Positions 1-64,000 of a DNA stretch of 64,000 nt are shown in pieces (the first letter of the stretch is position 1; every line of letters begins with the position of its first letter). Made by a program: the position numbers and the translations under genes. A model generated the notes under the pieces. The model made no database searches. It was not told the origin of the DNA and saw nothing but the letters and a program-made list of their open reading frames with translations. The stretch covers positions 62,001 through 126,000 of the forward strand of contig JAIXTP010000034.1 in the NCBI GenBank assembly GCA_027483895.1. The letters are read 5' to 3'. This stretch comes from Hyphomicrobiales bacterium (GTDB taxonomy: Bacteria; Pseudomonadota; Alphaproteobacteria; Rhizobiales; Beijerinckiaceae).

Positions 1-34
1 GCCGCGGGCGGGGGCGCGGATCAGGCGGCTTTGA
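1..34 (+). CDS. Possible C-terminal end of GTA terminase large subunit (partial)
   Basis: One forward frame is open from base 2 and stops with TGA at 32-34, ending in the basic tail PRAGARIRRL. In GTA clusters the gene directly upstream of the portal is the large terminase, and an Arg-rich short tail would suit it. This is inference from position only: ten residues cannot identify a protein, and about 450 bp of repeats lie between this stop and the portal start. Confidence 0.25.
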   Translation, partial: PRAGARIRRL

Positions 35-50
35 GGAGGCGTGTTCCTGA

Positions 51-165
51 GTGTCATCCCGGGCGGCGGAGCCGACCCGGGATCCAGTGAACGGGTGGGG
101 CGGCGAGTTGCTGCGGGGTTCGCTGGATCCCGGCTCTCCGCTTCGCTGCGGCCGGGATGACACGG
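51..165. repeat. Palindromic intergenic repeat, family A, copy 1
   Basis: This 115-bp unit has inverted ends (GTGTCATCCCGG at the left, CCGGGATGACAC at the right) and could fold into a long hairpin. It is identical base for base to 315-429. A diverged relative lies at 29265-29375. Such GTCATCCCGG palindromes are common dispersed elements in alphaproteobacterial genomes. No coding function is evident. Confidence 0.85.
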
Positions 166-202
166 TCAGGATTCCGCGGCGCGAGAAGTGCCGCTCCGCC
201 TT

Positions 203-304
203 CCTCATCCTGAGGAGCGCCCGGAAGGGCGCGTCTCCAAGGATGGCGGGGCGGCGCGTCGGATGGTTCGAGACGCCCGCTGCCGCGGGCTCCTCACCAT
301 GAGG
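203..304. repeat. Palindromic intergenic repeat, family C
   Basis: This element lies between the two family A copies. Its ends are inverted (CCTCATCCTGAGG at the left, CCTCACCATGAGG at the right), and it contains the GTCTC/TTCGAGACG words seen again at 29213-29252, 29411-29450, 29585-29627 and 63089-63130. It looks like a REP/MITE-like palindrome. Apart from the repeats, 1-490 shows no gene I can support other than the possible terminase tail. Confidence 0.6.
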
Positions 305-314
305 GGAAATCACC

Positions 315-429
315 GTGTCATCCCGGGCGGCGGAGCCGACCCGGGATCCAGTGAACGGGTGGGGCGGCGAGTTGCTGCGGGGTTCGCTGGATCCCGGCTC
401 TCCGCTTCGCTGCGGCCGGGATGACACGG
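315..429. repeat. Palindromic intergenic repeat, family A, copy 2
   Basis: This is an exact 115-bp copy of 51-165 in direct orientation, 264 bp downstream. The absence of any difference suggests recent duplication or gene conversion. It ends about 60 bp before the portal start codon, so it lies in or near the leader of the GTA head genes. Confidence 0.85.
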
Positions 430-490
430 GCGGGCATGGGCGCGGGCGGCAAGCCGTTGCCGTCATTCATCGACACGGAAAGGATCGCCG

Positions 491-1675
491 ATGATCGGCT
501 TGATCGACCGCCTCATCGGGCGGAACGCGGCCGCGCGGGCCGGCGAGGCCAAGGCTTCGCGGAGCGGGGCGGCCATGGTGCTGTGGGCCGTCGGACGGCC
601 GGCGCAGCGGCCCCGCGATTATGCGGCGCTCGCGGACGAAGGCTACAGGCGCAATGCCGTGGTCCATCGGACCGTGCGGATGATCGCGGAAGCCGCGGCG
701 TCCGTGCCGGTGCTCGTCTTCGACGGGCGGACGGAACGACCGGACCACCCGATCGCGGGCCTGCTCGCACGGCCCAACCCCTGGGAAACCGGGCCCGGGC
801 TGTTCGAAGCCTTCTTCGGGCATCTGCTCGTGGCCGGGAACGGCTATCTCGAAGCGGTGGGGACGGGCGGGCGGACGGCGGAACTCTATGCCTTGCGGCC
901 GGACCGGATGCAGGTGGTGCCCGGGGCGGACGGACGGCCCGCGGCCTATGACTATGCCGCGGGCGGAAAGACCGTGCGCTTCGACCAGCAGGCCGAGGGC
1001 GTGCCGCCGATCCTGCATATGACCTTCTTCAACCCGCTCGACGACCATTACGGGCTCTCGCCCATGGAGGCGGCGGGCGCGGCGATCGACGTGCACAACG
1101 CGGCCTCGGCCTGGAACAAGGCGCTGCTGGACAATGCCGCGCGACCTTCCGGTGCGCTCGTGCATCAGGGCCCCGCGGGCTCGTCGCTGACCGGCGAGCA
1201 GTTCGAGCGGCTGAAGGCGGAACTCGAAGCGAGCTTCCAAGGGGCCGGCAATGCCGGGCGGCCGCTGCTGCTCGAAGGCGGGCTCGACTGGAAGCCGCTG
1301 AGCCTTTCGCCCAAGGACATGGACTTCATGGAGGCGAAGGCCGCTGCGGCGCGGGAAATCGCGCTCGCCTTCGGCGTGCCGCCGCTGCTCTTGGGCCTGC
1401 CGGGCGACAACACCTTCGCGAATTATGCGGAGGCCAATCGTGTGTTCTGGCGGCAGACGGTGCTGCCGCTGGTGCAGCGCACGCTGAAAAGCCTCGAACA
1501 TTGGCTCGCGCCCTCCTTCGGTGCGGTGACGCTCGAGCCCGATCTCGACCGGGTGGAGGCGCTCTCGGCGGAGCGCGAGGCGCTCTGGGCGAGGGTGGGC
1601 CGCGCGGAGTTCCTGACCGAGGACGAGAAACGCGAGGCCGTGGGCTACGGCGCGCGGGGAGGGCCGGGGCGATGA
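491..1675 (+). CDS. HK97-family phage portal protein (GTA gp3-like)
   Basis: The 394-residue product is the dodecameric portal through which DNA is packaged into and released from the GTA head. The sequence has the HK97 portal layout: an N-terminal region followed by the conserved stretch around residues 90-125 (ARPNPWETG, then GHLLVAGNGYLEAV) and the IKAREIALAFGVPPLLLG-type segment near residues 285-300 (here AAREIALAFGVPPLLLGLPG). The length is normal for the family. The next small gene starts inside its stop codon. The order portal, small protein, protease, capsid matches RcGTA. The start ATG follows a repeat-filled leader without a strong ribosome binding site. Confidence 0.93.
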   Translation: MIGLIDRLIGRNAAARAGEAKASRSGAAMVLWAVGRPAQRPRDYAALADEGYRRNAVVHRTVRMIAEAAASVPVLVFDGRTERPDHPIAGLLARPNPWETGPGLFEAFFGHLLVAGNGYLEAVGTGGRTAELYALRPDRMQVVPGADGRPAAYDYAAGGKTVRFDQQAEGVPPILHMTFFNPLDDHYGLSPMEAAGAAIDVHNAASAWNKALLDNAARPSGALVHQGPAGSSLTGEQFERLKAELEASFQGAGNAGRPLLLEGGLDWKPLSLSPKDMDFMEAKAAAAREIALAFGVPPLLLGLPGDNTFANYAEANRVFWRQTVLPLVQRTLKSLEHWLAPSFGAVTLEPDLDRVEALSAEREALWARVGRAEFLTEDEKREAVGYGARGGPGR

Positions 1676-1857
1676 TGCAGGCCACCGTGATCGACAGCCT
1701 GATCGCACGCGGCGATCTCTCGCATCTCGTGCTGTTCCTGTGGGCGAGCGGCGCCTCGGCGGGGGCGGGCTGGCTCTTGCGGGAACTGGGCGCCGCGAAC
1801 CGCCGCTTCGACGATTTCGTGCGCGAACTCCATCGCTTCAACGCACGACACGGGTGA
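1672..1857 (+). CDS. Small membrane-type protein between portal and protease (GTA g3.5 position)
   Basis: The 61-residue product begins MMQATVID and has one hydrophobic segment at about residues 18-38, followed by a charged tail (RRFDDFVRELHRF). Two overlapping ATGs (1672 and 1675) are possible starts, and both overlap the portal stop, so translation is probably coupled. RcGTA-type clusters also carry a small unassigned gene here. The function is unknown; a short single-helix protein could act in head assembly. The call rests on position, coupling and open frame. Confidence 0.7.
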   Translation: MMQATVIDSLIARGDLSHLVLFLWASGASAGAGWLLRELGAANRRFDDFVRELHRFNARHG

Positions 1858-1861
1858 CCCC

Positions 1862-2032
1862 ATGACCGATACCGTTCTGGAACGGCCGCGCCGGAGGGCG
1901 CAGGCCGAACGCAAAGCCGTGCCGAATGCGGGGGCGGACCCCGCCTCGGCCCTTGCGGGCTTCATGAAAGCGCTCGAGCGACTGACGGCGCGACGACGCA
2001 GGACTTCGGCCGGCGGAGCGCGGGTACGATGA
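1862..2032 (+). CDS. Small basic hypothetical protein in GTA head module
   Basis: A 56-codon frame starts with ATG four bases after the previous stop and ends in an ATGA overlap with the protease start at 2029. The product is strongly basic (about 15 Arg/Lys) with an Arg-rich C-terminus and one possible helix (ALAGFMKALERLTARR). I recognise no domain. Tight spacing on both sides argues that it is translated. It might be a scaffold or nucleic-acid-binding accessory, but that is guesswork. Confidence 0.5.
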   Translation: MTDTVLERPRRRAQAERKAVPNAGADPASALAGFMKALERLTARRRRTSAGGARVR

Positions 2033-2523
2033 GCGCGGCCGCCGATCCCTTCCTGATCGAAGGCCATGCGAGCTTGTTCGGCGTGGTCGACCTCTCCCGC
2101 GACCGGGTGGAAGCGGGTGCCTTCCGTGAGGCTCTGGCGCGGCGCGGGCCGGGCGAGGTGAAGCTGCTCTGGCAACACGACCCCGGCCAGCCGGTGGGCC
2201 GATGGACGGAGATCCGCGAGGACCGCCGCGGGCTCTTCGTGCGCGGACGGCTCAACCGCGACGTGGCACGGGCGCGCGAACTCGCGGCGCTGCTCGCCCA
2301 AGGCGCCCTCGACGGGCTCTCGATCGGCTTCCGGACGGTGCGGGCACGCACCGATCCCGCGACGCGGGTGCGGCGGCTGATCGCCGTCGATCTCCTCGAA
2401 GTCTCGATCGTCACCTTTCCCATGCTGCCGGGCGCGCGCATCGCCCCGACCGGCACGGCTTCGCTGGCGGACGCGATCCGCAGCACGGCCGAAACGCTTT
2501 TCGCAACCCGGAGACCCCGATGA
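2029..2523 (+). CDS. HK97-family prohead protease (GTA gp4-like, peptidase S78)
   Basis: The 164-residue serine protease is expected to remove the capsid N-terminal scaffold during head maturation and then itself. The likely catalytic residues are His50 in LLWQHDPGQPVG and Ser98 in GLSIGF. The downstream LLEVSIVTFPM strand is typical of peptidase S78. It starts inside the stop of the preceding small gene and its stop overlaps the capsid start (ATGA at 2520-2523), so protease and substrate are coupled. The length is normal. Confidence 0.93.
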   Translation: MSAAADPFLIEGHASLFGVVDLSRDRVEAGAFREALARRGPGEVKLLWQHDPGQPVGRWTEIREDRRGLFVRGRLNRDVARARELAALLAQGALDGLSIGFRTVRARTDPATRVRRLIAVDLLEVSIVTFPMLPGARIAPTGTASLADAIRSTAETLFATRRPR

Positions 2524-3758
2524 CCGACATGATCGAACACAAGGCCCTGACGGGCGAGCCGGCGGCGGCGCTGGCCGATTTCTCGCGCATCTTCGAAGCC
2601 TTCAGGCAGACCAATGACGAGCGGCTCGCGGCGCTCGAGGCGAAGAAGTCGCCCGACGTGCTGGTGGAGGAGCGCCTCGCCCGCATCGATGCGGCGCTCG
2701 ACGAGGCGCAGCGCCGCACGGATGCGCTGACCATCAAGGCACGGCGGCCGTCGCTGGAGGCGAAGGGGACGGTGGATGTCGGCACGACGGAGCACAAGGC
2801 GGCCTTCGACGCCTATCTGCGCGGCGGCGACACCACGGGGCTGAGGGCGCTCGAAGCCAAGGCGCTCTCGGCGGGATCGGGGCCGGACGGCGGCTTCCTC
2901 GTGCCGATCCCGGCCGAACGCGAGATCCTGCAGCGGATGACGGGCGGCTCGCCGATGCGCGCGCTGGCCACGGTGCGGGAGACCTCCACCGCGACCTACA
3001 AGAAGGCCTATTCGACGACCGGCCCCGCCGCGGGCTGGGCGGCGGAGACGGCGGCGCGGCCGCAGACCAATTCGCCGGTGCTCGCCGATCTGAGCTTCCC
3101 GACCATGGAACTCTACGCCATGCCCTCGGCGACGCAGACCGTGCTCGACGACGCGGCGGTTGACCTCGAAACCTGGCTCGGGGGCGAGATCGAGACCGTG
3201 TTCGCCGAGCAGGAAAGCGCGGCCTTCGCGACGGGCGACGGGGTCACGCGGCCCCAGGGCTTCCTGACCCCGAACAAGGTGGCGAACGCGTCCTGGAGCT
3301 GGGGCAATGTCGGCTTCAACGTGACCGGCCTTGCGGGCGGATTTCCGGCGGCGAACGCCTCTGACGTGCTGGTCGACCTGATCTATTCGCTCAAGGCGGG
3401 CTACCGCCAGAATGCATCCTTCGCCATGACGCGGCGGACGCAGGCGGCGATCCGCAAGCTGAAGGCGACCACCGGCGAATATCTCTGGCAGCCGCCCGCG
3501 ACGGCGGGCAGCCCGGCCACGCTGATGAACTTCCCGCTGGTCGAGATGGAGGACATGCCGGAAATCGCGGCCAACAGTTTCTCGATCGCCTTCGCGGACT
3601 TCAAACGGGCCTATCTGATCGTCGACCGCACGGGGATCCGCGTTCTGCGGGACCCCTATTCGGCCAAGCCCTATGTGCTGTTCTACGTGACCAAGCGCGT
3701 GGGCGGCGGCGTGCAGGACTTCGATGCGATCAAGCTTCTGAGGTTCGGCACGGCCTGA
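2520..3758 (+). CDS. HK97-fold major capsid protein (GTA gp5-like)
   Basis: The 412-residue product forms the head shell. Residues 1-115 or so are charged and helical, the usual cleavable scaffold (delta) domain. The mature protein probably starts near SAGSGPDGGFLVP, a typical start of processed HK97-type capsids. The C-terminal half has the usual closing segment (FKRAYLIVDRTGIRVLRDPY). The start is the ATG overlapping the protease stop; longer upstream readings of this frame run through the protease gene and are not used. Its stop abuts the stop of an opposing protease gene in the palindrome TGATCA. Confidence 0.95.
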   Translation: MTDMIEHKALTGEPAAALADFSRIFEAFRQTNDERLAALEAKKSPDVLVEERLARIDAALDEAQRRTDALTIKARRPSLEAKGTVDVGTTEHKAAFDAYLRGGDTTGLRALEAKALSAGSGPDGGFLVPIPAEREILQRMTGGSPMRALATVRETSTATYKKAYSTTGPAAGWAAETAARPQTNSPVLADLSFPTMELYAMPSATQTVLDDAAVDLETWLGGEIETVFAEQESAAFATGDGVTRPQGFLTPNKVANASWSWGNVGFNVTGLAGGFPAANASDVLVDLIYSLKAGYRQNASFAMTRRTQAAIRKLKATTGEYLWQPPATAGSPATLMNFPLVEMEDMPEIAANSFSIAFADFKRAYLIVDRTGIRVLRDPYSAKPYVLFYVTKRVGGGVQDFDAIKLLRFGTA

Positions 3759-4481
3759 TCAGGGCGCGGCGGCGAGGGTCGCGTCGATCCAGCCGCGCTG
3801 CGGCGCGACGAGCACCCCTTGGGTGAGCGAGCCGCAGCGCCGGCTGCCGGTGCCCTCGCTCCAGGCGGTGATCGCCGCGAGCGTGCCGGACGGATCGAAG
3901 ATGCCGCCGCCGGAATCGCCCCGGCACGCGCCGCTGCCGGACTTGGCCGAAAGCCAGACCAGCAGCCGTCCCGGGCCGTGGGGCGTGACGACGGGAATCT
4001 GCGCCGAGCGGAGCTTGCCCGCGGAGGACGTGTCCCATTCGAGGCCGAGGCCGTAGCCGACGACCCGCAGCATCGCTTCCTTCTCCGGCACCGGGGTACC
4101 GGCGCCGGCGAGGTGAGCGGGGCGGAACTCGGCGGGAAGCGGCGTGCGGGTGCGGATGATCGCAAGATCGATCGATCGCACGCGCGTCTTTTCCGCGTCG
4201 CTGCGGAATTCCGGATGCACCGTGACGCGACCGGGCTCGACCATCACGGGCCGGCCCGCTCCGTCGCGCCAATGCAGGCGGACCGCGCCCGTCGTGCAGT
4301 GGCCGGCGGTGAGGATCGCGTCGCGCGCGACGACGACGCCGGAGCAGAAGCCGCCCCGGTCGTTCAGCACCATCACGAGATGCGGGCGGAAGGCGGGCGC
4401 GTCGTCGCCCACGACGACGGCCGATGCGGGCGCGGCGCAAAGCCAGGCCGCCGCCGCCGAGATCGCCGTGAACCACCGCAT
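3759..4481 (-). CDS. Secreted trypsin-like serine protease inside the GTA cluster
   Basis: The 240-residue product has a signal peptide (about residues 1-21, ending APASA) and a chymotrypsin-fold domain. The triad is complete: His61 in LTAGHC, Asp105 in IDLAII and Ser190 in CRGDSGGG. Cysteines at 46/62 and 186 fit the usual disulfides. It should act in the periplasm or outside the cell. It lies on the strand opposite the GTA genes, exactly filling the gap between capsid and connector. It has no counterpart in the canonical RcGTA order, so it looks like an insertion rather than a structural gene, although a role in particle release cannot be excluded. Confidence 0.88.
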   Translation of the reverse strand: MRWFTAISAAAAWLCAAPASAVVVGDDAPAFRPHLVMVLNDRGGFCSGVVVARDAILTAGHCTTGAVRLHWRDGAGRPVMVEPGRVTVHPEFRSDAEKTRVRSIDLAIIRTRTPLPAEFRPAHLAGAGTPVPEKEAMLRVVGYGLGLEWDTSSAGKLRSAQIPVVTPHGPGRLLVWLSAKSGSGACRGDSGGGIFDPSGTLAAITAWSEGTGSRRCGSLTQGVLVAPQRGWIDATLAAAP

Positions 4482-4507
4482 GCCGAATATCCGAAAAGGA
4501 GAAACTC

Positions 4508-5077
4508 ATGCGCTTATCGCCGATCACGGCGCCGGCCGTCGAGCCGGTATCGCTCGACGAGGCGAAGAATGCGTTGCGCGTGACGGGCGCGGACGAGGAC
4601 GGCTTCATCGCGAGCCTGATCGCGGCGGCCGTGCGCAGCGTGGAGGCGGCGACCGACCGCGCGCTGATCCTGCGGAAGATGAGGCTGTCGCTCGACGCCT
4701 GGCCTGCGGGCGGCGCGGTGAAGCCGCCGATCGGCCCGATCGTGAGCCTCGACGCGGTCCGCATCCGCGACAGGGCGGGCGGCGCGGTGACGGTGCCGAT
4801 CGCGCAGCTCGGCGCGGAGATCGCCTCCGACCCGCCGGAAATGCGGTTTCCCGGCCTCCGGCCCGAGCCGGGCGCGGCGCTGGGGGGCATCGAGATCGAT
4901 TTCACGGCGGGATACGGCGCGGCGCCCGCGACCGTTCCCGCGGCCCTGCGGCTCGCCGTGCTGCGCCTCGTCGGGCGCTGGTACGAGCGGCGGGGCGACG
5001 AGGACCCCGGATTTCGGCCGATGGACGACGACCTCGCGGCGCTCATCGCGCCGCATCGCCGCGTGAGGCTGGCATGA
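4508..5077 (+). CDS. Head-tail connector protein (GTA gp6-like)
   Basis: The 189-residue product resembles the phage conserved family (phiE125 gp8/gp6-like connector) that binds below the portal. Diagnostic parts are the N-terminal PVSLDEAKNALRV motif with helices to about residue 60, and the late FTAGYG followed by helices (LRLAVLRLVGRWYERRG). A clear ribosome binding site (AAGGAG at about 4496) precedes the ATG. This is the first plus-strand gene after the protease insertion, and it has its own site because coupling to the capsid was lost. Its stop overlaps the next start. Confidence 0.88.
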   Translation: MRLSPITAPAVEPVSLDEAKNALRVTGADEDGFIASLIAAAVRSVEAATDRALILRKMRLSLDAWPAGGAVKPPIGPIVSLDAVRIRDRAGGAVTVPIAQLGAEIASDPPEMRFPGLRPEPGAALGGIEIDFTAGYGAAPATVPAALRLAVLRLVGRWYERRGDEDPGFRPMDDDLAALIAPHRRVRLA

Positions 5078-5397
5078 TGCGGATCGGACGCCTGCGGACC
5101 CGGCTCGATCTTCTGACGCCCGAACAAGTGCCGGACGGAGCGGGCGGGATGCGCCGCTCCTACACGATGAAGGCGACCGTATGGGCTTCGATCCGCCCCG
5201 TGCGGGCGGGGCCCGACACGACGCAGGACCGCGAGGGCGGTTCGCTCACGCACCGGATCACGGTGCGCAGACGCGAGGACGTTGACGCGACCGTACGGTT
5301 CCGAAAGGGCGCGCGGCTGTTCCAGGTGATCGCGGTGCACGACCCCGACGAGCGCGGCCGACTTCTGGAATGCCTGTGCCGGGAGGCCACGCGATGA
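5074..5397 (+). CDS. Phage head closure / head-tail adaptor protein (GTA gp7-like)
   Basis: The 107-residue product is of the SPP1 gp16-like adaptor family, which seals the head and docks the tail. The pattern is typical: N-terminal IGRLRTRLDLLTPEQVPDGAGG, then an AXVWASIRPVRAG-like strand, THRITVRRR and a final strand pair ending LLECLCREA. The start (ATG 5074, or ATG 5077) overlaps the connector stop, and its own stop overlaps the next start. Confidence 0.87.
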   Translation: MMRIGRLRTRLDLLTPEQVPDGAGGMRRSYTMKATVWASIRPVRAGPDTTQDREGGSLTHRITVRRREDVDATVRFRKGARLFQVIAVHDPDERGRLLECLCREATR

Positions 5398-5810
5398 CGA
5401 GCTCCGTTCTGGCCCTGCGGACGGCGATCCGCGACGCGCTTCTCGCCGACGCGGAACTGCTCGCATTGCTCGGCGGGCCCAAGATCCATGACGAGGCGCC
5501 CGCGAGCGCGGTCCTTCCCTACGTGACCTTCGGCGATGCCGAGGCCCGCGACGATTCGACCGGCGATGCGGGCGGCCACAGGCACCGGCTGTCGCTCAGG
5601 GTGTGGTCGGAACAGGCGGGGGACAGCGAGGCGCTGACCATCGGCGGTCGGATCGCCGCGCTCGTCGAGGAGGCCGACCTCGCGCCCGACGGGCATCGGC
5701 TGATCGTGATCGGCGTGGACGGACAGGAAATCGGGCGGCCCGGCAAGGACGGACGCCGCCGCATGGTGGTGCGGATCTCCGCGCTGACGGAACCCGAGGA
5801 GACGGCGTGA
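5394..5810 (+). CDS. Tail terminator, DUF3168 family (GTA gp8-like)
   Basis: The 138-residue product matches the DUF3168/tail completion family: an N-terminal helix (SSVLALRTAIRDALLADAELLALLGG), then the conserved ASAVLPYVTFGDAEARDDST region, and a central HRLSLRVWSE strand. In GTAs this hexameric protein caps the tail end that joins the head. ATG 5394 is preferred because it overlaps the upstream stop in an ATGA, although the frame stays open a little further upstream. Confidence 0.88.
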   Translation: MTSSVLALRTAIRDALLADAELLALLGGPKIHDEAPASAVLPYVTFGDAEARDDSTGDAGGHRHRLSLRVWSEQAGDSEALTIGGRIAALVEEADLAPDGHRLIVIGVDGQEIGRPGKDGRRRMVVRISALTEPEETA

Positions 5811-6217
5811 TGGCGGGACAGGCGGGCAAGGATCTCCTGATCAGGCTCGAAGAGAGCGGCGGGTGGCGCGCGGTGGCAGGCTTGCGCTCGCGACAGATCG
5901 TGTTCAACGCGGCGACGGTGGACGCGACGCATGCGGACTCCGCCGGACGCTGGCGCGAACTGCTCGCGGGCGCCGGCATGCGCCGCGCGGCGGTGACGGG
6001 ATCGGGCATCTTCCGCGACGAGGCCTCCGACGCCGCGATGCGGAAGATCTTCTTCGACGGGGACATCAGGCGCTGGCAGATCGTGATCCCGGATTTCGGC
6101 ACGGTGGAAGGGCCGTTCCAGATCTCGGCGCTCGAATATCGCGGCGAGCATGACGGGGCCGTGACCTTCGAAGCCTCGCTCGAGAGCGCGGGTGCGCTCT
6201 CCTTCACGGCCGCGTGA
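5810..6217 (+). CDS. Major tail tube protein, TP901-1 family (GTA gp9-like)
   Basis: The 135-residue product should polymerise into the tail tube. It starts MAGQAGKDLLIRLEE, the usual opening of the TP901-1/GTA major tail family, and contains VTGSGIFRDEASD and the closing EGPFQISALEYRGEHDG region that precedes the immunogenic-like loop. The ATG overlaps the upstream stop by one base; an in-frame GTG lies directly before it. The stop overlaps the next GTG start. Confidence 0.9.
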   Translation: MAGQAGKDLLIRLEESGGWRAVAGLRSRQIVFNAATVDATHADSAGRWRELLAGAGMRRAAVTGSGIFRDEASDAAMRKIFFDGDIRRWQIVIPDFGTVEGPFQISALEYRGEHDGAVTFEASLESAGALSFTAA

Positions 6218-6594
6218 GGCGCGCCGTGGCGAATGCGAGACGCGGCGAGATCGCCGCGCGGATCGGCGGGCGGCGCTTCACGCTGTGCCTGACGCTCGGC
6301 GCATTGGCGGAACTGGAAACGGCTTTCGGGGTCGAGGATCTGCAGGCGCTCGGCCGGCGCTTCGGCGAGGGACGGCTCTCGGCCCGCGACCTCGTGCGGA
6401 TCATCGGGGCCGGAGTGCGCGGCGCAGGCGGAACGGAGACGGACGAGGATATCGCTGCGCTGCCCGCGGCGGGCGGGCTCGAGGATTTCATGACGGCCGC
6501 GGCGGATCTGCTCGTCGCGACCTTCGGTTCGGGCGCGGAGGGGAGCGGCAAGCCGATCCCGCCGCGCCCTCGGCGGCCGCAGGACCCGAGATGA
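6214..6594 (+). CDS. GTA gp10-like protein (GTA_TIM-cluster tail assembly family, DUF3356)
   Basis: The 126-residue product matches the gene-transfer-agent gp10 family, with the signature FTLCLTLGALAELETAFGVEDLQALGRRF near residues 22-50 (shortened here). This family follows the tail tube gene and is thought to act in tail assembly, perhaps as a chaperone. The start is GTG 6214, overlapping the preceding TGA. The C-terminal 20 residues are Pro/Arg-rich and probably disordered. Confidence 0.85.
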   Translation: MRRAVANARRGEIAARIGGRRFTLCLTLGALAELETAFGVEDLQALGRRFGEGRLSARDLVRIIGAGVRGAGGTETDEDIAALPAAGGLEDFMTAAADLLVATFGSGAEGSGKPIPPRPRRPQDPR

Positions 6595-6827
6595 GAGGGG
6601 AAAAGGGCGCGTCCTCCCCGCGCCCCTTTCCTTGGGACGAAGCCATGCGCTTCGGCCTCGGCGTCCTGCGGCTGCCTCCCGACGTCTTCTGGAAGATCAC
6701 CCCGCGCGAACTCGCGGCGCTCGCCCGCGGCGGGCGGGGCGGCGGCACGGCGCCGGACCGGGCCGCGCTCGACGACCTGATCCTCGCCTTTCCGGACGGG
6801 GCGGGACGGCCGGCGTCACATGGGTGA
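6591..6827 (+). CDS. Tail assembly chaperone (GTA gp10.1-like, phage TAC family)
   Basis: The 78-residue product carries the family signature PFPWDEAMRFGLGVLRLPPD (residues 14-33) followed by FWKITPREL. In GTAs this small gene sits between gp10 and the tape measure and is predicted to chaperone tail assembly. The ATG overlaps the upstream stop. Its 3' end overlaps by 12 bp with the 3' end of an opposing lipoprotein-like frame. Confidence 0.87.
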   Translation: MRGEKGASSPRPFPWDEAMRFGLGVLRLPPDVFWKITPRELAALARGGRGGGTAPDRAALDDLILAFPDGAGRPASHG

Positions 6828-7160
6828 GCCGTCGAGCCGCCGGCGTTCGCGGCAGGTCCCGTCGGACTTGCGACCGGGCGTGCCGGCCGGGCAGAGGCGA
6901 TCGACCCAGTAGCCGCTTACGCTCCGGAACGGAAAACCCTTGGATTCCATGCAGGCGATGAAGAGTTCGTGGCCGGAATCCGTGCGCCGGGACCGGAATT
7001 CGATGCGGGCGACGTCGTAACGGCAGGTGCCGCGGGCCTTGGCGAAGGCTTCCTTGCTTCGGCCTGCGTCGAAATTCAGGATCGAGCCGTGGTCGACGGC
7101 GCAGCCGGACAGCGCGAACGCGACGAGGCCGAGCAGGAACGGGCGAGCGTCGTGCCGCGA
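6816..7160 (-). pseudogene. Lipoprotein paralogue 1, apparently without a start codon
   Basis: The frame encodes a lipobox (LVAFALSGCAVD) and a Cys-containing domain with CRYDVARIEFRSRR, CMESKGFPF and DRLCPAGTPGRK, closely matching the intact copy at 7313-7672. In front of the signal peptide I find no ATG, GTG or TTG in frame; the first upstream ATG lies about 95 codons away, across tape-measure-like sequence. The start seems to have been lost after duplication, since unit 2 has GTG in the matching place. A CTG start or a longer fusion protein is possible but unlikely. Confidence 0.65.
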
Positions 7161-7173
7161 AGCGGAGGACGGG

Positions 7174-7310
7174 ATGCCGGAGAATGAAAGCGATGCGGTC
7201 GCCGGTTCCGTTGCTGCCGCCTTCGCCTCGGGCGTGGTGCAGGGAAAGCGCTTCGAGGGCGTGCTGAAGGGGATCGGGACCGGGGCTTCCGGATTCGGCG
7301 ACACGGGCTG
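7174..7310 (+). pseudogene. Truncated tape-measure (gp11) fragment
   Basis: The ATG is preceded by GCGGAGGACG, as in the intact gene. The frame reads MPENESDAVAGSVAAAFASGVVQGKRF and then GVLKGIGTGAS, homologous to residues from about 31 of intact gp11 but missing some 60 bp after the start. It then runs into sequence antisense to lipoprotein 2 and stops at 7455. Only the first 45 codons or so are tape-measure-derived. It is best read as a broken duplicate, although it could still be translated from its ribosome binding site. Confidence 0.75.
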
Positions 7311-7312
7311 CG

Positions 7313-7672
7313 TCATCGGAGGGAGCCGTCCAGGCGGCGGCGTTCGCGGCAGGTCCCGTCCGGCTTGCGGCCCGGAGTGCCGACCGGGCAGAGGCGATCG
7401 ATCCAATAGCCGCTCACTCCCAGATACGGAAAACCCTTCGATTCCATGCATGTAATGAAGAGGTCGTGGTCGGAATCCCGGCGTCGGGAGCGGAATTCCA
7501 TACGGGCGACGTCGTAGCGGCAGGCGCCGCGGGCAGCGGCGTAGGCGGCGTCGCCTCTGCCGCGGCGGTCGAAGTCGACGGTGGTTCCATAGTCGACGAC
7601 GGTGCAGCCGGCCGCCGCCCCCATCAGACCGAGAACGACGGCATTTCGAACGATTTTCGATTGCGCGGACAC
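7313..7672 (-). CDS. Small putative lipoprotein antisense within the GTA cluster
   Basis: The 119-residue product has an N-terminal signal with lipobox (LMGAAAGC, lipid-bearing Cys near residue 23) and a mature domain containing several Cys and the motif CMESKGFP followed by GYWIDRLCP. It would be anchored in an envelope membrane. The start chosen is GTG 7672, the only usual start near the signal; no good ribosome binding site precedes it. It diverges from the tape-measure gene with 19 bp between starts. I do not recognise the domain. CM-x-x-KGF-type motifs occur in many uncharacterised proteobacterial lipoproteins. Confidence 0.65.
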   Translation of the reverse strand: MSAQSKIVRNAVVLGLMGAAAGCTVVDYGTTVDFDRRGRGDAAYAAARGACRYDVARMEFRSRRRDSDHDLFITCMESKGFPYLGVSGYWIDRLCPVGTPGRKPDGTCRERRRLDGSLR

Positions 7673-7691
7673 GAAAGGGCCGGAGGACGCG

Positions 7692-8264
7692 ATGCAGCAG
7701 AATGGAGAGTTCGACCGCACGCCGGAGGACCTGACGAGACGTATGGGCGATCTGAAGAAGCAGAGCGATGCCGTCGCGAGTTCCATCACGGCCGCCTTCG
7801 CTTCGGGCGTGGTGCAGGGAAAGCGCTTCGAGGACGTGCTGAAGGGAATCGGGCTCCGGCTTTCGGAGTTCGGTCTCAAGCTCGCGCTGAAGCCGCTCGA
7901 GAATGCCATGGCGGGTTTTCTCGGGAACCTGTCGAATCCGACAGGGGGAGGTGCTGCGGGCGGCGGCTTGGGCGACGTGCTCGGCAGTCTCTTCAAATTC
8001 GAGAAGGGCGGCGTGGTGAGCGCGCCGACCTATTTCGGCGCGGGCGGTTCGCTGGGCCTGATGGGCGAGGCGGGGGCCGAGGCGATCCTGCCGCTCGCGC
8101 GCGGCGCGGACGGGGCGCTCGGCGTCAGGACCGAGGGCGGGGGGCGGCCGACGAGCGTGACGGTGAACGTGACGACGCCGGACGTCGAGGGCTTCAGGCG
8201 CTCGGAAGCGCAGGTGGCGGCGGCCTTGGCGCGCGCGGTGGCGCGGGGCCGCCGGGCCGGATGA
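7692..8264 (+). CDS. Short phage tail tape measure protein (GTA gp11-like)
   Basis: The 190-residue product sets tail length and is cleared for DNA passage. Its small size (RcGTA gp11 is also only about 220 residues) predicts a short tail. It starts MQQNGEFDRTPEDLTRRMGD, continues with amphipathic helices (DAVASSITAAFASGVVQGKR), a Gly-rich stretch at about 80-100, and the conserved FEKGGVVSAPTYFGAGGSLG and MGEAGAEAILPLARG segments of lambda-family tape-measure C-termini. GGAGG precedes the ATG. Its stop abuts the opposing DUF465 stop in TGATCA. Confidence 0.9.
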   Translation: MQQNGEFDRTPEDLTRRMGDLKKQSDAVASSITAAFASGVVQGKRFEDVLKGIGLRLSEFGLKLALKPLENAMAGFLGNLSNPTGGGAAGGGLGDVLGSLFKFEKGGVVSAPTYFGAGGSLGLMGEAGAEAILPLARGADGALGVRTEGGGRPTSVTVNVTTPDVEGFRRSEAQVAAALARAVARGRRAG

Positions 8265-8507
8265 TCAGGCCGCCGCGCGGAGCATGGCGGCGATCTCGTC
8301 CTTCAGCCTGATGCGCTGTTTCTTGAGGTCTTCCAAAACCTCGTCGGCGGCGGGTTCGACATTCGCCTCGATGCGATGGATCTCGCGGTTCAGGTGCTCG
8401 TAGCGATCGGCGATGCGGGCGAAATGCCCGTCCGACATCTTCAGCCGGCTGATCGCCGCCGCGTCATGCGGGAATTCCTCATGCAGGCCGTGGGGGACAT
8501 GGGTCAC
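8265..8507 (-). CDS. YdcH-family (DUF465) small coiled-coil protein
   Basis: The 80-residue product matches DUF465/YdcH: THVPHGLHEEFP, HFARIADRYEHLNREIHRIE and EVLEDLKKQRIRLKDEI. It is almost wholly alpha-helical and probably a coiled-coil hairpin. The biological role of the family is not settled. The GTG start at 8507 is supported by a strong AAGGAGG site about 8 bases upstream. It sits antisense between tape measure and distal tail genes and is not part of the canonical RcGTA set. Confidence 0.88.
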   Translation of the reverse strand: MTHVPHGLHEEFPHDAAAISRLKMSDGHFARIADRYEHLNREIHRIEANVEPAADEVLEDLKKQRIRLKDEIAAMLRAAA

Positions 8508-8602
8508 CGGGGGATCCTCCTTTTCGGATTTCTGACGGGCCGATGGTGCCCGAACGGCTCGGGTCGAGCCTTGACCGACGTCAAACCAGCGGGACCACGC
8601 GG

Positions 8603-9241
8603 ATGATCCAAGCGTTTCATGAAGTCCGTTTTCCGATCGCGCCCGGTCTTTCGGGCTCCGGAGGGCCCGAGCGGCGCACCGACGTGATAGCGACGGGATC
8701 CGGCCGGGAGGAACGCAATGCGCGCTGGGCCCATTCGCGCCGTCGCTACGACGTGGGATCCGGGATCCGGACGCTCGCCGATCTCGCCGCCGTCGTCGCC
8801 TTCTTCGAGGAGCGGCGCGGCCGGCTCATCGGCTTCCGGTTCCGCGACCGCGGCGACTGGACGAGCGCCTTGCCGGGCGTGACCCCGGGGCCGACCGACC
8901 AGAGGATCGGCACGGGCGACGGGACGACGCGCATCTTCATGCTGAAGAAGACCTACGGGCGGGATTTCGCGCCTTATGAGAGGCCAGTGCGCAAGCCCGT
9001 CGACGGCAGCGTCCGTGCGGCGGTGGACGGGCGCGAGCTGCGGGCGGGCGCGGATTTCGGTGTCGACGCGACGACCGGGACCGTGACCTTCGCCGCCGCC
9101 CCGGGGGCGGGGCTGGCGGTGACGGCGGGCTTCGCCTTCGACGTGCCGGTGCGCTTCGACACCGACGAACTCTTCATCGACTACGAGGCCTTCGAGGCGG
9201 GCGCGATCCCGAAGATCCCGCTCGTCGAAATCGCGCTCTGA
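8603..9241 (+). CDS. Distal tail protein, DUF2460 (GTA gp12-like)
   Basis: The 212-residue product belongs to the DUF2460/TIGR02217 family that caps the tail tube at the baseplate. Signatures are the N-terminal AFHEVRFP, the ERRTDVIATGSGREERNARW segment at about 24-43, FFEERRGRLIGFRFRDRGDW and the terminal IPKIPLVEI. ATG 8603 gives the usual family N-terminus; the frame continues upstream without a better start. Its transcript must read through the antisense DUF465 gene. Confidence 0.93.
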   Translation: MIQAFHEVRFPIAPGLSGSGGPERRTDVIATGSGREERNARWAHSRRRYDVGSGIRTLADLAAVVAFFEERRGRLIGFRFRDRGDWTSALPGVTPGPTDQRIGTGDGTTRIFMLKKTYGRDFAPYERPVRKPVDGSVRAAVDGRELRAGADFGVDATTGTVTFAAAPGAGLAVTAGFAFDVPVRFDTDELFIDYEAFEAGAIPKIPLVEIAL

Positions 9242-9278
9242 GCGGTCCCGACCTTCATTCCGTCATCAGGAGACGACC

Positions 9279-10157
9279 TTGCGGACTTTGCCCGACGGCA
9301 TGGCGGGCGAGGCGACGACGCTCGCCCGCTGCTGGAGGCTCATCCGACGCGACGGCGTCGTCATGGGCTTCACCGATCACGACCGCGACCTCACGGCGGA
9401 CGGAACCGTCCATCGCGCGGAAGCGGGCTTCGAGGCGGCGGAGGCCGAGCAGGTGCTCGGCTTCGCGACCGGCGGGGGCGAGATCGCGGGCGCGCTCGTC
9501 TCGGCCGGGATCGTGGAGGCGGACGTGCATGCCGGGCTCTATGACGGCGCGACTGTGGAGACGCGGCTCGTCGACTGGACCGACCCGTCGCGCCGCTTCC
9601 TCGTGGATGTCGGCACGATCGGCGAGGTGAAGCGGGGCGAGCACGGCTTCACCGCCGAATTGCGCAGCCTCGCCCATCGCCTCGACGAGCCGACGGGGCG
9701 CCTCTTCCAGGCGGGTTGCGCGGCCGATCTCGGCGATGCGCGGTGCGGGGTCGATCTCGGCCGGCCGGACTTCCGGGCGGAGGGGCGGATCGCGGAGACC
9801 GACGGGCGGGCTTGGGCGACGGCGGCGCTCGGCGAGGTCGCCGAAGGCCGCTTCACGCGCGGGGCCTTCGCCTTCACGAGCGGCGCGAATGCCGGGGCCG
9901 TGATCGAGGTGAAGGTGCATCGACGGGCGGGCGCGATCTCGAATTTCGCCCTGTGGCGGCCCGCGGCCCGGCCGATCCTGCCGGGCGACCGCTTCACGGT
10001 GACGGCGGGCTGCGACAAGCGGATCGCGACCTGCGCCTCGGTGTTCGACAATGTCCTGAATTTCCGGGGCTTCCCGCGCATGCCGGGCAATGACGTGCTC
10101 GCCCGCCGGGTCCTCGAAGGCGAGGGCGGGATGGACGGCGGGAGCCTGTTCCGATGA
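9279..10157 (+). CDS. Baseplate hub protein, DUF2163 (GTA gp13-like)
   Basis: The 292-residue product matches the phage BR0599/DUF2163 family, with CWRLIRRDGVVMGFTDHDRD near residues 20-40. Four cysteines occur as two pairs, in GCAADLGDARCGVDL (about 147-161) and AGCDKRIATC (about 244-253). Related tail-tip proteins (lambda gpL) bind an iron-sulfur cluster, and the same could hold here; that is inference. The start is TTG 9279, supported by AGGAGA eight bases upstream. The stop overlaps the gp14 start. Confidence 0.9.
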   Translation: MRTLPDGMAGEATTLARCWRLIRRDGVVMGFTDHDRDLTADGTVHRAEAGFEAAEAEQVLGFATGGGEIAGALVSAGIVEADVHAGLYDGATVETRLVDWTDPSRRFLVDVGTIGEVKRGEHGFTAELRSLAHRLDEPTGRLFQAGCAADLGDARCGVDLGRPDFRAEGRIAETDGRAWATAALGEVAEGRFTRGAFAFTSGANAGAVIEVKVHRRAGAISNFALWRPAARPILPGDRFTVTAGCDKRIATCASVFDNVLNFRGFPRMPGNDVLARRVLEGEGGMDGGSLFR

Positions 10158-10588
10158 GGCCGTCTTCCGCGATGATCGTCGCCGAGGCGCGGCGCTGGAT
10201 CGGCACGCCCTATCGCCACCGCGCCTCGCTGCGCGGGGTGGGCTGCGACTGTCTGGGGCTGGTGCGCGGGATCTGGCGCACCTTCTACGGGCCCGAGCCG
10301 GAGACCGCGCCGCTCTATTCGCCCGATTGGGCCGAAGCCGCGGGCGAGGAGACGCTTTACGCCGCGGGGCTGCGCCATCTCGTGCCCGTGGCGGTCGAAG
10401 CCTTCGCGCCGGGGGACGTGCTGATGTTCCGCTGGCGGGAGGGCGCGCCCGCCAAGCATGTCGGCATCGCCGCTTCGGGCGCGGCGCTCGTCCATGCCCA
10501 TGACGGCGCGGGCGTGGCCGAGACGCCGTTCGGCATCTGGCGGCCGCGCCTCGCCTACGCCTTCCGCTTTCCGGAGATCCGCGCATGA
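10154..10588 (+). CDS. NlpC/P60-type tail peptidase (GTA gp14-like)
   Basis: The 144-residue product is a tail-associated NlpC/P60 protein expected to cut peptidoglycan peptides during DNA delivery. Likely catalytic residues are Cys33 in GCDCLGLVRG and His102 in KHVGI, with His114/His116 behind. TPYRHRAS and the GDVLMF strand are typical. ATGA overlaps join it to both neighbours, fixing the start. Confidence 0.92.
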   Translation: MRPSSAMIVAEARRWIGTPYRHRASLRGVGCDCLGLVRGIWRTFYGPEPETAPLYSPDWAEAAGEETLYAAGLRHLVPVAVEAFAPGDVLMFRWREGAPAKHVGIAASGAALVHAHDGAGVAETPFGIWRPRLAYAFRFPEIRA

Positions 10589-13500
10589 CGACCATCGTGT
10601 TGCAGGCCGCGGGCGCCGCCGTGGGCGGGGCCTTGGGCGGACCCATGGGGGCCGTGCTGGGCCGCGCCGCGGGCGGGATCGCGGGCGCCTTCGTCGACCG
10701 CGCGCTCATGGGCGGCGGCGGGCCGCGCCGGACGGAGGGGCCGCGGCTCGCGGAAATGCCGGGGACGGGCTCGACGGAAGGGGCGCCGGTGCCGCGCGTC
10801 TACGGCCGGGCGCGGATCGGCGGCGAACTGATCTGGGCGACGCGCTTCGAGGAGGCGGTGACCGAGACGGTGCGCAAGCAGAAGGGCGGCGGCAAGGGCG
10901 GCGGCGGCGCGAAGAGCGTGACGCGCACCTATTCCTATTACGGGAATTTCGCCGTGGGCCTCTGCGAAGGGCCGATCGGCTTCGTGCGGCGCATCTGGGC
11001 CGACGGAAAGCTCCTCGACCGCGCGGGGCTCGTCGTGCGGGTCCATCGCGGCGGCGAGGACCAGATGCCCGACCCCCTGATCACGGCCAAGGAGGGCGCC
11101 GAGGCGACGCCCGCCTTCCGCGGTACGGCCTATGTCGTGTTCGAGCGGTTTCCGCTGGCCGATTACGGCAACCGCATCCCCCAATTCAGCTTCGAGGTGG
11201 TGCGGCCGGTCGACGGCGTGGGGCGGATGCTGCGCGCGATCGACCTGATCCCCGGCGCGGGCGAATTCGCTTATGAGCCCTCGCCCGTCTCGCGGGATTT
11301 CGGCGGGGGCCGCTCGGCCTCCGAGAACCGGCACGACCTTTCGGCGGAGAGCGACTGGCAGGGATCGCTCGACGCGCTGCAGGCGCTGTGCCCGAACCTG
11401 CGCCATGTCGCGTTGGTCGTGTCGTGGTTCGGCGACGATCTCGATGCGGGCCGCTGCACGATCGCCCCGCGCGTCGACCGGCGCGACAAGGCGACCATCG
11501 GCGCGGAATGGTCCGTCGCGGGGCTCGGGCGCGGGGCGGCGCGGGAGACGAGCCGGGTGGACGACAAGCCCGCCTATGGCGGCACGCCTTCCGACGCCTC
11601 CGTGATCCGCGCGATCCGGGACCTGAAGGCGCGCGGGCTCGGCGTGACGCTCTACCCGTTCTGCATGATGGACGTCGCCGCCGGGAACGGCAGGCCGGAT
11701 CCTTGGACCGGCGCGCCCTCCCAACCCGCCTATCCGTGGCGCGGGCGGATCACCTGCAGCCCCGCGCCGGGGCGGGCGGGATCGCCCGACGGGACGCCCG
11801 CGGCCGCTACCGCCGCGGCGGCGTTCTTCGGCACCGTCGCGCCGGGCGACTTCGCGCTGCGCGGGGAGCGGGTGGAATGCGCCAAGCCCCAGGAATGGAG
11901 CTGGCGGCGGCTGGTGCTGCATTGCGCGGCGCTGGCACAGGCGGCGGGCGGGGTCGATACGCTCGTGATCGGATCCGAACTCGTGGGCCTGACGCGGGTT
12001 TCGAGCGGACCGGGCGTCTACCCGGCCGCGGCGCATCTCGCCGGCCTCGCCGCCGACGCGAAGGGCATGCTGCCGGGGACGAAGATCGTCTATGCGGCGG
12101 ACTGGACCGAATACGGCGGATACGCGCCGAAGGCGGGCGAGCTGCGCTTTCCGCTCGACCCGCTCTGGGGATCGGCCGCGTTGGATGCCGTCGGGATCGA
12201 CGCCTATTGGCCGCTTTCGGACTGGCGCGACGGGCCGCTGCATGCGGATGCGGGCCTCGGCCGCGACGGCAAGGACCTCGATTATCTCGAACGCGGCGTC
12301 GCCGGCGGGGAGGGCTTCGACTGGTACTATCGGGATGCGGCGGCGCGAGCGGCGCAGGAGCGCGTTCCGATCACCGACGGGCTCGGCCGGCCGTGGGTGT
12401 GGCGGGTGAAGGATCTCGTCGGCTGGTGGAGCCATGCGCATGTCGAGCGCGTCGACGGGGTCGAACGCAAGACCGCGACCGCGTGGAAGCCGCGCGGCAA
12501 GCCGATCTGGCTGACCGAATTCGGCTGCCCGGCCGTCGACAAGGGCGCCAATGCGCCGAACATGTTTCCCGATCCGAAATCCGCCGAAGGCGGCTTGCCG
12601 TGGTTTTCGGCCGGCCATCGCGACGACCTCATGCAGCTGAGGGCGGTCGAGGCGGTGCTGTCGCATTTCGATCCGCGGCTCGGGGCGCGCGAGGCGGACA
12701 ACCCGGTCTCCGAGGTCTACGGAGCGCGGATGGTCGATCCCGATCGGCTCTATGCCTGGGCTTGGGACGCGCGGCCTTTCCCGGCCTTTCCCGCGCAGAG
12801 CGGCGAATGGGCGGACGCGGCGAACCACGCGACCGGTCATTGGCTGACGGGCCGGCTCGAAGGCGTGCCGATCGAAAGGCTGATCCCGGCTGTGCTCGAC
12901 GATGCGGGCGCGCCCGTCGCGGGCGAGGTGCTGCATGACGGATTTCTCGACGGCTTCGTCGTCGACCGGCCGATGTCGGTGCGGGCGGCGCTGGAGCCTC
13001 TGGCGGAGGTGCATGCCTTCGACGCTTCGACCGCGGGCGGCGAACTCCGCTTCCGCGGACGCGGCGGCGGGCCGGTGCTGCGGCTCTCGCCCGACGATCT
13101 CGTGCCCGACAAGAACGGCGTGCTGATCGACCTGCAACGGACGCAGGAAAGCGAATTGCCGCGCGAGGTGAAGCTGGCCTTCGCCGACGGGGAGGCGGAT
13201 TACCGCCGCGCGAGCGTGCTCTCGCGCCGCCTTTCGGGCGGAAGCCGTGGCACCGACCAGCTCGATCTCGCGGCCGTTACGACCCGGGGCGAGGCGCAGC
13301 GCATCGCGGACATCCGGCTGCACGAGACATGGGCCGCCCGCGACGCGGCGCGCTTCCGGTTGCGGCCGGGCCTGATCGGGGTCGAACCGGGCGACGTGGT
13401 GGAACTGCCGGTCGACGGGGATTTCCGTTGCTTCCGCGTGGTCCGGATCACGGACCGCGGCGAACGCGTCGTGGAGGCGGTATCGACCGAGCCTTCGGTG

Positions 13501-14493
13501 CATGCGGCGCCGCCGGGCCCGCCTGAGGCGCGCATCGAGACGGCCCCCGCGCTGCCCGGCCCGGCGCTCGCGGTGGTGCTGGACCTGCCGGTGCCGCGGG
13601 GAACGCCGACGGTGCTGCAGGCGCTGGCGGTCCATGCCGATCCTTGGCCGGGCGGGTTCACGCTGATGCGTTCGAGCGACGGGACGAGCTTCGCCGCGAC
13701 GGCTTCGGTCGACGTGCCGGCGCTGATCGGCCGGACGATCCACGATTTCGGTGCGGGACCGCTCTGGCGGTGGGACGAGGGCAATGCGCTCGTCGTGCGT
13801 TTCGAGGGCGAGGACCCCTCCGGAGAGGGCGATGCGGCGGCCCTTGCCGGCGAAACCGCGCTCGGCGTGCTCGGCCCGGACGGGCTGTGGGAGGTGGTGA
13901 GCTTCGCGCGGTCGGACGTGATCGGCCCGCGGACGAAGCGCTTCACGCGGCTTCTGCGCGGGCTCGGCGGTTCGGAGCCCGGCGCGGGACGGGCGGTGCC
14001 TGCGGGCGCGCGGGTGGTCGCGCTCGACGGCGCGGCGGTGCCGCTCGCGGCCGGGCTCGATGCGGTGGGCTCCGCCTTTTTCTGGCGGCTCGTGCCGGCC
14101 GGTCGCGATCACGGCGACCGGGCGACCGTCGCCTTCTCGACCGCTGCGGGAGATGCGGCGCTGCGCCCGCTCGCTCCCGTGCGCGTGACGGGCGTGCGGA
14201 CGTCCGAGGGCGTGCTCTTCCGCTGGATCCGCCGCGCGCGGAGCGGCGGGGACGGATGGGATCTCGCGGAAATCCCGCTCGACGAGAGCGAGGAACGCTA
14301 CGTGCTCGAACTCGCCGCCGGATCGCGCGGGCTGCGCCGGGTCGAAACGCGCCTTTCCGAATGGCTCTACCCGGCCGCGGACGAGATCGCCGACCACGGC
14401 GCTCCGCTCCCGTCGCATCGGCTGCGCGTGGCGCAGGAGAGCCCTTCGATCGGGACCGGCGCATTCGCCGAAGTGACCGTGACGCTGCGCTGA
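10585..14493 (+). CDS. Baseplate megatron protein with GTA TIM-barrel domain (gp15-like)
   Basis: The 1302-residue product is close in length to RcGTA gp15 and should form the baseplate hub, reaching toward the host surface. The first 45 residues are Gly/Ala-rich and hydrophobic. A TIM-barrel region follows, about residues 430-730 (VDTLVIGSELVGLTRV, then YAADWTEYGGYAP, GIDAYWPLSDWRDG and LTEFGCPAVDKG). A phage-tail domain lies at about 790-960 (GEVLHDGFLDGFVVDRPM onward), and the C-terminal third is beta-rich. The start overlaps the gp14 stop. A long open frame on the opposite strand is a GC artefact. Confidence 0.93.
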   Translation: MTTIVLQAAGAAVGGALGGPMGAVLGRAAGGIAGAFVDRALMGGGGPRRTEGPRLAEMPGTGSTEGAPVPRVYGRARIGGELIWATRFEEAVTETVRKQKGGGKGGGGAKSVTRTYSYYGNFAVGLCEGPIGFVRRIWADGKLLDRAGLVVRVHRGGEDQMPDPLITAKEGAEATPAFRGTAYVVFERFPLADYGNRIPQFSFEVVRPVDGVGRMLRAIDLIPGAGEFAYEPSPVSRDFGGGRSASENRHDLSAESDWQGSLDALQALCPNLRHVALVVSWFGDDLDAGRCTIAPRVDRRDKATIGAEWSVAGLGRGAARETSRVDDKPAYGGTPSDASVIRAIRDLKARGLGVTLYPFCMMDVAAGNGRPDPWTGAPSQPAYPWRGRITCSPAPGRAGSPDGTPAAATAAAAFFGTVAPGDFALRGERVECAKPQEWSWRRLVLHCAALAQAAGGVDTLVIGSELVGLTRVSSGPGVYPAAAHLAGLAADAKGMLPGTKIVYAADWTEYGGYAPKAGELRFPLDPLWGSAALDAVGIDAYWPLSDWRDGPLHADAGLGRDGKDLDYLERGVAGGEGFDWYYRDAAARAAQERVPITDGLGRPWVWRVKDLVGWWSHAHVERVDGVERKTATAWKPRGKPIWLTEFGCPAVDKGANAPNMFPDPKSAEGGLPWFSAGHRDDLMQLRAVEAVLSHFDPRLGAREADNPVSEVYGARMVDPDRLYAWAWDARPFPAFPAQSGEWADAANHATGHWLTGRLEGVPIERLIPAVLDDAGAPVAGEVLHDGFLDGFVVDRPMSVRAALEPLAEVHAFDASTAGGELRFRGRGGGPVLRLSPDDLVPDKNGVLIDLQRTQESELPREVKLAFADGEADYRRASVLSRRLSGGSRGTDQLDLAAVTTRGEAQRIADIRLHETWAARDAARFRLRPGLIGVEPGDVVELPVDGDFRCFRVVRITDRGERVVEAVSTEPSVHAAPPGPPEARIETAPALPGPALAVVLDLPVPRGTPTVLQALAVHADPWPGGFTLMRSSDGTSFAATASVDVPALIGRTIHDFGAGPLWRWDEGNALVVRFEGEDPSGEGDAAALAGETALGVLGPDGLWEVVSFARSDVIGPRTKRFTRLLRGLGGSEPGAGRAVPAGARVVALDGAAVPLAAGLDAVGSAFFWRLVPAGRDHGDRATVAFSTAAGDAALRPLAPVRVTGVRTSEGVLFRWIRRARSGGDGWDLAEIPLDESEERYVLELAAGSRGLRRVETRLSEWLYPAADEIADHGAPLPSHRLRVAQESPSIGTGAFAEVTVTLR

Positions 14494-14509
14494 ATCAGGA
14501 GAAAGCGAC

Positions 14510-15709
14510 ATGACCGATACCGCCCGGCTGGGCCTGCCGCTGCTCGCGGCGGGGCAAGCGCAGAAGCACGTCACCCACAACGAGGCGCTCGCGCTGATCG
14601 ATGCGCTCGTCCAGATGCGGCTCGAAGGGCTCGACCGGAACGACCCGCCCGGAACGCCCGCCGAGGGCGCGGCCTATGCCGTGGGCTCCGCGCCGACCGG
14701 GGCGTGGGCGGGACGGGCGGGCACGGTCGCGCTGCGGTCGGGCGGCGCTTGGCGCTTCCTTGCGCCCGCGGAGGGCTGGACGGCGTGGGACGGCGGCACC
14801 GGACGCGTCGTGATCCGCGCCGGCGGTGAATGGAAGAGCGCCGACGCGCTGATCCGGGCGTTGAGCGATCTCGATACGCTCTCTTTGGGGACCGGACCCG
14901 ATCCGAACAACCGGCTTTCGGTGAAGGCGCGCTCGGCACTGTTCTCCGCGCCGGGGAACGAGGGCGCGGACGCAAGCCTGCGCGTCGTCTTCAACCGCGG
15001 GGCGGCGGGCGGCAGCGCGACGCATCTCTTCCAGTCGAACTGGTCGGGACGGGCCGAGACCGGGCTTGCGGGCGACGACCGCTGGCGGCTGAAGGTTTCG
15101 GCGGACGGGGCGACCTGGCGCGAAGCCATCACGGCCGATCCCGCCAAGGGCTCCGTGCGCATCGACGCGCTGACGAGCGGACGGGACGGCCCGGGCTTCG
15201 GCGGCCGGATCGAGATCGGGTACGGCGACGCGCGGCCCGCTCTCGTGTGTCTCGATGCGGGCGCGGTCGGCTCGACGGGCAACGCGGCCGTGTTCCGCCG
15301 CGGAACCGCCGTGGTCGGGAGCATCACGACGACGCCGGCGGGAACCGTCTACGGGAGCGTCTCGGACGCGCGGCTCAAGCGCGACGTGACGCCCATCGCG
15401 GATGCGCTCGAACGTCTCGCGGTGTTGAAGCCGTGCCGTTTCGCTTTCTCGACGGATGCCGAGCGGAGGTTCGACGGCTTTCTCGCGCATGAAGCCGCCC
15501 GAGCGGTGCCGGAAGCGGTGACGGGCACGCCGGATGCGGTGGACGGCGACGGCATGCCCGTGCCGATGACGCTCGATCTCGCGCGGCTGGTGCCGCTTCT
15601 GACAGCTTGCGTTCAGGAATTGGCCGCTAGGGTGGAGGCTCTTGAACGGAAGCGGGACAGGTGGGCAGAGTGCGCCCGGGTCCCGGAGGGGCCGCCGGAG
15701 TCGGCATGA
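14510..15709 (+). CDS. Tail fibre: DUF2793 N-terminus with peptidase S74 chaperone
   Basis: The 399-residue product opens with DUF2793 (LPLLAAGQAQKHVTHNEAL, residues 8-26), the usual particle-attaching part of GTA/prophage fibres. A beta-rich central part follows. An intramolecular chaperone of the S74 family begins near SDARLKRDVTPI (about residue 284), with the later GFLAHEAAR motif and a C-terminal coiled coil. S74 domains trimerise the fibre and then cut themselves off, with the Ser of SDARLK as nucleophile. A good AGGAGA site precedes the ATG. This is the last GTA gene and overlaps the next start. Confidence 0.87.
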   Translation: MTDTARLGLPLLAAGQAQKHVTHNEALALIDALVQMRLEGLDRNDPPGTPAEGAAYAVGSAPTGAWAGRAGTVALRSGGAWRFLAPAEGWTAWDGGTGRVVIRAGGEWKSADALIRALSDLDTLSLGTGPDPNNRLSVKARSALFSAPGNEGADASLRVVFNRGAAGGSATHLFQSNWSGRAETGLAGDDRWRLKVSADGATWREAITADPAKGSVRIDALTSGRDGPGFGGRIEIGYGDARPALVCLDAGAVGSTGNAAVFRRGTAVVGSITTTPAGTVYGSVSDARLKRDVTPIADALERLAVLKPCRFAFSTDAERRFDGFLAHEAARAVPEAVTGTPDAVDGDGMPVPMTLDLARLVPLLTACVQELAARVEALERKRDRWAECARVPEGPPESA

Positions 15710-16062
15710 ACGGATCGAAGCTCATCCTTGCGGGCCTTCTCGCCGCGACCATGGTCGCGGCGGCGACGGCGCGCGCCGAGGAGCCCGCGGCCGAGCCCGT
15801 CGAACCGGTCGAACCGGTCGAACCCGTCGCCGCGTGCCTGAACGACCGCGACCTGCGCCGGCTGGTCGAAAACCGCACGGTGGTGGCGCCGATCGCAGCC
15901 ATCAGGACCGCGCGTGCGGAGGTGGCCGGGGACGCGGTGGGCGCACGGCTCTGCCGCGACGGCAAGGAATACGTGTATCGTGTCACGGTCCTGACCAAGG
16001 ACGGCAGGATCGTGCGGGTGGGGGTGGACGGACGCACCGGCCGCCCCGCCGAGAGGCGTTGA
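15706..16062 (+). CDS. Small periplasmic PepSY-like protein, FeuN-like by position
   Basis: The 118-residue product has a signal peptide (about 1-24, ending ATARA), a VEP-repeat linker (about 30-40) and a short domain with two Cys (CLNDRDLRR and ARLCRDG) ending KDGRIVRVGVDGRTGRP, which looks like a PepSY unit. It lies 13 bp before a FeuP-like regulator. In rhizobia a small periplasmic inhibitor, FeuN, is encoded upstream of feuPQ, so a sensor-restraining role is plausible. ATG 15706 overlaps the fibre stop and gives a clean signal peptide. Confidence 0.6.
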   Translation: MNGSKLILAGLLAATMVAAATARAEEPAAEPVEPVEPVEPVAACLNDRDLRRLVENRTVVAPIAAIRTARAEVAGDAVGARLCRDGKEYVYRVTVLTKDGRIVRVGVDGRTGRPAERR

Positions 16063-16075
16063 GGAGGAGCGGGCG

Positions 16076-16750
16076 TTGCGTCTTTTGGTCGTCGAGGACG
16101 ACAAGGATTTGAACCGCCAGATCGTCGCCGCGCTGGAAGGCGCGGGCTATGCGGTGGACCGGGCCCATGACGGCGAGGAAGGCCAGTTTCTCGGCGAGAC
16201 CGAACCTTATGACGCCGCCATCCTCGACATGGGGTTGCCGGTGCGCGACGGCGCGGCCGTGCTGCAGGCCTGGCGGGCCGCGGGGCGGACCATGCCCGTC
16301 CTGATCCTCACCGCACGCGACCGCTGGAGCGACAAGGTGCAGGCCTTCGACGCGGGTGCGGACGACTACGTGACCAAGCCCTTCCACATGGAAGAAGTGC
16401 TCGCCCGCGTCCGCGCGCTGCTGCGCCGGGCCGCCGGGCACGCGACGAGCGAACTCGTCTGCGGGCCGTTGCGGCTCGACACGCGCACCGGGCGCCTCAC
16501 GGTGGACGGCAACCCCGTGCGGCTGACCTCGCACGAATACCGGCTGATCGCCTATCTGATGCACCATGCGGGCCGGGTGATCTCGCGGACGGAGATCGTG
16601 GAGCATCTCTACGAACAGGATTTCGACCGCGATTCCAACACGATCGAGGTGTTCGTGGGACGGTTGCGCAAGAAGCTCGGCGTGGACGTGATCCACACCG
16701 TGCGCGGCCTCGGCTATATCCTCGAAGCGCCCGCGCCGAAGGCGGGCTGA
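16076..16750 (+). CDS. feuP: OmpR-family response regulator, FeuP-like
   Basis: The 224-residue product has a receiver domain (1-118; acidic pocket Asp8/Asp9, phosphoacceptor Asp51, Lys in VTKPFH) and an OmpR-type winged helix (about 125-220, ending NTIEVFVGRLRKKLG and HTVRGLGYIL). TARDRWSDKVQAFDAGADDY and LTSHEYRLIAYLMHH match my memory of rhizobial FeuP closely. FeuP/FeuQ regulate export of periplasmic cyclic glucan in Sinorhizobium. The TTG start follows GAGGAGG at proper spacing. The kinase follows after 7 bp. Confidence 0.85.
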   Translation: MRLLVVEDDKDLNRQIVAALEGAGYAVDRAHDGEEGQFLGETEPYDAAILDMGLPVRDGAAVLQAWRAAGRTMPVLILTARDRWSDKVQAFDAGADDYVTKPFHMEEVLARVRALLRRAAGHATSELVCGPLRLDTRTGRLTVDGNPVRLTSHEYRLIAYLMHHAGRVISRTEIVEHLYEQDFDRDSNTIEVFVGRLRKKLGVDVIHTVRGLGYILEAPAPKAG

Positions 16751-16757
16751 GCACCGG

Positions 16758-18125
16758 ATGGCCCGTCCCGTCACGCTTTCGACGCGCCTGTCCGTCTCCG
16801 CGGCGGTGCTGAGCCTCGTCGTGCTGCTGGCGGCGGGCGTGATCCTGTCGCAGATCCACCGCCGCGCGACCGAGAGGGCCTTCGACGACCGGCTGAACAT
16901 CTATCTTCAGGCGCTCGCCAATGCGATCGCCTCGCCCGACGAATCCGACCGCAAGGATCCGTTCGCGCTCGGCGATCCGCGCTTCGAAATGCCGATGTCC
17001 GGCTGGTATTGGCAGGTGGACGAACTCGTCGGCGATCCGGCCGAGATCCGCACCTCCGGCTCGCTGTTCGGCATGCGGCTGCCGATGCTGCCCTTGCCGC
17101 CGACCGCGCGGCTCGATCAGAGCATCGTGAAGGCCTATCTCACCGGTCCCGACGACCGGCGGCTGCGCGAGGCGCAGCGCGTGGTGCAGACCTCCGAAGG
17201 CCAATATTTCCGCGTGCGCGTGGCGGGCGATGCCGACGAGATCGAGGCGTCCATCGCATCCTTCCGGGTGCCTCTCGTGGTGACGTTGCTGCTGCTCGGC
17301 GGGCTGCTGGTGGCGACGACGGGCTTTCAGGTCGCCTTCGGCCTGCGGCCTCTCAAGAACCTGTCGCGTGCGGTGGCCGACGTGCGGCGGGGGACGGCCG
17401 ACCGGATCGGGGGCGACTACCCGCCCGATCTCGCGCCGCTCGCGGGCGAACTGAACCTTCTGCTCGAAGCGAACCGGGAAATCCTCGACCGGGCAAGGAC
17501 GCAGGTGGGGAACCTCGCCCATGCGCTGAAGACGCCTTTGAGCGTGATCGCCAACGAAGCCGCGGCGGAGCCGGGGCCCTTGGCCGACAAGGTGCAGGAA
17601 CAGGCGCTCGTGATGCGCGACCAGGTGAACTGGTATCTCGAACGCGCAAGGGCTGCGGCGCGCGCGGGCGCGGTCGGCGTCTCGACGGAACTGGAGCCGG
17701 TGGCCGCGGGCCTGCAGCGCGTCTTCGCGAAGCTCTGGGCCCGCACCGGGATCGCCTTCGACCTCGACGTGCCCGCGGGCCTGCGCTTTCGCGGCGAGAA
17801 GCAGGACCTCGAGGAGATGCTCGGCAATCTCGTGGACAATGCCGGGAAATGGGCGGCCTCCCGCGTGATCGTCTCGGCGCGCGCGACGGGCGACGCGAAG
17901 ACGCCGACGATCGAGATCCTCGTCGAAGACGACGGGCCGGGACTGCCCGAGGAACGGCGGGCGGAAGCGCTCGGGCGCGGGGCGCGGCTCGACGAGTCGC
18001 GGCCGGGGCAGGGGCTCGGCCTTTCGATCGTGGCGGATCTCGCGCGGCTTCATCGAGGGGAACTCGGCCTCGAGACGTCGGAACTGGGCGGATTGCGGGC
18101 GAGGTTGCGTCTTCCGGCCGTATGA
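16758..18125 (+). CDS. feuQ: Membrane sensor histidine kinase, FeuQ-like
   Basis: The 455-residue product has transmembrane segments at about 14-32 and 172-194 with a periplasmic sensor domain between them. A HAMP-like linker, a HisKA helix with phosphoacceptor His255 (LAHALKTPLS) and an HATPase domain follow (N box LVDNAGKWA, G1 EDDGPGLP, G2 GQGLGLSIV). It is the cognate kinase of the preceding regulator; gene order and the PhoQ-like short sensor fit FeuQ. The periplasmic partner may be the small protein at 15706-16062. Confidence 0.85.
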   Translation: MARPVTLSTRLSVSAAVLSLVVLLAAGVILSQIHRRATERAFDDRLNIYLQALANAIASPDESDRKDPFALGDPRFEMPMSGWYWQVDELVGDPAEIRTSGSLFGMRLPMLPLPPTARLDQSIVKAYLTGPDDRRLREAQRVVQTSEGQYFRVRVAGDADEIEASIASFRVPLVVTLLLLGGLLVATTGFQVAFGLRPLKNLSRAVADVRRGTADRIGGDYPPDLAPLAGELNLLLEANREILDRARTQVGNLAHALKTPLSVIANEAAAEPGPLADKVQEQALVMRDQVNWYLERARAAARAGAVGVSTELEPVAAGLQRVFAKLWARTGIAFDLDVPAGLRFRGEKQDLEEMLGNLVDNAGKWAASRVIVSARATGDAKTPTIEILVEDDGPGLPEERRAEALGRGARLDESRPGQGLGLSIVADLARLHRGELGLETSELGGLRARLRLPAV

Positions 18126-18230
18126 GGCCAAATCGCGGCCGTACCGAAAATTGCCCGAATCCGGACATCTGGATGCGGACGACGCGGGGAGCGCGTATCG
18201 CGCCCCGCCCGATCGAGGGAGTTCAATTCG

Positions 18231-18698
18231 ATGAAGGCTAAGAAGAGCATTGCCGTCGCCGTTGCGGCGGTCATCGCGGCGGGTGCCGCCGGCTGCGCCC
18301 CCCAGACGGGCCCGAACGAAGCGGGCGGCACGGTGCTCGGCGCGGTCGCGGGCGGTCTGATCGGCAGCCGTTTCGGCGGCGGAGCGGGCAAGGTCGCCGC
18401 CGTGATGGCGGGCACGATGATCGGCGGCTTCCTCGGCAACCAGATCGGCCGCGGTCTCGACGAGCGTTCCCAGCAGCAGGCGGCCTATGCGCAGTCGCAG
18501 GCCGTGTCCTACGGCCAGCGGCAGCAGTGGCAGTCTCCGTCGGGCGCGCGCGGCTATGTCGATCCCGGCCCGGTCTATTCCGAGCAGGGCCGCGTCTGCC
18601 GCCAGTACACCCACACGATCTATATCGGCGGTCGGCAGGAACAGGGCGTCGGCACCGCCTGCCGCGCTCCGGACGGTCGTTGGGACATCGTCAGCTGA
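18231..18698 (+). CDS. Outer-membrane lipoprotein with glycine-zipper 2TM domain
   Basis: The 155-residue product starts with a lipoprotein signal (lipobox AAGAAGC, Cys22). A glycine-zipper pair follows at about 32-76 (GGTVLGAVAGGLIG, GTMIGGFLGNQIG), as in the Rickettsia 17-kDa antigen/SlyB group, then a Gln-rich linker and a small C-terminal domain (CRQYTHTIYIGGRQEQGVG). Such proteins stabilise the outer membrane. It is probably a single-gene unit: 105 bp separate it from feuQ and a strong hairpin follows. The role in this organism is inferred. Confidence 0.85.
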   Translation: MKAKKSIAVAVAAVIAAGAAGCAPQTGPNEAGGTVLGAVAGGLIGSRFGGGAGKVAAVMAGTMIGGFLGNQIGRGLDERSQQQAAYAQSQAVSYGQRQQWQSPSGARGYVDPGPVYSEQGRVCRQYTHTIYIGGRQEQGVGTACRAPDGRWDIVS

Positions 18699-18710
18699 CC
18701 CCGCATCCGT

Positions 18711-18739
18711 ATTCTCCGCGACCCCCCGCCGCGGAGAAT
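18711..18739 (+). terminator. Hairpin after the glycine-zipper lipoprotein
   Basis: A perfect 10-bp stem (ATTCTCCGCG paired with CGCGGAGAAT) with a 9-base loop lies 12 bp after the stop. No T tract follows, so it may be a weak or factor-assisted terminator, or an mRNA 3'-end stabiliser. Confidence 0.45.
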
Positions 18740-18778
18740 GCGCGTGACGGTTCCGCGGCGGCCGGTTAACAGACCGAT

Positions 18779-19858
18779 ATGCTCGTCTGGTTCGTCATGG
18801 CGCTCCTGACGGGCGCGGCGGTTCTGGCCGTAATCCGGCCGCTGTCGCGCTCGATCGACGCTTCCCCCGAAACGGCCACCGACAAGGCCTTCTACACGGC
18901 GCAGATCGCGGAAATCGATCGCGATGCCGCCCGCGGCCTGATCGGTGCCGAGGAGGCCGAGGCGGCCCGCGCGGAAGCCGCGCGCCGCCTGCTCTCCGCG
19001 GCCCGCGAGGCGGCCGAGGGAGAAGCCTCGACGCCCTTCCGGATCCGGGCCGCGGCGCTGATCGCGGTACTCCTCGTTCCAGCCTTCTCCTTGGGTCTCT
19101 ATCTGCGCATCGGTTCGCCCGACGAGCCCGACCGGCCGCTCGAGGCGCGTCTCGAACAGGCCCCCGATTTCGCCGCGCTGGTGGCGAAGGTCGAAAAGCG
19201 TCTGGCCGAACAGCCCGACGACGCCGCCGGCTGGCAGGTGATCGCGCCGGTCTATGTGCAGGCGGGACGCTATGACGATGCCGAGCGCGCCTATCTCCAG
19301 ATCATCCGCCTCAAGGGTCCCGACGTCGGTCATCTGACGTCGCTCGGCGAGGTGCGGGTGATGCAGGCGGGCGGGGTCGTCACGGCCGAAGCCCGCGAGA
19401 CTTTCGCCGCCGCGCTGAAGATCGACGAGAAGGCCGCGGCGCCGCGCTTCTACACCGGCCTCGCCTATGAACAGGAAGGCCGGACCGCGGAGGCGGTGGC
19501 GATCTTCAAGGCGCTGCTGGCGGATCTGCCCGGCGACACCGATGCCGCTGCGGCCGTGCGCGGCAGGATTCAGGCCTTGGCGCCGGGCTCCATTCCTGCG
19601 GGGGGCGAGGCGATCGCGGCACTGCCGGAGGCCGAACGCGCCGCGACGATCCGCGCCATGGTCGAAGGGCTGGATCAGCGGCTGAGATCGGAAGGCGGCG
19701 ATGCCGACGCTTGGGCGCGGCTGATCCGCGCCTTCGCGGTTCTGAAGGAAGGCGAGAAGGCCAAGGACGCGCTGATGCGCGCGCGGGCCGCGCTGGCGGC
19801 CGACGCCGCAGCGGTGCGCAAGGTCGAGGCCGCGGCACGCGCGGCGGGAGTCGAATGA
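18779..19858 (+). CDS. ccmI: Cytochrome c maturation protein CcmI (CycH)
   Basis: The 359-residue product holds apocytochrome c for heme attachment. It has two N-terminal membrane helices (about 2-20 and 89-107) flanking a cytoplasmic coiled-coil loop (residues 30-80, Ala/Glu/Arg-rich), then a periplasmic TPR domain (for example [20 protein letters not shown] and [16 protein letters not shown]). This two-part layout is diagnostic. It is the first gene of the ccmIEFH operon and its stop overlaps the ccmE start. Confidence 0.93.
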
Positions 19859-20313
19859 TGGCGATGACGCGCAAGCAGAAGCGTCTGGCGGTGATCGGCG
19901 GGATGGGCGCCGTGCTGGGCCTCGCGGCGGGTCTCGTGCTGTTCTCGCTGTCCGACAGCATCGTCTTCTTCTACGGGCCGACCGAAATCGCCGAGAAGGG
20001 CATTACGCCCGGGACGCGGCTGCGCATCGGCGGGTTGGTCTCCGAAGGCAGCGTGAAGCGCGACGACGCGCGCAATGTCGTGTTCAAGGTGACGGACGGC
20101 AACAAGGAGCTGACCGTCAGCTACAAGGGCCTTCTGCCGGATCTCTTCCGCGAGGGTCAGGGCGTGGTGGCCGAGGGCGTGCTGCAGCCCGGCGGCGCCT
20201 TCCGCGCCGACAGCGTGCTCGCCAAGCACGACGAGAACTACATGCCGAAGGAAGTGGCCGACACGCTGAAGAAGCAGGGCCATTGGCAGGACGGCAAGGA
20301 GGGCGCGAAATGA
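19855..20313 (+). CDS. ccmE: Heme chaperone CcmE (CycJ)
   Basis: The 152-residue product carries heme covalently in the periplasm and passes it to CcmF/CcmH. It has an N-terminal anchor ([17 protein letters not shown] onward, about 5-30), an OB-fold core ([23 protein letters not shown]) and the heme-binding motif [13 protein letters not shown], with His125 as the expected covalent ligand and Tyr129 nearby. ATG 19855 overlaps the ccmI stop; ATG 19858 or 19864 would serve equally. Confidence 0.95.
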
Positions 20314-22283
20314 TCGTCGAGATCGGCCATTACGCGCTGGTGCTGGCGCTCGCGGTGGCGCTGGTGCAGACCGCGCTGCCGCTGTGGGGCGTCGTCGCCC
20401 GCGATCCCGCCTTGATGGCCACGGCCCGACCGGCCGCCTTCGCGAGCTTCGCGCTGGTCATCGTGGCCTATGCCGCTTTGACCTGGGCCTACATGGTCTC
20501 GGACTTCTCGGTCCTCAACGTGGCCTCGAATTCTCATTCGATGAAGCCGCTCGTCTACAAGATCTCGGGCGTATGGGCGAACCACGAAGGCTCGATGCTG
20601 CTCTGGGTCAGCATCCTCGTGCTGTTCGCGGCGCTGGTGGCGGCGCGCGCCTCCGAAATGCCGCTGAGGCTGCATGCGGCGGTGCTCGGCGTGCAGGGCT
20701 CGATCACCGCGGCCTTCCTGCTTTTCGTGCTGGCGGCCTCCAACCCCTTCGAGCGCCTCCTGCCCGCGCCGCTCGAGGGGCGGGGGCTCAATCCGATCCT
20801 GCAGGATCCCGGCCTCGCGATCCATCCGCCGCTTCTCTATGTCGGTTATGTCGGCTTCTCGATCGCCTTCTCCTTCGCCGTCGGCGCGCTGATCCACGGC
20901 CGCATCGACGCCGTCTGGGCGCGTTTCGTGCGGCCTTGGACGCTGCTCGCCTGGGTGTTCCTGACCGTGGGCATCGCGATGGGCTCCTACTGGGCCTATT
21001 ACGAACTGGGCTGGGGCGGCTGGTGGTTCTGGGATCCCGTCGAGAACGCCTCGCTGATGCCGTGGCTCGCGGGCACTGCGCTTCTGCATTCGACGCTGGT
21101 GATGGAAAAGCGCGACGCGCTGAAGGTGTGGACGATCCTTCTGTCCATCCTGACCTTCTCGCTGTCGCTGCTCGGCACCTTCCTCGTGCGCTCGGGCGTG
21201 CTGACTTCGGTGCATACCTTCGCCTCGGATCCGGCGCGCGGGCAGTTCATCCTCGGCATCCTCACCTTCTTCATCGGCGGCGCGTTCGCGCTGTTTGCCT
21301 GGCGCGGCCCGATGCTGAAGCAGGGCGGCCTGTTCGCGCCGATCAGCCGCGAGGGCGCGCTCGTCCTCAACAATCTGCTGCTCGCGGCGCTGACGGCGGG
21401 CGTCTTCATCGGCACGCTCTATCCGCTGGCGCTCGAAGCGTGGGACGGCTCGAAGATCTCGGTCGGCGCACCCTTCTTCGATGCGGTTACGATCCCGATC
21501 GCGGTGCCGCTGCTCCTGCTGATCCCGTTCGGAACGGCGCTCGCGTGGAAGCGCGGCGACCTTCTCGGCGTCGCGCAGCGCATGGCCTTCGCCATCGGCC
21601 TTTCGGTGCTGATCACCGTCGGCGTCTGGGCCTATACGCGGGGCGGGCCGGTCGCGGCGCCGCTGGGCATCGGCCTCGGCGCTTGGTTGATCCTCGGCTC
21701 GGCCGCGGAGATCGTCGCGCGCTCGACGCGTGGGGCCGCGAGCCTCGGCATCGCCTTCCGCCGCGCCGTCGGCCTGCCGCGTTCGGCTTGGGGCGCCGCC
21801 GTCGCGCATGCCGGCATGGGCATCACCGTGATCGGCATCGCCGCCACGGCATGGGGCGTTGAGAACATCGCGAAGGTCCGCGTGGGCGACGCGCTGCAGG
21901 CGGGGCCCTATGAGGTGCGCCTCGACCGTACGTTCGTCCGCAACGGGCCGGACTTCCGCGAGACCGTCGCGAGCTTCGCGGTGGTGAAGGACGGTCGCGA
22001 GATCGGCCGGATCGAGCCCGGCAAGCGCATCTTCGTGGCGCAGACCATGCCGACCTCGGAAGCCGGCCTGATGACGGCGGGCGTCGGACAGGTCTACGCC
22101 TCCATCGGCGAATTCGAGGACGACGGGTCGGTCGGCGTGCGGCTTTATTGGAAGCCGCTCGTCACGCTGATCTGGATCGGATCCGTCATCATGGCCCTGG
22201 GCGGCCTGCTCTCGATGGCCGACCGGCGGGCCCGCGTCGCGGCTCCGGTGCGCGCGGCGGCGACGGGAGCGGCACGGGCATGA
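20310..22283 (+). CDS. ccmF: Heme lyase subunit CcmF (CycK)
   Basis: The 657-residue polytopic inner-membrane protein forms the heme lyase with CcmH/CcmI. The tryptophan-rich WWD motif is visible at about 233-245 ([16 protein letters not shown]), with conserved His residues in flanking helices (NHEGSMLLW near residue 91, LHSTLVMEK after WWD). About 14 hydrophobic helices and a late periplasmic domain (about 530-625) fit the family. The start overlaps the ccmE stop and the ccmH start overlaps its stop. Confidence 0.96.
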
Positions 22284-22750
22284 TGCGGCGGGTGCTGATC
22301 GCCTTCGCGCTCGTCGTCGGCATGGGCCTGCCGGGCTTCGCCGTGCAGCCTGACGAGGTGCTGAAGGATCCGGCGCTGGAAGCCCGCGCGAGGCAGCTGT
22401 CGCTCGAGTTGCGCTGCCTCGTCTGCCAGAATCAGTCGATCGACGATTCCAACGCGCCGCTGGCGCGCGACCTGCGGCTGCTCGTGCGCGAACGCCTCAC
22501 GGCGGGCGACGACGATGCCGCGATCCGCTCCTATCTCGTCGCGCGCTACGGCGATTTCGTGCTGCTGAAGCCGCCTTTCGACTCCCGGACCTTCCTGCTC
22601 TGGTTCGGCCCCTTCGCGGTCCTCGCCGCGGGCGCTACCGCCGTCTGGCTCTCCGCGCGTCGTCGCCGTGCGGCGCCCGCCGCAGCACCCTTGAGCGAGG
22701 CCGAGCGCAAGGCGCTCGAAGAGCTCGTGGGCTCCGACCCGAAGGCCTGA
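22280..22750 (+). CDS. ccmH: Cytochrome c maturation thioredoxin-like protein CcmH (CycL)
   Basis: The 156-residue product reduces apocytochrome heme-binding cysteines. It has a signal peptide (about 1-21), the redox motif LRCLVCQNQSI with Cys46 and Cys49, a three-helix domain (ARDLRLLVRERL) and a C-terminal membrane helix (about 115-135). This is the short alphaproteobacterial/N-terminal form; the TPR part is supplied by CcmI. It ends the operon. Confidence 0.94.
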   Translation: MMRRVLIAFALVVGMGLPGFAVQPDEVLKDPALEARARQLSLELRCLVCQNQSIDDSNAPLARDLRLLVRERLTAGDDDAAIRSYLVARYGDFVLLKPPFDSRTFLLWFGPFAVLAAGATAVWLSARRRRAAPAAAPLSEAERKALEELVGSDPKA

Positions 22751-22832
22751 CCGGCCCGCTCCTCCTTACGAAAATGTCATACGCACGCGAGTTCGACGTA
22801 AGCGGGCGGCTCTCATCCTGCGACCATCCCGA

Positions 22833-22863
22833 GGGAGGTGCAGACCTCCCGTGACATGGAGGT
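22833..22863 (+). promoter_or_regulatory. Possible leader switch masking the degP ribosome binding site
   Basis: The leader contains GGGAGGT (22833-22839), its complement ACCTCCC (22844-22850) and a second GGAGGT (22858-22863), which is the likely ribosome binding site of degP eight bases before ATG. ACCTCC can pair with either GGAGGT but not both, so the site could be free or hidden. The sequence complementarity is seen directly; regulation is inference. Confidence 0.4.
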
Positions 22864-22870
22864 TTCGCAG

Positions 22871-24061
22871 ATGAAGCTCGACGTTTTCTCCCCCGCGCGC
22901 CGGGCGCCCAAGGCCGTTCTGCTGTCGGGCGTCGCGGCCCTGATGCTCGGCGGCTTCGCGATCGCCGATGCACGCTTCGACCGCGCCGCTGCCGCCCCCG
23001 TCGGCCCCGGCGCGGCCGTGACGGTCACCGCTCCGTCCTTTGCGGATCTCGCCGATGCGGTGAAGCCCGCGGTCGTCTCCGTCCGCGTGAAGACGCAGGC
23101 GGTCGGCAATGTCGCGGATCGCGGCATGCCGGACATCGAGAACCTTCCCCCGCAGATTCAGGAATTCCTGCGCCGCTTCGGCCAAGAGCAGCAGGGCCGG
23201 GGCCCGCGCGGGCCGAAGAGCTTCGGCGAGTCGCAGGGCTCGGGCTTCTTCGTTTCCGAGGACGGCTATGTCGTAACCAACCATCACGTGGTCGAGAACG
23301 GCGTCGAGGTGACGCTCGTGACCGACGACGGCCGCACGCTGCCGGCCGAGATCGTGGGCACCGACCCGCGGACTGATCTGGCGCTCTTGAAGACCAAGGC
23401 CGCGGGCCCCTATCCCTATGTGAAGCTCGCCTCCGCCGCCCCGCGCGTCGGCGATTGGGTGATGGCGGTGGGCAACCCGTTCGGGCTCGGCGGCACCGTG
23501 ACCACGGGCATCGTCTCCGCCCGCGGGCGCGACATCGGCGCCGGCCCCTATGACGACTTCCTGCAGATCGACGCGCCCGTGAACCGCGGCAATTCCGGCG
23601 GCCCCACCTTCGACACCAAGGGCGAGGTCGTGGGCGTGAACACCGCGATCGTGTCGCCGTCGGGCGGCAGCGTCGGCATCGCCTTCGCGATCCCGTCCGC
23701 GACCGTGTCGCAGGTCGTCGCGGCGCTGAAGGAACACGGCACGGTGGAACGCGGCTATCTCGGCGTCCACATCCAGCCGATCACGCCCGATCTCGCCGAG
23801 ACCATGGGCCTGAAGAGCGAGGACGGCGCGCTCGTGGCCGAGGTGACGAAGGGCTCCGCGGCCGAGAAGGCGGGGCTGAAGGCGGGTGACGTCGTGACGG
23901 GGTTCGACGGCAAGCCGGTGAAGTCCGCCCGCGACCTCACCCGCTTCGTCGGCATGATGAAGCCGGGTGCGGAAGCGAAGCTCACCTTCCTGCGCGACGG
24001 GCGCGAGCGCTCCGCCACGGTCGAACTCGCCCGCATGCCGGAGACGAAGCCCCGGGCGTGA
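22871..24061 (+). CDS. degP: Periplasmic HtrA/DegP-type serine protease, single PDZ
   Basis: The 396-residue product has a signal peptide or anchor (about 12-42), a trypsin-like domain with His139 (VTNHHVV), Asp169 (RTDLALL) and Ser242 (RGNSGGP), and one PDZ domain (about 290-390: GYLGVHIQPIT, AEKAGLKAGDVVTGFDGKPV). E. coli DegP has two PDZ domains, so this form is nearer DegS/HhoA in length. It degrades or refolds damaged envelope proteins. ATG 22871 is chosen for its GGAGG site; an in-frame GTG at 22838 would add 11 residues. It lies between ccm and a two-component system. Confidence 0.92.
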   Translation: MKLDVFSPARRAPKAVLLSGVAALMLGGFAIADARFDRAAAAPVGPGAAVTVTAPSFADLADAVKPAVVSVRVKTQAVGNVADRGMPDIENLPPQIQEFLRRFGQEQQGRGPRGPKSFGESQGSGFFVSEDGYVVTNHHVVENGVEVTLVTDDGRTLPAEIVGTDPRTDLALLKTKAAGPYPYVKLASAAPRVGDWVMAVGNPFGLGGTVTTGIVSARGRDIGAGPYDDFLQIDAPVNRGNSGGPTFDTKGEVVGVNTAIVSPSGGSVGIAFAIPSATVSQVVAALKEHGTVERGYLGVHIQPITPDLAETMGLKSEDGALVAEVTKGSAAEKAGLKAGDVVTGFDGKPVKSARDLTRFVGMMKPGAEAKLTFLRDGRERSATVELARMPETKPRA

Positions 24062-24067
24062 CCGACG

Positions 24068-24088
24068 CCTCCGGGCCCCTCCCGGAGG
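24068..24088 (+). terminator. Hairpin after degP
   Basis: CCTCCGGG and CCCGGAGG form a perfect 8-bp stem around a 5-base loop six bases after the degP stop. A second GC-rich inverted pair follows (about 24097-24125). There is no T tract, so termination would be partial or factor-assisted. Confidence 0.4.
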
Positions 24089-24204
24089 GAAGAGGGCCGG
24101 GGGCGTGCCGGCAGCGCGCCCCCGGTTTCCCGCGTCGATGCGACGTGGACCGCCGGGTTCCTCCCGATTCCCCCCGAGCCGAGGACTCGCTTATGGTCAC
24201 GGCC

Positions 24205-24888
24205 ATGAAGATCCTGATCATCGAGGACGACGCCGACGCGGCGGCCTATCTCGTGAAGGCGTTCCGCGAGGCCGGGCACGTGGCCGACCACGCGGCCGAC
24301 GGCCTCGACGGCTACGCCATGGCGGATGCGGGCGAATACGACGTGCTGATCGTCGACCGCATGCTGCCCAAGCTCGACGGCCTCTCGCTGATCCGCGGCC
24401 TGCGCGAGCAGGGGCGCGACGTGCCGGTACTGATCCTCTCCGCGCTCGGGCAGGTCGACGACCGCGTGAAGGGGCTGCGGGCGGGCGGCGACGACTATCT
24501 CACCAAGCCCTACGCCTTCTCGGAGCTGCTGGCCCGCGTCGAGGTGCTGGCGCGCCGCCGCCGCAACGGTCCCGCCGAGGAGACCGTCTATCGCGTGGGC
24601 GATCTGGAACTCGACCGGCTCGCGCATCGCGTGACGCGCGAAGGGCGCCCGGTCGATCTCCAGCCGCGCGAATTCCGGCTGCTCGAATATCTCATGCGCC
24701 ATGCCGGGCAGGTGGTGACGCGCACGATGCTGCTCGAAAACGTCTGGGATTATCACTTCGACCCCCAGACCAACGTGATCGACGTGCATGTCTCGCGATT
24801 GCGCGCGAAGATCGACAAGGGATTCGACAGGCCGCTGATCCATACGGTGCGCGGGGCGGGATACACGGTTCGTGACGGCGTTCGCTAA
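24205..24888 (+). CDS. OmpR-family response regulator downstream of degP
   Basis: The 227-residue product has a receiver domain (acidic Asp8/Asp9, phosphoacceptor Asp51 in VLIVDRMLP, Lys in YLTKPYAF) and an OmpR winged helix (ending NVIDVHVSRLRAKIDKGF and HTVRGAGYTV). It resembles the CusR/QseB group. The start MKILIIEDD is typical; ATG 24193 would add four residues. The kinase gene overlaps its 3' end by 17 bp. Its position next to degP suggests an envelope-related signal, but the target genes are unknown. Confidence 0.9.
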   Translation: MKILIIEDDADAAAYLVKAFREAGHVADHAADGLDGYAMADAGEYDVLIVDRMLPKLDGLSLIRGLREQGRDVPVLILSALGQVDDRVKGLRAGGDDYLTKPYAFSELLARVEVLARRRRNGPAEETVYRVGDLELDRLAHRVTREGRPVDLQPREFRLLEYLMRHAGQVVTRTMLLENVWDYHFDPQTNVIDVHVSRLRAKIDKGFDRPLIHTVRGAGYTVRDGVR

Positions 24889-26290
24889 ACTTCTCCGCAC
24901 CACGGCGTTCAAGCTCTCGCTCGCCTATCTGCTGGTCTTCACGCTCTTCGCCTTCTTCCTGCTGGCCTATCTGGCCTTCAACGCGCGGCGGCTGATCGAC
25001 GATCAGGCCCGCGACGCGATCCGTCTCGAATTGCGGCAGGCGACCGACCAGTTCACGGCGGGCGGCCCGCGCCGCCTGGCGGGATACGTGGCGCGGCGGT
25101 CGCGCCAGCCGGGCGGCGGGCTCTATCTCCTCATCGACCCCACGGGGAATGCGATCGCGGGCAATCTGACCGAGGTCGAGATCCGACGTCCGCTCGGCCC
25201 CGGCGAATTCCGCGTGACCTATCATCTCGCGGATGCCGGCGACGAGGAGCATCGGCTCGCTTTGATCAACGCCGTCGAACTGCCCGGCGGCTTCCGGCTG
25301 ATCGTGGGGCGCGACCTCGGCGAGGAGGGCGGGCTGCGCGCCGTATTCCTGAATGCGGCGGGCGGTTCGGTGGTTCTCGTCGTGGTTCTCGGCGTGCTGG
25401 GCGGTATCTTCGTCACGCGCCGCGTGCTCGGCCGCATCGACGCGATGACGGACACGACCCGCTCCATCATGGACGGCAATCTTCACGGCCGGCTGGCGGT
25501 GACCGGATCGAACGACGAGTTCGACCGGCTGGCGGTGAACCTCAACGCCATGCTCGATCGGATCGAGGAGCTGATGACGGGCCTGCGCGAGGTGTCGGAC
25601 AACATCGCGCACGACCTCAAGACGCCGCTGACGCGGCTGCGCAACGATGCCGAACAGGCGCTGCGCACGGCCGAGGGGCCGGAGGACTTCCGCCGGAGCC
25701 TCGATGACATCATCGCTGAGGCCGACGACCTGATCCGCGTGTTCAACGCCCTCCTGCTGATCGCGCGCGCCGAGGCGAAGGGCGAGATGCCCGCCGCCGA
25801 ACCGTTCGACCTCGCCGCCGTCGCGCATGACGTGACCGAACTCTACGAACCCTCGGCCGAGGAGGCGGGACTGACGGTCGAGACCGCGATCGACGGGCCG
25901 CTGACGGTGCGCGGCTCGCGCGAACTGATCGGGCAGGCGGTGGCCAATCTCGTCGACAACGCCATCAAATACGGCGCCAAGGGTCATGGCGACGGCAACG
26001 GCGACGGCGGGGCGCCGGGTCCGGTCACGATCTCGGCGCGCCGTCTCGACGGCAAGGTCGAGGTCGCGGTGGCGGATCGCGGACCGGGCGTGCCCGAGGC
26101 CGATCGTTCGCGCGTTCTCGAACGCTTCGTGCGGCTCGAAACCGCGCGGACGCGGCCGGGCTTCGGGCTCGGCCTGTCGCTCGTCGCGGCGGTCGCGCGC
26201 ATGCATGGCGGTGAATTCCGCCTCGAGGACAATGGACCCGGCCTCCGGGCCGTGCTCATGCTCCCGGCGGAGGACATGTCCGCATCATGA
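24872..26290 (+). CDS. Membrane sensor histidine kinase, partner of the preceding regulator
   Basis: The 472-residue product has membrane helices at about 14-36 and 160-182, a periplasmic domain between them, a HAMP domain (RRVLGRIDAMTDTTRSIMDG), HisKA with phosphoacceptor His247 (IAHDLKTPLTRLRND) and an HATPase domain (NLVDNAIKYG, DRGPGVPE, GFGLGLSLV). The start GTG 24872 lies inside the regulator gene. Its stop overlaps the glnE start (ATGA), so all three are probably cotranscribed. The inducing signal is unknown. Confidence 0.9.
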   Translation: MTAFAKLLRTTAFKLSLAYLLVFTLFAFFLLAYLAFNARRLIDDQARDAIRLELRQATDQFTAGGPRRLAGYVARRSRQPGGGLYLLIDPTGNAIAGNLTEVEIRRPLGPGEFRVTYHLADAGDEEHRLALINAVELPGGFRLIVGRDLGEEGGLRAVFLNAAGGSVVLVVVLGVLGGIFVTRRVLGRIDAMTDTTRSIMDGNLHGRLAVTGSNDEFDRLAVNLNAMLDRIEELMTGLREVSDNIAHDLKTPLTRLRNDAEQALRTAEGPEDFRRSLDDIIAEADDLIRVFNALLLIARAEAKGEMPAAEPFDLAAVAHDVTELYEPSAEEAGLTVETAIDGPLTVRGSRELIGQAVANLVDNAIKYGAKGHGDGNGDGGAPGPVTISARRLDGKVEVAVADRGPGVPEADRSRVLERFVRLETARTRPGFGLGLSLVAAVARMHGGEFRLEDNGPGLRAVLMLPAEDMSAS

Positions 26291-29211
26291 CCGCTCTGAA
26301 GGATGCCGTCCGCAAGGCGCCGCGCCCCGCCGCCGCCTCGGAGGGAAAGAAGCGCCTCGCCGCGCTGATCGCCGAAGCCGCCGAGAAGGACGTGGCGCTC
26401 GGCGCCGCGCTCGACGGTCGCCCCGAGGCCGAGGCCCTGCTGGTCGGGCTGGCCGATCATTCCTCTTTTCTCTGGCGCCTCGCGCAGGACGCCGAGCGGC
26501 TCCTCGCGCTGCTCGAAGCCGATCCCGACGTGCGGTTCGAGGCCTTGGTGGCGGAAGCCGCGGGCAGCTGGGCGACGGCGCCGAGCGACCCGGCCTTCAT
26601 GCGCGGGCTGCGCAGGGCCAAGCAGGAAGCCGCGCTCCTGATCGCGCTGGCCGATATCGGCGGCCTCTGGAGCGTCGAGCGCGTCACGCGCGCGCTCAGC
26701 GACTTCGCCGACGCGACCGTTTCAGCTTCGGTGCGGCGGCTTCTGAAGAACGCGGCCGAGGAAGGCCGCTTTCTGCCGAAGGACCCGGCCGATCCCGCGC
26801 AGGACTGCGGCTTCACGGTGCTGGCGCTGGGCAAGCACGGCGCGCGGGAGCTTAATTACTCCTCCGACATCGACGTGATCGTGCTCTACGATCCCGAGGC
26901 CGCGCCGCTGCGCGAGGGCCTCGAACCCGCACCCTTCTTCGTGCGGCTGACGCAGGGGCTCGTGCGCTTCATGCAGGAGCGCACGCCCGACGGCTACGTT
27001 TTCCGCACCGATCTGCGCCTGCGGCCCGATCCGGGCTCCACGCCGGTCGCGATCTCGGTTTCCTCCGCCTACGGCTATTACGAGAGCGTCGGGCAGAACT
27101 GGGAACGCGCCGCGATGATCAAGGCGCGGCCGGTGGCGGGCGACATTCCGCTCGGCGACCGCTTCATCGCGGATCTGAAGCCCTTCATCTGGCGCAAATA
27201 TTTCGACTTCGCCGCGATCTCCGACATCCACGCGATGAAGCGGCAGATCCATGCCGTGCGCGGGCACGAGGCCATCGCGGTGGCCGGGCACGACATCAAG
27301 CTCGGCCGCGGGGGCATCCGCGAGATCGAGTTCTTCGTCCAGACTCAGCAGCTCGTCTTCGGCGGCCGGCGACCGCAGCTGCGCGGGCAACGGACGCTGG
27401 AGATGCTGACGGCGCTGCGCGAGGACGGCTGGATCTCGGAAGAGGCCGAACGCGAGCTGGCCGACGCCTATCGCTTCCTCCGCACGCTCGAACACCGCCT
27501 GCAGATGCAGGAGGACGAGCAGACCCAGCGGCTTCCCTCCGACGCCAAGAAGCTCGAAGGCTTCGCGCGTTTTTCCGGCTTCGCCTCGACCGCGAAATTC
27601 GCGGAGGCGCTGACCGCCGAGGCCGTGCTCGTCGAAAAGCATTATGCGCGGCTCTTCGAAGAGGGGCCGGAACTGACCGCAAGCAAGGGCGGCAGCCTCG
27701 TCTTCACCGGCACGAGCGACGACCCCGAGACGCTCGACACGCTGGCGCGGATGGGCTTCTCCGACCCCGCCAATGTCGCCGAAACCGTGCGCGGCTGGCA
27801 TTTCGGCCGGCGGCAGGCGGTGCAGAGCGCGCGCGCCCGCGAAGTGGTGACGGAGCTCGTCCCGCCGCTTCTCGAGGCCTTCGGCGGCAGCGCGGATCCG
27901 GACGGAGCGCTCGCCGCCTTCGACCGTGCGCTCGCCCGCATGCCGGCGGCGGTCGAGCTGTTCTCGATCCTGAAATCGAACGGCTCGATCCTGCAGCTCT
28001 TCGCGGACATTCTCGGCTCGGCGCCGAGGCTTGCGGAGACCGTGGCCGGGCGACCGCATGTTCTCGATGCGGTGATCGACCCCGTCTTCGTCGAGCCTTT
28101 CCCGAACGTCGAGACCCTGCAGGCCCGCATCGCGGAATCCTTCGGCCAGTTCGAGCTGTTCGAGGACTTTCTCGACCGGCTGCGCGAGACAGGGCAGCAC
28201 GAGATCTTCCTCGTGGGCGCGCGCATGCTTTCGGGCGTGCTCTCGCCTGCGCGCGCCGGCGAGGCCTATGCGACCGTCGCCGAAGCGATCATCGGGCTCG
28301 CGCTCGAAGAGGTGCGCACGCGCTTCGAGGCCGAGCACGGCCGGGTGCCGGGCGGCCGCCTCGCGGTGCTCGGCATGGGCCGTCTCGGCTCGCGCGAGAT
28401 GACGGCGACATCGGATCTCGATCTCGTCGTGCTCTACGATTTCGATCCCGAGGCGACGGAGAGCGACGGCGGCCGGCCGCTGGCGCCCACCACCTATTTC
28501 ACCCGCCTCACGCAGCGGCTCATCAGCGCGCTGACGGTGCCGACCCGCAAGGGGACGCTCTACGACGTCGACATGCGGCTCAGGCCGTCGGGCAACAAGG
28601 GCCCGGCCGCGACGCAGTTCAAGGGCTTCGTCGATTATCAGCGCAGCGAGGCGGAGACCTGGGAGCACATGGCGCTGGTGCGCGCGCGCCCCATCGCGGG
28701 AGACGGCTCGCTTCGGGCCGATATCGACGCGGCGGTCGCCGAGGTGCTGGCGCGGGCCCGCGACGAACGGAAGGTCTGCGTGGACGCGCTGCAGATGCGC
28801 CGCTTGATCGCGCAGGAGAAGGGCGAGTCGAAGCCGTGGGACCTGAAGCTCGCGGCGGGCGGGCTCGTCGATCTCGAATTCCTGGCGCAGGTTCTGGTGC
28901 TCAACCATTCGGCGGGCGCGCCGTCGATCGCCGTCCGCAACACCGGCGCGATCCTCGACGCGGCGACGGCCGAGGGGCTCATCGAGCCGAACGACGGCGA
29001 AGTGCTGCGCGGGGCCTATGCGCTGATGCGCGACGTCTTCCAGTGGCAGCGCCTGACGATGTCTGGAGATTTCGACCCCAAGAATGCGGGCGCCGCCCTC
29101 AAGCGTCGTCTCGCGGCGGCGGCGGGCCTGCCGGACTTCAAGGTGCTGGAGTCGCATCTGACGGAGACACGCGGCCGGGTGCGCGCGATCTTCGAGAAGA
29201 TGCTGGGCTGA
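26287..29211 (+). CDS. glnE: Bifunctional glutamine synthetase adenylyltransferase/deadenylase
   Basis: The 974-residue product adds and removes AMP on glutamine synthetase in response to PII and glutamine. Two nucleotidyltransferase domains are visible. The N-terminal deadenylase has LNYSSDIDVIVLYD (Asp194/Asp196) and GRGGIREIEFFVQTQQL. The C-terminal adenylyltransferase has GSREMTATSDLDLVVLYD (Asp710/Asp712), VDMRLRPSGNKGP and GGLVDLEFLAQVLVLNHS. Length and order are normal. It is the end of the degP-regulator-kinase-glnE run, an arrangement I know from rhizobia. Confidence 0.97.
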   Translation: MTALKDAVRKAPRPAAASEGKKRLAALIAEAAEKDVALGAALDGRPEAEALLVGLADHSSFLWRLAQDAERLLALLEADPDVRFEALVAEAAGSWATAPSDPAFMRGLRRAKQEAALLIALADIGGLWSVERVTRALSDFADATVSASVRRLLKNAAEEGRFLPKDPADPAQDCGFTVLALGKHGARELNYSSDIDVIVLYDPEAAPLREGLEPAPFFVRLTQGLVRFMQERTPDGYVFRTDLRLRPDPGSTPVAISVSSAYGYYESVGQNWERAAMIKARPVAGDIPLGDRFIADLKPFIWRKYFDFAAISDIHAMKRQIHAVRGHEAIAVAGHDIKLGRGGIREIEFFVQTQQLVFGGRRPQLRGQRTLEMLTALREDGWISEEAERELADAYRFLRTLEHRLQMQEDEQTQRLPSDAKKLEGFARFSGFASTAKFAEALTAEAVLVEKHYARLFEEGPELTASKGGSLVFTGTSDDPETLDTLARMGFSDPANVAETVRGWHFGRRQAVQSARAREVVTELVPPLLEAFGGSADPDGALAAFDRALARMPAAVELFSILKSNGSILQLFADILGSAPRLAETVAGRPHVLDAVIDPVFVEPFPNVETLQARIAESFGQFELFEDFLDRLRETGQHEIFLVGARMLSGVLSPARAGEAYATVAEAIIGLALEEVRTRFEAEHGRVPGGRLAVLGMGRLGSREMTATSDLDLVVLYDFDPEATESDGGRPLAPTTYFTRLTQRLISALTVPTRKGTLYDVDMRLRPSGNKGPAATQFKGFVDYQRSEAETWEHMALVRARPIAGDGSLRADIDAAVAEVLARARDERKVCVDALQMRRLIAQEKGESKPWDLKLAAGGLVDLEFLAQVLVLNHSAGAPSIAVRNTGAILDAATAEGLIEPNDGEVLRGAYALMRDVFQWQRLTMSGDFDPKNAGAALKRRLAAAAGLPDFKVLESHLTETRGRVRAIFEKMLG

Positions 29212-29212
29212 T

Positions 29213-29252
29213 CCTTCGAGACGCGGCCTGTCGGCCGCGCCTCGGGATGAGG
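29213..29252. repeat. Family C repeat fragment with inner palindrome
   Basis: CTTCGAGACGCGGCCTGTCG continues into GGCCGCGCCTCGGGATGAGG and contains the palindrome GCGGCC-TGTC-GGCCGC. It begins directly after the glnE stop and recurs almost unchanged at 29411-29450. It may double as a transcription-ending hairpin for glnE. Confidence 0.6.
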
Positions 29253-29264
29253 ACCGGCGGCGGT

Positions 29265-29375
29265 GTCATCCCGGCCGCAGCGGAGCGGAGAGCCGGGATC
29301 CAGCCGGCCGGAAGGGCCACCCCGAAGCTTCGCCGTTTTTCTGGGTCCCGGGTCGGCTTCGCCGCCCGGGATGAC
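29265..29375. repeat. Palindromic repeat, family A, diverged copy
   Basis: The ends are inverted (GTCATCCCGG at the left, CCGGGATGAC at the right) and the inner GCGGAGAGCCGGGATCCAG matches the family at 51-165 read on the other strand. The centre (GGAAGGGCCACCCCGAAGC) differs, so ends and arms are conserved but the loop varies. Confidence 0.75.
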
Positions 29376-29410
29376 AGGCGAGGTCCCGTCTCGAACCATG
29401 GCGGCAGGAT

Positions 29411-29450
29411 TCTTCGAGACGCCGCCTGTCGGCCGCGCCTCGGTATGAGG
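29411..29450. repeat. Family C repeat fragment, second copy
   Basis: This segment (TCTTCGAGACGCCGCCTGTC continuing to CGGTATGAGG) differs from 29213-29252 at only a few bases. Together they bracket the family A element, which suggests a composite unit. Confidence 0.6.
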
Positions 29451-29470
29451 GCGCATTGCCGTTACCGCCC

Positions 29471-29570
29471 GTCATTGCGAGGAGCGCAGCGACGAAGCAA
29501 TCCAGAGGTCGCCGGGCATGGAGCACCGTGTCGCCCGTTTCCTGGATTGCTTCGCTTCGCTCGCAATGAC
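29471..29570. repeat. Palindromic repeat, family B, copy 1
   Basis: The 100-bp unit has inverted arms: GTCATTGCGAGGAGCG with GACGAAGCAATCCAG at the left, and CTGGATTGCTTCG with CGCTCGCAATGAC at the right. A second copy lies at 45627-45725. The arms are conserved and the central 40 bases vary. This is a typical REP/MITE-like palindrome. Confidence 0.8.
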
Positions 29571-29584
29571 GGCAACGAACGCCG

Positions 29585-29627
29585 CCTCATGGTGAGGAGG
29601 GCCGAAGGCCCGTCTCGAACCATCTGC
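29585..29627. repeat. Family C repeat fragment, opposite orientation
   Basis: CCTCATGGTGAGGAGGGCCG followed by AAGGCCCGTCTCGAACCATC closes the repeat block directly before the stop of the opposing kinase gene. The stretch 29212-29632 thus holds only repeats and no gene I can support. Confidence 0.55.
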
Positions 29628-29632
29628 AGGGA

Positions 29633-31915
<2,283 letters not shown>

Positions 31916-32019
31916 GCTGCCCCTCTTCGGATTCTCGTTCCGTGCCCCGACCGGATCGATGTGCCGCATCTCTCCGAATCAGTGTCAGTTGAATCCCGAA
32001 ACGGGAATTTGTCCAGAAT

Positions 32020-32034
32020 TTAATGAAGGGTTAT
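32020..32034. promoter_or_regulatory. Candidate CtrA-type half-site pair upstream of the PAS kinase
   Basis: The sequence TTAA-N7-TTAT differs by one base from the CtrA consensus TTAA-N7-TTAA. It lies in an AT-rich patch about 100 bp upstream of the kinase start. The match is short and could be chance. Confidence 0.25.
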
Positions 32035-32210
32035 CGACGCCCGTTTTTCGTGCCGCCGCGAGGCGTCACGGCAAGCGTCGCGGCATGCCGCTCTCGACAG
32101 GCTAAGTATCGGATAAATAAGAGATAAAGAGGGTCGTGCCCGCCGTCAGAATCGGTGCGGATCTCGGCCGGCGGATCGCAGGAATCGTCCCCGCGATCCC
32201 GAGCTTCGCC

Positions 32211-34847
32211 TCAGCCGATGGCGCGGGTCACGATGTCGTTGACGTCGGGCGACAATCCGTCGGCGCGGGCGATGCGTTCCAGCGCGGCCTGCGCCGCCGC
32301 GCGCCGCTTCGGTTCCAGCGCGCGCCAAGTGCGGAACGCGTTGAGCAGGCGGGCCGCGACCTGCGGATTGCTGCGGTCGAGCTGCAGTGCGATGTCGGCG
32401 ACGAAGTCGTAGCCCGCCCCGTCGGGCCGGTTGAACTGCGTCGGGTTCGCGGCCGCGAAGGACCCGATCAGCGCGCGGACGCGGTTCGGGTTGCTCATCG
32501 AGAAGGCGGGATGACCGGTCAGCCGCCGGATGCGGTCGAGCGTCCCCGCATCCGGGATCGTCGCCTCCAGCGCGAACCATTTGTCGAGCACGAGCGCATC
32601 GCCCGCATAACGCGCGGCGAAGCCCGCCAGCGCCCGCTCCCTGGCGTCGCCGGGGCGGCGGGAGAGCGCGACGAGCGCGCCGAAGCGCTCGGTCATGTTG
32701 TCGGCTGTCTCGAAGAGATGCAGCGCCACGGCCGTGCCGCGGTCCGGATCGCCCGCGACGAGAAGGTCGATCAGCACGTTGCGGAGACTCCGGCGGCCCG
32801 CGGACGCCGCGTCCGGCGAATAGGGGCCGGAATTGGCGAGCGCGGCCTGCGCCGCATCGATCTTCGCGGCGAGGCGGCGGCCGACGGCGGCGCGCAGGCC
32901 CTCGCGGGCCCTGAAGATCGCGTCGGGGTCGATGTCGCTCGCGATCTCGCGCGCGACGTCGCTTTCCGTCGGCAGGGCGAAGACCTGCGCGACGAAGGCG
33001 TGGTCGGCGCTCGCATCCAGCAGCGCGCCGAGCGCGTCGGCGAAGCGGTCGTCGAAGACCGGCTCGCGGCCCGAGCGGATCGCCTCGACGGCGCGCACGA
33101 GCTTGCGCATCGCGAGCGTCTGCGCCGCCTGCCAACGGTTGAAGCTGTCGGTATCGTGGCGGAAGAGCACCAGCAGATCGTCGTCCGAAAGGTCGGTCTC
33201 GAGCCGCACGGGGGCGGAGAAGCCGCGCAGAACGGACGGGACGGGCCGGCTTTCCACCTCCGTGAAGACGAGCGAGGCCTGCGGGCCGTCGAAGACGAAC
33301 ACGCCGTCGCGGAAGCGCGGATCGTCCGTCTCGGCCTCGACCGCGCGGCCGTCGCGCCCGACGAGGCCGAGCGCGACGGGGATCACCATCGGCCGCTTGT
33401 TCGGCTGGTCGGGCGTCGGCCCCGTGATCTGCTCGAAATCGAGCCGGAAGCGGCGGGCATGCTCGTCGTAATGCGCGGTGACCGTCAGCTTCGGCGTGCC
33501 GGCCTGCTCGTACCATTGCGCGAAATGCGAAAGGTCGCGGCCGCTCGCCTCCGCGAAGCAGGCGAGGAAGTCCTCGATCGTGGCGGCGCTGTTGTCGCAA
33601 CGGGTGAAGTAGAGATCCATCCCGCGGCGGAAGGCGGCGTCGCCGATCAGGATCTTCAGCATCCGGATCAGCTCGGCGCCCTTCTCGTAGACGGTCGCCG
33701 TGTAGAAGTTGTTGATCTCGCGATAGGCCGAAGGCCGCACCGGGTGGGCGAGGGGGCCCGAATCCTCGGCGAACTGGACGGCACGCAGCCCGCGCACGTC
33801 GGAGATGCGCTTCACCGGCCGCGAGCGCATGTCGGCGGAGAATTCCTGATCGCGGAAGACCGTCAGGCCCTCCTTCAGGCACAGCTGGAACCAGTCGCGG
33901 CAGGTGATGCGGTTGCCGGTCCAATTGTGGAAATATTCATGGGCGACGATGGCCTCGATGCTCGCATAGTCGCCGTCGGTCGCGGTGTCGGGCGTGGCGA
34001 GCACGTATTTGTCGTTGAAGATGTTGAGGCCCTTGTTCTCCATCGCCCCCATGTTGAAGTCGGAGACGGCGACGATGTTGAACACGTCGAGGTCGTATTC
34101 GCAGCCGAAGGCTTCCTCGTCCCACCGCATCGAACGGATCAGCGCGTCGAGCGCGTAGCCCGCCCGGTCGGCCTTGCCCGCTTCTACAAAGATGCCGAGT
34201 TCGACCTCGCGTCCCGAGCGGGTCGTGAACGTCCCGCCGACGCGGTCCAGACGGCCGCCGACCAGCGCGAAGAGATAAGCGGGCTTGGGATGGGGATCAT
34301 GCCAGACCGCGTAATGCCGGCCGTCGCCGAGATCGCCGCTTTCGACGGGATTGCCGTTGCCCAGCAGCACCGGGCATTCGTCCTTGCGCGCGACGATGCG
34401 GGTGGTGAACACCGCCATCACGTCCGGCCGGTCGGGGAAATAGGTGATGCGGCGGAAGCCCTCCGCCTCGCATTGCGTCGTGTAGACGCCCGACGAGCGG
34501 TAGAGCCCCATCAGTTTGGTGTTGCGTTCGGGGTCGAGCTTCGTCTCGAAGACCAGCGTGAAGGCGCCCCGCGGCGGCTGCGGCAGCAGGAAGCGCTGCG
34601 GATCGGCCTCGTAGCTTTGGGCTTCGAGCGGCGTGCCGTCGAGCGCGACGGAGACGAGGTTCAACTCGTCGCCGTCGAGCAGAAGCGGCGCGTTCGCATC
34701 GCCCGCCGGGTTCGGCCGGAGCTTCAGTTCCGCGCGGACGGTCGTCTCGGGGCCGTCGAGCACGACGTCGAGGTGCACCTCGTCGACGAGATGGTTCGGA
34801 GGCCGATATTCGGCGAGGCGGATCATGGTCGGGATCTCGGTGCGCAT
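32211..34847 (-). CDS. pepN: Aminopeptidase N (M1 zinc metallopeptidase)
   Basis: The 878-residue cytosolic enzyme removes N-terminal residues from peptides. Motifs are the exopeptidase GAMENKGLNIFN and the zinc site HEYFHNWTGNRI followed by the distal Glu in LKEGLTVFRDQEF. DUF3458-type Ig and C-terminal helical domains fill residues 430-878. The length is that of the proteobacterial PepN family. The start ATG 34847 has GAGGA at good spacing; the frame remains open far upstream only because it shadows the CDF gene. It is 38 bp downstream of the CDF gene on the same strand. Confidence 0.96.
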   Translation of the reverse strand: MRTEIPTMIRLAEYRPPNHLVDEVHLDVVLDGPETTVRAELKLRPNPAGDANAPLLLDGDELNLVSVALDGTPLEAQSYEADPQRFLLPQPPRGAFTLVFETKLDPERNTKLMGLYRSSGVYTTQCEAEGFRRITYFPDRPDVMAVFTTRIVARKDECPVLLGNGNPVESGDLGDGRHYAVWHDPHPKPAYLFALVGGRLDRVGGTFTTRSGREVELGIFVEAGKADRAGYALDALIRSMRWDEEAFGCEYDLDVFNIVAVSDFNMGAMENKGLNIFNDKYVLATPDTATDGDYASIEAIVAHEYFHNWTGNRITCRDWFQLCLKEGLTVFRDQEFSADMRSRPVKRISDVRGLRAVQFAEDSGPLAHPVRPSAYREINNFYTATVYEKGAELIRMLKILIGDAAFRRGMDLYFTRCDNSAATIEDFLACFAEASGRDLSHFAQWYEQAGTPKLTVTAHYDEHARRFRLDFEQITGPTPDQPNKRPMVIPVALGLVGRDGRAVEAETDDPRFRDGVFVFDGPQASLVFTEVESRPVPSVLRGFSAPVRLETDLSDDDLLVLFRHDTDSFNRWQAAQTLAMRKLVRAVEAIRSGREPVFDDRFADALGALLDASADHAFVAQVFALPTESDVAREIASDIDPDAIFRAREGLRAAVGRRLAAKIDAAQAALANSGPYSPDAASAGRRSLRNVLIDLLVAGDPDRGTAVALHLFETADNMTERFGALVALSRRPGDARERALAGFAARYAGDALVLDKWFALEATIPDAGTLDRIRRLTGHPAFSMSNPNRVRALIGSFAAANPTQFNRPDGAGYDFVADIALQLDRSNPQVAARLLNAFRTWRALEPKRRAAAQAALERIARADGLSPDVNDIVTRAIG

Positions 34848-34885
34848 GATGCTCCTCGGCTGATGGACGGCGGGCGGCCGGACGG

Positions 34886-36262
34886 TCAGGCCGTCTTGAC
34901 GGGTTCGGTGTGGCTCACGATCCGCACGATCGCGGGGTGATCGTTCCGGACGAGATGTTCGAGCCGGTCGACCGCCTCGTGAACCGTGGCGACGTCGAGC
35001 GCGGGATCGACGCGGCAATGATAGTTGACCACGAGCCCATGCTCGGTGTCGCGCACGCGCACGCTGTGCACGTCGGAAATCGTGCCGACCTCCGCCGCCG
35101 CGCGGCTCAGCGAGGCGGCGACGCTTCCGGCCAGCTCCGCTTCCACGTCGCGGCCCTGCAGGTTCGGAACGGTCAGCGGCTCGATATGCGTCTCGACCTC
35201 GGTGTCGCCGCCGAATTCCTCGCGGATGGCGGTTTCGAGCCGGCTCGCGATCGTATGCGCGGCGCCCAGGCTCATGCGCGCGTCGACCTCGACGTCGAGG
35301 CTGACGGAGAGGCGCTCGCCCACCGTCTGCACCGTCACGTGATGCACCGGCGTGCGCCGCTTGGCGGCGATCAGCAGGACGCGCTCGAGCACGGTCTCCT
35401 CGTCGAGCGCACGGGCGGCGGCCGTCACCGTGACGATCGCATCGGCATGGTTCTCGTGCACGGCATCCGCGATCCGGCGTTTGATCGCGTCGAGCCGGTC
35501 CACCGCCATCATGCGCGGCACGGCGATCTCGATGTCGGCGAAGAGATGCGTGCCGCTCGACCGCACGCGCACGGCTTCCACGTCCACGACGCCGGGTACG
35601 CCCTCCGCCGCGCTGCGGATCGACTCCGCCACGCCCGACGGCGCCGCATCGAGCAGCGTCTCCACCGTCCGGCGGGCGATGTTGAAGCCCGCGACCGCGA
35701 TGAAGACCGCGACGCCGATGGCGACGAAGGCGTCGGCCTGCGGATAGCCGAACGCCGCCGCCCCGAAGGCGACCAGCACCAGCACCGAATTGATGAGGTC
35801 GGACGAGAAATGCAGCGCGTCCGCGGCGAGCGCCTGGCTCGACGTTTCCCGCGCGACCTTGGCCAGCACGTACCAGCGCCACGCATCGATGACGATGGAG
35901 GCCAGCAGCACCGCGACCGCGCTCCAATGGAAGGAGAATTCGGTCTCCCCGGTGCTCAGGCGCCGGACCCCCTCATAGGCCACCGCGCCCGACAGCAGGA
36001 AGAGAAACGCGGTCTCGGCCAGCGCGGCGAGGGATTCGACCTTGCCGTGGCCGTATTGATGTTCCGCGTCGGCGGGCTTTCCGGCAGCCCGAACGGCGAG
36101 CCAGGTGAAGATCGTGGCGAAGACGTCGAGAAGGCTGTGCGCGGCGTCGGAGATCAGCGCGAGGGACCCGGTCGCGAGACCGGCCGCGCCCTTGCCCAGC
36201 GTGATGACCACACTCGCGGCGATGGAGCCGAGTGCGGCCTTTTCCTTCGCTTCGGTCGACAT
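34886..36262 (-). CDS. Cation diffusion facilitator transporter with extended cytosolic region
   Basis: The 458-residue product exports divalent metal ions by proton exchange. Six membrane helices occupy about 10-200. The two metal-site motifs are SDAAHSLLDVF in helix 2 and ADALHFSSDL in helix 5. The cytosolic part is about 255 residues, enough for roughly three ferredoxin-like dimerisation units (about 205-285, 290-365 and 370-455), whereas most CDF proteins have one. The metal is not predictable with confidence. It is probably cotranscribed with pepN. Confidence 0.9.
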   Translation of the reverse strand: MSTEAKEKAALGSIAASVVITLGKGAAGLATGSLALISDAAHSLLDVFATIFTWLAVRAAGKPADAEHQYGHGKVESLAALAETAFLFLLSGAVAYEGVRRLSTGETEFSFHWSAVAVLLASIVIDAWRWYVLAKVARETSSQALAADALHFSSDLINSVLVLVAFGAAAFGYPQADAFVAIGVAVFIAVAGFNIARRTVETLLDAAPSGVAESIRSAAEGVPGVVDVEAVRVRSSGTHLFADIEIAVPRMMAVDRLDAIKRRIADAVHENHADAIVTVTAAARALDEETVLERVLLIAAKRRTPVHHVTVQTVGERLSVSLDVEVDARMSLGAAHTIASRLETAIREEFGGDTEVETHIEPLTVPNLQGRDVEAELAGSVAASLSRAAAEVGTISDVHSVRVRDTEHGLVVNYHCRVDPALDVATVHEAVDRLEHLVRNDHPAIVRIVSHTEPVKTA

Positions 36263-36416
36263 CGGCTCCGCTCCCCCGCTTCCCCGGATCAGCTAACGAA
36301 GGGTGAGGTGACGGTCAATCCGGGCCCCGCGCATGCCTCGCGCGCCTCCTGGCCGCTTGAAGCGCGGGGTCCGCCGGCCCACTTTCCCGGGCATGTCCGC
36401 CGAAGGAGAAAACAAA

Positions 36417-36860
36417 ATGATGGAGTATCTCCATACCATGGTGCGCGTCGGCGATGTCGACGCCGCGCTCGATTTCTACTGCAACAAGTTCGGCCTCGTG
36501 GAAGTGCGCCGCACGGAGAACGAGAAGGGCCGCTTCACGCTGATCTTCCTCGCGGCACCCGGCGACGTCGAGCGGGCGCGCGAGAGCCGGGCGCCGCTGC
36601 TCGAACTCACCTACAATTGGGACGAGCATGAATATGCGGGCGGCCGGAATTTCGGCCATCTCGCCTATCGGGTCGACGACATCTACGAGACCTGCGACCG
36701 GCTGATGAAGGCGGGCGTCACGATCAACCGCCCGCCGCGCGACGGCTACATGGCCTTCATCCGCTCGCCCGACGGCATCTCGATCGAACTCCTGCAGCGC
36801 GGTGAGCCGAAGGCGCCCGCCGAGCCTTGGGCCTCGATGCCGAACACCGGCACCTGGTAA
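36417..36860 (+). CDS. gloA: Lactoylglutathione lyase (glyoxalase I)
   Basis: The 147-residue enzyme converts the methylglyoxal-glutathione adduct to S-lactoylglutathione. The expected metal ligands are His6 (LHTMVRV), Glu63 (LLELTYNW), His81 (FGHLAYRV) and Glu124 (DGISIELLQ); the His81-Glu63 spacing equals that of E. coli GloA. The start at ATG 36417 is set by AAGGAG eight bases upstream; the frame upstream of it is not used. It diverges from the CDF gene and stands alone. Confidence 0.95.
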
Positions 36861-36883
36861 GCGGACCCCCGGAAGATCAAGGG

Positions 36884-36915
36884 CTTGGCCCGGCCCGCGG
36901 AATCGGCGGGCCAAG
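36884..36915 (+). terminator. Hairpin between gloA and the GntR gene
   Basis: CTTGGCCCG and CGGGCCAAG form a perfect 9-bp stem with a 14-base loop, 24 bp after the gloA stop. The two genes converge, so it could end both transcripts. No long T tract follows. Confidence 0.45.
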
Positions 36916-37011
36916 TCTTCCCGCCGCGTCGGACGGCGGAATCGCCGTTTCAAGCGATCCGGCCAAGCGATTCCGATGATTCAGGAATCCGCCCGAAGCC
37001 GAATCTCCGTC

Positions 37012-37767
37012 TCAGGTAAGGTCGGAGTGGTAGTGGAAGGCGTCCGTCAGGCACAGGCTGACGCGCCATTCCACCGGCGATCCGTCCAGCGAACGGGCCA
37101 GACGGTCGATGTGCAGCGCGGGATGCCCCGGCGCGACTTCGAGTTGCTCGGCCTCTTCGGGCGCCAGCAGAACGGCCTTGAGCTTCTCGACGGCCTTGGC
37201 GACCGTCACGCCGTATTCGCTGGCATAGAGCCCGTAAAGATTGTTCGGGATGAGATCGCCGTCGCCGAGGCCGGGGAAGAGGCCCGCTGGCAGCGTCACC
37301 GTCTCGGAGATCGCGGGCTTGCCCTGCAGCAGGCGGATCCGGTGGACATGGATGACGTCGGCGCCGGTCACGAGGCCGAGGCGGATGCATTCCTCGGCCG
37401 TGCCCGCCCTGCGCTCCGCGGAGAGGATGCGGCTCTCCGGGAAGCACGGATTGCCCACGTCCGGCACGAGCTTGAAGAACTGGAAGAGGATGCGCGCTTC
37501 GTCATGCTCGGCGACGAAGGTGCCGCGCCCCTGACGGCGCACCACGAGGTTCTGCGCGGCGAGTTCGTCGAGCGCCTTGCGCACGGTGCCCTGGCTCACG
37601 CCGAGTTCCGCGGCGAGGTCCTGTTCGCTCGGCAGCGCCTCGCCGGGCCCCCAAAGACCCTGCACCATCCGCTGCACCAGCATGTCGCGGACCTGCATGT
37701 AGAGCGGCCGGAAGCCGAGCTTGGTGGGCTCGCCCGAAGCGGCGACGGTGGCGCGGGTAGGGTGCAT
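37012..37767 (-). CDS. GntR-family regulator, HutC/UTRA subfamily
   Basis: The 251-residue product has a GntR winged helix (about 20-88: PLYMQVRDMLVQRM, LPSEQDLAAELGVSQGTVRKAL, GRGTFVAEHD) and a UTRA effector domain (about 95-245). UTRA domains bind small metabolites and release DNA. It diverges from the YeiH-xdh genes across 211 bp, so control of purine or sugar-acid catabolism is a fair inference. I found no convincing inverted operator by eye in the gap. Confidence 0.9.
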   Translation of the reverse strand: MHPTRATVAASGEPTKLGFRPLYMQVRDMLVQRMVQGLWGPGEALPSEQDLAAELGVSQGTVRKALDELAAQNLVVRRQGRGTFVAEHDEARILFQFFKLVPDVGNPCFPESRILSAERRAGTAEECIRLGLVTGADVIHVHRIRLLQGKPAISETVTLPAGLFPGLGDGDLIPNNLYGLYASEYGVTVAKAVEKLKAVLLAPEEAEQLEVAPGHPALHIDRLARSLDGSPVEWRVSLCLTDAFHYHSDLT

Positions 37768-37978
37768 CGCAGGTCAGACTTGCCGGAAGTTGTTGTGCCG
37801 TCGGGGCCCGTGGACGTGACATCCGCCGCGCTCCATGCATAGCTCGCCGAGACGTTCCGCTTCCGATGCGGGCGCCCGACCACATGCCATGCCGGTTTCA
37901 TCCGGAACATGGTCGCTGCGGATGGGACGCGCAAGGCGGTGAAAGTCCTTAAATCCCCCGGAATGAGGCGTTTTTTCT

Positions 37979-39040
37979 TTGGTGGATCAAGTTTCTGCTC
38001 CGAAATCGGGCAAATCGGACGCTTTTCAGGCAATCCGTAAGGTCGCTCCCGGTCTGGCTCTGTCGGCCGTCGTCGCTCTCGCCTCGGTCGCGGCGGAGCC
38101 CGTCGTCGCATCGGCGCTGAAAGGCGCGACCGGACGGCCGGTGACGATTCCGGCCGTGGTCATCGCGCTTCTGATCGGCATGGCGCTCAACCGGATCGCG
38201 CAGCGGCCGCTGCATGCGCCCGGGATCACCTTCGCGGTGAAGAAGCTCCTGCGGGTCGCCATCGCGCTGCTCGGCTTCCGCATCGCGCTGGGCGACATCG
38301 CGGGCCTCGGCCTCGGCACGGCGCTTCTCGTCGTCGTCGCCATGGCGGCGACGGTGGTGGCCGGCTTCCTCTTCGCACGCCTCCTCGGCCGTGACGCGGC
38401 CTACGGCGCGCTCGCGGGCGGCGCCACGGCGGTCTGCGGCGCCTCGGCCGCGCTCGCGACGGCCACGGTCCTTCCGCCCGATCCCAAGCGGGACGCCGAT
38501 ACGGTCTTCATGGTCGTGGCCGTCAATGCGCTGTCGACGGTCGCCATGCTCGGCTATCCGCTCATCGGCGCCGCGCTCGGCTATGACGATCTCACGATGG
38601 GCATCTTCCTCGGCGCGACGATCCACGACGTCGCGCAGGTGGTCGGCGCCGGCTATTCGGTGTCGGAGGCCGCGGGCGCCCCGGCGGTGGTCGTGAAGCT
38701 CTTCCGCGTCTTCCTCCTGCTGCCCGTCGTGCTCGGCATCGGCTGGTGGTTCGCGAGCCGCGGCGGCGGCGCCGACAAGGCCAAGGTGCCTCTTCCGGTC
38801 TTCGCCATCGTCTTCCTCGTCTTCGCGCTCGCGAATTCCGCCGGGATCGTGCCGGAGATCGTGCGCTCGGTCGCGGGCGAAATGTCGCGTTGGGGGCTTC
38901 TGATCGCCATCGCGGCGCTCGGGCTCGGCACCTCGGTGAAGGCCGTGGCGGCCGTGGGCTGGCGGCATATCGCGGTCGTATGCGGGACGACGCTCGTCAT
39001 CCTCGGCGTGGTCGTCGCGGGACTCGGAATCCGGGGGTGA
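37979..39040 (+). CDS. YeiH-family putative sulfate exporter (UPF0324)
   Basis: The 353-residue product has about ten membrane helices. Family hallmarks are LIGMALNR near residue 60, GGATAVCGASAALATATVLPP at about 142-162 (here shortened) and GATIHDVAQVVGAGYSVS. Members are annotated as sulfate or anion exporters on weak evidence. The start is uncertain: TTG 37979 or GTG 37982, with AATGAGG as a poor ribosome binding site. It shares the intergenic region with the divergent GntR gene and precedes xdhA by 124 bp. Confidence 0.88.
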   Translation: MVDQVSAPKSGKSDAFQAIRKVAPGLALSAVVALASVAAEPVVASALKGATGRPVTIPAVVIALLIGMALNRIAQRPLHAPGITFAVKKLLRVAIALLGFRIALGDIAGLGLGTALLVVVAMAATVVAGFLFARLLGRDAAYGALAGGATAVCGASAALATATVLPPDPKRDADTVFMVVAVNALSTVAMLGYPLIGAALGYDDLTMGIFLGATIHDVAQVVGAGYSVSEAAGAPAVVVKLFRVFLLLPVVLGIGWWFASRGGGADKAKVPLPVFAIVFLVFALANSAGIVPEIVRSVAGEMSRWGLLIAIAALGLGTSVKAVAAVGWRHIAVVCGTTLVILGVVVAGLGIRG

Positions 39041-39164
39041 GGGTGCGGTGGCGGGGTTCCCGCCGCCGATTCCTGCGGTAATCTTCCGGGCTCCCGACAA
39101 CGCCTGACCGAGGCCGCATGCCGCATTTCACCGCGACCCGACGCCTTCAGCCCGCAGGCCGCGC

Positions 39165-40643
39165 ATGACGTTCCGCCCGCTCCGTTTCGTCCGGCGCGGC
39201 CGGTTGGTCGAAGTGGCCGACGTGCATCCCCGCACCACGCTTCTGGATTGGCTGCGGCTGCGCGAACGCGCGACCGGCACGAAGGAAGGCTGCGCCGAGG
39301 GCGATTGCGGCGCCTGCACGGTGGTGCTCGTGCGCCGGCGCGACGACAAGGTCGTCTACGAGCCCGTCAATGCCTGCATCACGCTGCTGGGTCAGGTCGA
39401 CGGCACCGAGGTCGTGACGGTCGAGGACCTCGCGGCGGGAGAGATGCTGCATCCCGTTCAGGCGGCGCTGGTGAAGCATCACGGCTCGCAATGCGGCTTC
39501 TGCACGCCCGGGATCGTGATGAGCCTCTTCGCCCTCCATCACGCGGGCGGCCCGGCGGACCGGGAGGCCGTGAACGACGCGCTCGCCGGCAATCTCTGCC
39601 GCTGCACGGGCTATCGGCCGATCGTGGATGCCGCGCTCGAAGCCTGCGCGGCGCCGGCCGCCGACCGTTTCACCGCCACCGAGGAGACGACCGCGCGCGT
39701 GCTCGCCGCCCTCGACGACGGCTCCGACGTCTGGCTCGGCGGGTCCGACAGCTTCTTCGCCGCCCCGTCGAGCGAGGATCTTCTCGCCCGCATTCTCGGC
39801 GAGGCGCCGGATGCGGTCATCATCGCCGGCGCGACCGATGTCGGCCTGCGCATCACGAAGGCGCTCGAGCCCTTGGAGCGGATCGTCTGGCTCGGCCGCG
39901 TGAAGGGCCTCGATGCGGTGGAGGACACGCCCGACGCGCTCGTGCTCGGCGCAACGGTGACGCATGCGCGGGCGCTGCCGCATCTCGAAGCGCTCGATCC
40001 CGATCTCGGCGAATTGATGCGGCGCTTCGGCTCGCGTCAGGTCCGTGCCTCGGGCACCGTCGGCGGCAACATCGCCAACGGCTCGCCCATCGGGGACCTC
40101 GCCCCCGCGCTGATCGCGCTCGGCGCCACGGTGGAACTGCGCAAGGACGAGAGGCTGCGGAGCCTGCCGCTCGAAGCCTTCTTCCTCGACTACCGCAAGC
40201 AGGACCGCGAACCCGGCGAATATCTCCGCCGCATCACGGTGCCGAAGCTCGGGCCGAGCGACCGCTTCCGCTGCTTCAAGATCTCCAAGCGGCGCGACGA
40301 GGACATTTCCTCCGCGCTCGGTGCGGTGCGTCTCACGCTCGACGGAGAGACGGTCGCCTCCGTCCGCATCGCCTATGGCGGCATGGCCGGGACGCCGAAG
40401 CGCGCCGCCGGGGCCGAAGCGGCCCTGCTCGGCCGCTCGATCCTGCAGGCGGGCACGTGGCGGGCGGCCGCCGCGGCCCTTTCCGAGGATTTCAAGCCGA
40501 TGAGCGATCATCGTGCCTCGGCCCGCTACCGCATGCAGGCCGCGCAGGCCGTGCTGGTGAAGGCGCTGGCCGAGATCGCGGGTCTGCCGAGTGCGGCCAC
40601 GCGCCTGCATCCGCGCAAGGAGGCGTCCCTTGCAGCCGAATGA
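39165..40643 (+). CDS. xdhA: Xanthine dehydrogenase small subunit (2Fe-2S and FAD)
   Basis: The 492-residue subunit passes electrons from the molybdenum site to NAD+. The first [2Fe-2S] cluster uses Cys43, Cys48, Cys51 and Cys71; the second uses Cys110, Cys113, Cys145 and Cys147 (CGFCTPG and CRCTGYRP). A CO-dehydrogenase-type FAD domain follows from about 190 (GATDVGLRITK; RQVRASGTVGGNIANGSPIG), then the C-terminal flavoprotein domain. The xdhB start lies inside its 3' end, so the subunits are coupled. Confidence 0.96.
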   Translation: MTFRPLRFVRRGRLVEVADVHPRTTLLDWLRLRERATGTKEGCAEGDCGACTVVLVRRRDDKVVYEPVNACITLLGQVDGTEVVTVEDLAAGEMLHPVQAALVKHHGSQCGFCTPGIVMSLFALHHAGGPADREAVNDALAGNLCRCTGYRPIVDAALEACAAPAADRFTATEETTARVLAALDDGSDVWLGGSDSFFAAPSSEDLLARILGEAPDAVIIAGATDVGLRITKALEPLERIVWLGRVKGLDAVEDTPDALVLGATVTHARALPHLEALDPDLGELMRRFGSRQVRASGTVGGNIANGSPIGDLAPALIALGATVELRKDERLRSLPLEAFFLDYRKQDREPGEYLRRITVPKLGPSDRFRCFKISKRRDEDISSALGAVRLTLDGETVASVRIAYGGMAGTPKRAAGAEAALLGRSILQAGTWRAAAAALSEDFKPMSDHRASARYRMQAAQAVLVKALAEIAGLPSAATRLHPRKEASLAAE

Positions 40644-42951
40644 CGCCGAAGCCGCCGCCTTGCGGCACGTCCACAAGCCGCTGCCGCATGACTCCGCGGT
40701 CAAGCACGTGCAGGGCTCGGCCCCTTATGTCGACGATCTGCCCGAGCCGGAGGGCACGCTGCATGTCGCGGTGGGCCGGGCCCCGATCGCGCGGGCGCGG
40801 CTGCAGGAACTCGACCTGAAGGCCGTCCGCGCGGCCCCGGGCGTCGTGGCCGTGCTGACCGCCGCCGATATCCCGGGCCGCAACGACGTATCGCCCTCGA
40901 TGGGCGACGATCCGATGTTCGTGGAGCGGGAGATCCTTTTTCACGCTCAGGCCCTGTTCGCCGTGGTGGCGACCACGCGCGAGGCCGCACGCCGGGCGGC
41001 ATTGCTCGGCATCGCCAAGACTACGGCCCTGAAGCCCCGCGTGACGGTCGAGGACGCGCTGGCGGCGGATGCGACGGTGCTGCCCGACTACGCCTTCGGC
41101 CGCGGCGATCCGGCGGCCGAGATCGAGCGGGCGCCGCATCGGCTCGGCGGCACCTTCCGCATCGGCGGACAGGAGCATTTCTATCTCGAAGGTCAGGTCG
41201 CGCTCGCGATCCCGGGCGAGGACGGCTCCGTCCACGTGCAGTCCTCGACCCAGCATCCGACCGAGGTCCAGCACGTCGTCGCCCGCGTGCTCGGCCTCCC
41301 CGACGCTTTCGTCACCTGCGAGGTGCGGCGCATGGGCGGCGCCTTCGGCGGAAAGGAGAGCCAGGCGACCCAATGGGCTGCCATCGCGGCGCTCGCCGCC
41401 CGCGCGACGGGCCGGCCCTGCAAGCTCCGGCTCGACCGCGACGACGACATGGCGATGACCGGCAAACGCCACGACTTCCGGGTCGACTGGCAGGTCGGCT
41501 TCGACGACGAGGGGCGCATCGCCGCGCTCGACAGCCTCTTCCTCGCCCGCTGCGGCTATTCGGCCGATCTCAGCCAAGGCGTCGTCGACCGCACCATGTT
41601 CCATGCGGATTCGAGCTATTTCCTGCCCGCCGTCCGCATCGCCTCGCGGCGTCTGAAGACCGACACCGTCTCCAACACCGCCTTCCGCGGCTTCGGCGGC
41701 CCGCAGGGCATGCTGGCCATGGAGCGCGTCATCGACGCCGTCGCATGGTCGCTCGGCAAGGATCCGCTCGACGTCCGCCGGCTCAACTTCTACGCCGCGG
41801 GCCGGGACGTGACGCCCTACGGCATGACGGTGGAGGACCACGCGACCGGACGGCGCATCCTCGACGAGCTGGAAGAGCGCAGCGATTACCGCGCCCGCCG
41901 TGCCGAGATCGCGGAGTTCAACGCCCGTTCGACGATCCTCAAGCGCGGCATCGCGCTGACGCCGGTGAAGTTCGGCATCTCCTTCACGCTCACCCGGCTC
42001 AATCAGGCGGGCGCGCTCGTCCATGTCTATGCCGACGGTTCGATCCATCTGAACCATGGCGGCACGGAGATGGGGCAGGGGCTCAACCAGAAGGTCGCGC
42101 AGATCGTCGCCGACGAATTCGGCGTCGGGCTCGAGCGCGTGCGCATCACCGCGACGAGCACCGGCAAGGTGCCGAACACCTCGCCGACGGCGGCCTCTTC
42201 CGGCTCCGATCTCAACGGCATGGCCGCCCGCATCGCCGCCCGCGCCATCCGCGACCGCATGGCCGCGCAGGCCGCGTCCGAATGGGGCGTCGCGCCCGAG
42301 GCGATCGAATTCCGGGACGACCGCGTCTTCGTCGGCAATGACGGGATGAGCTTCGCCGAGCTCGCCGGCCGCTGCTGCGCCGCCCGCGTGCCGCTCTCGG
42401 AGGCCGGGCATTACGCGACGCCCAAGGTCGCGTGGAACCGCGACGAGGGCACGGGGCGGCCGTTCTTCTATTTCGCCTATGGCGCGGCCTGTTCCGAAGT
42501 CACGATCGACACGATGACCGGCGAGATGCGGCTCGACCGCGTGGACGTCCTCCACGATGTCGGGCGCTCGCTGAACCCGGCCATCGACATCGGGCAGATC
42601 GAGGGCGGCTTCGTGCAGGGCCTCGGCTGGCTGACGACGGAGGAGCTGGTCTACGACGCCGAGGGCCGCCTGCGCACGCACGCGCCCTCGACCTACAAGA
42701 TCCCCGTCGCCTCCGACGTGCCCGCCGATTTCCGCGTCCACCTCCATCAGGAGCCCAATCGCGAGGACACGATTCATCGTTCGAAGGCGGTGGGCGAACC
42801 TCCTCTGATGCTTGCCAATTCCGTGTTCTGCGCAATCGCGGACGCGCTGCATTCGCTCGCCCCCGGCAAGCCCGTCCCGCTCGACGCGCCCGCGACGCCG
42901 GAGGCGATTTTGAAGGCTGTCGAGGATCTTACGGGCGGCATCGGATTCTGA
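40630..42951 (+). CDS. xdhB: Xanthine dehydrogenase large subunit (molybdopterin binding)
   Basis: The 773-residue subunit oxidises hypoxanthine and xanthine to urate. The N-terminal hammerhead domain (HVQGSAPYVDDLPEPEG) is followed by Moco-binding motifs (RRMGGAFGGKESQ, NTAFRGFGGPQGM, HGGTEMGQGLNQK) and the catalytic Glu723 in VGEPPLML. TTG 40630 is chosen because AAGGAGG lies seven bases before it and the preceding frame is xdhA shadow. It overlaps xdhA by 14 bp. Confidence 0.95.
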   Translation: MQPNDAEAAALRHVHKPLPHDSAVKHVQGSAPYVDDLPEPEGTLHVAVGRAPIARARLQELDLKAVRAAPGVVAVLTAADIPGRNDVSPSMGDDPMFVEREILFHAQALFAVVATTREAARRAALLGIAKTTALKPRVTVEDALAADATVLPDYAFGRGDPAAEIERAPHRLGGTFRIGGQEHFYLEGQVALAIPGEDGSVHVQSSTQHPTEVQHVVARVLGLPDAFVTCEVRRMGGAFGGKESQATQWAAIAALAARATGRPCKLRLDRDDDMAMTGKRHDFRVDWQVGFDDEGRIAALDSLFLARCGYSADLSQGVVDRTMFHADSSYFLPAVRIASRRLKTDTVSNTAFRGFGGPQGMLAMERVIDAVAWSLGKDPLDVRRLNFYAAGRDVTPYGMTVEDHATGRRILDELEERSDYRARRAEIAEFNARSTILKRGIALTPVKFGISFTLTRLNQAGALVHVYADGSIHLNHGGTEMGQGLNQKVAQIVADEFGVGLERVRITATSTGKVPNTSPTAASSGSDLNGMAARIAARAIRDRMAAQAASEWGVAPEAIEFRDDRVFVGNDGMSFAELAGRCCAARVPLSEAGHYATPKVAWNRDEGTGRPFFYFAYGAACSEVTIDTMTGEMRLDRVDVLHDVGRSLNPAIDIGQIEGGFVQGLGWLTTEELVYDAEGRLRTHAPSTYKIPVASDVPADFRVHLHQEPNREDTIHRSKAVGEPPLMLANSVFCAIADALHSLAPGKPVPLDAPATPEAILKAVEDLTGGIGF

Positions 42952-42985
42952 ATCGGAACTTGAAGTCGAAGGACGCCTCGTCGGC

Positions 42986-43972
42986 ATGAAGCCTCTGTGG
43001 TCGCGCCTCCTCGCGGTGATCGCCGCGCCCTCGCGGGCGGCGCTCGTCACCGTCGTCTCCGCCGAGGGCTCGACCCCGCGCGAGGCCGGCGCCCGCATGG
43101 TGGTGCGGCCCGACGGCGGCTTTCTCGGCACGGTCGGCGGCGGCGCGCTGGAATGGGAGCTGATCGCCGAAGCCCGTCGGCTGATCGCCTCGGGCCACGC
43201 GGCGCATCTCTCCGACCGACCCCTCGGCCCGGCTCTCGGCCAGTGCTGCGGCGGGCGTGTCACCGCGCTGGTCGAGGTCTTCGGCCCCGAAGACCGCGAC
43301 CACGTCGCCGCGCTGGCGGCGGCGGAGGACGGCGACGGCGGCTGCCGCACCGAAGCGCCTTGGCCCGCGACCGACCTGCGCCTCGCGCGCCGCATCATCC
43401 CTCCCACCGAACCGTCCCTCTCGCATGCCCCGGCCGTCCTCCTCCGCCCCGATCGTCTGATCGAGCTCTTCCGCAACGACCGGACGCTTCTCGCTCTGTT
43501 CGGTGCCGGTCACGTCGGGCGGGCGCTCGTCACGGCGCTGGCGCCGCTGCCGTTCCGCGTCCGCTGGATCGACGACCGGCCGGACGCTTTTCCCTCCCTG
43601 ATCCCCGCCAATGCCGAGCCCGTCGCCGCGGTCGTTCCGGTCGCGGAGATCGGCCGTCTGTCGCCGGGCGCCTTCGTGCTGGTCATGACCCATTCCCACC
43701 CGCTCGATCTTGCTGTGACGACGGCGGCGTTGGGGCGCGGCGATCTCGGCTTCGTCGGGCTCATCGGCTCCGCCACCAAGCGGGCGCGGTTCGAAGCGCG
43801 GATGCGGGACGCGGGCTTGACGGCGGACGCGCTCCGCTCTCTCGTCTGTCCCATCGGCGTCGCGGGCATCACGGGCAAGGAGCCCGCGGTGATCGCGGCC
43901 TCCACGGTCGCCCGGCTCCTCGTCGAGCGCGAGCGCCGGGACGCCGAGAGCAAGCAGCGGGAGCGGGCATGA
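42986..43972 (+). CDS. xdhC: XdhC molybdenum-cofactor chaperone
   Basis: The 328-residue protein binds sulfurated molybdenum cofactor and inserts it into XdhB. The N-terminal XdhC/CoxI domain shows VVSAEGSTPREAGARM and FLGTVGGGALEWE plus the Cys pair GQCCGGRV. The C-terminal Rossmann-like domain has LALFGAGHVGRALV, MTHSHPLDL and GFVGLIGSATKR. It follows xdhB by 34 bp and overlaps guaD by 4 bp. Confidence 0.95.
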   Translation: MKPLWSRLLAVIAAPSRAALVTVVSAEGSTPREAGARMVVRPDGGFLGTVGGGALEWELIAEARRLIASGHAAHLSDRPLGPALGQCCGGRVTALVEVFGPEDRDHVAALAAAEDGDGGCRTEAPWPATDLRLARRIIPPTEPSLSHAPAVLLRPDRLIELFRNDRTLLALFGAGHVGRALVTALAPLPFRVRWIDDRPDAFPSLIPANAEPVAAVVPVAEIGRLSPGAFVLVMTHSHPLDLAVTTAALGRGDLGFVGLIGSATKRARFEARMRDAGLTADALRSLVCPIGVAGITGKEPAVIAASTVARLLVERERRDAESKQRERA

Positions 43973-44448
43973 TCGATGCCGAGGACGAGAAGCATCTGGC
44001 GCGCGCCGTGGCGTTGTCGCGCGAGCGCATGGAGGCGGGTCTCGGCGGTCCCTTCGGCGCCGTGATCGTGCGCGGCGGCGAGACGCTTTCCGAAGGCTGG
44101 AACGAGGTGACTTCGGCCAACGATCCGACCGCGCATGCGGAGGTCGTCGCCATCCGGCGCGCCTGTACGGCCGTGAACTCCTTCTCGCTGGCGGGCGCGA
44201 CGCTCTATACGAGCTGCGAGCCGTGCCCCATGTGCCTCGCTTCCGCCTATTGGGCGCGCATCGAGCGCATCGTCTATGCGAACACGCGCGACGATGCCGC
44301 CGCCATCGGCTTCGACGACGCCTTCATCTATGACGAGATGCCGAAGGCGCCGACCGAGCGCAGCCTCGCGATGGTCCACGCCCCGCGCGAGGACGCCGCC
44401 GACGCCTTCGCCGCATGGTCGGCCAAGGCCGACAAGATCACCTATTGA
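43969..44448 (+). CDS. guaD: Guanine deaminase (CMP/dCMP deaminase fold)
   Basis: The 159-residue zinc enzyme turns guanine into xanthine, the substrate of the preceding dehydrogenase. The zinc site is His56 with catalytic Glu58 (TAHAEV) and Cys86/Cys89 (SCEPCPMC). NDPTAHAE and AIGFDDAFIYDE point to guanine deaminase of the GuaD (Bacillus) type rather than tRNA adenosine deaminase. It is coupled to xdhC by ATGA. Confidence 0.92.
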   Translation: MIDAEDEKHLARAVALSRERMEAGLGGPFGAVIVRGGETLSEGWNEVTSANDPTAHAEVVAIRRACTAVNSFSLAGATLYTSCEPCPMCLASAYWARIERIVYANTRDDAAAIGFDDAFIYDEMPKAPTERSLAMVHAPREDAADAFAAWSAKADKITY

Positions 44449-44455
44449 GCCCGTG

Positions 44456-44980
44456 ATGACCGTGTTCACCGTCGAGGCTCTGAACGAGCTGTCCGCCGAG
44501 GCCTTCGTCGAACTGTTCGGCGACACCGCCGAGCATTCGCCCTGGGTCGCGGCGGAAGCGGCCGCCGCGCGGCCCTTCGCCGACCGGGAGGCCGCCGTCC
44601 GCGCCTTCCAGCATGCCGTTCTGAAGGCGGGGGAGGAACGGCAGCTCGATCTCCTGCGCGCCCATCCCGATCTTGCGGGCCGTGCCGCCATCGCGGGCGA
44701 ACTCACCGCGGATTCGTCCAAGGAGCAGGCGGGCGCGGGGCTCGACCGCCTCACCCCCGAGGAATTCGCGCGGTTCAACGTCATGAACGACGCCTACCGC
44801 ACCCGCTTCGGCATCCCCTTCATCTTCGCGGTGAAGGGCGCCACGAAGATGCAGATCCTCGAAAGTTTCGCCGCCCGCGTCGGCGGCACGCGCGAGGAGG
44901 AGATGCTGACCGCCATCGCGCAGGTGCTGCGCATCATCCGCTTCCGCTTGGAAGCCCGCCTTGCGGAGACCTCCCGATGA
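44456..44980 (+). CDS. uraD: 2-oxo-4-hydroxy-4-carboxy-5-ureidoimidazoline decarboxylase
   Basis: The 174-residue helical enzyme gives S-allantoin from OHCU, the third step of urate breakdown. Expected catalytic residues His70 (RAHPDLAG) and Glu90 (SSKEQAGAGL) are spaced as in characterised UraD. SPWVAAEAAAARPF and the ending FRLEARL are typical. It lies seven bases after guaD. The matching urate oxidase and hydroxyisourate hydrolase are not in this window. Confidence 0.93.
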   Translation: MTVFTVEALNELSAEAFVELFGDTAEHSPWVAAEAAAARPFADREAAVRAFQHAVLKAGEERQLDLLRAHPDLAGRAAIAGELTADSSKEQAGAGLDRLTPEEFARFNVMNDAYRTRFGIPFIFAVKGATKMQILESFAARVGGTREEEMLTAIAQVLRIIRFRLEARLAETSR

Positions 44981-45618
44981 CCCGTGAAAGCGCGCTGCGC
45001 GAGGAGATCTGCCGTGTCGGCCGCAGCCTGTTCGAGCGCGGCTACACGGTCGGCACCGCGGGCAACATTTCCGCGCGACTGGAGGACGGTTTCCTCATCA
45101 CGCCGACCGATGCCTGCCTCGGCACGCTCGACCCCGCCCGTCTCGCCAAGCTCGACGCTGCGGGCGTGCAGGTCTCCGGCGACCGGGCCTCGAAGACGAT
45201 CCTCCTGCATCGCGCGATCTATGCGGCCGACCCGGCGCTCGGCGGCGTGGTCCATACGCATTCGACGCATCTCGTCGCGCTGTCGCTCACGCCGGGGGTC
45301 GACCCCGCGAACATCCTGCCGCCGCTCACGCCCTATCACGTGATGAAGGCGGGCCGGATTCCGCTGATCCCCTATCGCCGCCCCGGCGCGCCCGAGGTCA
45401 TCGATCTCGTCCGGCCGCATGTGGCCGCGTGCCGCGGGGTGATGCTGGCGCGGATCGGCCCGACCTTCTGGCATGACGGCCCCGCATCCGCGTCCGCCGC
45501 GCTGGAAGAGGCGGAGGAGACGGCGAAGCTGTGGTTCCTGACGCGCGGCGCGCGACTGCCGGAACTCGACGCCGCCGCCGTCGACGAACTGCGCGGGACC
45601 TTCGGGGCGAAGTGGTAG
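44977..45618 (+). CDS. otnC: Class II aldolase/epimerase-family protein, OtnC-like
   Basis: The 213-residue product has the class II aldolase fold: a phosphate loop TAGNISARL near 27-35, SGDRASKTILLHRAIY and the metal site HTHSTH (His93, His95). With the OtnK-like kinase downstream it fits 3-oxo-tetronate 4-phosphate decarboxylase (OtnC), which makes dihydroxyacetone phosphate. The start overlaps uraD by four bases, so it is translated with the purine genes. Fuculose- or ribulose-phosphate aldolase is the alternative. Confidence 0.8.
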   Translation: MTRESALREEICRVGRSLFERGYTVGTAGNISARLEDGFLITPTDACLGTLDPARLAKLDAAGVQVSGDRASKTILLHRAIYAADPALGGVVHTHSTHLVALSLTPGVDPANILPPLTPYHVMKAGRIPLIPYRRPGAPEVIDLVRPHVAACRGVMLARIGPTFWHDGPASASAALEEAEETAKLWFLTRGARLPELDAAAVDELRGTFGAKW

Positions 45619-45626
45619 GCGCCGCC

Positions 45627-45725
45627 GTCGTTGCGAGGAGCGGAGCGACGAAGCAATCCAGAGAACGCCCGGCATGGAGCGCGACGCCCGGCGTTCTCTG
45701 GAGTGCTTCGCTTCGCTCGCAATGA
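45627..45725. repeat. Palindromic repeat, family B, copy 2
   Basis: The 99-bp unit has inverted arms GTCGTTGCGAGGAGCGGAGC and GCTTCGCTCGCAATGAC, and the inner arms ATCCAGAGAACGCCCGGC and GCCGGGCGTTCTCTGGA-like segments pair too, giving an almost fully paired hairpin. It separates otnC from otnK and may dampen transcription between them. Confidence 0.8.
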
Positions 45726-45796
45726 CGGAAAAAGGACCTCGAAGGCCTCGACCGGTGCGCTAAGACGAAACGACAAGAACACGAGAGGAAACGACC

Positions 45797-47062
45797 ATGC
45801 TGCTCGGCGTCATCGCTGACGATCTCACCGGCGCCACCGACGTGGCCCTGATGCTCGCCCGCGAGGGCATGCGGGTCGTGCAGACGGTCGGCGTGCCGGC
45901 CTCCGCCGCTGCGCTTCCCGAAGCCGATGCCGTCGTCGTCTCGATGAAGTCGCGGACCAATCCGGCCGAAGAGGCCGTCGCATGGTCGCTGCAGGCCTGC
46001 GACGCGCTCATCGGCGCGGGCGCGAAGCAGATCCTCTTCAAATACTGCTCGACCTTCGATTCCACCGACCGCGGCAATATCGGCCCGGTCGCCGAAGCCC
46101 TGATGAAGCGCCTCGGCGCGCGCTTCACCGTCGCCTGTCCGGCGTTCCCGGCCAACGGCCGCTCGGTTTTCCAGGGCCATCTCTTCGTCGGCTCCGTCCT
46201 GCTGTCCGACAGCCCGATGAAGGACCACCCGCTCACCCCGATGCGGGATTCGAACCTCGTCCGCGTGCTCGGTCGCCAGACGAAGCTGCCCGTGGGCCTC
46301 GTGCCCTTCGCCGTGATCGAGAAGGGCGCCGCCGCCGTGCGCGACGCCTTCGAGGCGATCGCGAAGGACGGGCCCGCGATGGCGGTGGCCGATGCGGTGA
46401 CGGACGCGCAGCTCCGCGTGCTGGGCGAAGCCTTCGCAGGCCTGCCGCTGCTGACGGGCGGCTCGGGCATCGCGCTCGGCCTTCCGGAGAATTTCCGTCG
46501 CGCGGGTCTGCTGGGCCCCGCGGGCGAGAAGCGCGCCTTCGTCGCCCCGAAGGGCAAGACGGCGGTGCTCGCGGGCAGCTGCTCCGCGGCCACGCGCGGG
46601 CAGGTCGCGGATGCGGTGGAAAAGGGCGTGGAAGCCTTCGCGCTCGATCCCGTCGCGATCGCCGACGGCCGCATGACCGCCGCCTCGGTCCTCGATTGGG
46701 CGCGTCCGCGTCTCGGGGCGAAGCCGATCCTCGTCTATTCCACCGCCGAGCCCGACGCCGTGCGCGCGGTGCAGGAGCGCTTCGGCCGCGACGAGTCCGG
46801 CGCCATGATCGAGCGGCTTCTCGGCGACGTGGCGCGGGGGCTCGCGGAAGCGGGCGTCGCGCGCCTCGTGGTGGCGGGCGGCGAGACCTCCGGCGCGGTG
46901 GTCGGCGCGCTCGGGGTCTCGATGCTGGAGATCGGCCCGGAAATCGATCCCGGCGTGCCGTGGACGCTGGCGGCGGACGGCAAGACCATCGCGCTCGCGC
47001 TGAAATCCGGCAATTTCGGCACGCCGGACTTCTTCACCAAGGCGCTCGCGATGCTCGATTGA
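45797..47062 (+). CDS. otnK: Four-carbon acid sugar kinase, OtnK-like (DUF1537)
   Basis: The 421-residue product belongs to the DUF1537 kinases. The N-terminal substrate domain starts LLGVIADDLTGATDVALMLA, with SMKSRTNP and CSTFDSTDRGNIGPV. The C-terminal nucleotide domain has GGSGIALGLP, VAGGETSGAVV and LALKSGNFG near the end. OtnK phosphorylates 3-oxo-tetronate, feeding OtnC. A GAGAGGAAAC site precedes the ATG. A repeat lies between it and otnC, so it may have its own promoter. Confidence 0.9.
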   Translation: MLLGVIADDLTGATDVALMLAREGMRVVQTVGVPASAAALPEADAVVVSMKSRTNPAEEAVAWSLQACDALIGAGAKQILFKYCSTFDSTDRGNIGPVAEALMKRLGARFTVACPAFPANGRSVFQGHLFVGSVLLSDSPMKDHPLTPMRDSNLVRVLGRQTKLPVGLVPFAVIEKGAAAVRDAFEAIAKDGPAMAVADAVTDAQLRVLGEAFAGLPLLTGGSGIALGLPENFRRAGLLGPAGEKRAFVAPKGKTAVLAGSCSAATRGQVADAVEKGVEAFALDPVAIADGRMTAASVLDWARPRLGAKPILVYSTAEPDAVRAVQERFGRDESGAMIERLLGDVARGLAEAGVARLVVAGGETSGAVVGALGVSMLEIGPEIDPGVPWTLAADGKTIALALKSGNFGTPDFFTKALAMLD

Positions 47063-47078
47063 GCACCGCCGCGGCACC

Positions 47079-47993
47079 TCAATAGGTCTTGGCGCCTCGC
47101 ACCTTCACGTAGCAGGCATAAAGCGACGTCGTCCCGCAGATGAAGAGGCGGTTGCGCGCCGCTTCCCCGAAGCAGACATTCGCCACGGCCTCGGGCACGC
47201 GGATCTTGCCGATCAGCGTGCCGTCGGGCTCGAAGCAATGCACCCCGTCTCCCGCCGAGGTCCAGATGCGCCCGTCCTCGTCGCAGCGGAAGCCGTCGAA
47301 GAGCCCGGCCGTCGAGGTCGCGAAGACTTCGCCGCCCGAGAGTTTCCGGCCGTCCACGACGTCGAAGACGCGGATGTGCCGCGGCCCGTCCTCGACATGG
47401 GTCACGCCCGTGTCGGAGATGTAGAGCTTCGTCTCGTCGGGCGAGAAGGCGAGGCCGTTGGGCCGCACGAAATCGTCCGCCACCAGATCCACCGTCCCGG
47501 ATTGCGGGTCGATGCGGTAGACGTGGCAGCCGCCGATCTCGCTCTCGGCCCGCTCGCCCTCGTAATCGCTGTCGATGCCGTAGGCCGGATCGGTGAACCA
47601 GACCGAGCCGTCCGACTTCACCACCACGTCGTTGGGCGAGTTGAAGCGCTTGCCCTTCACGCGGTCGGCGAGAACGGTGATCGAGCCGTCATGCTCGGTC
47701 CGCGAGATCCGGCGGCCGCGATGCTCGGCCGTCACCAGCCGTCCCTCGCGGTCCACCGTGTTGCCGTTGGAGTTGTTGGCGGGCTTGCGGAACTCGGAAA
47801 CGAGCCCCGAAGCCGCGTCGTAGCGCAGCATCCTGTCGTTCGGGATGTCCGACCAGATCAGGTGGCGCGCGCCGCCGAACCATGCCGGGCCCTCGGCCCA
47901 GCGGCAGCCGGTCCAGAGCTTGTCGACATGGATGTTCCCGCCGATCAGCGGCTTGAAGCGCGGATCGAGAAGGAGATAGTCGGCGGCCGCCAT
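47079..47993 (-). CDS. SMP-30/gluconolactonase/LRE-family lactonase
   Basis: The 304-residue six-bladed propeller hydrolyses sugar lactones using a divalent metal. Visible parts are WAEGPAWFGG with the metal-binding Glu, NDRMLRYD, NSNGNTVDREGRLVTAEH, the FNSPNDVVVKSDGSVWFTDP blade and LAFSPDETKLYISDTG. It is ten bases downstream of an SDR gene on the same strand, consistent with sugar-acid oxidation and lactone hydrolysis. The exact sugar is unknown. Confidence 0.9.
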   Translation of the reverse strand: MAAADYLLLDPRFKPLIGGNIHVDKLWTGCRWAEGPAWFGGARHLIWSDIPNDRMLRYDAASGLVSEFRKPANNSNGNTVDREGRLVTAEHRGRRISRTEHDGSITVLADRVKGKRFNSPNDVVVKSDGSVWFTDPAYGIDSDYEGERAESEIGGCHVYRIDPQSGTVDLVADDFVRPNGLAFSPDETKLYISDTGVTHVEDGPRHIRVFDVVDGRKLSGGEVFATSTAGLFDGFRCDEDGRIWTSAGDGVHCFEPDGTLIGKIRVPEAVANVCFGEAARNRLFICGTTSLYACYVKVRGAKTY

Positions 47994-48003
47994 GGCGTGC
48001 TCC

Positions 48004-48771
48004 TCAGACGATCGAGGTGAGGCCGCCGTCGACCATCAGGAGATGGCCGTTGACGAAGCCCGAGGCGTCGGAGGCGAGGAAGATCGCCGCGCCGATCAGC
48101 TCGTCCACCTTGCCCCAACGCCCGGCGGGCGTGCGGCGGCAGAGCCAATCCGTGAATTCCTTGTTCTCGACGAGCGTCTTGGTCAATTCCGTGTCGAAAT
48201 AGCCCGGGCCGATGGCGTTCACCTGGATGCCGTGCTGGGCCCATTCGGCGCAGAGGCCCTTGGTCAGCATCTTCACCGCGCCCTTCGTCGCCGTGTAGGG
48301 CGAGATGGTCGCGCGGCCGAGTTCGGACTGCACCGAACCGATATTGATGATCTTGCCGCGCTTGCGCGGGATCATCCGCCGGCCGACCGCGCGCGACATG
48401 AAGAACACGCTGTCGACATTGGTGCGGATCAGGTCGTGCCAAGCCTCGTCGGGGAAGTCCACGACCATCGAGCGATGCTGCTTGCCCGCATTGTTCACGA
48501 GGATGTCGAGCGGCGCGATCTCGCGCTCGATCGCGTCGATCGCTGTCTCGACGGCCTTCGGGTCGCTGACGTCGAAGACCCGCGCTTCGGCCTGAAGCCC
48601 CGCCTTGCGCAGTTCATCGACCGCCTTCTGCACGGCCTCGGCATTGCGGCCGTTGATGATCACGCGCGCGCCGGCACGGGCGAGGCCGCCCGCGATGGCG
48701 AGGCCGATGCCGCGGCTCGAGCCGGTGACGAGGGCCGTACGGCCGGTGAGATCGAAAAGGGAAAGGGACAC
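48004..48771 (-). CDS. SDR oxidoreductase, gluconate 5-dehydrogenase-like
   Basis: The 255-residue classical SDR starts SLFDLTGRTALVTGSSRGIG (NAD(P)-binding TGSSRGIG) and has NNAG, the Ser-Tyr-Lys set (GSVQSELG, then YTATKGAVK) and GPGYFDTELT. The N-terminus and YFDTELT resemble IdnO/gluconate 5-dehydrogenases. The start GTG 48771 is chosen for its GAGGA site; the upstream extension is Arg-rich and unlikely. It leads the SMP-30 lactonase. Confidence 0.88.
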   Translation of the reverse strand: MSLSLFDLTGRTALVTGSSRGIGLAIAGGLARAGARVIINGRNAEAVQKAVDELRKAGLQAEARVFDVSDPKAVETAIDAIEREIAPLDILVNNAGKQHRSMVVDFPDEAWHDLIRTNVDSVFFMSRAVGRRMIPRKRGKIINIGSVQSELGRATISPYTATKGAVKMLTKGLCAEWAQHGIQVNAIGPGYFDTELTKTLVENKEFTDWLCRRTPAGRWGKVDELIGAAIFLASDASGFVNGHLLMVDGGLTSIV

Positions 48772-48945
48772 GCGTTTCCTCGTGATGTTCTTGTCGTCCG
48801 GCGTTTCGCCGCCGCTGCGGATCTTATAATCGCGCCGCCGCGCGCCGCCTACCGCGCCGCGCCGCATGGCTCCCGTTCCCCTGTCGTTTCCGCCGGCCGG
48901 CCCCGGGCATCGATCCTCCTAGTTGCAAGGGGGGAGCCAGCAGCC

Positions 48946-50853
48946 GTGTCGAGAGAAGCGTCGTCCCGTCCGGACCGGACGCGACCACCACCGCCGCCTT
49001 TCGTCCTCGCCTCTTCGCGACGGCCGTCGAAGAGCGCTTCCGCACGCCCGCAAGGCCGGATCGACCCCGCCTTGGCGTTTCTCGTGCCGCGCATCCTCGA
49101 GCGCGAACGGGCGCTCCGCATCATGGCCCGCGCCGCTGCACAGAAGGTCGGGGCCGACGAGGTCGCGATCGCGGAGGGGCACGTCTCGGCGGAAGCCTAT
49201 TACCGCGCCTTGGCCGACCGGCTCGGCATCCCGTTTCTCGATGCGCCCTTCGTCGTCCCGGCGGGCGAACTCACGCATGAGGGCTTTCGCGCCCGGATCG
49301 CGCCCGTGCGGGGCCGGGAGGGGATCCGGTTCGCGCTGGCTCCGTCCGGCGCGGGGCTCGCGCGTCTCCTGCGCGGCCGCCGCCCGCCGCGCGGCGCGGC
49401 CGTCACGACGCCCGCGATCCTTGCCGGAAGCCTCCTGAATTCGGGCGCATCATTCGTCGCACGCTCCGCGCGAGACCGGCTGAGCGAGGCCGCGCCGGAT
49501 CTCTCCGCGCGCTCGGCCGTCCGGCCCTTCATGCCCTTCCTCTTCGCCGTCGCGGCGCTCTGTCTTGCCGGGCTCGTCCTCGTCGATCCCGTCATCGCCG
49601 GGTTCCCCGCCTCGGCCGTGGTCGGTCTTCTGTTCCTCCCGTCGATCCTGCTCCGCCGCCGTCTTTCCCGCCCGGTCGCGGAAGACGAGCTTCCGCCGCA
49701 GCCCGACGACGCCGATCTGCCGCGCTGGTCCGTCATCGTGGCGCTTCATCGCGAGGGCCGCGCGGTGGCCGCCGCGCTGCTCGAAGCCCTCGAAGGTCTC
49801 GACTATCCGAGGGCCAAGCTCGAATTGCGGTTCGCGGTGGAGCAGGACGACGCCGAGACGCGGGACGCTCTCGCGGCACTCCGCCTGCCGCCTCACGCCT
49901 CCGTTGTGGTCTGCCCCCCGGGCGAACCGCGGACGAAGCCGCGCGCGCTGAACGTCGCGCTCGCCTTCTGTCGCGGTGAGTTCGTGAGCGTGTTCGACGC
50001 CGAGGACGTGCCGCATCCCGGCCAATTGCGGCGCGCGGCAGCCGCCTTCGCCGCGGGGCCGGCGGATCTTGCCTGCGTGCAGGCACGGCTCGTCATCGAC
50101 AACGATGCCGACGGCCTGCTGACGCGAATCTTCGCGCTCGATTACGCGGTGCTTTTCGACAGGACCATCGCGGGGCTCGCCAAGGCCGGGCTGCCCGTTC
50201 CGCTCGGCGGAACCTCGAACCATTTCCGCCGCTCCGCGCTCGAAAAGGCGCTCGGCTGGGACGCATGGAACGTGACGGAAGACGCCGATCTCGGCCTTCG
50301 TCTCGCCCGCTGCGGCTTCCGCGTCGGCGCGATCGCGTCCGATACCGGAGAGGAGGCGCCCAACCGCCTCGGGATCTGGTTCCGCCAGCGCAGCCGCTGG
50401 CACAAGGGCTGGATGCAGACCGCGCTGGTGCATTTCGGCCGCCCCGGCGTGATGTTCCGCACGGTCGGCGTCCGCGGCGCGACGGCGGCCGCCGTCCTGA
50501 CGCTCGGTGCCAGTTTCTCGGCCCTGTTCGCGCCTTTCACGGTGCCGGCCTTCGTCTCGGCAGCGGCGCATCTGGCAAGCGGAGGCCCGCCCTCGGCGGG
50601 GCAGGCGACGTGCATCGCGGTGGCGTTTTTCGGCGCCTTCACGCTCGTCCGCCCGATGCAGGAGGCCGCTCGGCGGCGGTCGCTGCGCTTCTCCTTCCGC
50701 GAATGGCTGTTCTTGCCCGTGCATCTGGCGCTGGTTTCGGCGGCGGCATGGCGCGCCTTGGCCGAACTCGTGCTGGCGCCGTCGCATTGGCACAAGACGC
50801 CGCACGGCGGAGCCCTGCGCCGTCGCCCGCTCCGCGACGAAACCGCCGCTTGA
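48946..50853 (+). CDS. Membrane GT2 glycosyltransferase with MshEN-like N-terminal domain
   Basis: The 635-residue product has a Pro/Arg-rich N-terminus, then an MshEN-like domain (about 45-105: ADEVAIAEGHVSAEAYYRAL, ADRLGIPFLD), two membrane helices (about 195-240) and a processive GT2 domain with FDAED (Asp351/Asp354), TED (Asp446) and QRSRW (Gln481-Trp485). C-terminal helices follow. This resembles XagB-type polysaccharide synthases. The product polymer is unknown. The GTG start with GGGGGAG upstream is the best available; it is not certain. Confidence 0.82.
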   Translation: MSREASSRPDRTRPPPPPFVLASSRRPSKSASARPQGRIDPALAFLVPRILERERALRIMARAAAQKVGADEVAIAEGHVSAEAYYRALADRLGIPFLDAPFVVPAGELTHEGFRARIAPVRGREGIRFALAPSGAGLARLLRGRRPPRGAAVTTPAILAGSLLNSGASFVARSARDRLSEAAPDLSARSAVRPFMPFLFAVAALCLAGLVLVDPVIAGFPASAVVGLLFLPSILLRRRLSRPVAEDELPPQPDDADLPRWSVIVALHREGRAVAAALLEALEGLDYPRAKLELRFAVEQDDAETRDALAALRLPPHASVVVCPPGEPRTKPRALNVALAFCRGEFVSVFDAEDVPHPGQLRRAAAAFAAGPADLACVQARLVIDNDADGLLTRIFALDYAVLFDRTIAGLAKAGLPVPLGGTSNHFRRSALEKALGWDAWNVTEDADLGLRLARCGFRVGAIASDTGEEAPNRLGIWFRQRSRWHKGWMQTALVHFGRPGVMFRTVGVRGATAAAVLTLGASFSALFAPFTVPAFVSAAAHLASGGPPSAGQATCIAVAFFGAFTLVRPMQEAARRRSLRFSFREWLFLPVHLALVSAAAWRALAELVLAPSHWHKTPHGGALRRRPLRDETAA

Positions 50854-50903
50854 GCCGCCCGGCGCTTTCGGGCATCAGGACACTTCGTCGCCACGGGAGT
50901 CCG

Positions 50904-51131
50904 ATGTCCGCTTCCCCCTCCACGCCCTGCATCCGCGTCTGCAAGGTCGACCGCATCTCCGGGCTTTGCACCGGCTGCGGCCGCACGGTCGCGGAAATCG
51001 CGTCCTGGGGCTCGCTCGACGAGCGGGCGCGCCGCGCGATCATGGCGGAACTGCCGGACCGGATGAAGCTCGCCGCACGACCTGCGAGCCGCTGCACGCC
51101 CGGCAACGGCCCGGGCGCGGGGCGCTGCTGA
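50904..51131 (+). CDS. DUF1289 small cysteine-rich protein
   Basis: The 75-residue product has the DUF1289 pattern PCIRVCKVDRISGLCTGCGR followed by TVAEIASW, with four Cys (probably a metal site). The function of the family is unproven. It lies 50 bp after the glycosyltransferase gene, so cotranscription is possible. The tail ends in Cys after a Gly-rich stretch. Confidence 0.88.
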   Translation: MSASPSTPCIRVCKVDRISGLCTGCGRTVAEIASWGSLDERARRAIMAELPDRMKLAARPASRCTPGNGPGAGRC

Positions 51132-51134
51132 AGC

Positions 51135-51968
51135 TCAGACGACGAGGCTGTAGAGGAAGCGCAGGCAGACCAGCGTGAGGAAGCAGCCGAAGGCGACTTC
51201 CAGCCGACGCTTCGAGAGCCGATGCGCCAGATTGGCGCCGATGGGCGCCGTCCAGATGCTGGTCGGGATCACCAGCGCCACGCCGATGAGCGAGATGAAG
51301 CCGACCGACAGCGGCGGAAGCTCCGCCATCTGCGGCCAGCCCGCATAGATGTAGCCGATCGTGCCGGGGATCGAGATGATCACGCCGAGGCCGGACGAGG
51401 TCGCGATCGCGCGATGGATCGGCTGGCCGTAGAAGGTCATGAACAGATTCGAGAGCTGCCCGCCGCCGATGCCCATGAGCGCCGAGAGCACGCCGATCAC
51501 GAGGCCGTAGACGCGCATCACCGTCGGCCCGGGCATCTCGGTGCCCAGACGCCATGAATTCTTGCCGAAGAGAAGGCGCGTGGCGCTGGCGGAGGCCACG
51601 ATCACGAAGACGAGCTTGAACACCGCGGGCGGCGCATAGCGCGCCGCGAAACTTCCCGCGATCACGCCGATCACGACAGGCAGCGCCCAGAGCTTCAGCA
51701 CCGAGGCGTCGACCGCGCCCTTCTTCTTGTGCGCCCGGAAGGAGCGGATGGAGGTGGGCACGATGATCGCCAGCGAGGTGCCGACCGCGAGCTGCATGCG
51801 CAGCGCCTCTTCGACCCCGATCACCCGGAAGAGTTCGTAGAGAATGGGCACGGCCACCGCCCCGCCGCCGACGCCGAAGACGCCCGCGAGGAGTCCCGTG
51901 ACGGCGCCCGCGGCCAGAAGGCCGCCGCCGAGCGTGAGGAGTTCGGAGAGGGGGATCGAAGCGAGCAT
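51135..51968 (-). CDS. TSUP (TauE/SafE) family membrane transporter
   Basis: The 277-residue product has about eight helices. The two family repeats are GLLAGVFGVGGGAVAVPILY (about 24-43) and the later GVLSALMGIGGGQLSNLFM. TSUP proteins move sulfite, sulfonates or other organic anions. ATG 51968 is chosen as the first start that gives a normal N-terminus; the frame upstream is Arg/Pro-rich shadow. It converges on DUF1289 with three bases between stops. Confidence 0.9.
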   Translation of the reverse strand: MLASIPLSELLTLGGGLLAAGAVTGLLAGVFGVGGGAVAVPILYELFRVIGVEEALRMQLAVGTSLAIIVPTSIRSFRAHKKKGAVDASVLKLWALPVVIGVIAGSFAARYAPPAVFKLVFVIVASASATRLLFGKNSWRLGTEMPGPTVMRVYGLVIGVLSALMGIGGGQLSNLFMTFYGQPIHRAIATSSGLGVIISIPGTIGYIYAGWPQMAELPPLSVGFISLIGVALVIPTSIWTAPIGANLAHRLSKRRLEVAFGCFLTLVCLRFLYSLVV

Positions 51969-52162
51969 GCGGGGGCCTGTGCTCTCGGAGCCGGAAGGTC
52001 TCTGCCCCTTGAAGGATTTCCGGGGCAGGCGCAAGCGGCGCCGCAGGGGAGCCGCCCCGCGCGGGACGGCCGGCTCCTCGCTTCGCGAGCCCGCGCCCGG
52101 CGCGCGACTTGCGGCGGAGCGTCCGGTCCTTAGACTGGCCGCGTTCTTTTCGATCATTGCCG

Positions 52163-52726
52163 ATGAAGTCGCGCCCCTATCTCAACCATTCCCTCGCGCA
52201 GCTCGAAGACCTCGCCCGCCGGCGCCGGGGGGATGCGGCGACGCTGCTGCAGATCCATGCCGAACTGCGCTTCCACACCTCCGCGGCGGCCGCCGGCCTG
52301 CGGGCGGAGATCGACGGGCGCATCGCCGATCTGGCCGAGGGCGGCATGCATCTGCGCTACGCGTCCCGCATGCCGACGCAGGAGCGCGAAACGGCGCGCA
52401 TGGCGTCCGAGATCGAGGAGCTGCGCCGCGCGCTTCTCGAAACGCGACATCGCCTGAGGCTGGCCGAAGACGCGGTACGGCATTTCCGCGAGCGCGCCGC
52501 GGCGGGCGACCGGGCCGCGACGCTGCATGCCGAGATGGGTCTCACGCCGGATTGCCCCGATCACGTCTTCGAAGCCGCCCGACGCGCGCATCTCAAGGCG
52601 GCGCATCCCGATCTTCATCCGCCCGCGGGGCGGGAAGCTGCGGAAGCGGAGTTCAAGCGCCTCCACGCCGCCTTCGAGACCTTGGCCGAGCTTCGGCGCC
52701 CGCGTGCGGCTCAGAGAGGGTCGTAG
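52163..52726 (+). CDS. Coiled-coil protein with C-terminal J-domain-like segment
   Basis: The 187-residue product has a helical, charged N-terminal part (coiled coil about 70-115) and a C-terminal segment that looks like a J domain: GLTPDCPDHVFEAARRAHLK, the HPD tripeptide at 148-150, and AEFKRLHAAFETLAE. J domains stimulate Hsp70 ATPase, so it may recruit DnaK to an unknown client. I do not know a named family with this build. Its 3' end overlaps the opposing tautomerase gene by 16 bp. Confidence 0.7.
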   Translation: MKSRPYLNHSLAQLEDLARRRRGDAATLLQIHAELRFHTSAAAAGLRAEIDGRIADLAEGGMHLRYASRMPTQERETARMASEIEELRRALLETRHRLRLAEDAVRHFRERAAAGDRAATLHAEMGLTPDCPDHVFEAARRAHLKAAHPDLHPPAGREAAEAEFKRLHAAFETLAELRRPRAAQRGS

Positions 52727-52941
52727 CCGGGCTTCTTGTAGAGGTGCGAGGACTTGCCCGCGATCTCGGGCTTCCACACCGCCTCGACCCAATCCGCCTT
52801 CGCGACGTCCTCGACGGTGATCGAGACCGAGTCGAGGCTGCAGTCGGTCGTCTCCATCAGCGCCTTGGTGATCGCCTCCGCGAGCCGCTTCTTCTGCTCT
52901 TCGCTCCGGCCCGGGAACATCTTGACGGCGACATGCGGCAT
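52711..52941 (-). CDS. 4-oxalocrotonate tautomerase family protein, PptA-like
   Basis: The 76-residue product starts MPHVAVKMFPGRSEEQKKRL, placing the catalytic Pro2 after Met removal, and ends HLYKKPGYDPL as in E. coli PptA. Length and ends fit that dimeric subgroup. GAGGAGAGGA precedes the ATG, fixing the start against a longer upstream reading. The natural substrate is unknown. Confidence 0.88.
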   Translation of the reverse strand: MPHVAVKMFPGRSEEQKKRLAEAITKALMETTDCSLDSVSITVEDVAKADWVEAVWKPEIAGKSSHLYKKPGYDPL

Positions 52942-53068
52942 GGGGGTCCTCTCCTCGGATCGACCGGCGCCGCGAGTCTTGCCACGGAGGAGCCGCGCGC
53001 GATAGATCGCGGGCGGTCGCCTCGACCGCTCGTGACGGCCCGAAGCCGTTTCCAGAAAGCCCGGATCA

Positions 53069-54070
53069 GTGACGGTACACGGCAAGTTCTCGGTGGCACC
53101 GATGATGGACTGGACGGATCGGCATTGCCGCTCCTTCCATCGCGTCCTGTCGCGCCGGGCCCGGCTCTATACCGAGATGGTCACCACCGGGGCCGTCATC
53201 CACGGCGTGCGCGAGCGCATCATCGGCTTCGATCCGGCCGAACACCCCGTTGCGGTGCAGCTCGGCGGGTCCGACCCGAAGGATCTCGCCGAGGCCGCGC
53301 GGATCTGCGAGGCCGAGGGCTATGTCGAGGTGAACCTCAATTGCGGCTGCCCCTCGGACCGCGTGCAGGACGGCCGCTTCGGCGCCTGCCTGATGCAGGA
53401 GCCCGAGACGGTCGCCGATTGCGTCGCGGCCATGAAGGCGGCGGTGAAACTTCCCGTCACCGTCAAATGCCGCATCGGCGTCGACGATCAGGACCCCGAA
53501 GAGGCGCTCGACCGGCTTGCCGACGCGGTGATCGCCGCGGGCTGCGACGCGCTGATCGTGCATGCGCGCAAGGCTTGGCTGAAGGGCCTGTCGCCCAAGG
53601 AAAACCGCGAGATCCCGCCGCTCGACTACGATCGGGTGCATCGCTTGAAGCGCCGCCTGCCCGCGGTCGAGATCGCGATCAACGGCGGCCTCGCCACGAT
53701 CGAGGAGTGCCGGCGGGAACTGGATTTCGTCGACGGCGTCATGGTGGGCCGCGCGGCCTATCACGATCCGGAGATCCTGCTGGCGGTCGATCCCGTGCTC
53801 TACGGCGAGGACGCGCCCGTCCCCGACGCCTTCGCGGCGGTCGAGGCCTTTCTGCCCTATGTCGAGCGCCGTCTGGCCGAAGGCGTGCCGCTGCATGCGA
53901 TGACCCGGCACATGCTGGGCCTGTTCCCCGGCCGGCCCGGCGCCCGGCGCTGGCGCCGTCATCTGTCGAGCGAGGGCGTGAAGCGCGGCGCGGGCGTCGA
54001 GGTGCTCCGCGAGGCCTTGGCGCTGGTCTCGCGCGAGCCGCGCGCCGAGGCGCTTGCGGATCACGCCTGA
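53069..54070 (+). CDS. dusA: tRNA-dihydrouridine synthase A
   Basis: The 333-residue flavoenzyme reduces uridines 20/20a in the tRNA D-loop. The family motifs are SVAPMMDWTDRHCR, YTEMVTTGAV, VQLGGSDP and NLNCGCPSDRVQDG, with catalytic Cys94; KCRIGVDD and INGGL, MVGRAAY follow. HARKAWLKGLSPKENR is diagnostic of DusA. The start is GTG 53069 (MTVHGKFSVAPM), the family-typical N-terminus. Confidence 0.96.
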   Translation: MTVHGKFSVAPMMDWTDRHCRSFHRVLSRRARLYTEMVTTGAVIHGVRERIIGFDPAEHPVAVQLGGSDPKDLAEAARICEAEGYVEVNLNCGCPSDRVQDGRFGACLMQEPETVADCVAAMKAAVKLPVTVKCRIGVDDQDPEEALDRLADAVIAAGCDALIVHARKAWLKGLSPKENREIPPLDYDRVHRLKRRLPAVEIAINGGLATIEECRRELDFVDGVMVGRAAYHDPEILLAVDPVLYGEDAPVPDAFAAVEAFLPYVERRLAEGVPLHAMTRHMLGLFPGRPGARRWRRHLSSEGVKRGAGVEVLREALALVSREPRAEALADHA

Positions 54071-54116
54071 GCCCGCCCATGATCCGCCCCGTTCGCGGTC
54101 CGGGGAGGTGTTAGGC

Positions 54117-54821
54117 ATGAAGACGGCATTGGTCACCGGCGGCACGAGGGGCATCGGCGAGGGCGTCTCGCGCGCGCTCGCCGCCGAGGGGTGGAGCGTG
54201 GTCGCGGGCGGCGTCTCGCAGGCGGAGATCGACGGCTTCGCACCGCACGAGCGCATCACGCCCGTCCTGCTCGACGTCACCGACGACGCGAGCGTCGCCG
54301 CCGCGCTCGACCGCTGCCCGCGCCTCGATGCGGTGGTGAACTGCGCGGGCATCATCCTGCGCGACGGCGTGGAGTTCACGGTCGAGGGCTTCCGCAAGAC
54401 CGTCGAGGTCAATCTCGTCGGAACGATGCGCGTCTGCCTCGCCGCCAAGGAAAGGCTCGCGGCCTCGAACGGCGCGGTCGTCAACACCGCCAGCATGCTC
54501 TCTTATTTCGGCTCCCCCTTCGCACCCGGCTATTCGGCGTCGAAGGGCGGCGTGGCGCAGCTCACGAAGTCGCTGGCGGCGGCTTGGGCGAAGGACGGCA
54601 TCCGCGTGAACGCCGTCGCCCCGGGCTGGATCGCGACCGAACTCACCAAGCCGCTGCAGGCCGACCCCGCCCGTTCGAAGCCCATCATCGACCGGACGCC
54701 GATGGGCCGCTGGGGCACGCCGAACGACGTCGCGGGCGCGGTGCTGATGCTGCTGTCCGACCATGCGGGCTTCGTCACCGGCACGGTGCTTCCCGTCGAC
54801 GGAGGCTATCTCACGCTCTGA
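54117..54821 (+). CDS. Short-chain dehydrogenase/reductase
   Basis: The 234-residue product has TGGTRGIGEG, NCAG, the Ser-Tyr-Lys set (ASMLSYFG, then YSASKGGVA) and a C-terminal VDGGYL, all features of classical SDRs. The substrate is unknown. A GGGGAGG site precedes the ATG. It lies 46 bp after dusA and ends in TGATCA, abutting the stop of the opposing methyltransferase gene. Confidence 0.87.
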   Translation: MKTALVTGGTRGIGEGVSRALAAEGWSVVAGGVSQAEIDGFAPHERITPVLLDVTDDASVAAALDRCPRLDAVVNCAGIILRDGVEFTVEGFRKTVEVNLVGTMRVCLAAKERLAASNGAVVNTASMLSYFGSPFAPGYSASKGGVAQLTKSLAAAWAKDGIRVNAVAPGWIATELTKPLQADPARSKPIIDRTPMGRWGTPNDVAGAVLMLLSDHAGFVTGTVLPVDGGYLTL

Positions 54822-55334
54822 TCAGCGCCCCGCGCGGTGCAGGCCGCAGAGTTCGCGCAGCGCCTCGTCCTCCGCCCTCACGCGGATGATCAGGACCGCG
54901 GCATTGAGCAGAGAGAAGACGAAAGCGTAGACCGGGAGCCCGAAGGCGAGGGGCAGCACGGCGATCTCGCCCATCACCACCGCGTAATTCGGGTGGTTGA
55001 GCCAACGATAGGGGCCGGTGCGGATCGGCGGCTCGCCGGGCAGAACGATGATGCGCGTGGTCCAGCGCCCGCCGAGCGTCAGCATGGTCCAGGCCCGCAG
55101 GCCCTGCAGCACCAGATAGACGGCGGCCCAGGAGGGGTCGGGCTCGGCGTCGTAGCCGAGCAGCCAGAGGCCCGACAGCCAGCTCGCATGCAGCGCCACG
55201 ATGGCCGGGTAATGCTCGGGCGCGACCTCCACGGCCCCGCGGGCCATCAATCGCGCCGTGTTCCGCCGCGCGATATGGAGTTCGGCGATCCTCTGAGCGG
55301 TGACGAGAAGCAGGATGTAGACGGCGGTGGTCAT
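54822..55334 (-). CDS. Isoprenylcysteine carboxyl methyltransferase-family membrane protein
   Basis: The 170-residue product has about four helices and the ICMT signature RTGPYRWLNHPNYAVVMGEI (about 110-129). Its start overlaps the upstream polyketide synthase stop by four bases. In Bacillus the same pair (BpsA-BpsB) makes alkylpyrones and methylates them, so this is probably the polyketide O-methyltransferase. Confidence 0.88.
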   Translation of the reverse strand: MTTAVYILLLVTAQRIAELHIARRNTARLMARGAVEVAPEHYPAIVALHASWLSGLWLLGYDAEPDPSWAAVYLVLQGLRAWTMLTLGGRWTTRIIVLPGEPPIRTGPYRWLNHPNYAVVMGEIAVLPLAFGLPVYAFVFSLLNAAVLIIRVRAEDEALRELCGLHRAGR

Positions 55335-56386
55335 TCGCGGCTCCGCAAGGCGGCGCAGGACAGGGTGAAGCCGGGCCCCATGGCCATCAGCAAGGGTGAG
55401 CGGAGCGGCCCACGGGCCGCCGCGCGCTCCAGAACGAACAACACCGTAGGGGCCGACATGTTGCCGAACTCGGCGAGCACTTCGCGCTCGACGTCGAGGC
55501 TGCCCTTGTCGAGCTTCAGCGCGCTTTCGAGCGCCGTCAGCACCTTGGTACCGCCGGGATGGCAGACGAAGCGGTCGATCCCGCCGCGGTCGACGCCCTC
55601 GCTCCGGCACACGGCGTCGAGCGCCGCGCCGAGTTCGGCCGTCACGAAAGGCGGGATCGCCCGGTCGAAGATGACGCCGAAGCCGTCCTCTCCCACCTCC
55701 CAGCCCATGATGCCCAGCGTGTCCGGCCAGCTGTGGTCGCCCGCCGCCGTCACCAGATGCGGCCCCGCCGCGCCCGTCGAGAGCACGCAGGCGGCGGCCC
55801 CGTCGCCGAACAGCGCCGTGGCCACGATGTCGGCCTTGTCGGGCGCGTTCAGCCGGAAGGAGAGCGTGCAGAGCTCCACCGCGACGAGCAGCACCGCCGA
55901 TCCCGGCTCCGCCGCCGCGAGCCGCGCGGCGAGCGCGAGCCCCGCGATCCCGCCCGCGCAGCCGAGCCCGAACACCGGCACTCTCCGCGCGTCGGGCCTG
56001 AAGCCGAGCCGCGCAGCGGCGCGCGCTTCGAGGCTCGGCGTCGCGATGCCGGTGGACGAGACCGTCACGACCGTGTCGACGTCCGCCGCCGACAGCCCCG
56101 CGCGGTCCAGCGCGCGGCTTGCGGCCTCGACCAAGAGGTCCGTTCCGCCGTCCAGATAGGCCGCGGTGCGCTCCGGCCAGCCTTTCGGGTCGAGATACCA
56201 GTCGATGGGACGCACGGCCCTTCGGGTCTTGATCCCGGTCGAGGCGAAGACGCCGGCGACCCGGTTCCAGCCCGGGAAACCGGCGAAGAGCCGTTCCGCC
56301 TCCGCCGCTACCTCGCTCTGGGCGAGCACGTGCGGCGGAACGGCCGAAGCCACCGAGAGCAAAGCGGGCGCGGGAGAAAGCGGCAT
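55331..56386 (-). CDS. Type III polyketide synthase (chalcone synthase-like)
   Basis: The 351-residue homodimeric enzyme condenses acyl-CoA starters with malonyl-CoA. The catalytic triad is complete: Cys143 (FGLGCAGG), His276 (VCHPGG) and Asn309 (FGNMSA). TGIATPSLEAR and the final MGPGFTLSCAALR (gatekeeping GFGPG region here as GPGF) fit. The product is probably an alkylpyrone or alkylresorcinol lipid. It forms a two-gene operon with the membrane methyltransferase. Confidence 0.93.
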   Translation of the reverse strand: MPLSPAPALLSVASAVPPHVLAQSEVAAEAERLFAGFPGWNRVAGVFASTGIKTRRAVRPIDWYLDPKGWPERTAAYLDGGTDLLVEAASRALDRAGLSAADVDTVVTVSSTGIATPSLEARAAARLGFRPDARRVPVFGLGCAGGIAGLALAARLAAAEPGSAVLLVAVELCTLSFRLNAPDKADIVATALFGDGAAACVLSTGAAGPHLVTAAGDHSWPDTLGIMGWEVGEDGFGVIFDRAIPPFVTAELGAALDAVCRSEGVDRGGIDRFVCHPGGTKVLTALESALKLDKGSLDVEREVLAEFGNMSAPTVLFVLERAAARGPLRSPLLMAMGPGFTLSCAALRSRE

Positions 56387-56441
56387 TCCGTCCGAACGAA
56401 CGAAGCGCGCCGCCGTTCCGCCCGCGGTCGGACGGTAGGGT

Positions 56442-57272
56442 TCAGAGCGCGCGCGGAACGGCCGCGAGCACGAGCAGGAAGGCGGTTTCCGCGAGTTGTT
56501 GCGCCGCGCCCGCCACGTCGCCCGTCTGGCCGCCGATGAGCTTGCGGGACATCCGGATCAGCGGCAGCACCGAGAGCGCGGCGGCGGCCAGCGCGGTCAG
56601 GCCCTGTCCGGGCGAGATGTCCGACCCCTGCAGGATCAGAACCGCGATCATGAACGAGACCGAGAGCGTCACGGTCAGCACCCGTCCGCCCGGCTGGCCC
56701 ACGGCCGCGGACTTGCCGTCCGGCTTCGCGTTTTCGAGATACCAGAGCGGCACGAGCCCGAGCGCGCGGGAAAGCGGTGCTGCGGCGAGCATCATCAGCG
56801 CGCCCGCACCGGGGCCGAAGGCGTCGACGATTTCGGCGAGCGCGGCCGCCCGCAACAGGATCGAGAAGACGAGCGCGGCCGCTCCGAACGTGCCGACCCG
56901 GCTGTCGGTCATGATCGCGAGGCGCCGCTCGACGGTCGCGCCGCCGCCGAAGCCGTCCGCGGTGTCGGCCAGCCCGTCCTCGTGAAAGGCGCCGGTGGTC
57001 CATAATTGCGTCATCACGGCGAGAAGCGCCGCGATCCACGGGCTCCAGAAGATGCCGGCGAGAATGACCACGACCGCGCCCGGCAGCGCGATGAAGAGTG
57101 CCGCGAGCGGCAGCATGCGCACGATCCGGGTGAAGTCCGGCATCGCATGCGGATCCGCCTCGAAGGGGAGGGCTGGGACAGGGAGGCGCGAATAAAACCT
57201 CACGCATTGCGCCGTTTCGAGCAGCAACGCGGTCAGGGGATCGCGTCCCGGTTCGCCGTTCGGGGCCGTCAT
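56442..57272 (-). CDS. cobS: Adenosylcobinamide-GDP ribazoletransferase
   Basis: The 276-residue membrane protein joins adenosylcobinamide-GDP and alpha-ribazole in vitamin B12 synthesis. The family motif TTGAFHEDGLADTADGFGGG (about 92-111), then RRLAIMTDSRVGTFG and late hydrophobic helices, identify it. ATG 57272 is preferred over GTG 57281 because GGAGG lies eight bases before it. It diverges from cobT across 63 bp. Confidence 0.94.
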   Translation of the reverse strand: MTAPNGEPGRDPLTALLLETAQCVRFYSRLPVPALPFEADPHAMPDFTRIVRMLPLAALFIALPGAVVVILAGIFWSPWIAALLAVMTQLWTTGAFHEDGLADTADGFGGGATVERRLAIMTDSRVGTFGAAALVFSILLRAAALAEIVDAFGPGAGALMMLAAAPLSRALGLVPLWYLENAKPDGKSAAVGQPGGRVLTVTLSVSFMIAVLILQGSDISPGQGLTALAAAALSVLPLIRMSRKLIGGQTGDVAGAAQQLAETAFLLVLAAVPRAL

Positions 57273-57335
57273 GCGCTTCACCTCCGGGATGGGCGCGGCT
57301 AAGACAGACGCGCCGACTCACCCCGGAACCATGCC

Positions 57336-58364
57336 ATGTCCGCCCCTGCGATCGCGACCGGTCTTCCCTTCGAAGACATCCGTCTCCTCTTCGAAATGCT
57401 TCCTCCGCCCGATCTCGACTCGGTGGCGGTCGTGCGCGAGCGCGAGAAGACGCTGGTCAAGCCCGCGGGCGCGCTCGGCCGGCTCGAAGAGATCACGGAA
57501 TGGCTCGCCGCTTGGCAGGCGACGTCGAAGCCTGCGGTGCTGCGCCCCAGCGTCTGCGTCTTCGCGGCCAATCACGGCGTCACCGCGCAGGGCGTCGCGG
57601 CCTATCCGTCCTCCGTCACGCGGCAGATGCTGGAGACCTTCGCGGCGGGCGGCGGTACGATCAACCAGATCTGTGCGGCATTCGATTTCGGCTTCAAGGT
57701 GTTCGATCTCGCCCTCGACATTCCCACGGGCGACATCACGCAGGAGCCCGCGCTCGACGAAAAGTCCTGCGTCGCCACCATGGCCTTCGGCATGGAGGCG
57801 GTGGCGGGCGGCACCGATCTTCTCGGTCTCGGCGAGATGGGCATCGGCAACACCACGGTGGCGGCCGCGGTCTATGCGGCGCTCTACGGCGGCGACCCGG
57901 CCCGCTTCGTCGGCCGCGGCGCGGGCGCGGACGAAGCCCAGCTCGCCCGCAAGGTCGACGCGGTGAAGCGGGCGCTCGCGCTCCACGGCCCGCATCTCTC
58001 CGAGCCGCTCGAAGTCCTCCGCCGCCTCGGCGGCCGCGAGATCGCCGCCATCGCGGGCGCGATCCTCGCCGCGCGCTCGCAGCGCGTGCCCGTGGTGCTG
58101 GACGGCTACGTCGTCACTGCCGCCGCGGCCGTGCTTCATGCGGTCGAGCCGACCTCGATCGACCATTGCGTCGCGGGTCATCTCTCGGCGGAAGGCGCGC
58201 ATGCGGAAGTGCTCGAACACATCGGCAAGAAGCCGATCCTCGATCTCGGCATGCGGCTCGGCGAGGGCTCGGGCGCGGCGCTGGCGATGACGATGATCAA
58301 GGCCGCGGCGGCGTGCCACGCGGGCACCGTCACCTTCGAACAGGCGGGGATCGCGGTCGGCTGA
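57336..58364 (+). CDS. cobT: Nicotinate-nucleotide-dimethylbenzimidazole phosphoribosyltransferase
   Basis: The 342-residue enzyme makes alpha-ribazole phosphate for the lower ligand of B12. Motifs are KPAGALGRLEEI, FAANHGVTAQGVAAYP, LGEMGIGNTTVAAAV, and LGEGSGAAL with the catalytic Glu310. It pairs divergently with cobS; both act at the last steps of cobalamin assembly. No cobalamin riboswitch fits in the short gap. Confidence 0.96.
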   Translation: MSAPAIATGLPFEDIRLLFEMLPPPDLDSVAVVREREKTLVKPAGALGRLEEITEWLAAWQATSKPAVLRPSVCVFAANHGVTAQGVAAYPSSVTRQMLETFAAGGGTINQICAAFDFGFKVFDLALDIPTGDITQEPALDEKSCVATMAFGMEAVAGGTDLLGLGEMGIGNTTVAAAVYAALYGGDPARFVGRGAGADEAQLARKVDAVKRALALHGPHLSEPLEVLRRLGGREIAAIAGAILAARSQRVPVVLDGYVVTAAAAVLHAVEPTSIDHCVAGHLSAEGAHAEVLEHIGKKPILDLGMRLGEGSGAALAMTMIKAAAACHAGTVTFEQAGIAVG

Positions 58365-58368
58365 CGCC

Positions 58369-59868
58369 TCAGGCCGCCCGGGCGCGGCCCGGCATTTCGG
58401 GCGCACGCGGCGCGGTGACCCGCTCGACGGGGAAGATCACCGTCGCGAGCGTCCCCTCGTCGACCTTGGACAGAAGCTCGAAGCGGCCGTCGTGCAGCTC
58501 CACGAGCCCCTTCACGATCGGCAGGCCGAGCCCGGTGCCCTGTTCGGCCGATTTCACGGCGAGCGTTCCGCGGCCGAAATTCTGCATGATCACGGGGATC
58601 TCGTCTTCGGGGATGCCGGGGCCGCTGTCCTGCACCGAGAGATATTGCCCGTCGTCGGCGGTGCGGTCGATGCACAGCGTGATCTTGCCGCCCGGCGGCG
58701 TGAACTTGATCGCGTTCGAAAGCACGTTCAGCACGATCTGGCGCACGGCCCGCTCGTCGGCCCACAGCGGCGCGAGATCGGGCGCGCTCACCTGTTCGAG
58801 CACGATCCGCTTGTTGACCGCGCGCAGCTGCAGCAGCCGGCAGCATTCGGCCGCGACATCGGCGAGCCTGATGCAGGTTTCGCGCAGTTCGTAGCGCCCC
58901 GCCTCGATGCGCGAGAGATCGAGCACCTCGTCGATGATGTTGAGCAGCAATTCGCCGCTGGCATGCACGTCCGCCGAATATTCGCGATAAGCGTCGACCG
59001 CGTGCGGGCCGAGCAGCTCCGCCTTCATCACCTCGGAGAAGCCGAGGATCGCGTTCAGCGGCGTACGGAGTTCATGGCTCATCGTGGCGAGGAAGCGCGA
59101 TTTCGCGAGGTTCGACTCCTCCGCCCGGCGCCGCGCTTCGTCGGAATTGGCCTTCGACTGCTCGAGTTCGGCGATCAGCGCGTCCTTCTCCGCCCGGTGC
59201 AGGAAGATCTGCTCCACGGAGGCGTTCAGCCGGATGGTCATGAACAGGAAGAAGATCTGCGCGCAGGCCATGACGACCGCGAGCGCGACGTTGGAGACGT
59301 TCGGGTCCAGCGCGACGATGGCGATCACGCCGCCGAGAAGCGGAGCGAGCCCCGCCACCACGGCGGTCGGAACGCTCGCGCCGAGCATGACCGCGGCGGC
59401 GGAGACGAGCAGATGCGCCACGAGCGCGAAGGTGCGCGCGCCTTCGGCCGGGGCGTTCAGCCCTACGAAGATGAAGGACGCCCAAGCGAGGCCCTGCAGG
59501 ATCTCGATCGCCACGAAGATCCGCCGCCACAGGGCGGGCACCACGTCCGCCGGCTGCACGCGCTGGAAGGCGATCACCACCGCGGTCCCGATGCCGAAGG
59601 CGACGGCCACGGCGACGCCCGCCGAGAGTGCCGGGGTTCCCGGCATGAGCATGCCCGCGCCCACGCAGGCGGCGATCACCAATACGGCGAAGGCCATGCT
59701 CGCGCTCGCCCGATTTCGGGCGTAAAGGCGGAGCAATTCGATCTGAAAGGCCCTGTCGAGCCCGTCCTCGTCGAACACGACGGATTGCGTCCGGCGTCCG
59801 CGCCGGCTGCGACCGATCGTGTCGTGAAGTGGGAAGGTGTTGGACAAGGCTGATCCCGCGAGCGGCAT
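58369..59868 (-). CDS. Membrane histidine kinase of the PleC/DivJ class
   Basis: The 499-residue product has about six N-terminal helices (60-210), a short coiled coil, HisKA with phosphoacceptor His265 (MSHELRTPLNAILGFSEVMK) and HATPase (VLSNAIKFTPPGG, DSGPGIPED, GTGLGLPIV). The HisKA insert YREYSADVHASGELLLNIID resembles kinases that act on DivK. It has no PAS domain. ATG 59868 is used; TTG 59889 would add seven residues, and neither has a good ribosome binding site. No regulator gene is adjacent. Confidence 0.87.
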   Translation of the reverse strand: MPLAGSALSNTFPLHDTIGRSRRGRRTQSVVFDEDGLDRAFQIELLRLYARNRASASMAFAVLVIAACVGAGMLMPGTPALSAGVAVAVAFGIGTAVVIAFQRVQPADVVPALWRRIFVAIEILQGLAWASFIFVGLNAPAEGARTFALVAHLLVSAAAVMLGASVPTAVVAGLAPLLGGVIAIVALDPNVSNVALAVVMACAQIFFLFMTIRLNASVEQIFLHRAEKDALIAELEQSKANSDEARRRAEESNLAKSRFLATMSHELRTPLNAILGFSEVMKAELLGPHAVDAYREYSADVHASGELLLNIIDEVLDLSRIEAGRYELRETCIRLADVAAECCRLLQLRAVNKRIVLEQVSAPDLAPLWADERAVRQIVLNVLSNAIKFTPPGGKITLCIDRTADDGQYLSVQDSGPGIPEDEIPVIMQNFGRGTLAVKSAEQGTGLGLPIVKGLVELHDGRFELLSKVDEGTLATVIFPVERVTAPRAPEMPGRARAA

Positions 59869-59938
59869 GGGGTTCAGTATGTCGGGCAATCGTTAATGCC
59901 CGGCTGATCGCCGCCGTATCGCTTGCCCAGCCGGGAGC

Positions 59939-60607
59939 ATGATGAACGAATTGCAACCGACCGCCCGAAACGCGGGGCCCGCCGAAGCTCTGGAGGCCAT
60001 CCTCGAAGCCGTTCCGCATTGCCGGATCTGCATCGAAAGCCCGCGCGGCCGCCCTCTGCCGCACGCGCCGCGGCCCGTCCTGCGCGCGTCCGCCACGGCC
60101 CGCATCATGGTCTGCGGGCAGGCGCCCGGCACGCGCGTCCATGCCTCCGGTGCGCCCTTCACCGATCCCTCCGGCGTGCGTCTGCGCTCATGGATGGGCA
60201 TCGGCGAGGACGTCTTCTACGACGTCGCGAAGGTCGCGGTCGTGCCGATGGGCTTCTGCTTCCCCGGCCTCGACGCGAAGGGGTCGGATCTCCCCCCGCG
60301 CCGCGAATGCGCGGCCGCTTGGCACGACCGTCTGTTCGCTCTGCTGCCGCGACCCGGCATCATCCTCGCGGTCGGCACCTACGCCCAGCGCTACCATCTC
60401 GCCCGCCTAGGCGCCGCCGAACTCCTCCGGCCGACCCTGCACGAGACGGTCGCGGATTGGCGAGCCGTCCACGCGGCCACGGGCGTCATGCCGATGCCCC
60501 ACCCCTCTTGGCGCAACAATGCCTGGATAAAGCGGAACCCGTGGTTCGACGAAGAGCTGGTCCCCTTCGTCCGCGCCGAGGTCGTGCGCATCCTCGCCTC
60601 GAGCTGA
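59939..60607 (+). CDS. Uracil-DNA glycosylase superfamily protein
   Basis: The 222-residue product has CRICIESP near the N-terminus, the active-site strand MVCGQAPGTRVHASGAPFTD (about 58-77) and the late motif MPHPSWRNN, which correspond to UDG superfamily motifs A and B. It belongs to an uncharacterised UDG-like branch, so base excision activity is likely but not certain. Two adjacent ATGs (59939, 59942) are possible starts. Confidence 0.85.
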   Translation: MMNELQPTARNAGPAEALEAILEAVPHCRICIESPRGRPLPHAPRPVLRASATARIMVCGQAPGTRVHASGAPFTDPSGVRLRSWMGIGEDVFYDVAKVAVVPMGFCFPGLDAKGSDLPPRRECAAAWHDRLFALLPRPGIILAVGTYAQRYHLARLGAAELLRPTLHETVADWRAVHAATGVMPMPHPSWRNNAWIKRNPWFDEELVPFVRAEVVRILASS

Positions 60608-60755
60608 AGCGCGCGCCGGAACTCCCCCGAACGCCGAACGGTTGTGAATGCGAACCGCGCTGCGGGGCCACGACGGCGCCATGATTTCGCCATCCGTCGT
60701 TCAGGCCGGGTTCAAGCGCGCGGACGTCTCCTGAGGTTGACCCGAGGAGGACCGC

Positions 60756-63038
60756 ATGCCCGCTCGCCGACCGCTCGTCGCCTTGTTCTTCGCTCTTTGC
60801 ACGGTGCTGGTCGGCTGGTCCGCCGGCGCCGAGGCCCAGCAACGCCGCATCGCCCTCGTCGTCGGCATCTCGTCCTATCCTGACGGGACGCTCGCCACGC
60901 CGGTCAACGACGCCGCGCTCGTCGCCGAAGCGCTCGGAAGCGCCGGTTTCGAGATCGTCCAAGGCGCCGATCTCGACGAACCCGGCCTGCGCCGGGCGGT
61001 CCGAGACTTCCTCGACCGGGCCCGCGCCGCGGGCCCCGACGCCGTCGCGATGGTCTATTTCGCCGGACGGGCTGCGCAGCTCGAGGGCGACGATTTCCTC
61101 ATCCCCGCCGGAACGCGGATCGAGCGTGCGGAAGATCTGCCGCTTCCGGGCTTCCGCGTTTCCGATCTCGTCCGCTCGCTGGGCGAGGGGCGGGGGCTTC
61201 GCATCCTCGTGCTCGATGCCGCGCATGAATTGCCCGGTGCGGCGGGCGACACGCTCGCGCCCGGCCTCGCCGCCCTCGAAGCGCCGAAGAACTGGCTCGT
61301 CGCGCAATCGACGCTGCCGAACCTGCTCCTGCCCGAAACGGAAGGACCCTACGGCACCTACGCCAAGGCGCTGGTCGAGATGATGCGCGTTCCGGGCCTG
61401 AGCCTCGACGAGATGTTCGCCAAGATCCGCCTGCGCGTGCACGAAGGCAGCGGCGGCGTGCAGGTGCCGTGGCACGACGCCTCGGTGGAAGGCGTCGACT
61501 TCGCCTTCTACGACGCGGAGGACGCGGCCGTCGTCCGCGAGGTGCCGCGGCCCGCTCCGGCGCGGCGCGTCATCGCCGATCGTCCGTTGCGGGCGCTGGG
61601 CCCGGAGGAGGGCTATTCCGTCGTCATCGAGCGCGACGAGATCCCGCTCTATCAGGATTATCTGACGCTCTACCCGGAATCACCCTTCGCGCCGCGCATC
61701 ACCGCTCTGCTGACGGTGCGCCGCGAGTCCGTGATCTGGCGCCAGTCGCGCCGCTACGACACGCGCGAGGCCTATTGGACCTATCTGCGCCGCTATCCGG
61801 ACGGCTTCCACGCCTATGATGCGCGCCGGCGCCTGTCGCGGCTTTCCGCGCCGCTGCTCCCGCCGGACCGCTTCGACATGGTCGAATATGCGGGCCTGCC
61901 GCCGCCGCTCGCGATCGTGGAGCGGTCGGAGCCCCGCGTCCTCGTGCAGAATTTCTACATGCTGCCTCCACCGCCGCCCCCGCCGGTCGTGCTGCTGCCG
62001 CCGCAGCCGCGCGAGATCGTCGTACTGCAGCCGCCTCCGCCCGCCGCGGCACCGGGCGTACTGCCCGTGCCCGTGGCCGTTCAGGCTCCGCAATGGGCCA
62101 AGCGCCGCCCGCCTCCGCCCGAACCGGTGATCATCAAACCCGCCGTGGCGCCGCAGCCAGCCCCGCCGATCCAGCCGCGCCGCGCCCCGACGCGTGTCGT
62201 CTCTCCCGATGCGCGGCCGCAGCCCGACGCCTCGGCCCCCGCGCCGGTCGGCGTCGCGCCCCGCCCGCAGGCCGCGCCGCAACCGGCGCCGGCCGACGAG
62301 CGGAATCCCGCCCGCGCGGCCCCGCGCCCCGTGGCCCCGCGCGAGGCGGCGCCTGTGGTCGAAGACCGCGCCGCGCCGAAGCCCGGCACGGCGCAGGACC
62401 GGACGCCGGATCGTCCTCGTGCGGGCGAGGATCGACGGCCCGACGCTCCGCGTCAGCCCGCCGCCCGGACGCCGGCTTCCGATCCCGAGAGCACTGGCGC
62501 GACCCGCCCGGCCGACCGGACGCGTCCCGCCGAGGGCCCGCGCCCCGGCATCGCGCCGCGTCCCGAGAATGCGCCCGCCCGCACCGCGCCGAAGCCCGGG
62601 GACGGCCCCCGCCGCGACGAGCGCGGCGCTGCGCCCGAGCGTCCGGATCGTCCCCGTGCGGCCGCCCCGCGGCCCGATGCGCCCCGCGCTCTGCAGGATC
62701 GTCCGGAGCCGCGCGCCGTGCAGCGGCCCGAGCCTCCCCGCGCGGCGCCCGCCCCCGTCCGTCCGCGCGGGCCCGACCCCGAGGTGACGGGTTCGCGGGC
62801 CGCCCCGCCGCCGGCGCAGATGCGCCGGCCGGAACCGCCCCGCGCGTCGGCTCCTCCGCCGGACATGCGTCGCCCGGAACCCCCGCGAGCGGCCCCGCCC
62901 GCGCCGGCCCCCGCGGTCGCCGCTCCCCGGGCCGAGCCCCCGCGCCCTGCGCCGCCGCGTGCCGAACCGCCCAAGGCGCAGCATCCTGCCCCCAAGGGCC
63001 CGCCCTGCGGCGTCCCCGGCAAGCCGCCCTGCGGGTGA
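60756..63038 (+). CDS. Secreted caspase-fold protein lacking the catalytic dyad, proline-rich tail
   Basis: The 760-residue product has a signal peptide (about 1-27, ending GAEAQ) and a caspase/peptidase C14 domain (about 30-250: RIALVVGISSY, LATPVNDAALVAEAL, VYFAG, LVLDA). The usual catalytic His (YFSGHG) is Arg105 (YFAGRAAQ) and the usual Cys (LDACR) is Ala156 (LDAAHE). Residues 250-390 hold a repeat-like segment (DYLTLYPESPFAP, TYLRRYPDGFHAYDA). From about 405 to the end it is Pro/Arg/Ala-rich with RRPEPPRA-type repeats, closing PPCGVPGKPPCG. It is probably periplasmic, binding rather than cutting. Confidence 0.88.
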   Translation: MPARRPLVALFFALCTVLVGWSAGAEAQQRRIALVVGISSYPDGTLATPVNDAALVAEALGSAGFEIVQGADLDEPGLRRAVRDFLDRARAAGPDAVAMVYFAGRAAQLEGDDFLIPAGTRIERAEDLPLPGFRVSDLVRSLGEGRGLRILVLDAAHELPGAAGDTLAPGLAALEAPKNWLVAQSTLPNLLLPETEGPYGTYAKALVEMMRVPGLSLDEMFAKIRLRVHEGSGGVQVPWHDASVEGVDFAFYDAEDAAVVREVPRPAPARRVIADRPLRALGPEEGYSVVIERDEIPLYQDYLTLYPESPFAPRITALLTVRRESVIWRQSRRYDTREAYWTYLRRYPDGFHAYDARRRLSRLSAPLLPPDRFDMVEYAGLPPPLAIVERSEPRVLVQNFYMLPPPPPPPVVLLPPQPREIVVLQPPPPAAAPGVLPVPVAVQAPQWAKRRPPPPEPVIIKPAVAPQPAPPIQPRRAPTRVVSPDARPQPDASAPAPVGVAPRPQAAPQPAPADERNPARAAPRPVAPREAAPVVEDRAAPKPGTAQDRTPDRPRAGEDRRPDAPRQPAARTPASDPESTGATRPADRTRPAEGPRPGIAPRPENAPARTAPKPGDGPRRDERGAAPERPDRPRAAAPRPDAPRALQDRPEPRAVQRPEPPRAAPAPVRPRGPDPEVTGSRAAPPPAQMRRPEPPRASAPPPDMRRPEPPRAAPPAPAPAVAAPRAEPPRPAPPRAEPPKAQHPAPKGPPCGVPGKPPCG

Positions 63039-63045
63039 AACGAGA

Positions 63046-63079
63046 AAAGGCCGCGGATCCCCTCCGCGGCCTTTCTTTT
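63046..63079 (+). terminator. Rho-independent terminator after the caspase-like gene
   Basis: AAAGGCCGCGG and CCGCGGCCTTT form a perfect 11-bp stem with a 7-base loop, followed by CTTTT. It starts seven bases after the stop and is the clearest intrinsic terminator in the window. Confidence 0.9.
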
Positions 63080-63088
63080 GATGGCTCC

Positions 63089-63130
63089 CCTCATCCCGAG
63101 GAGCGGGCGAAGCCCGAGTCTCTAAGGATG
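63089..63130. repeat. Family C repeat fragment
   Basis: CCTCATCCCGAGGAGCGGGC followed by GAAGCCCGAGTCTCTAAGGATG repeats the words seen at 203-245. It lies between convergent genes. Confidence 0.5.
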
Positions 63131-63138
63131 CCGTCGGC

Positions 63139-64000
63139 TTACTTCGTCAGCCGGGCGATCAGCGCCGAGGTGTCCCAGCGGCCGCCCCCGAGTTCCTGCA
63201 CGTCGCCGTAGAACTGGTCGACCAGCGCGGTGACGGGCAGATGCGCCCCGTTGCGGCGGGCCTCCGCGAGGCAGATGCCGAGGTCCTTGCGCATCCAGTC
63301 GACGGCGAAGCCGAAGTCGAACTTGCCCGCATTCATGGTCTTGTAGCGGTTCTCCATCTGCCAGGACTGCGCCGCGCCCTTGGAGATCGCCTCGATCACC
63401 GCTTCCGCGTCGAGGCCCGCGCGCTGCGCGAAGGCGATGCCTTCGGAAAGCGCCTGCACGAGGCCCGCGATGCAGATCTGGTTGACCATCTTGGTGAGCT
63501 GGCCGGCGCCCGACGGCCCGAGCCGCTTGCAGGCGCGGGCGAAGGCCATGATGACGGGTTCCGCCGCCGCATAAGCGTCCTCGTCGCCGCCGCACATGAC
63601 GGTCAGCACGCCGTTCTCCGCACCCGCCTGTCCGCCGGAGACGGGGGCGTCGACGAAGTTCAGGCCGCGCTTCTTCGCTTCCGCATGGAGTTCGCGCGCC
63701 ACCTCGGCCGAAGCGGTGGTGTTGTCGACGAAGACCGCGCCCGGCTTCATGCCCGCGAAGGCGCCGTCGGGGCCGAGCACCACCGCCCGCAGGTCGTCGT
63801 CGTTGCCGACGCAGGCGAAGACGAAGTCGCAGCCCGCCGCGGCCTCGCGAGGCGTCCGCGCCGCGGTGCCGCCGAACTGCGCGGCCCATTTCTCGGCCTT
63901 GGCGAAGGTGCGGTTGTACACGGAGAGGTCGTGACCGCCCTTGGACTTGAGGTGGCCGGCCATGGGGTAGCCCATAACGCCGAGCCCGAGAAACGCGACT
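63139..64000 (-). CDS. 3-hydroxyisobutyrate dehydrogenase-family oxidoreductase (partial, cut by window end)
   Basis: The frame runs off the right edge; its visible N-terminal part reads VAFLGLGVMGYPMAGHL, the NAD-binding GxGxMG motif, so only a few residues are missing. Further motifs are VDNTTASAEVAREL, DAPVSGGQAGAENG, GAGQLTKMVNQ with the catalytic Lys, and KDLGICLAEA. Family members oxidise 3-hydroxyisobutyrate, tartronate semialdehyde or similar acids; the substrate is not clear. At least 286 residues are visible. Confidence 0.9.
   Translation of the reverse strand, partial: VAFLGLGVMGYPMAGHLKSKGGHDLSVYNRTFAKAEKWAAQFGGTAARTPREAAAGCDFVFACVGNDDDLRAVVLGPDGAFAGMKPGAVFVDNTTASAEVARELHAEAKKRGLNFVDAPVSGGQAGAENGVLTVMCGGDEDAYAAAEPVIMAFARACKRLGPSGAGQLTKMVNQICIAGLVQALSEGIAFAQRAGLDAEAVIEAISKGAAQSWQMENRYKTMNAGKFDFGFAVDWMRKDLGICLAEARRNGAHLPVTALVDQFYGDVQELGGGRWDTSALIARLTK

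Follow-up and report, generated by a model that had tools for sequence, protein, structure and literature searches.

Gene and domain organization

The window analyzed here, a stretch of 64,000 nucleotides from the genome of a Hyphomicrobiales bacterium (contig JAIXTP010000034.1), contains an ORF at positions 60756-63038, which runs from an ATG at 60756 to a stop codon ending at 63038 and encodes a protein of 760 aa (Table 1). From the N- to the C-terminus, the protein comprises a signal-peptide-like segment, a caspase-like domain, two TPR-like helical repeats, and a long low-complexity tail with two cysteines at its end. A terminator-like hairpin follows the stop codon, but it is weak on its own, as the shuffled region averages 0.8 such sites.

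Table 1. Features of the pseudo-caspase locus in the window, and WXXGXW-repeat proteins with the same C-terminal end
Feature	Position	Strand	Evidence
Uracil-DNA glycosylase superfamily gene, just upstream	59939..60607	+	PF03167, E 1.9e-23
Shine-Dalgarno-like AGGAGG	60745..60750	+	5 bases before ATG; by eye
Signal-peptide-like N-terminus, residues 1-27	60756..60836	+	hydrophobic core, AEA before QQRR
Caspase (Peptidase_C14) domain, residues 30-242	60843..61481	+	PF00656, E 1.5e-25
Asp52, first acidic pocket position	60909..60911	+	D in 115/115 sampled relatives
Arg105, at the catalytic His position	61068..61070	+	alignments with MALT1 and HC relatives
Asp154, second acidic pocket position	61215..61217	+	D in 115/115 sampled relatives
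Ala156, at the catalytic Cys position	61221..61223	+	alignments with MALT1 and HC relatives
Two TPR-like helical repeats (..YxxYLxxYP..), residues 285-365	61608..61850	+	mutual resemblance of halves
Low-complexity Pro/Ala/Arg tail, residues 391-760	61926..63035	+	composition
C-terminal two-cysteine cap CGVPGKPPC (C751, C759)	63006..63032	+	tail comparison, pattern search
Terminator-like hairpin	63046..63074	+	downstream of stop
Hydroxyisobutyrate-dehydrogenase-like gene, downstream, convergent	63139..63975	-	PF03446/PF14833
WXXGXW-repeat proteins with CGxPGxPxC cap, genus g27	L179:5978-7249, L180:4329-5735, L181:4163-5674		

A sequence-only reading of this DNA had called the caspase fold clear, and the Pfam search bears this out, with a PF00656 score of 90.7 bits against a cut-off of 21.4 (an NCBIfam search of the protein gave no match). 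The same reading described a signal peptide, a long Pro/Arg tail with PEPPRA repeats, and a terminal PPCG pair. All of these were recovered: the N-terminus is signal-peptide-like, the 370-residue tail contains 112 Pro, 68 Ala and 51 Arg, three copies of PEPPRA were counted by eye in the translated sequence, and the terminal pair corresponds to C751/C759 of a conserved two-cysteine end.

The hydrophobicity of the N-terminus and its AxA motif indicate that the protein is probably exported. A hydrophobic stretch precedes the caspase domain in 112/114 members of the pseudo-caspase family, and the N-termini of relatives with the His-Cys (HC) dyad are hydrophobic too (18/19), so export is not peculiar to the dead forms. 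Comparison of the gene with a same-genus homolog (L034) yielded a dN/dS of 0.21 over 360 core codons, which means purifying selection and, together with the pocket conserved in 115 relatives, rules out a decaying pseudogene.

Loss of the catalytic dyad and retention of the acidic pocket

Searches with the family profile matched the domain to MALT1 and caspases. The closest relative by sequence among solved structures is the MALT1 paracaspase (e.g. 3v4o), which matches the first 150 residues of the domain with an E-value of 0.001 when the window protein is used alone and 3.9e-10 when the family profile is used, while small-subunit regions of caspase-3 align to profile positions about 168-226 (E 0.0015-0.004), which bears on the lack of a p10 domain given as a mark of bacterial pseudo-orthocaspases. 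MALT1 is an active human signalling protease with a His-Cys dyad, and its pocket binds Arg. The window protein, in contrast, is devoid of the dyad: the alignment places YYAGHG of MALT1 over YFAGRA and LDMCRK over LDAAHE, and the HC orthocaspases of related genomes give an identical register at the dyad, which confirms the earlier assignment of Arg105 and Ala156 to the sites of the catalytic His and Cys. No intact dyad was found elsewhere in the domain, invariant Cys and His being absent from 50 diverse cores. The His-Cys dyad that characterizes active C14 peptidases is therefore missing, and the replacement of His and/or Cys in the p20 domain that characterizes pseudo-orthocaspases is present.

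By comparison with the published description, the protein belongs to the class of Rhizobiales pseudo-orthocaspases, for which passages of Klemencic et al. 2019 (PMC6426788) report YA, YS or HA dyads and long featureless C-termini. Numerous dyad substitutions in Alphaproteobacteria had already been noted in passages of Asplund-Samuelsson et al. (PMC3501461). The Arg-Ala dyad, which we found in all three sampled genomes of the window genus, is not among the common dyads given in the passages of PMC6426788, and the TPR-like repeats of the Arg-Ala form and the two-cysteine cap find no mention there. Two of its sampled carriers, the same-genus relatives L031 and L032, come from metagenome-assembled genomes labelled Hyphomicrobiales with "pond" in their names.

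The pocket of T. brucei MC2 contains two Asp residues that, according to passages of Klemencic et al. (PMC6426788), pseudo-orthocaspases conserve. The window protein conforms to this pattern with Asp52 and Asp154, which we equated with Asp95 and Asp211 of TbMC2 via the NDx and Dx[C] motifs rather than by structural superposition. The HC forms also keep these residues (18/20 aligned rows), and the two Asp could instead be retained for folding. With the pocket kept and the nucleophile lost, the domain would be best read as a binding module.

The retained pocket is also what speaks for a different kind of enzyme, a hydrolase or other activity that relies on another catalytic site of the caspase fold, since a substrate may still bind. 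We consider this improbable: the sites of His and Cys are free to vary across the family, and the 25 columns that are invariant in the 50 diverse cores include none with Cys, His, Ser, Thr or Lys, so that no substitute nucleophile is apparent.

Distribution and phylogeny of the pseudo-caspase family

We analyzed 397 genomes of the bacterial family. The core is matched in 258/397 of them at E<=1e-10 and in 182/397 at E<=1e-50; the 76 genomes with weak core matches only are counted on search score. From 142 loci that were read, 134 non-repeated proteins were counted, comprising 115 members that score >=200 bits and 19 others; ten repeat loci (L001, L020, L021, L027, L029-L032, L036, L048) were dropped and six caspase-domain proteins (L178, L183, L186-L189) were left out of the counts.

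The sequence-only reading had suggested a survey of how many relatives keep the dyad. The Cys is absent from all 115 members, being replaced by Ala (102), Ser (4), Gly (4), Thr (2), Glu (2) or Pro (1), while the His is kept in 18/115 and otherwise replaced by Tyr (61), Arg (19) or, in 17 members, by Gln, Val, Leu, Ile, Phe, Asn, Ala, Gly or Glu (the "G" of L082 is unsure, as an unknown residue adjoins the His position). Loss of the Cys is thus fixed throughout a large family and not a peculiarity of the window gene. The 19 others, which are strong Pfam matches, possess the HC dyad in 18 cases; the nineteenth, L025, was scored "HA", apparently through a one-residue alignment slip, and is HC by eye.

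A tree calculated from 220 columns without the dyad separates all 115 members from the others by a branch with SH-aLRT support of 100; on it, the residue at the His position must have changed at least 24 times and that at the Cys position at least 13 times. The single supported branch and the at least 13 changes at the Cys site allowed us to infer that the nucleophile disappeared early within the sampled group and that the site drifted afterwards. The clean gap between the 115 and the 19 is partly due to sampling, as each group was picked with its own query: most of the 115 as top matches of the window protein, and the 19 as top matches of the Pfam profile. L178 (98 bits), a divergent pseudo form that falls outside the 115, could represent a second loss. 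In the sampled group, a caspase fold has apparently turned once into a non-protease that lost its nucleophile for good and kept its substrate pocket.

The window genome, which is 93% complete, contains a single C14 domain, that of the window protein. This bears on the possibility that the pseudo form acts as a regulator or decoy of an active caspase, like cFLIP-L does for caspase-8, a precedent given in passages of PMC6426788. HC orthocaspases do occur in the genomes of many relatives; however, besides the window genome, the pseudo form is the sole C14 match in eight more of the 60 surveyed genomes (G001, G002, G009, G018, G023, G024, G027, G029), and we give the regulator/decoy role little credence.

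Relationship to phototrophy

Passages of PMC6426788 propose that pseudo-orthocaspases of phototrophs are components of photosynthesis. Reaction-centre genes (PF00124) are indeed present in the window genome (two matches, G000:C2:82274-83032) and in both same-genus genomes, as well as in 126/397 genomes of the bacterial family. Their distribution, however, shows no association with that of the pseudo-caspase: 59 genomes have both, 123 the pseudo-caspase only, 67 the reaction centre only, and 148 neither (odds ratio 1.06, p=0.83, where p is a guide only, because the genomes are related). Removal of the 76 weak-match genomes changed the counts to 59/123/48/91 (p=0.72). At the genome level, no link between the pseudo-caspase and phototrophy is seen in this bacterial family, a point in which the pseudo-caspase family differs from the proposal outlined in passages of PMC6426788, and we regard a role in photosynthesis as very improbable for the window protein. 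For this one bacterial family, the counts test the photosynthesis idea for pseudo-orthocaspases directly, with a negative outcome. SyOC from the cyanobacterium Synechocystis sp. PCC 6803 is likewise a pseudo-orthocaspase and has, according to passages of PMC7889975, a knock-out phenotype, the mutant tolerating oxidative stress better; no similar experiment was found for the present family.

TPR-like repeats and the low-complexity tail

The region C-terminal to the caspase domain contains two TPR-like halves that resemble each other with a mean z of 5.3 (z above 2 in 92% of 50 sequences). The YfiO/BamD profile (PF13525) matches this region weakly in 15 of the 50 sequences in the core alignment (best E 1.7e-4) and does not match the window protein itself. 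The tail that follows has a G+C content of 82% at the DNA level, and the tails of relatives are Pro-, Gln- or Gly-rich. High G+C as the source of the Pro-rich tails was considered and found unsupported, since among the relatives the Pro fraction shows no correlation with the G+C of the locus (Spearman 0.02, p=0.83).

A two-cysteine cap at the end of the tail

The window protein ends with PPCGVPGKPPCG, which contains C751 and C759. Among 99 complete tails of the family, 70 carry a pair of Cys among their final 17 residues, 25 are free of Cys, and four are different (L082, L083, L094 and L106, with frame-shifted or unfinished ends by look); exactly one Cys was found in 0/99. The loop between the cysteines of the 70 caps comprises five residues in 34 cases, seven in 28, nine in 5, six in 2 and eight in 1, and the common forms are CGxPGxPxC and CxPGxPC. 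The state of the cap requires at least 8 changes on the tree, as compared to 18-25 in 30 shuffles. Both cysteines are gained or lost together in tails otherwise free of Cys, and this 2-or-0 pattern points to a disulfide between them. The 25/99 tails without the cap indicate that it is dispensable for some versions of the protein.

We searched for the cap genome-wide at the DNA level, using the CGxPGxPxC-x-stop form as the pattern and its reversed version as the control. In the 397 genomes of the bacterial family we found 31 matches versus 1 for the reversed pattern, and 30 of the 31 were read as loci. Of these, L144 and L151 are chance matches in short frames, and L145 is located at the end of a contig. 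In three others the match closes a WXXGXW-repeat protein, and in all remaining ones it closes a pseudo-caspase or, if the frame is truncated, a tail of similar make. In 297 genomes of the order there were 6 matches versus 1 reversed, and the four order-level matches outside the bacterial family are short chance frames. A literature search for earlier mention of such a tail or cap returned nothing of apparent relevance beyond PMC6426788, from the main text of which the word "disulfide" is absent. The two-cysteine cap is genuine and seems not to have been described before. The same cap ends L178 (L178:1217-3367), which lacks the dyad and has a Cys-rich middle with repeated CPxGF-like units.

The three WXXGXW-repeat proteins are devoid of the caspase domain and come from three genomes (G028, G118, G177), all of genus g27. 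They have a signal-peptide-like start and contain the PF12779 domain, which was detected in both proteins that were scanned and recognized by eye in the third. Relatives of these proteins are present in 20 of 248 genomes searched, and among 20 with an intact end the cap occurs in 7, all from g27, a shorter two-cysteine end in 2 (g27), and neither in 11, one of them from g27. Their tails, like those of the pseudo-caspases, hold 2 or 0 cysteines. The WXXGXW protein of g27 thus resembles the pseudo-caspase in its low-complexity tail and CGxPGxPxC end and differs in its N-terminal domain, which is unrelated. A ten-residue end is therefore common to two proteins that are unrelated to each other and both carry a disordered tail. 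Either convergence for stability or a shared receptor would account for this, and transfer between similar low-complexity tails is possible. We tentatively suggest, with more doubt than confidence, that the CGxPGxPxC/CxPGxPC loop may be a portable, disulfide-closed Pro-Gly turn that serves unrelated exported proteins in this bacterial family as a docking or sorting end of the tail or as a plug against C-terminal proteases. If so, the pseudo-caspase would be one of several envelope binding proteins on capped tethers, and the cap, if a real module, would represent a novel type of signal or protection at the ends of disordered exported proteins.

The tail design shared with the unrelated WXXGXW protein, and the fact that the 81-residue TPR-like part holds 10/25 invariant columns, could also mean that the pseudo-caspase is a structural envelope protein, in which the TPR-like pair and the tail do the work and the caspase fold is a relic. 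Against this, the fold and the pocket are kept in all sampled members (PF00656 is matched in 50/50 members of the core alignment), and we find this reading rather unlikely.

Proposed function

These sequences are still best explained by a role in the envelope as a binding protein or scaffold, a reading strengthened by the invariance of the acidic pocket. We propose that the window protein may be an exported, non-cutting pseudo-orthocaspase scaffold that binds basic peptides and is carried on a capped tether, a proposal that in our opinion stands an even chance of being right. According to this model, the protein would be secreted by means of its N-terminal segment, and the caspase fold, with the acidic specificity pocket kept and the nucleophile gone, would bind Arg/Lys-containing peptides or segments without cutting them. 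The TPR-like pair may provide a second protein-binding surface. The long disordered tail would act as a tether, its end closed as a small disulfide loop if the cysteines pair as the 2-or-0 pattern suggests. More speculatively, the loop might dock the tail or shield it from C-terminal proteolysis in the envelope.

Genomic neighborhood

Besides the flanking genes listed in Table 1, the neighbors of the window gene include a histidine kinase and genes that we take, from their translations alone, to be CobS and CobT. We compared 23 loci with longer flanks, some of them cut by contig ends, and found, close to the ortholog of the window gene, the dehydrogenase in 9 (over 400 bits), the kinase in 9 (over 370 bits), the glycosylase in 8 and CobT in 6. 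The recurrence of these neighbors places the gene in an old, vertically inherited housekeeping neighborhood, which says little about function. The uracil-DNA glycosylase superfamily gene stays near the pseudo-caspase in several genera. In one genome (G296), two pseudo-caspase frames adjoin each other (L114:5782-11075), probably as a result of tandem duplication.
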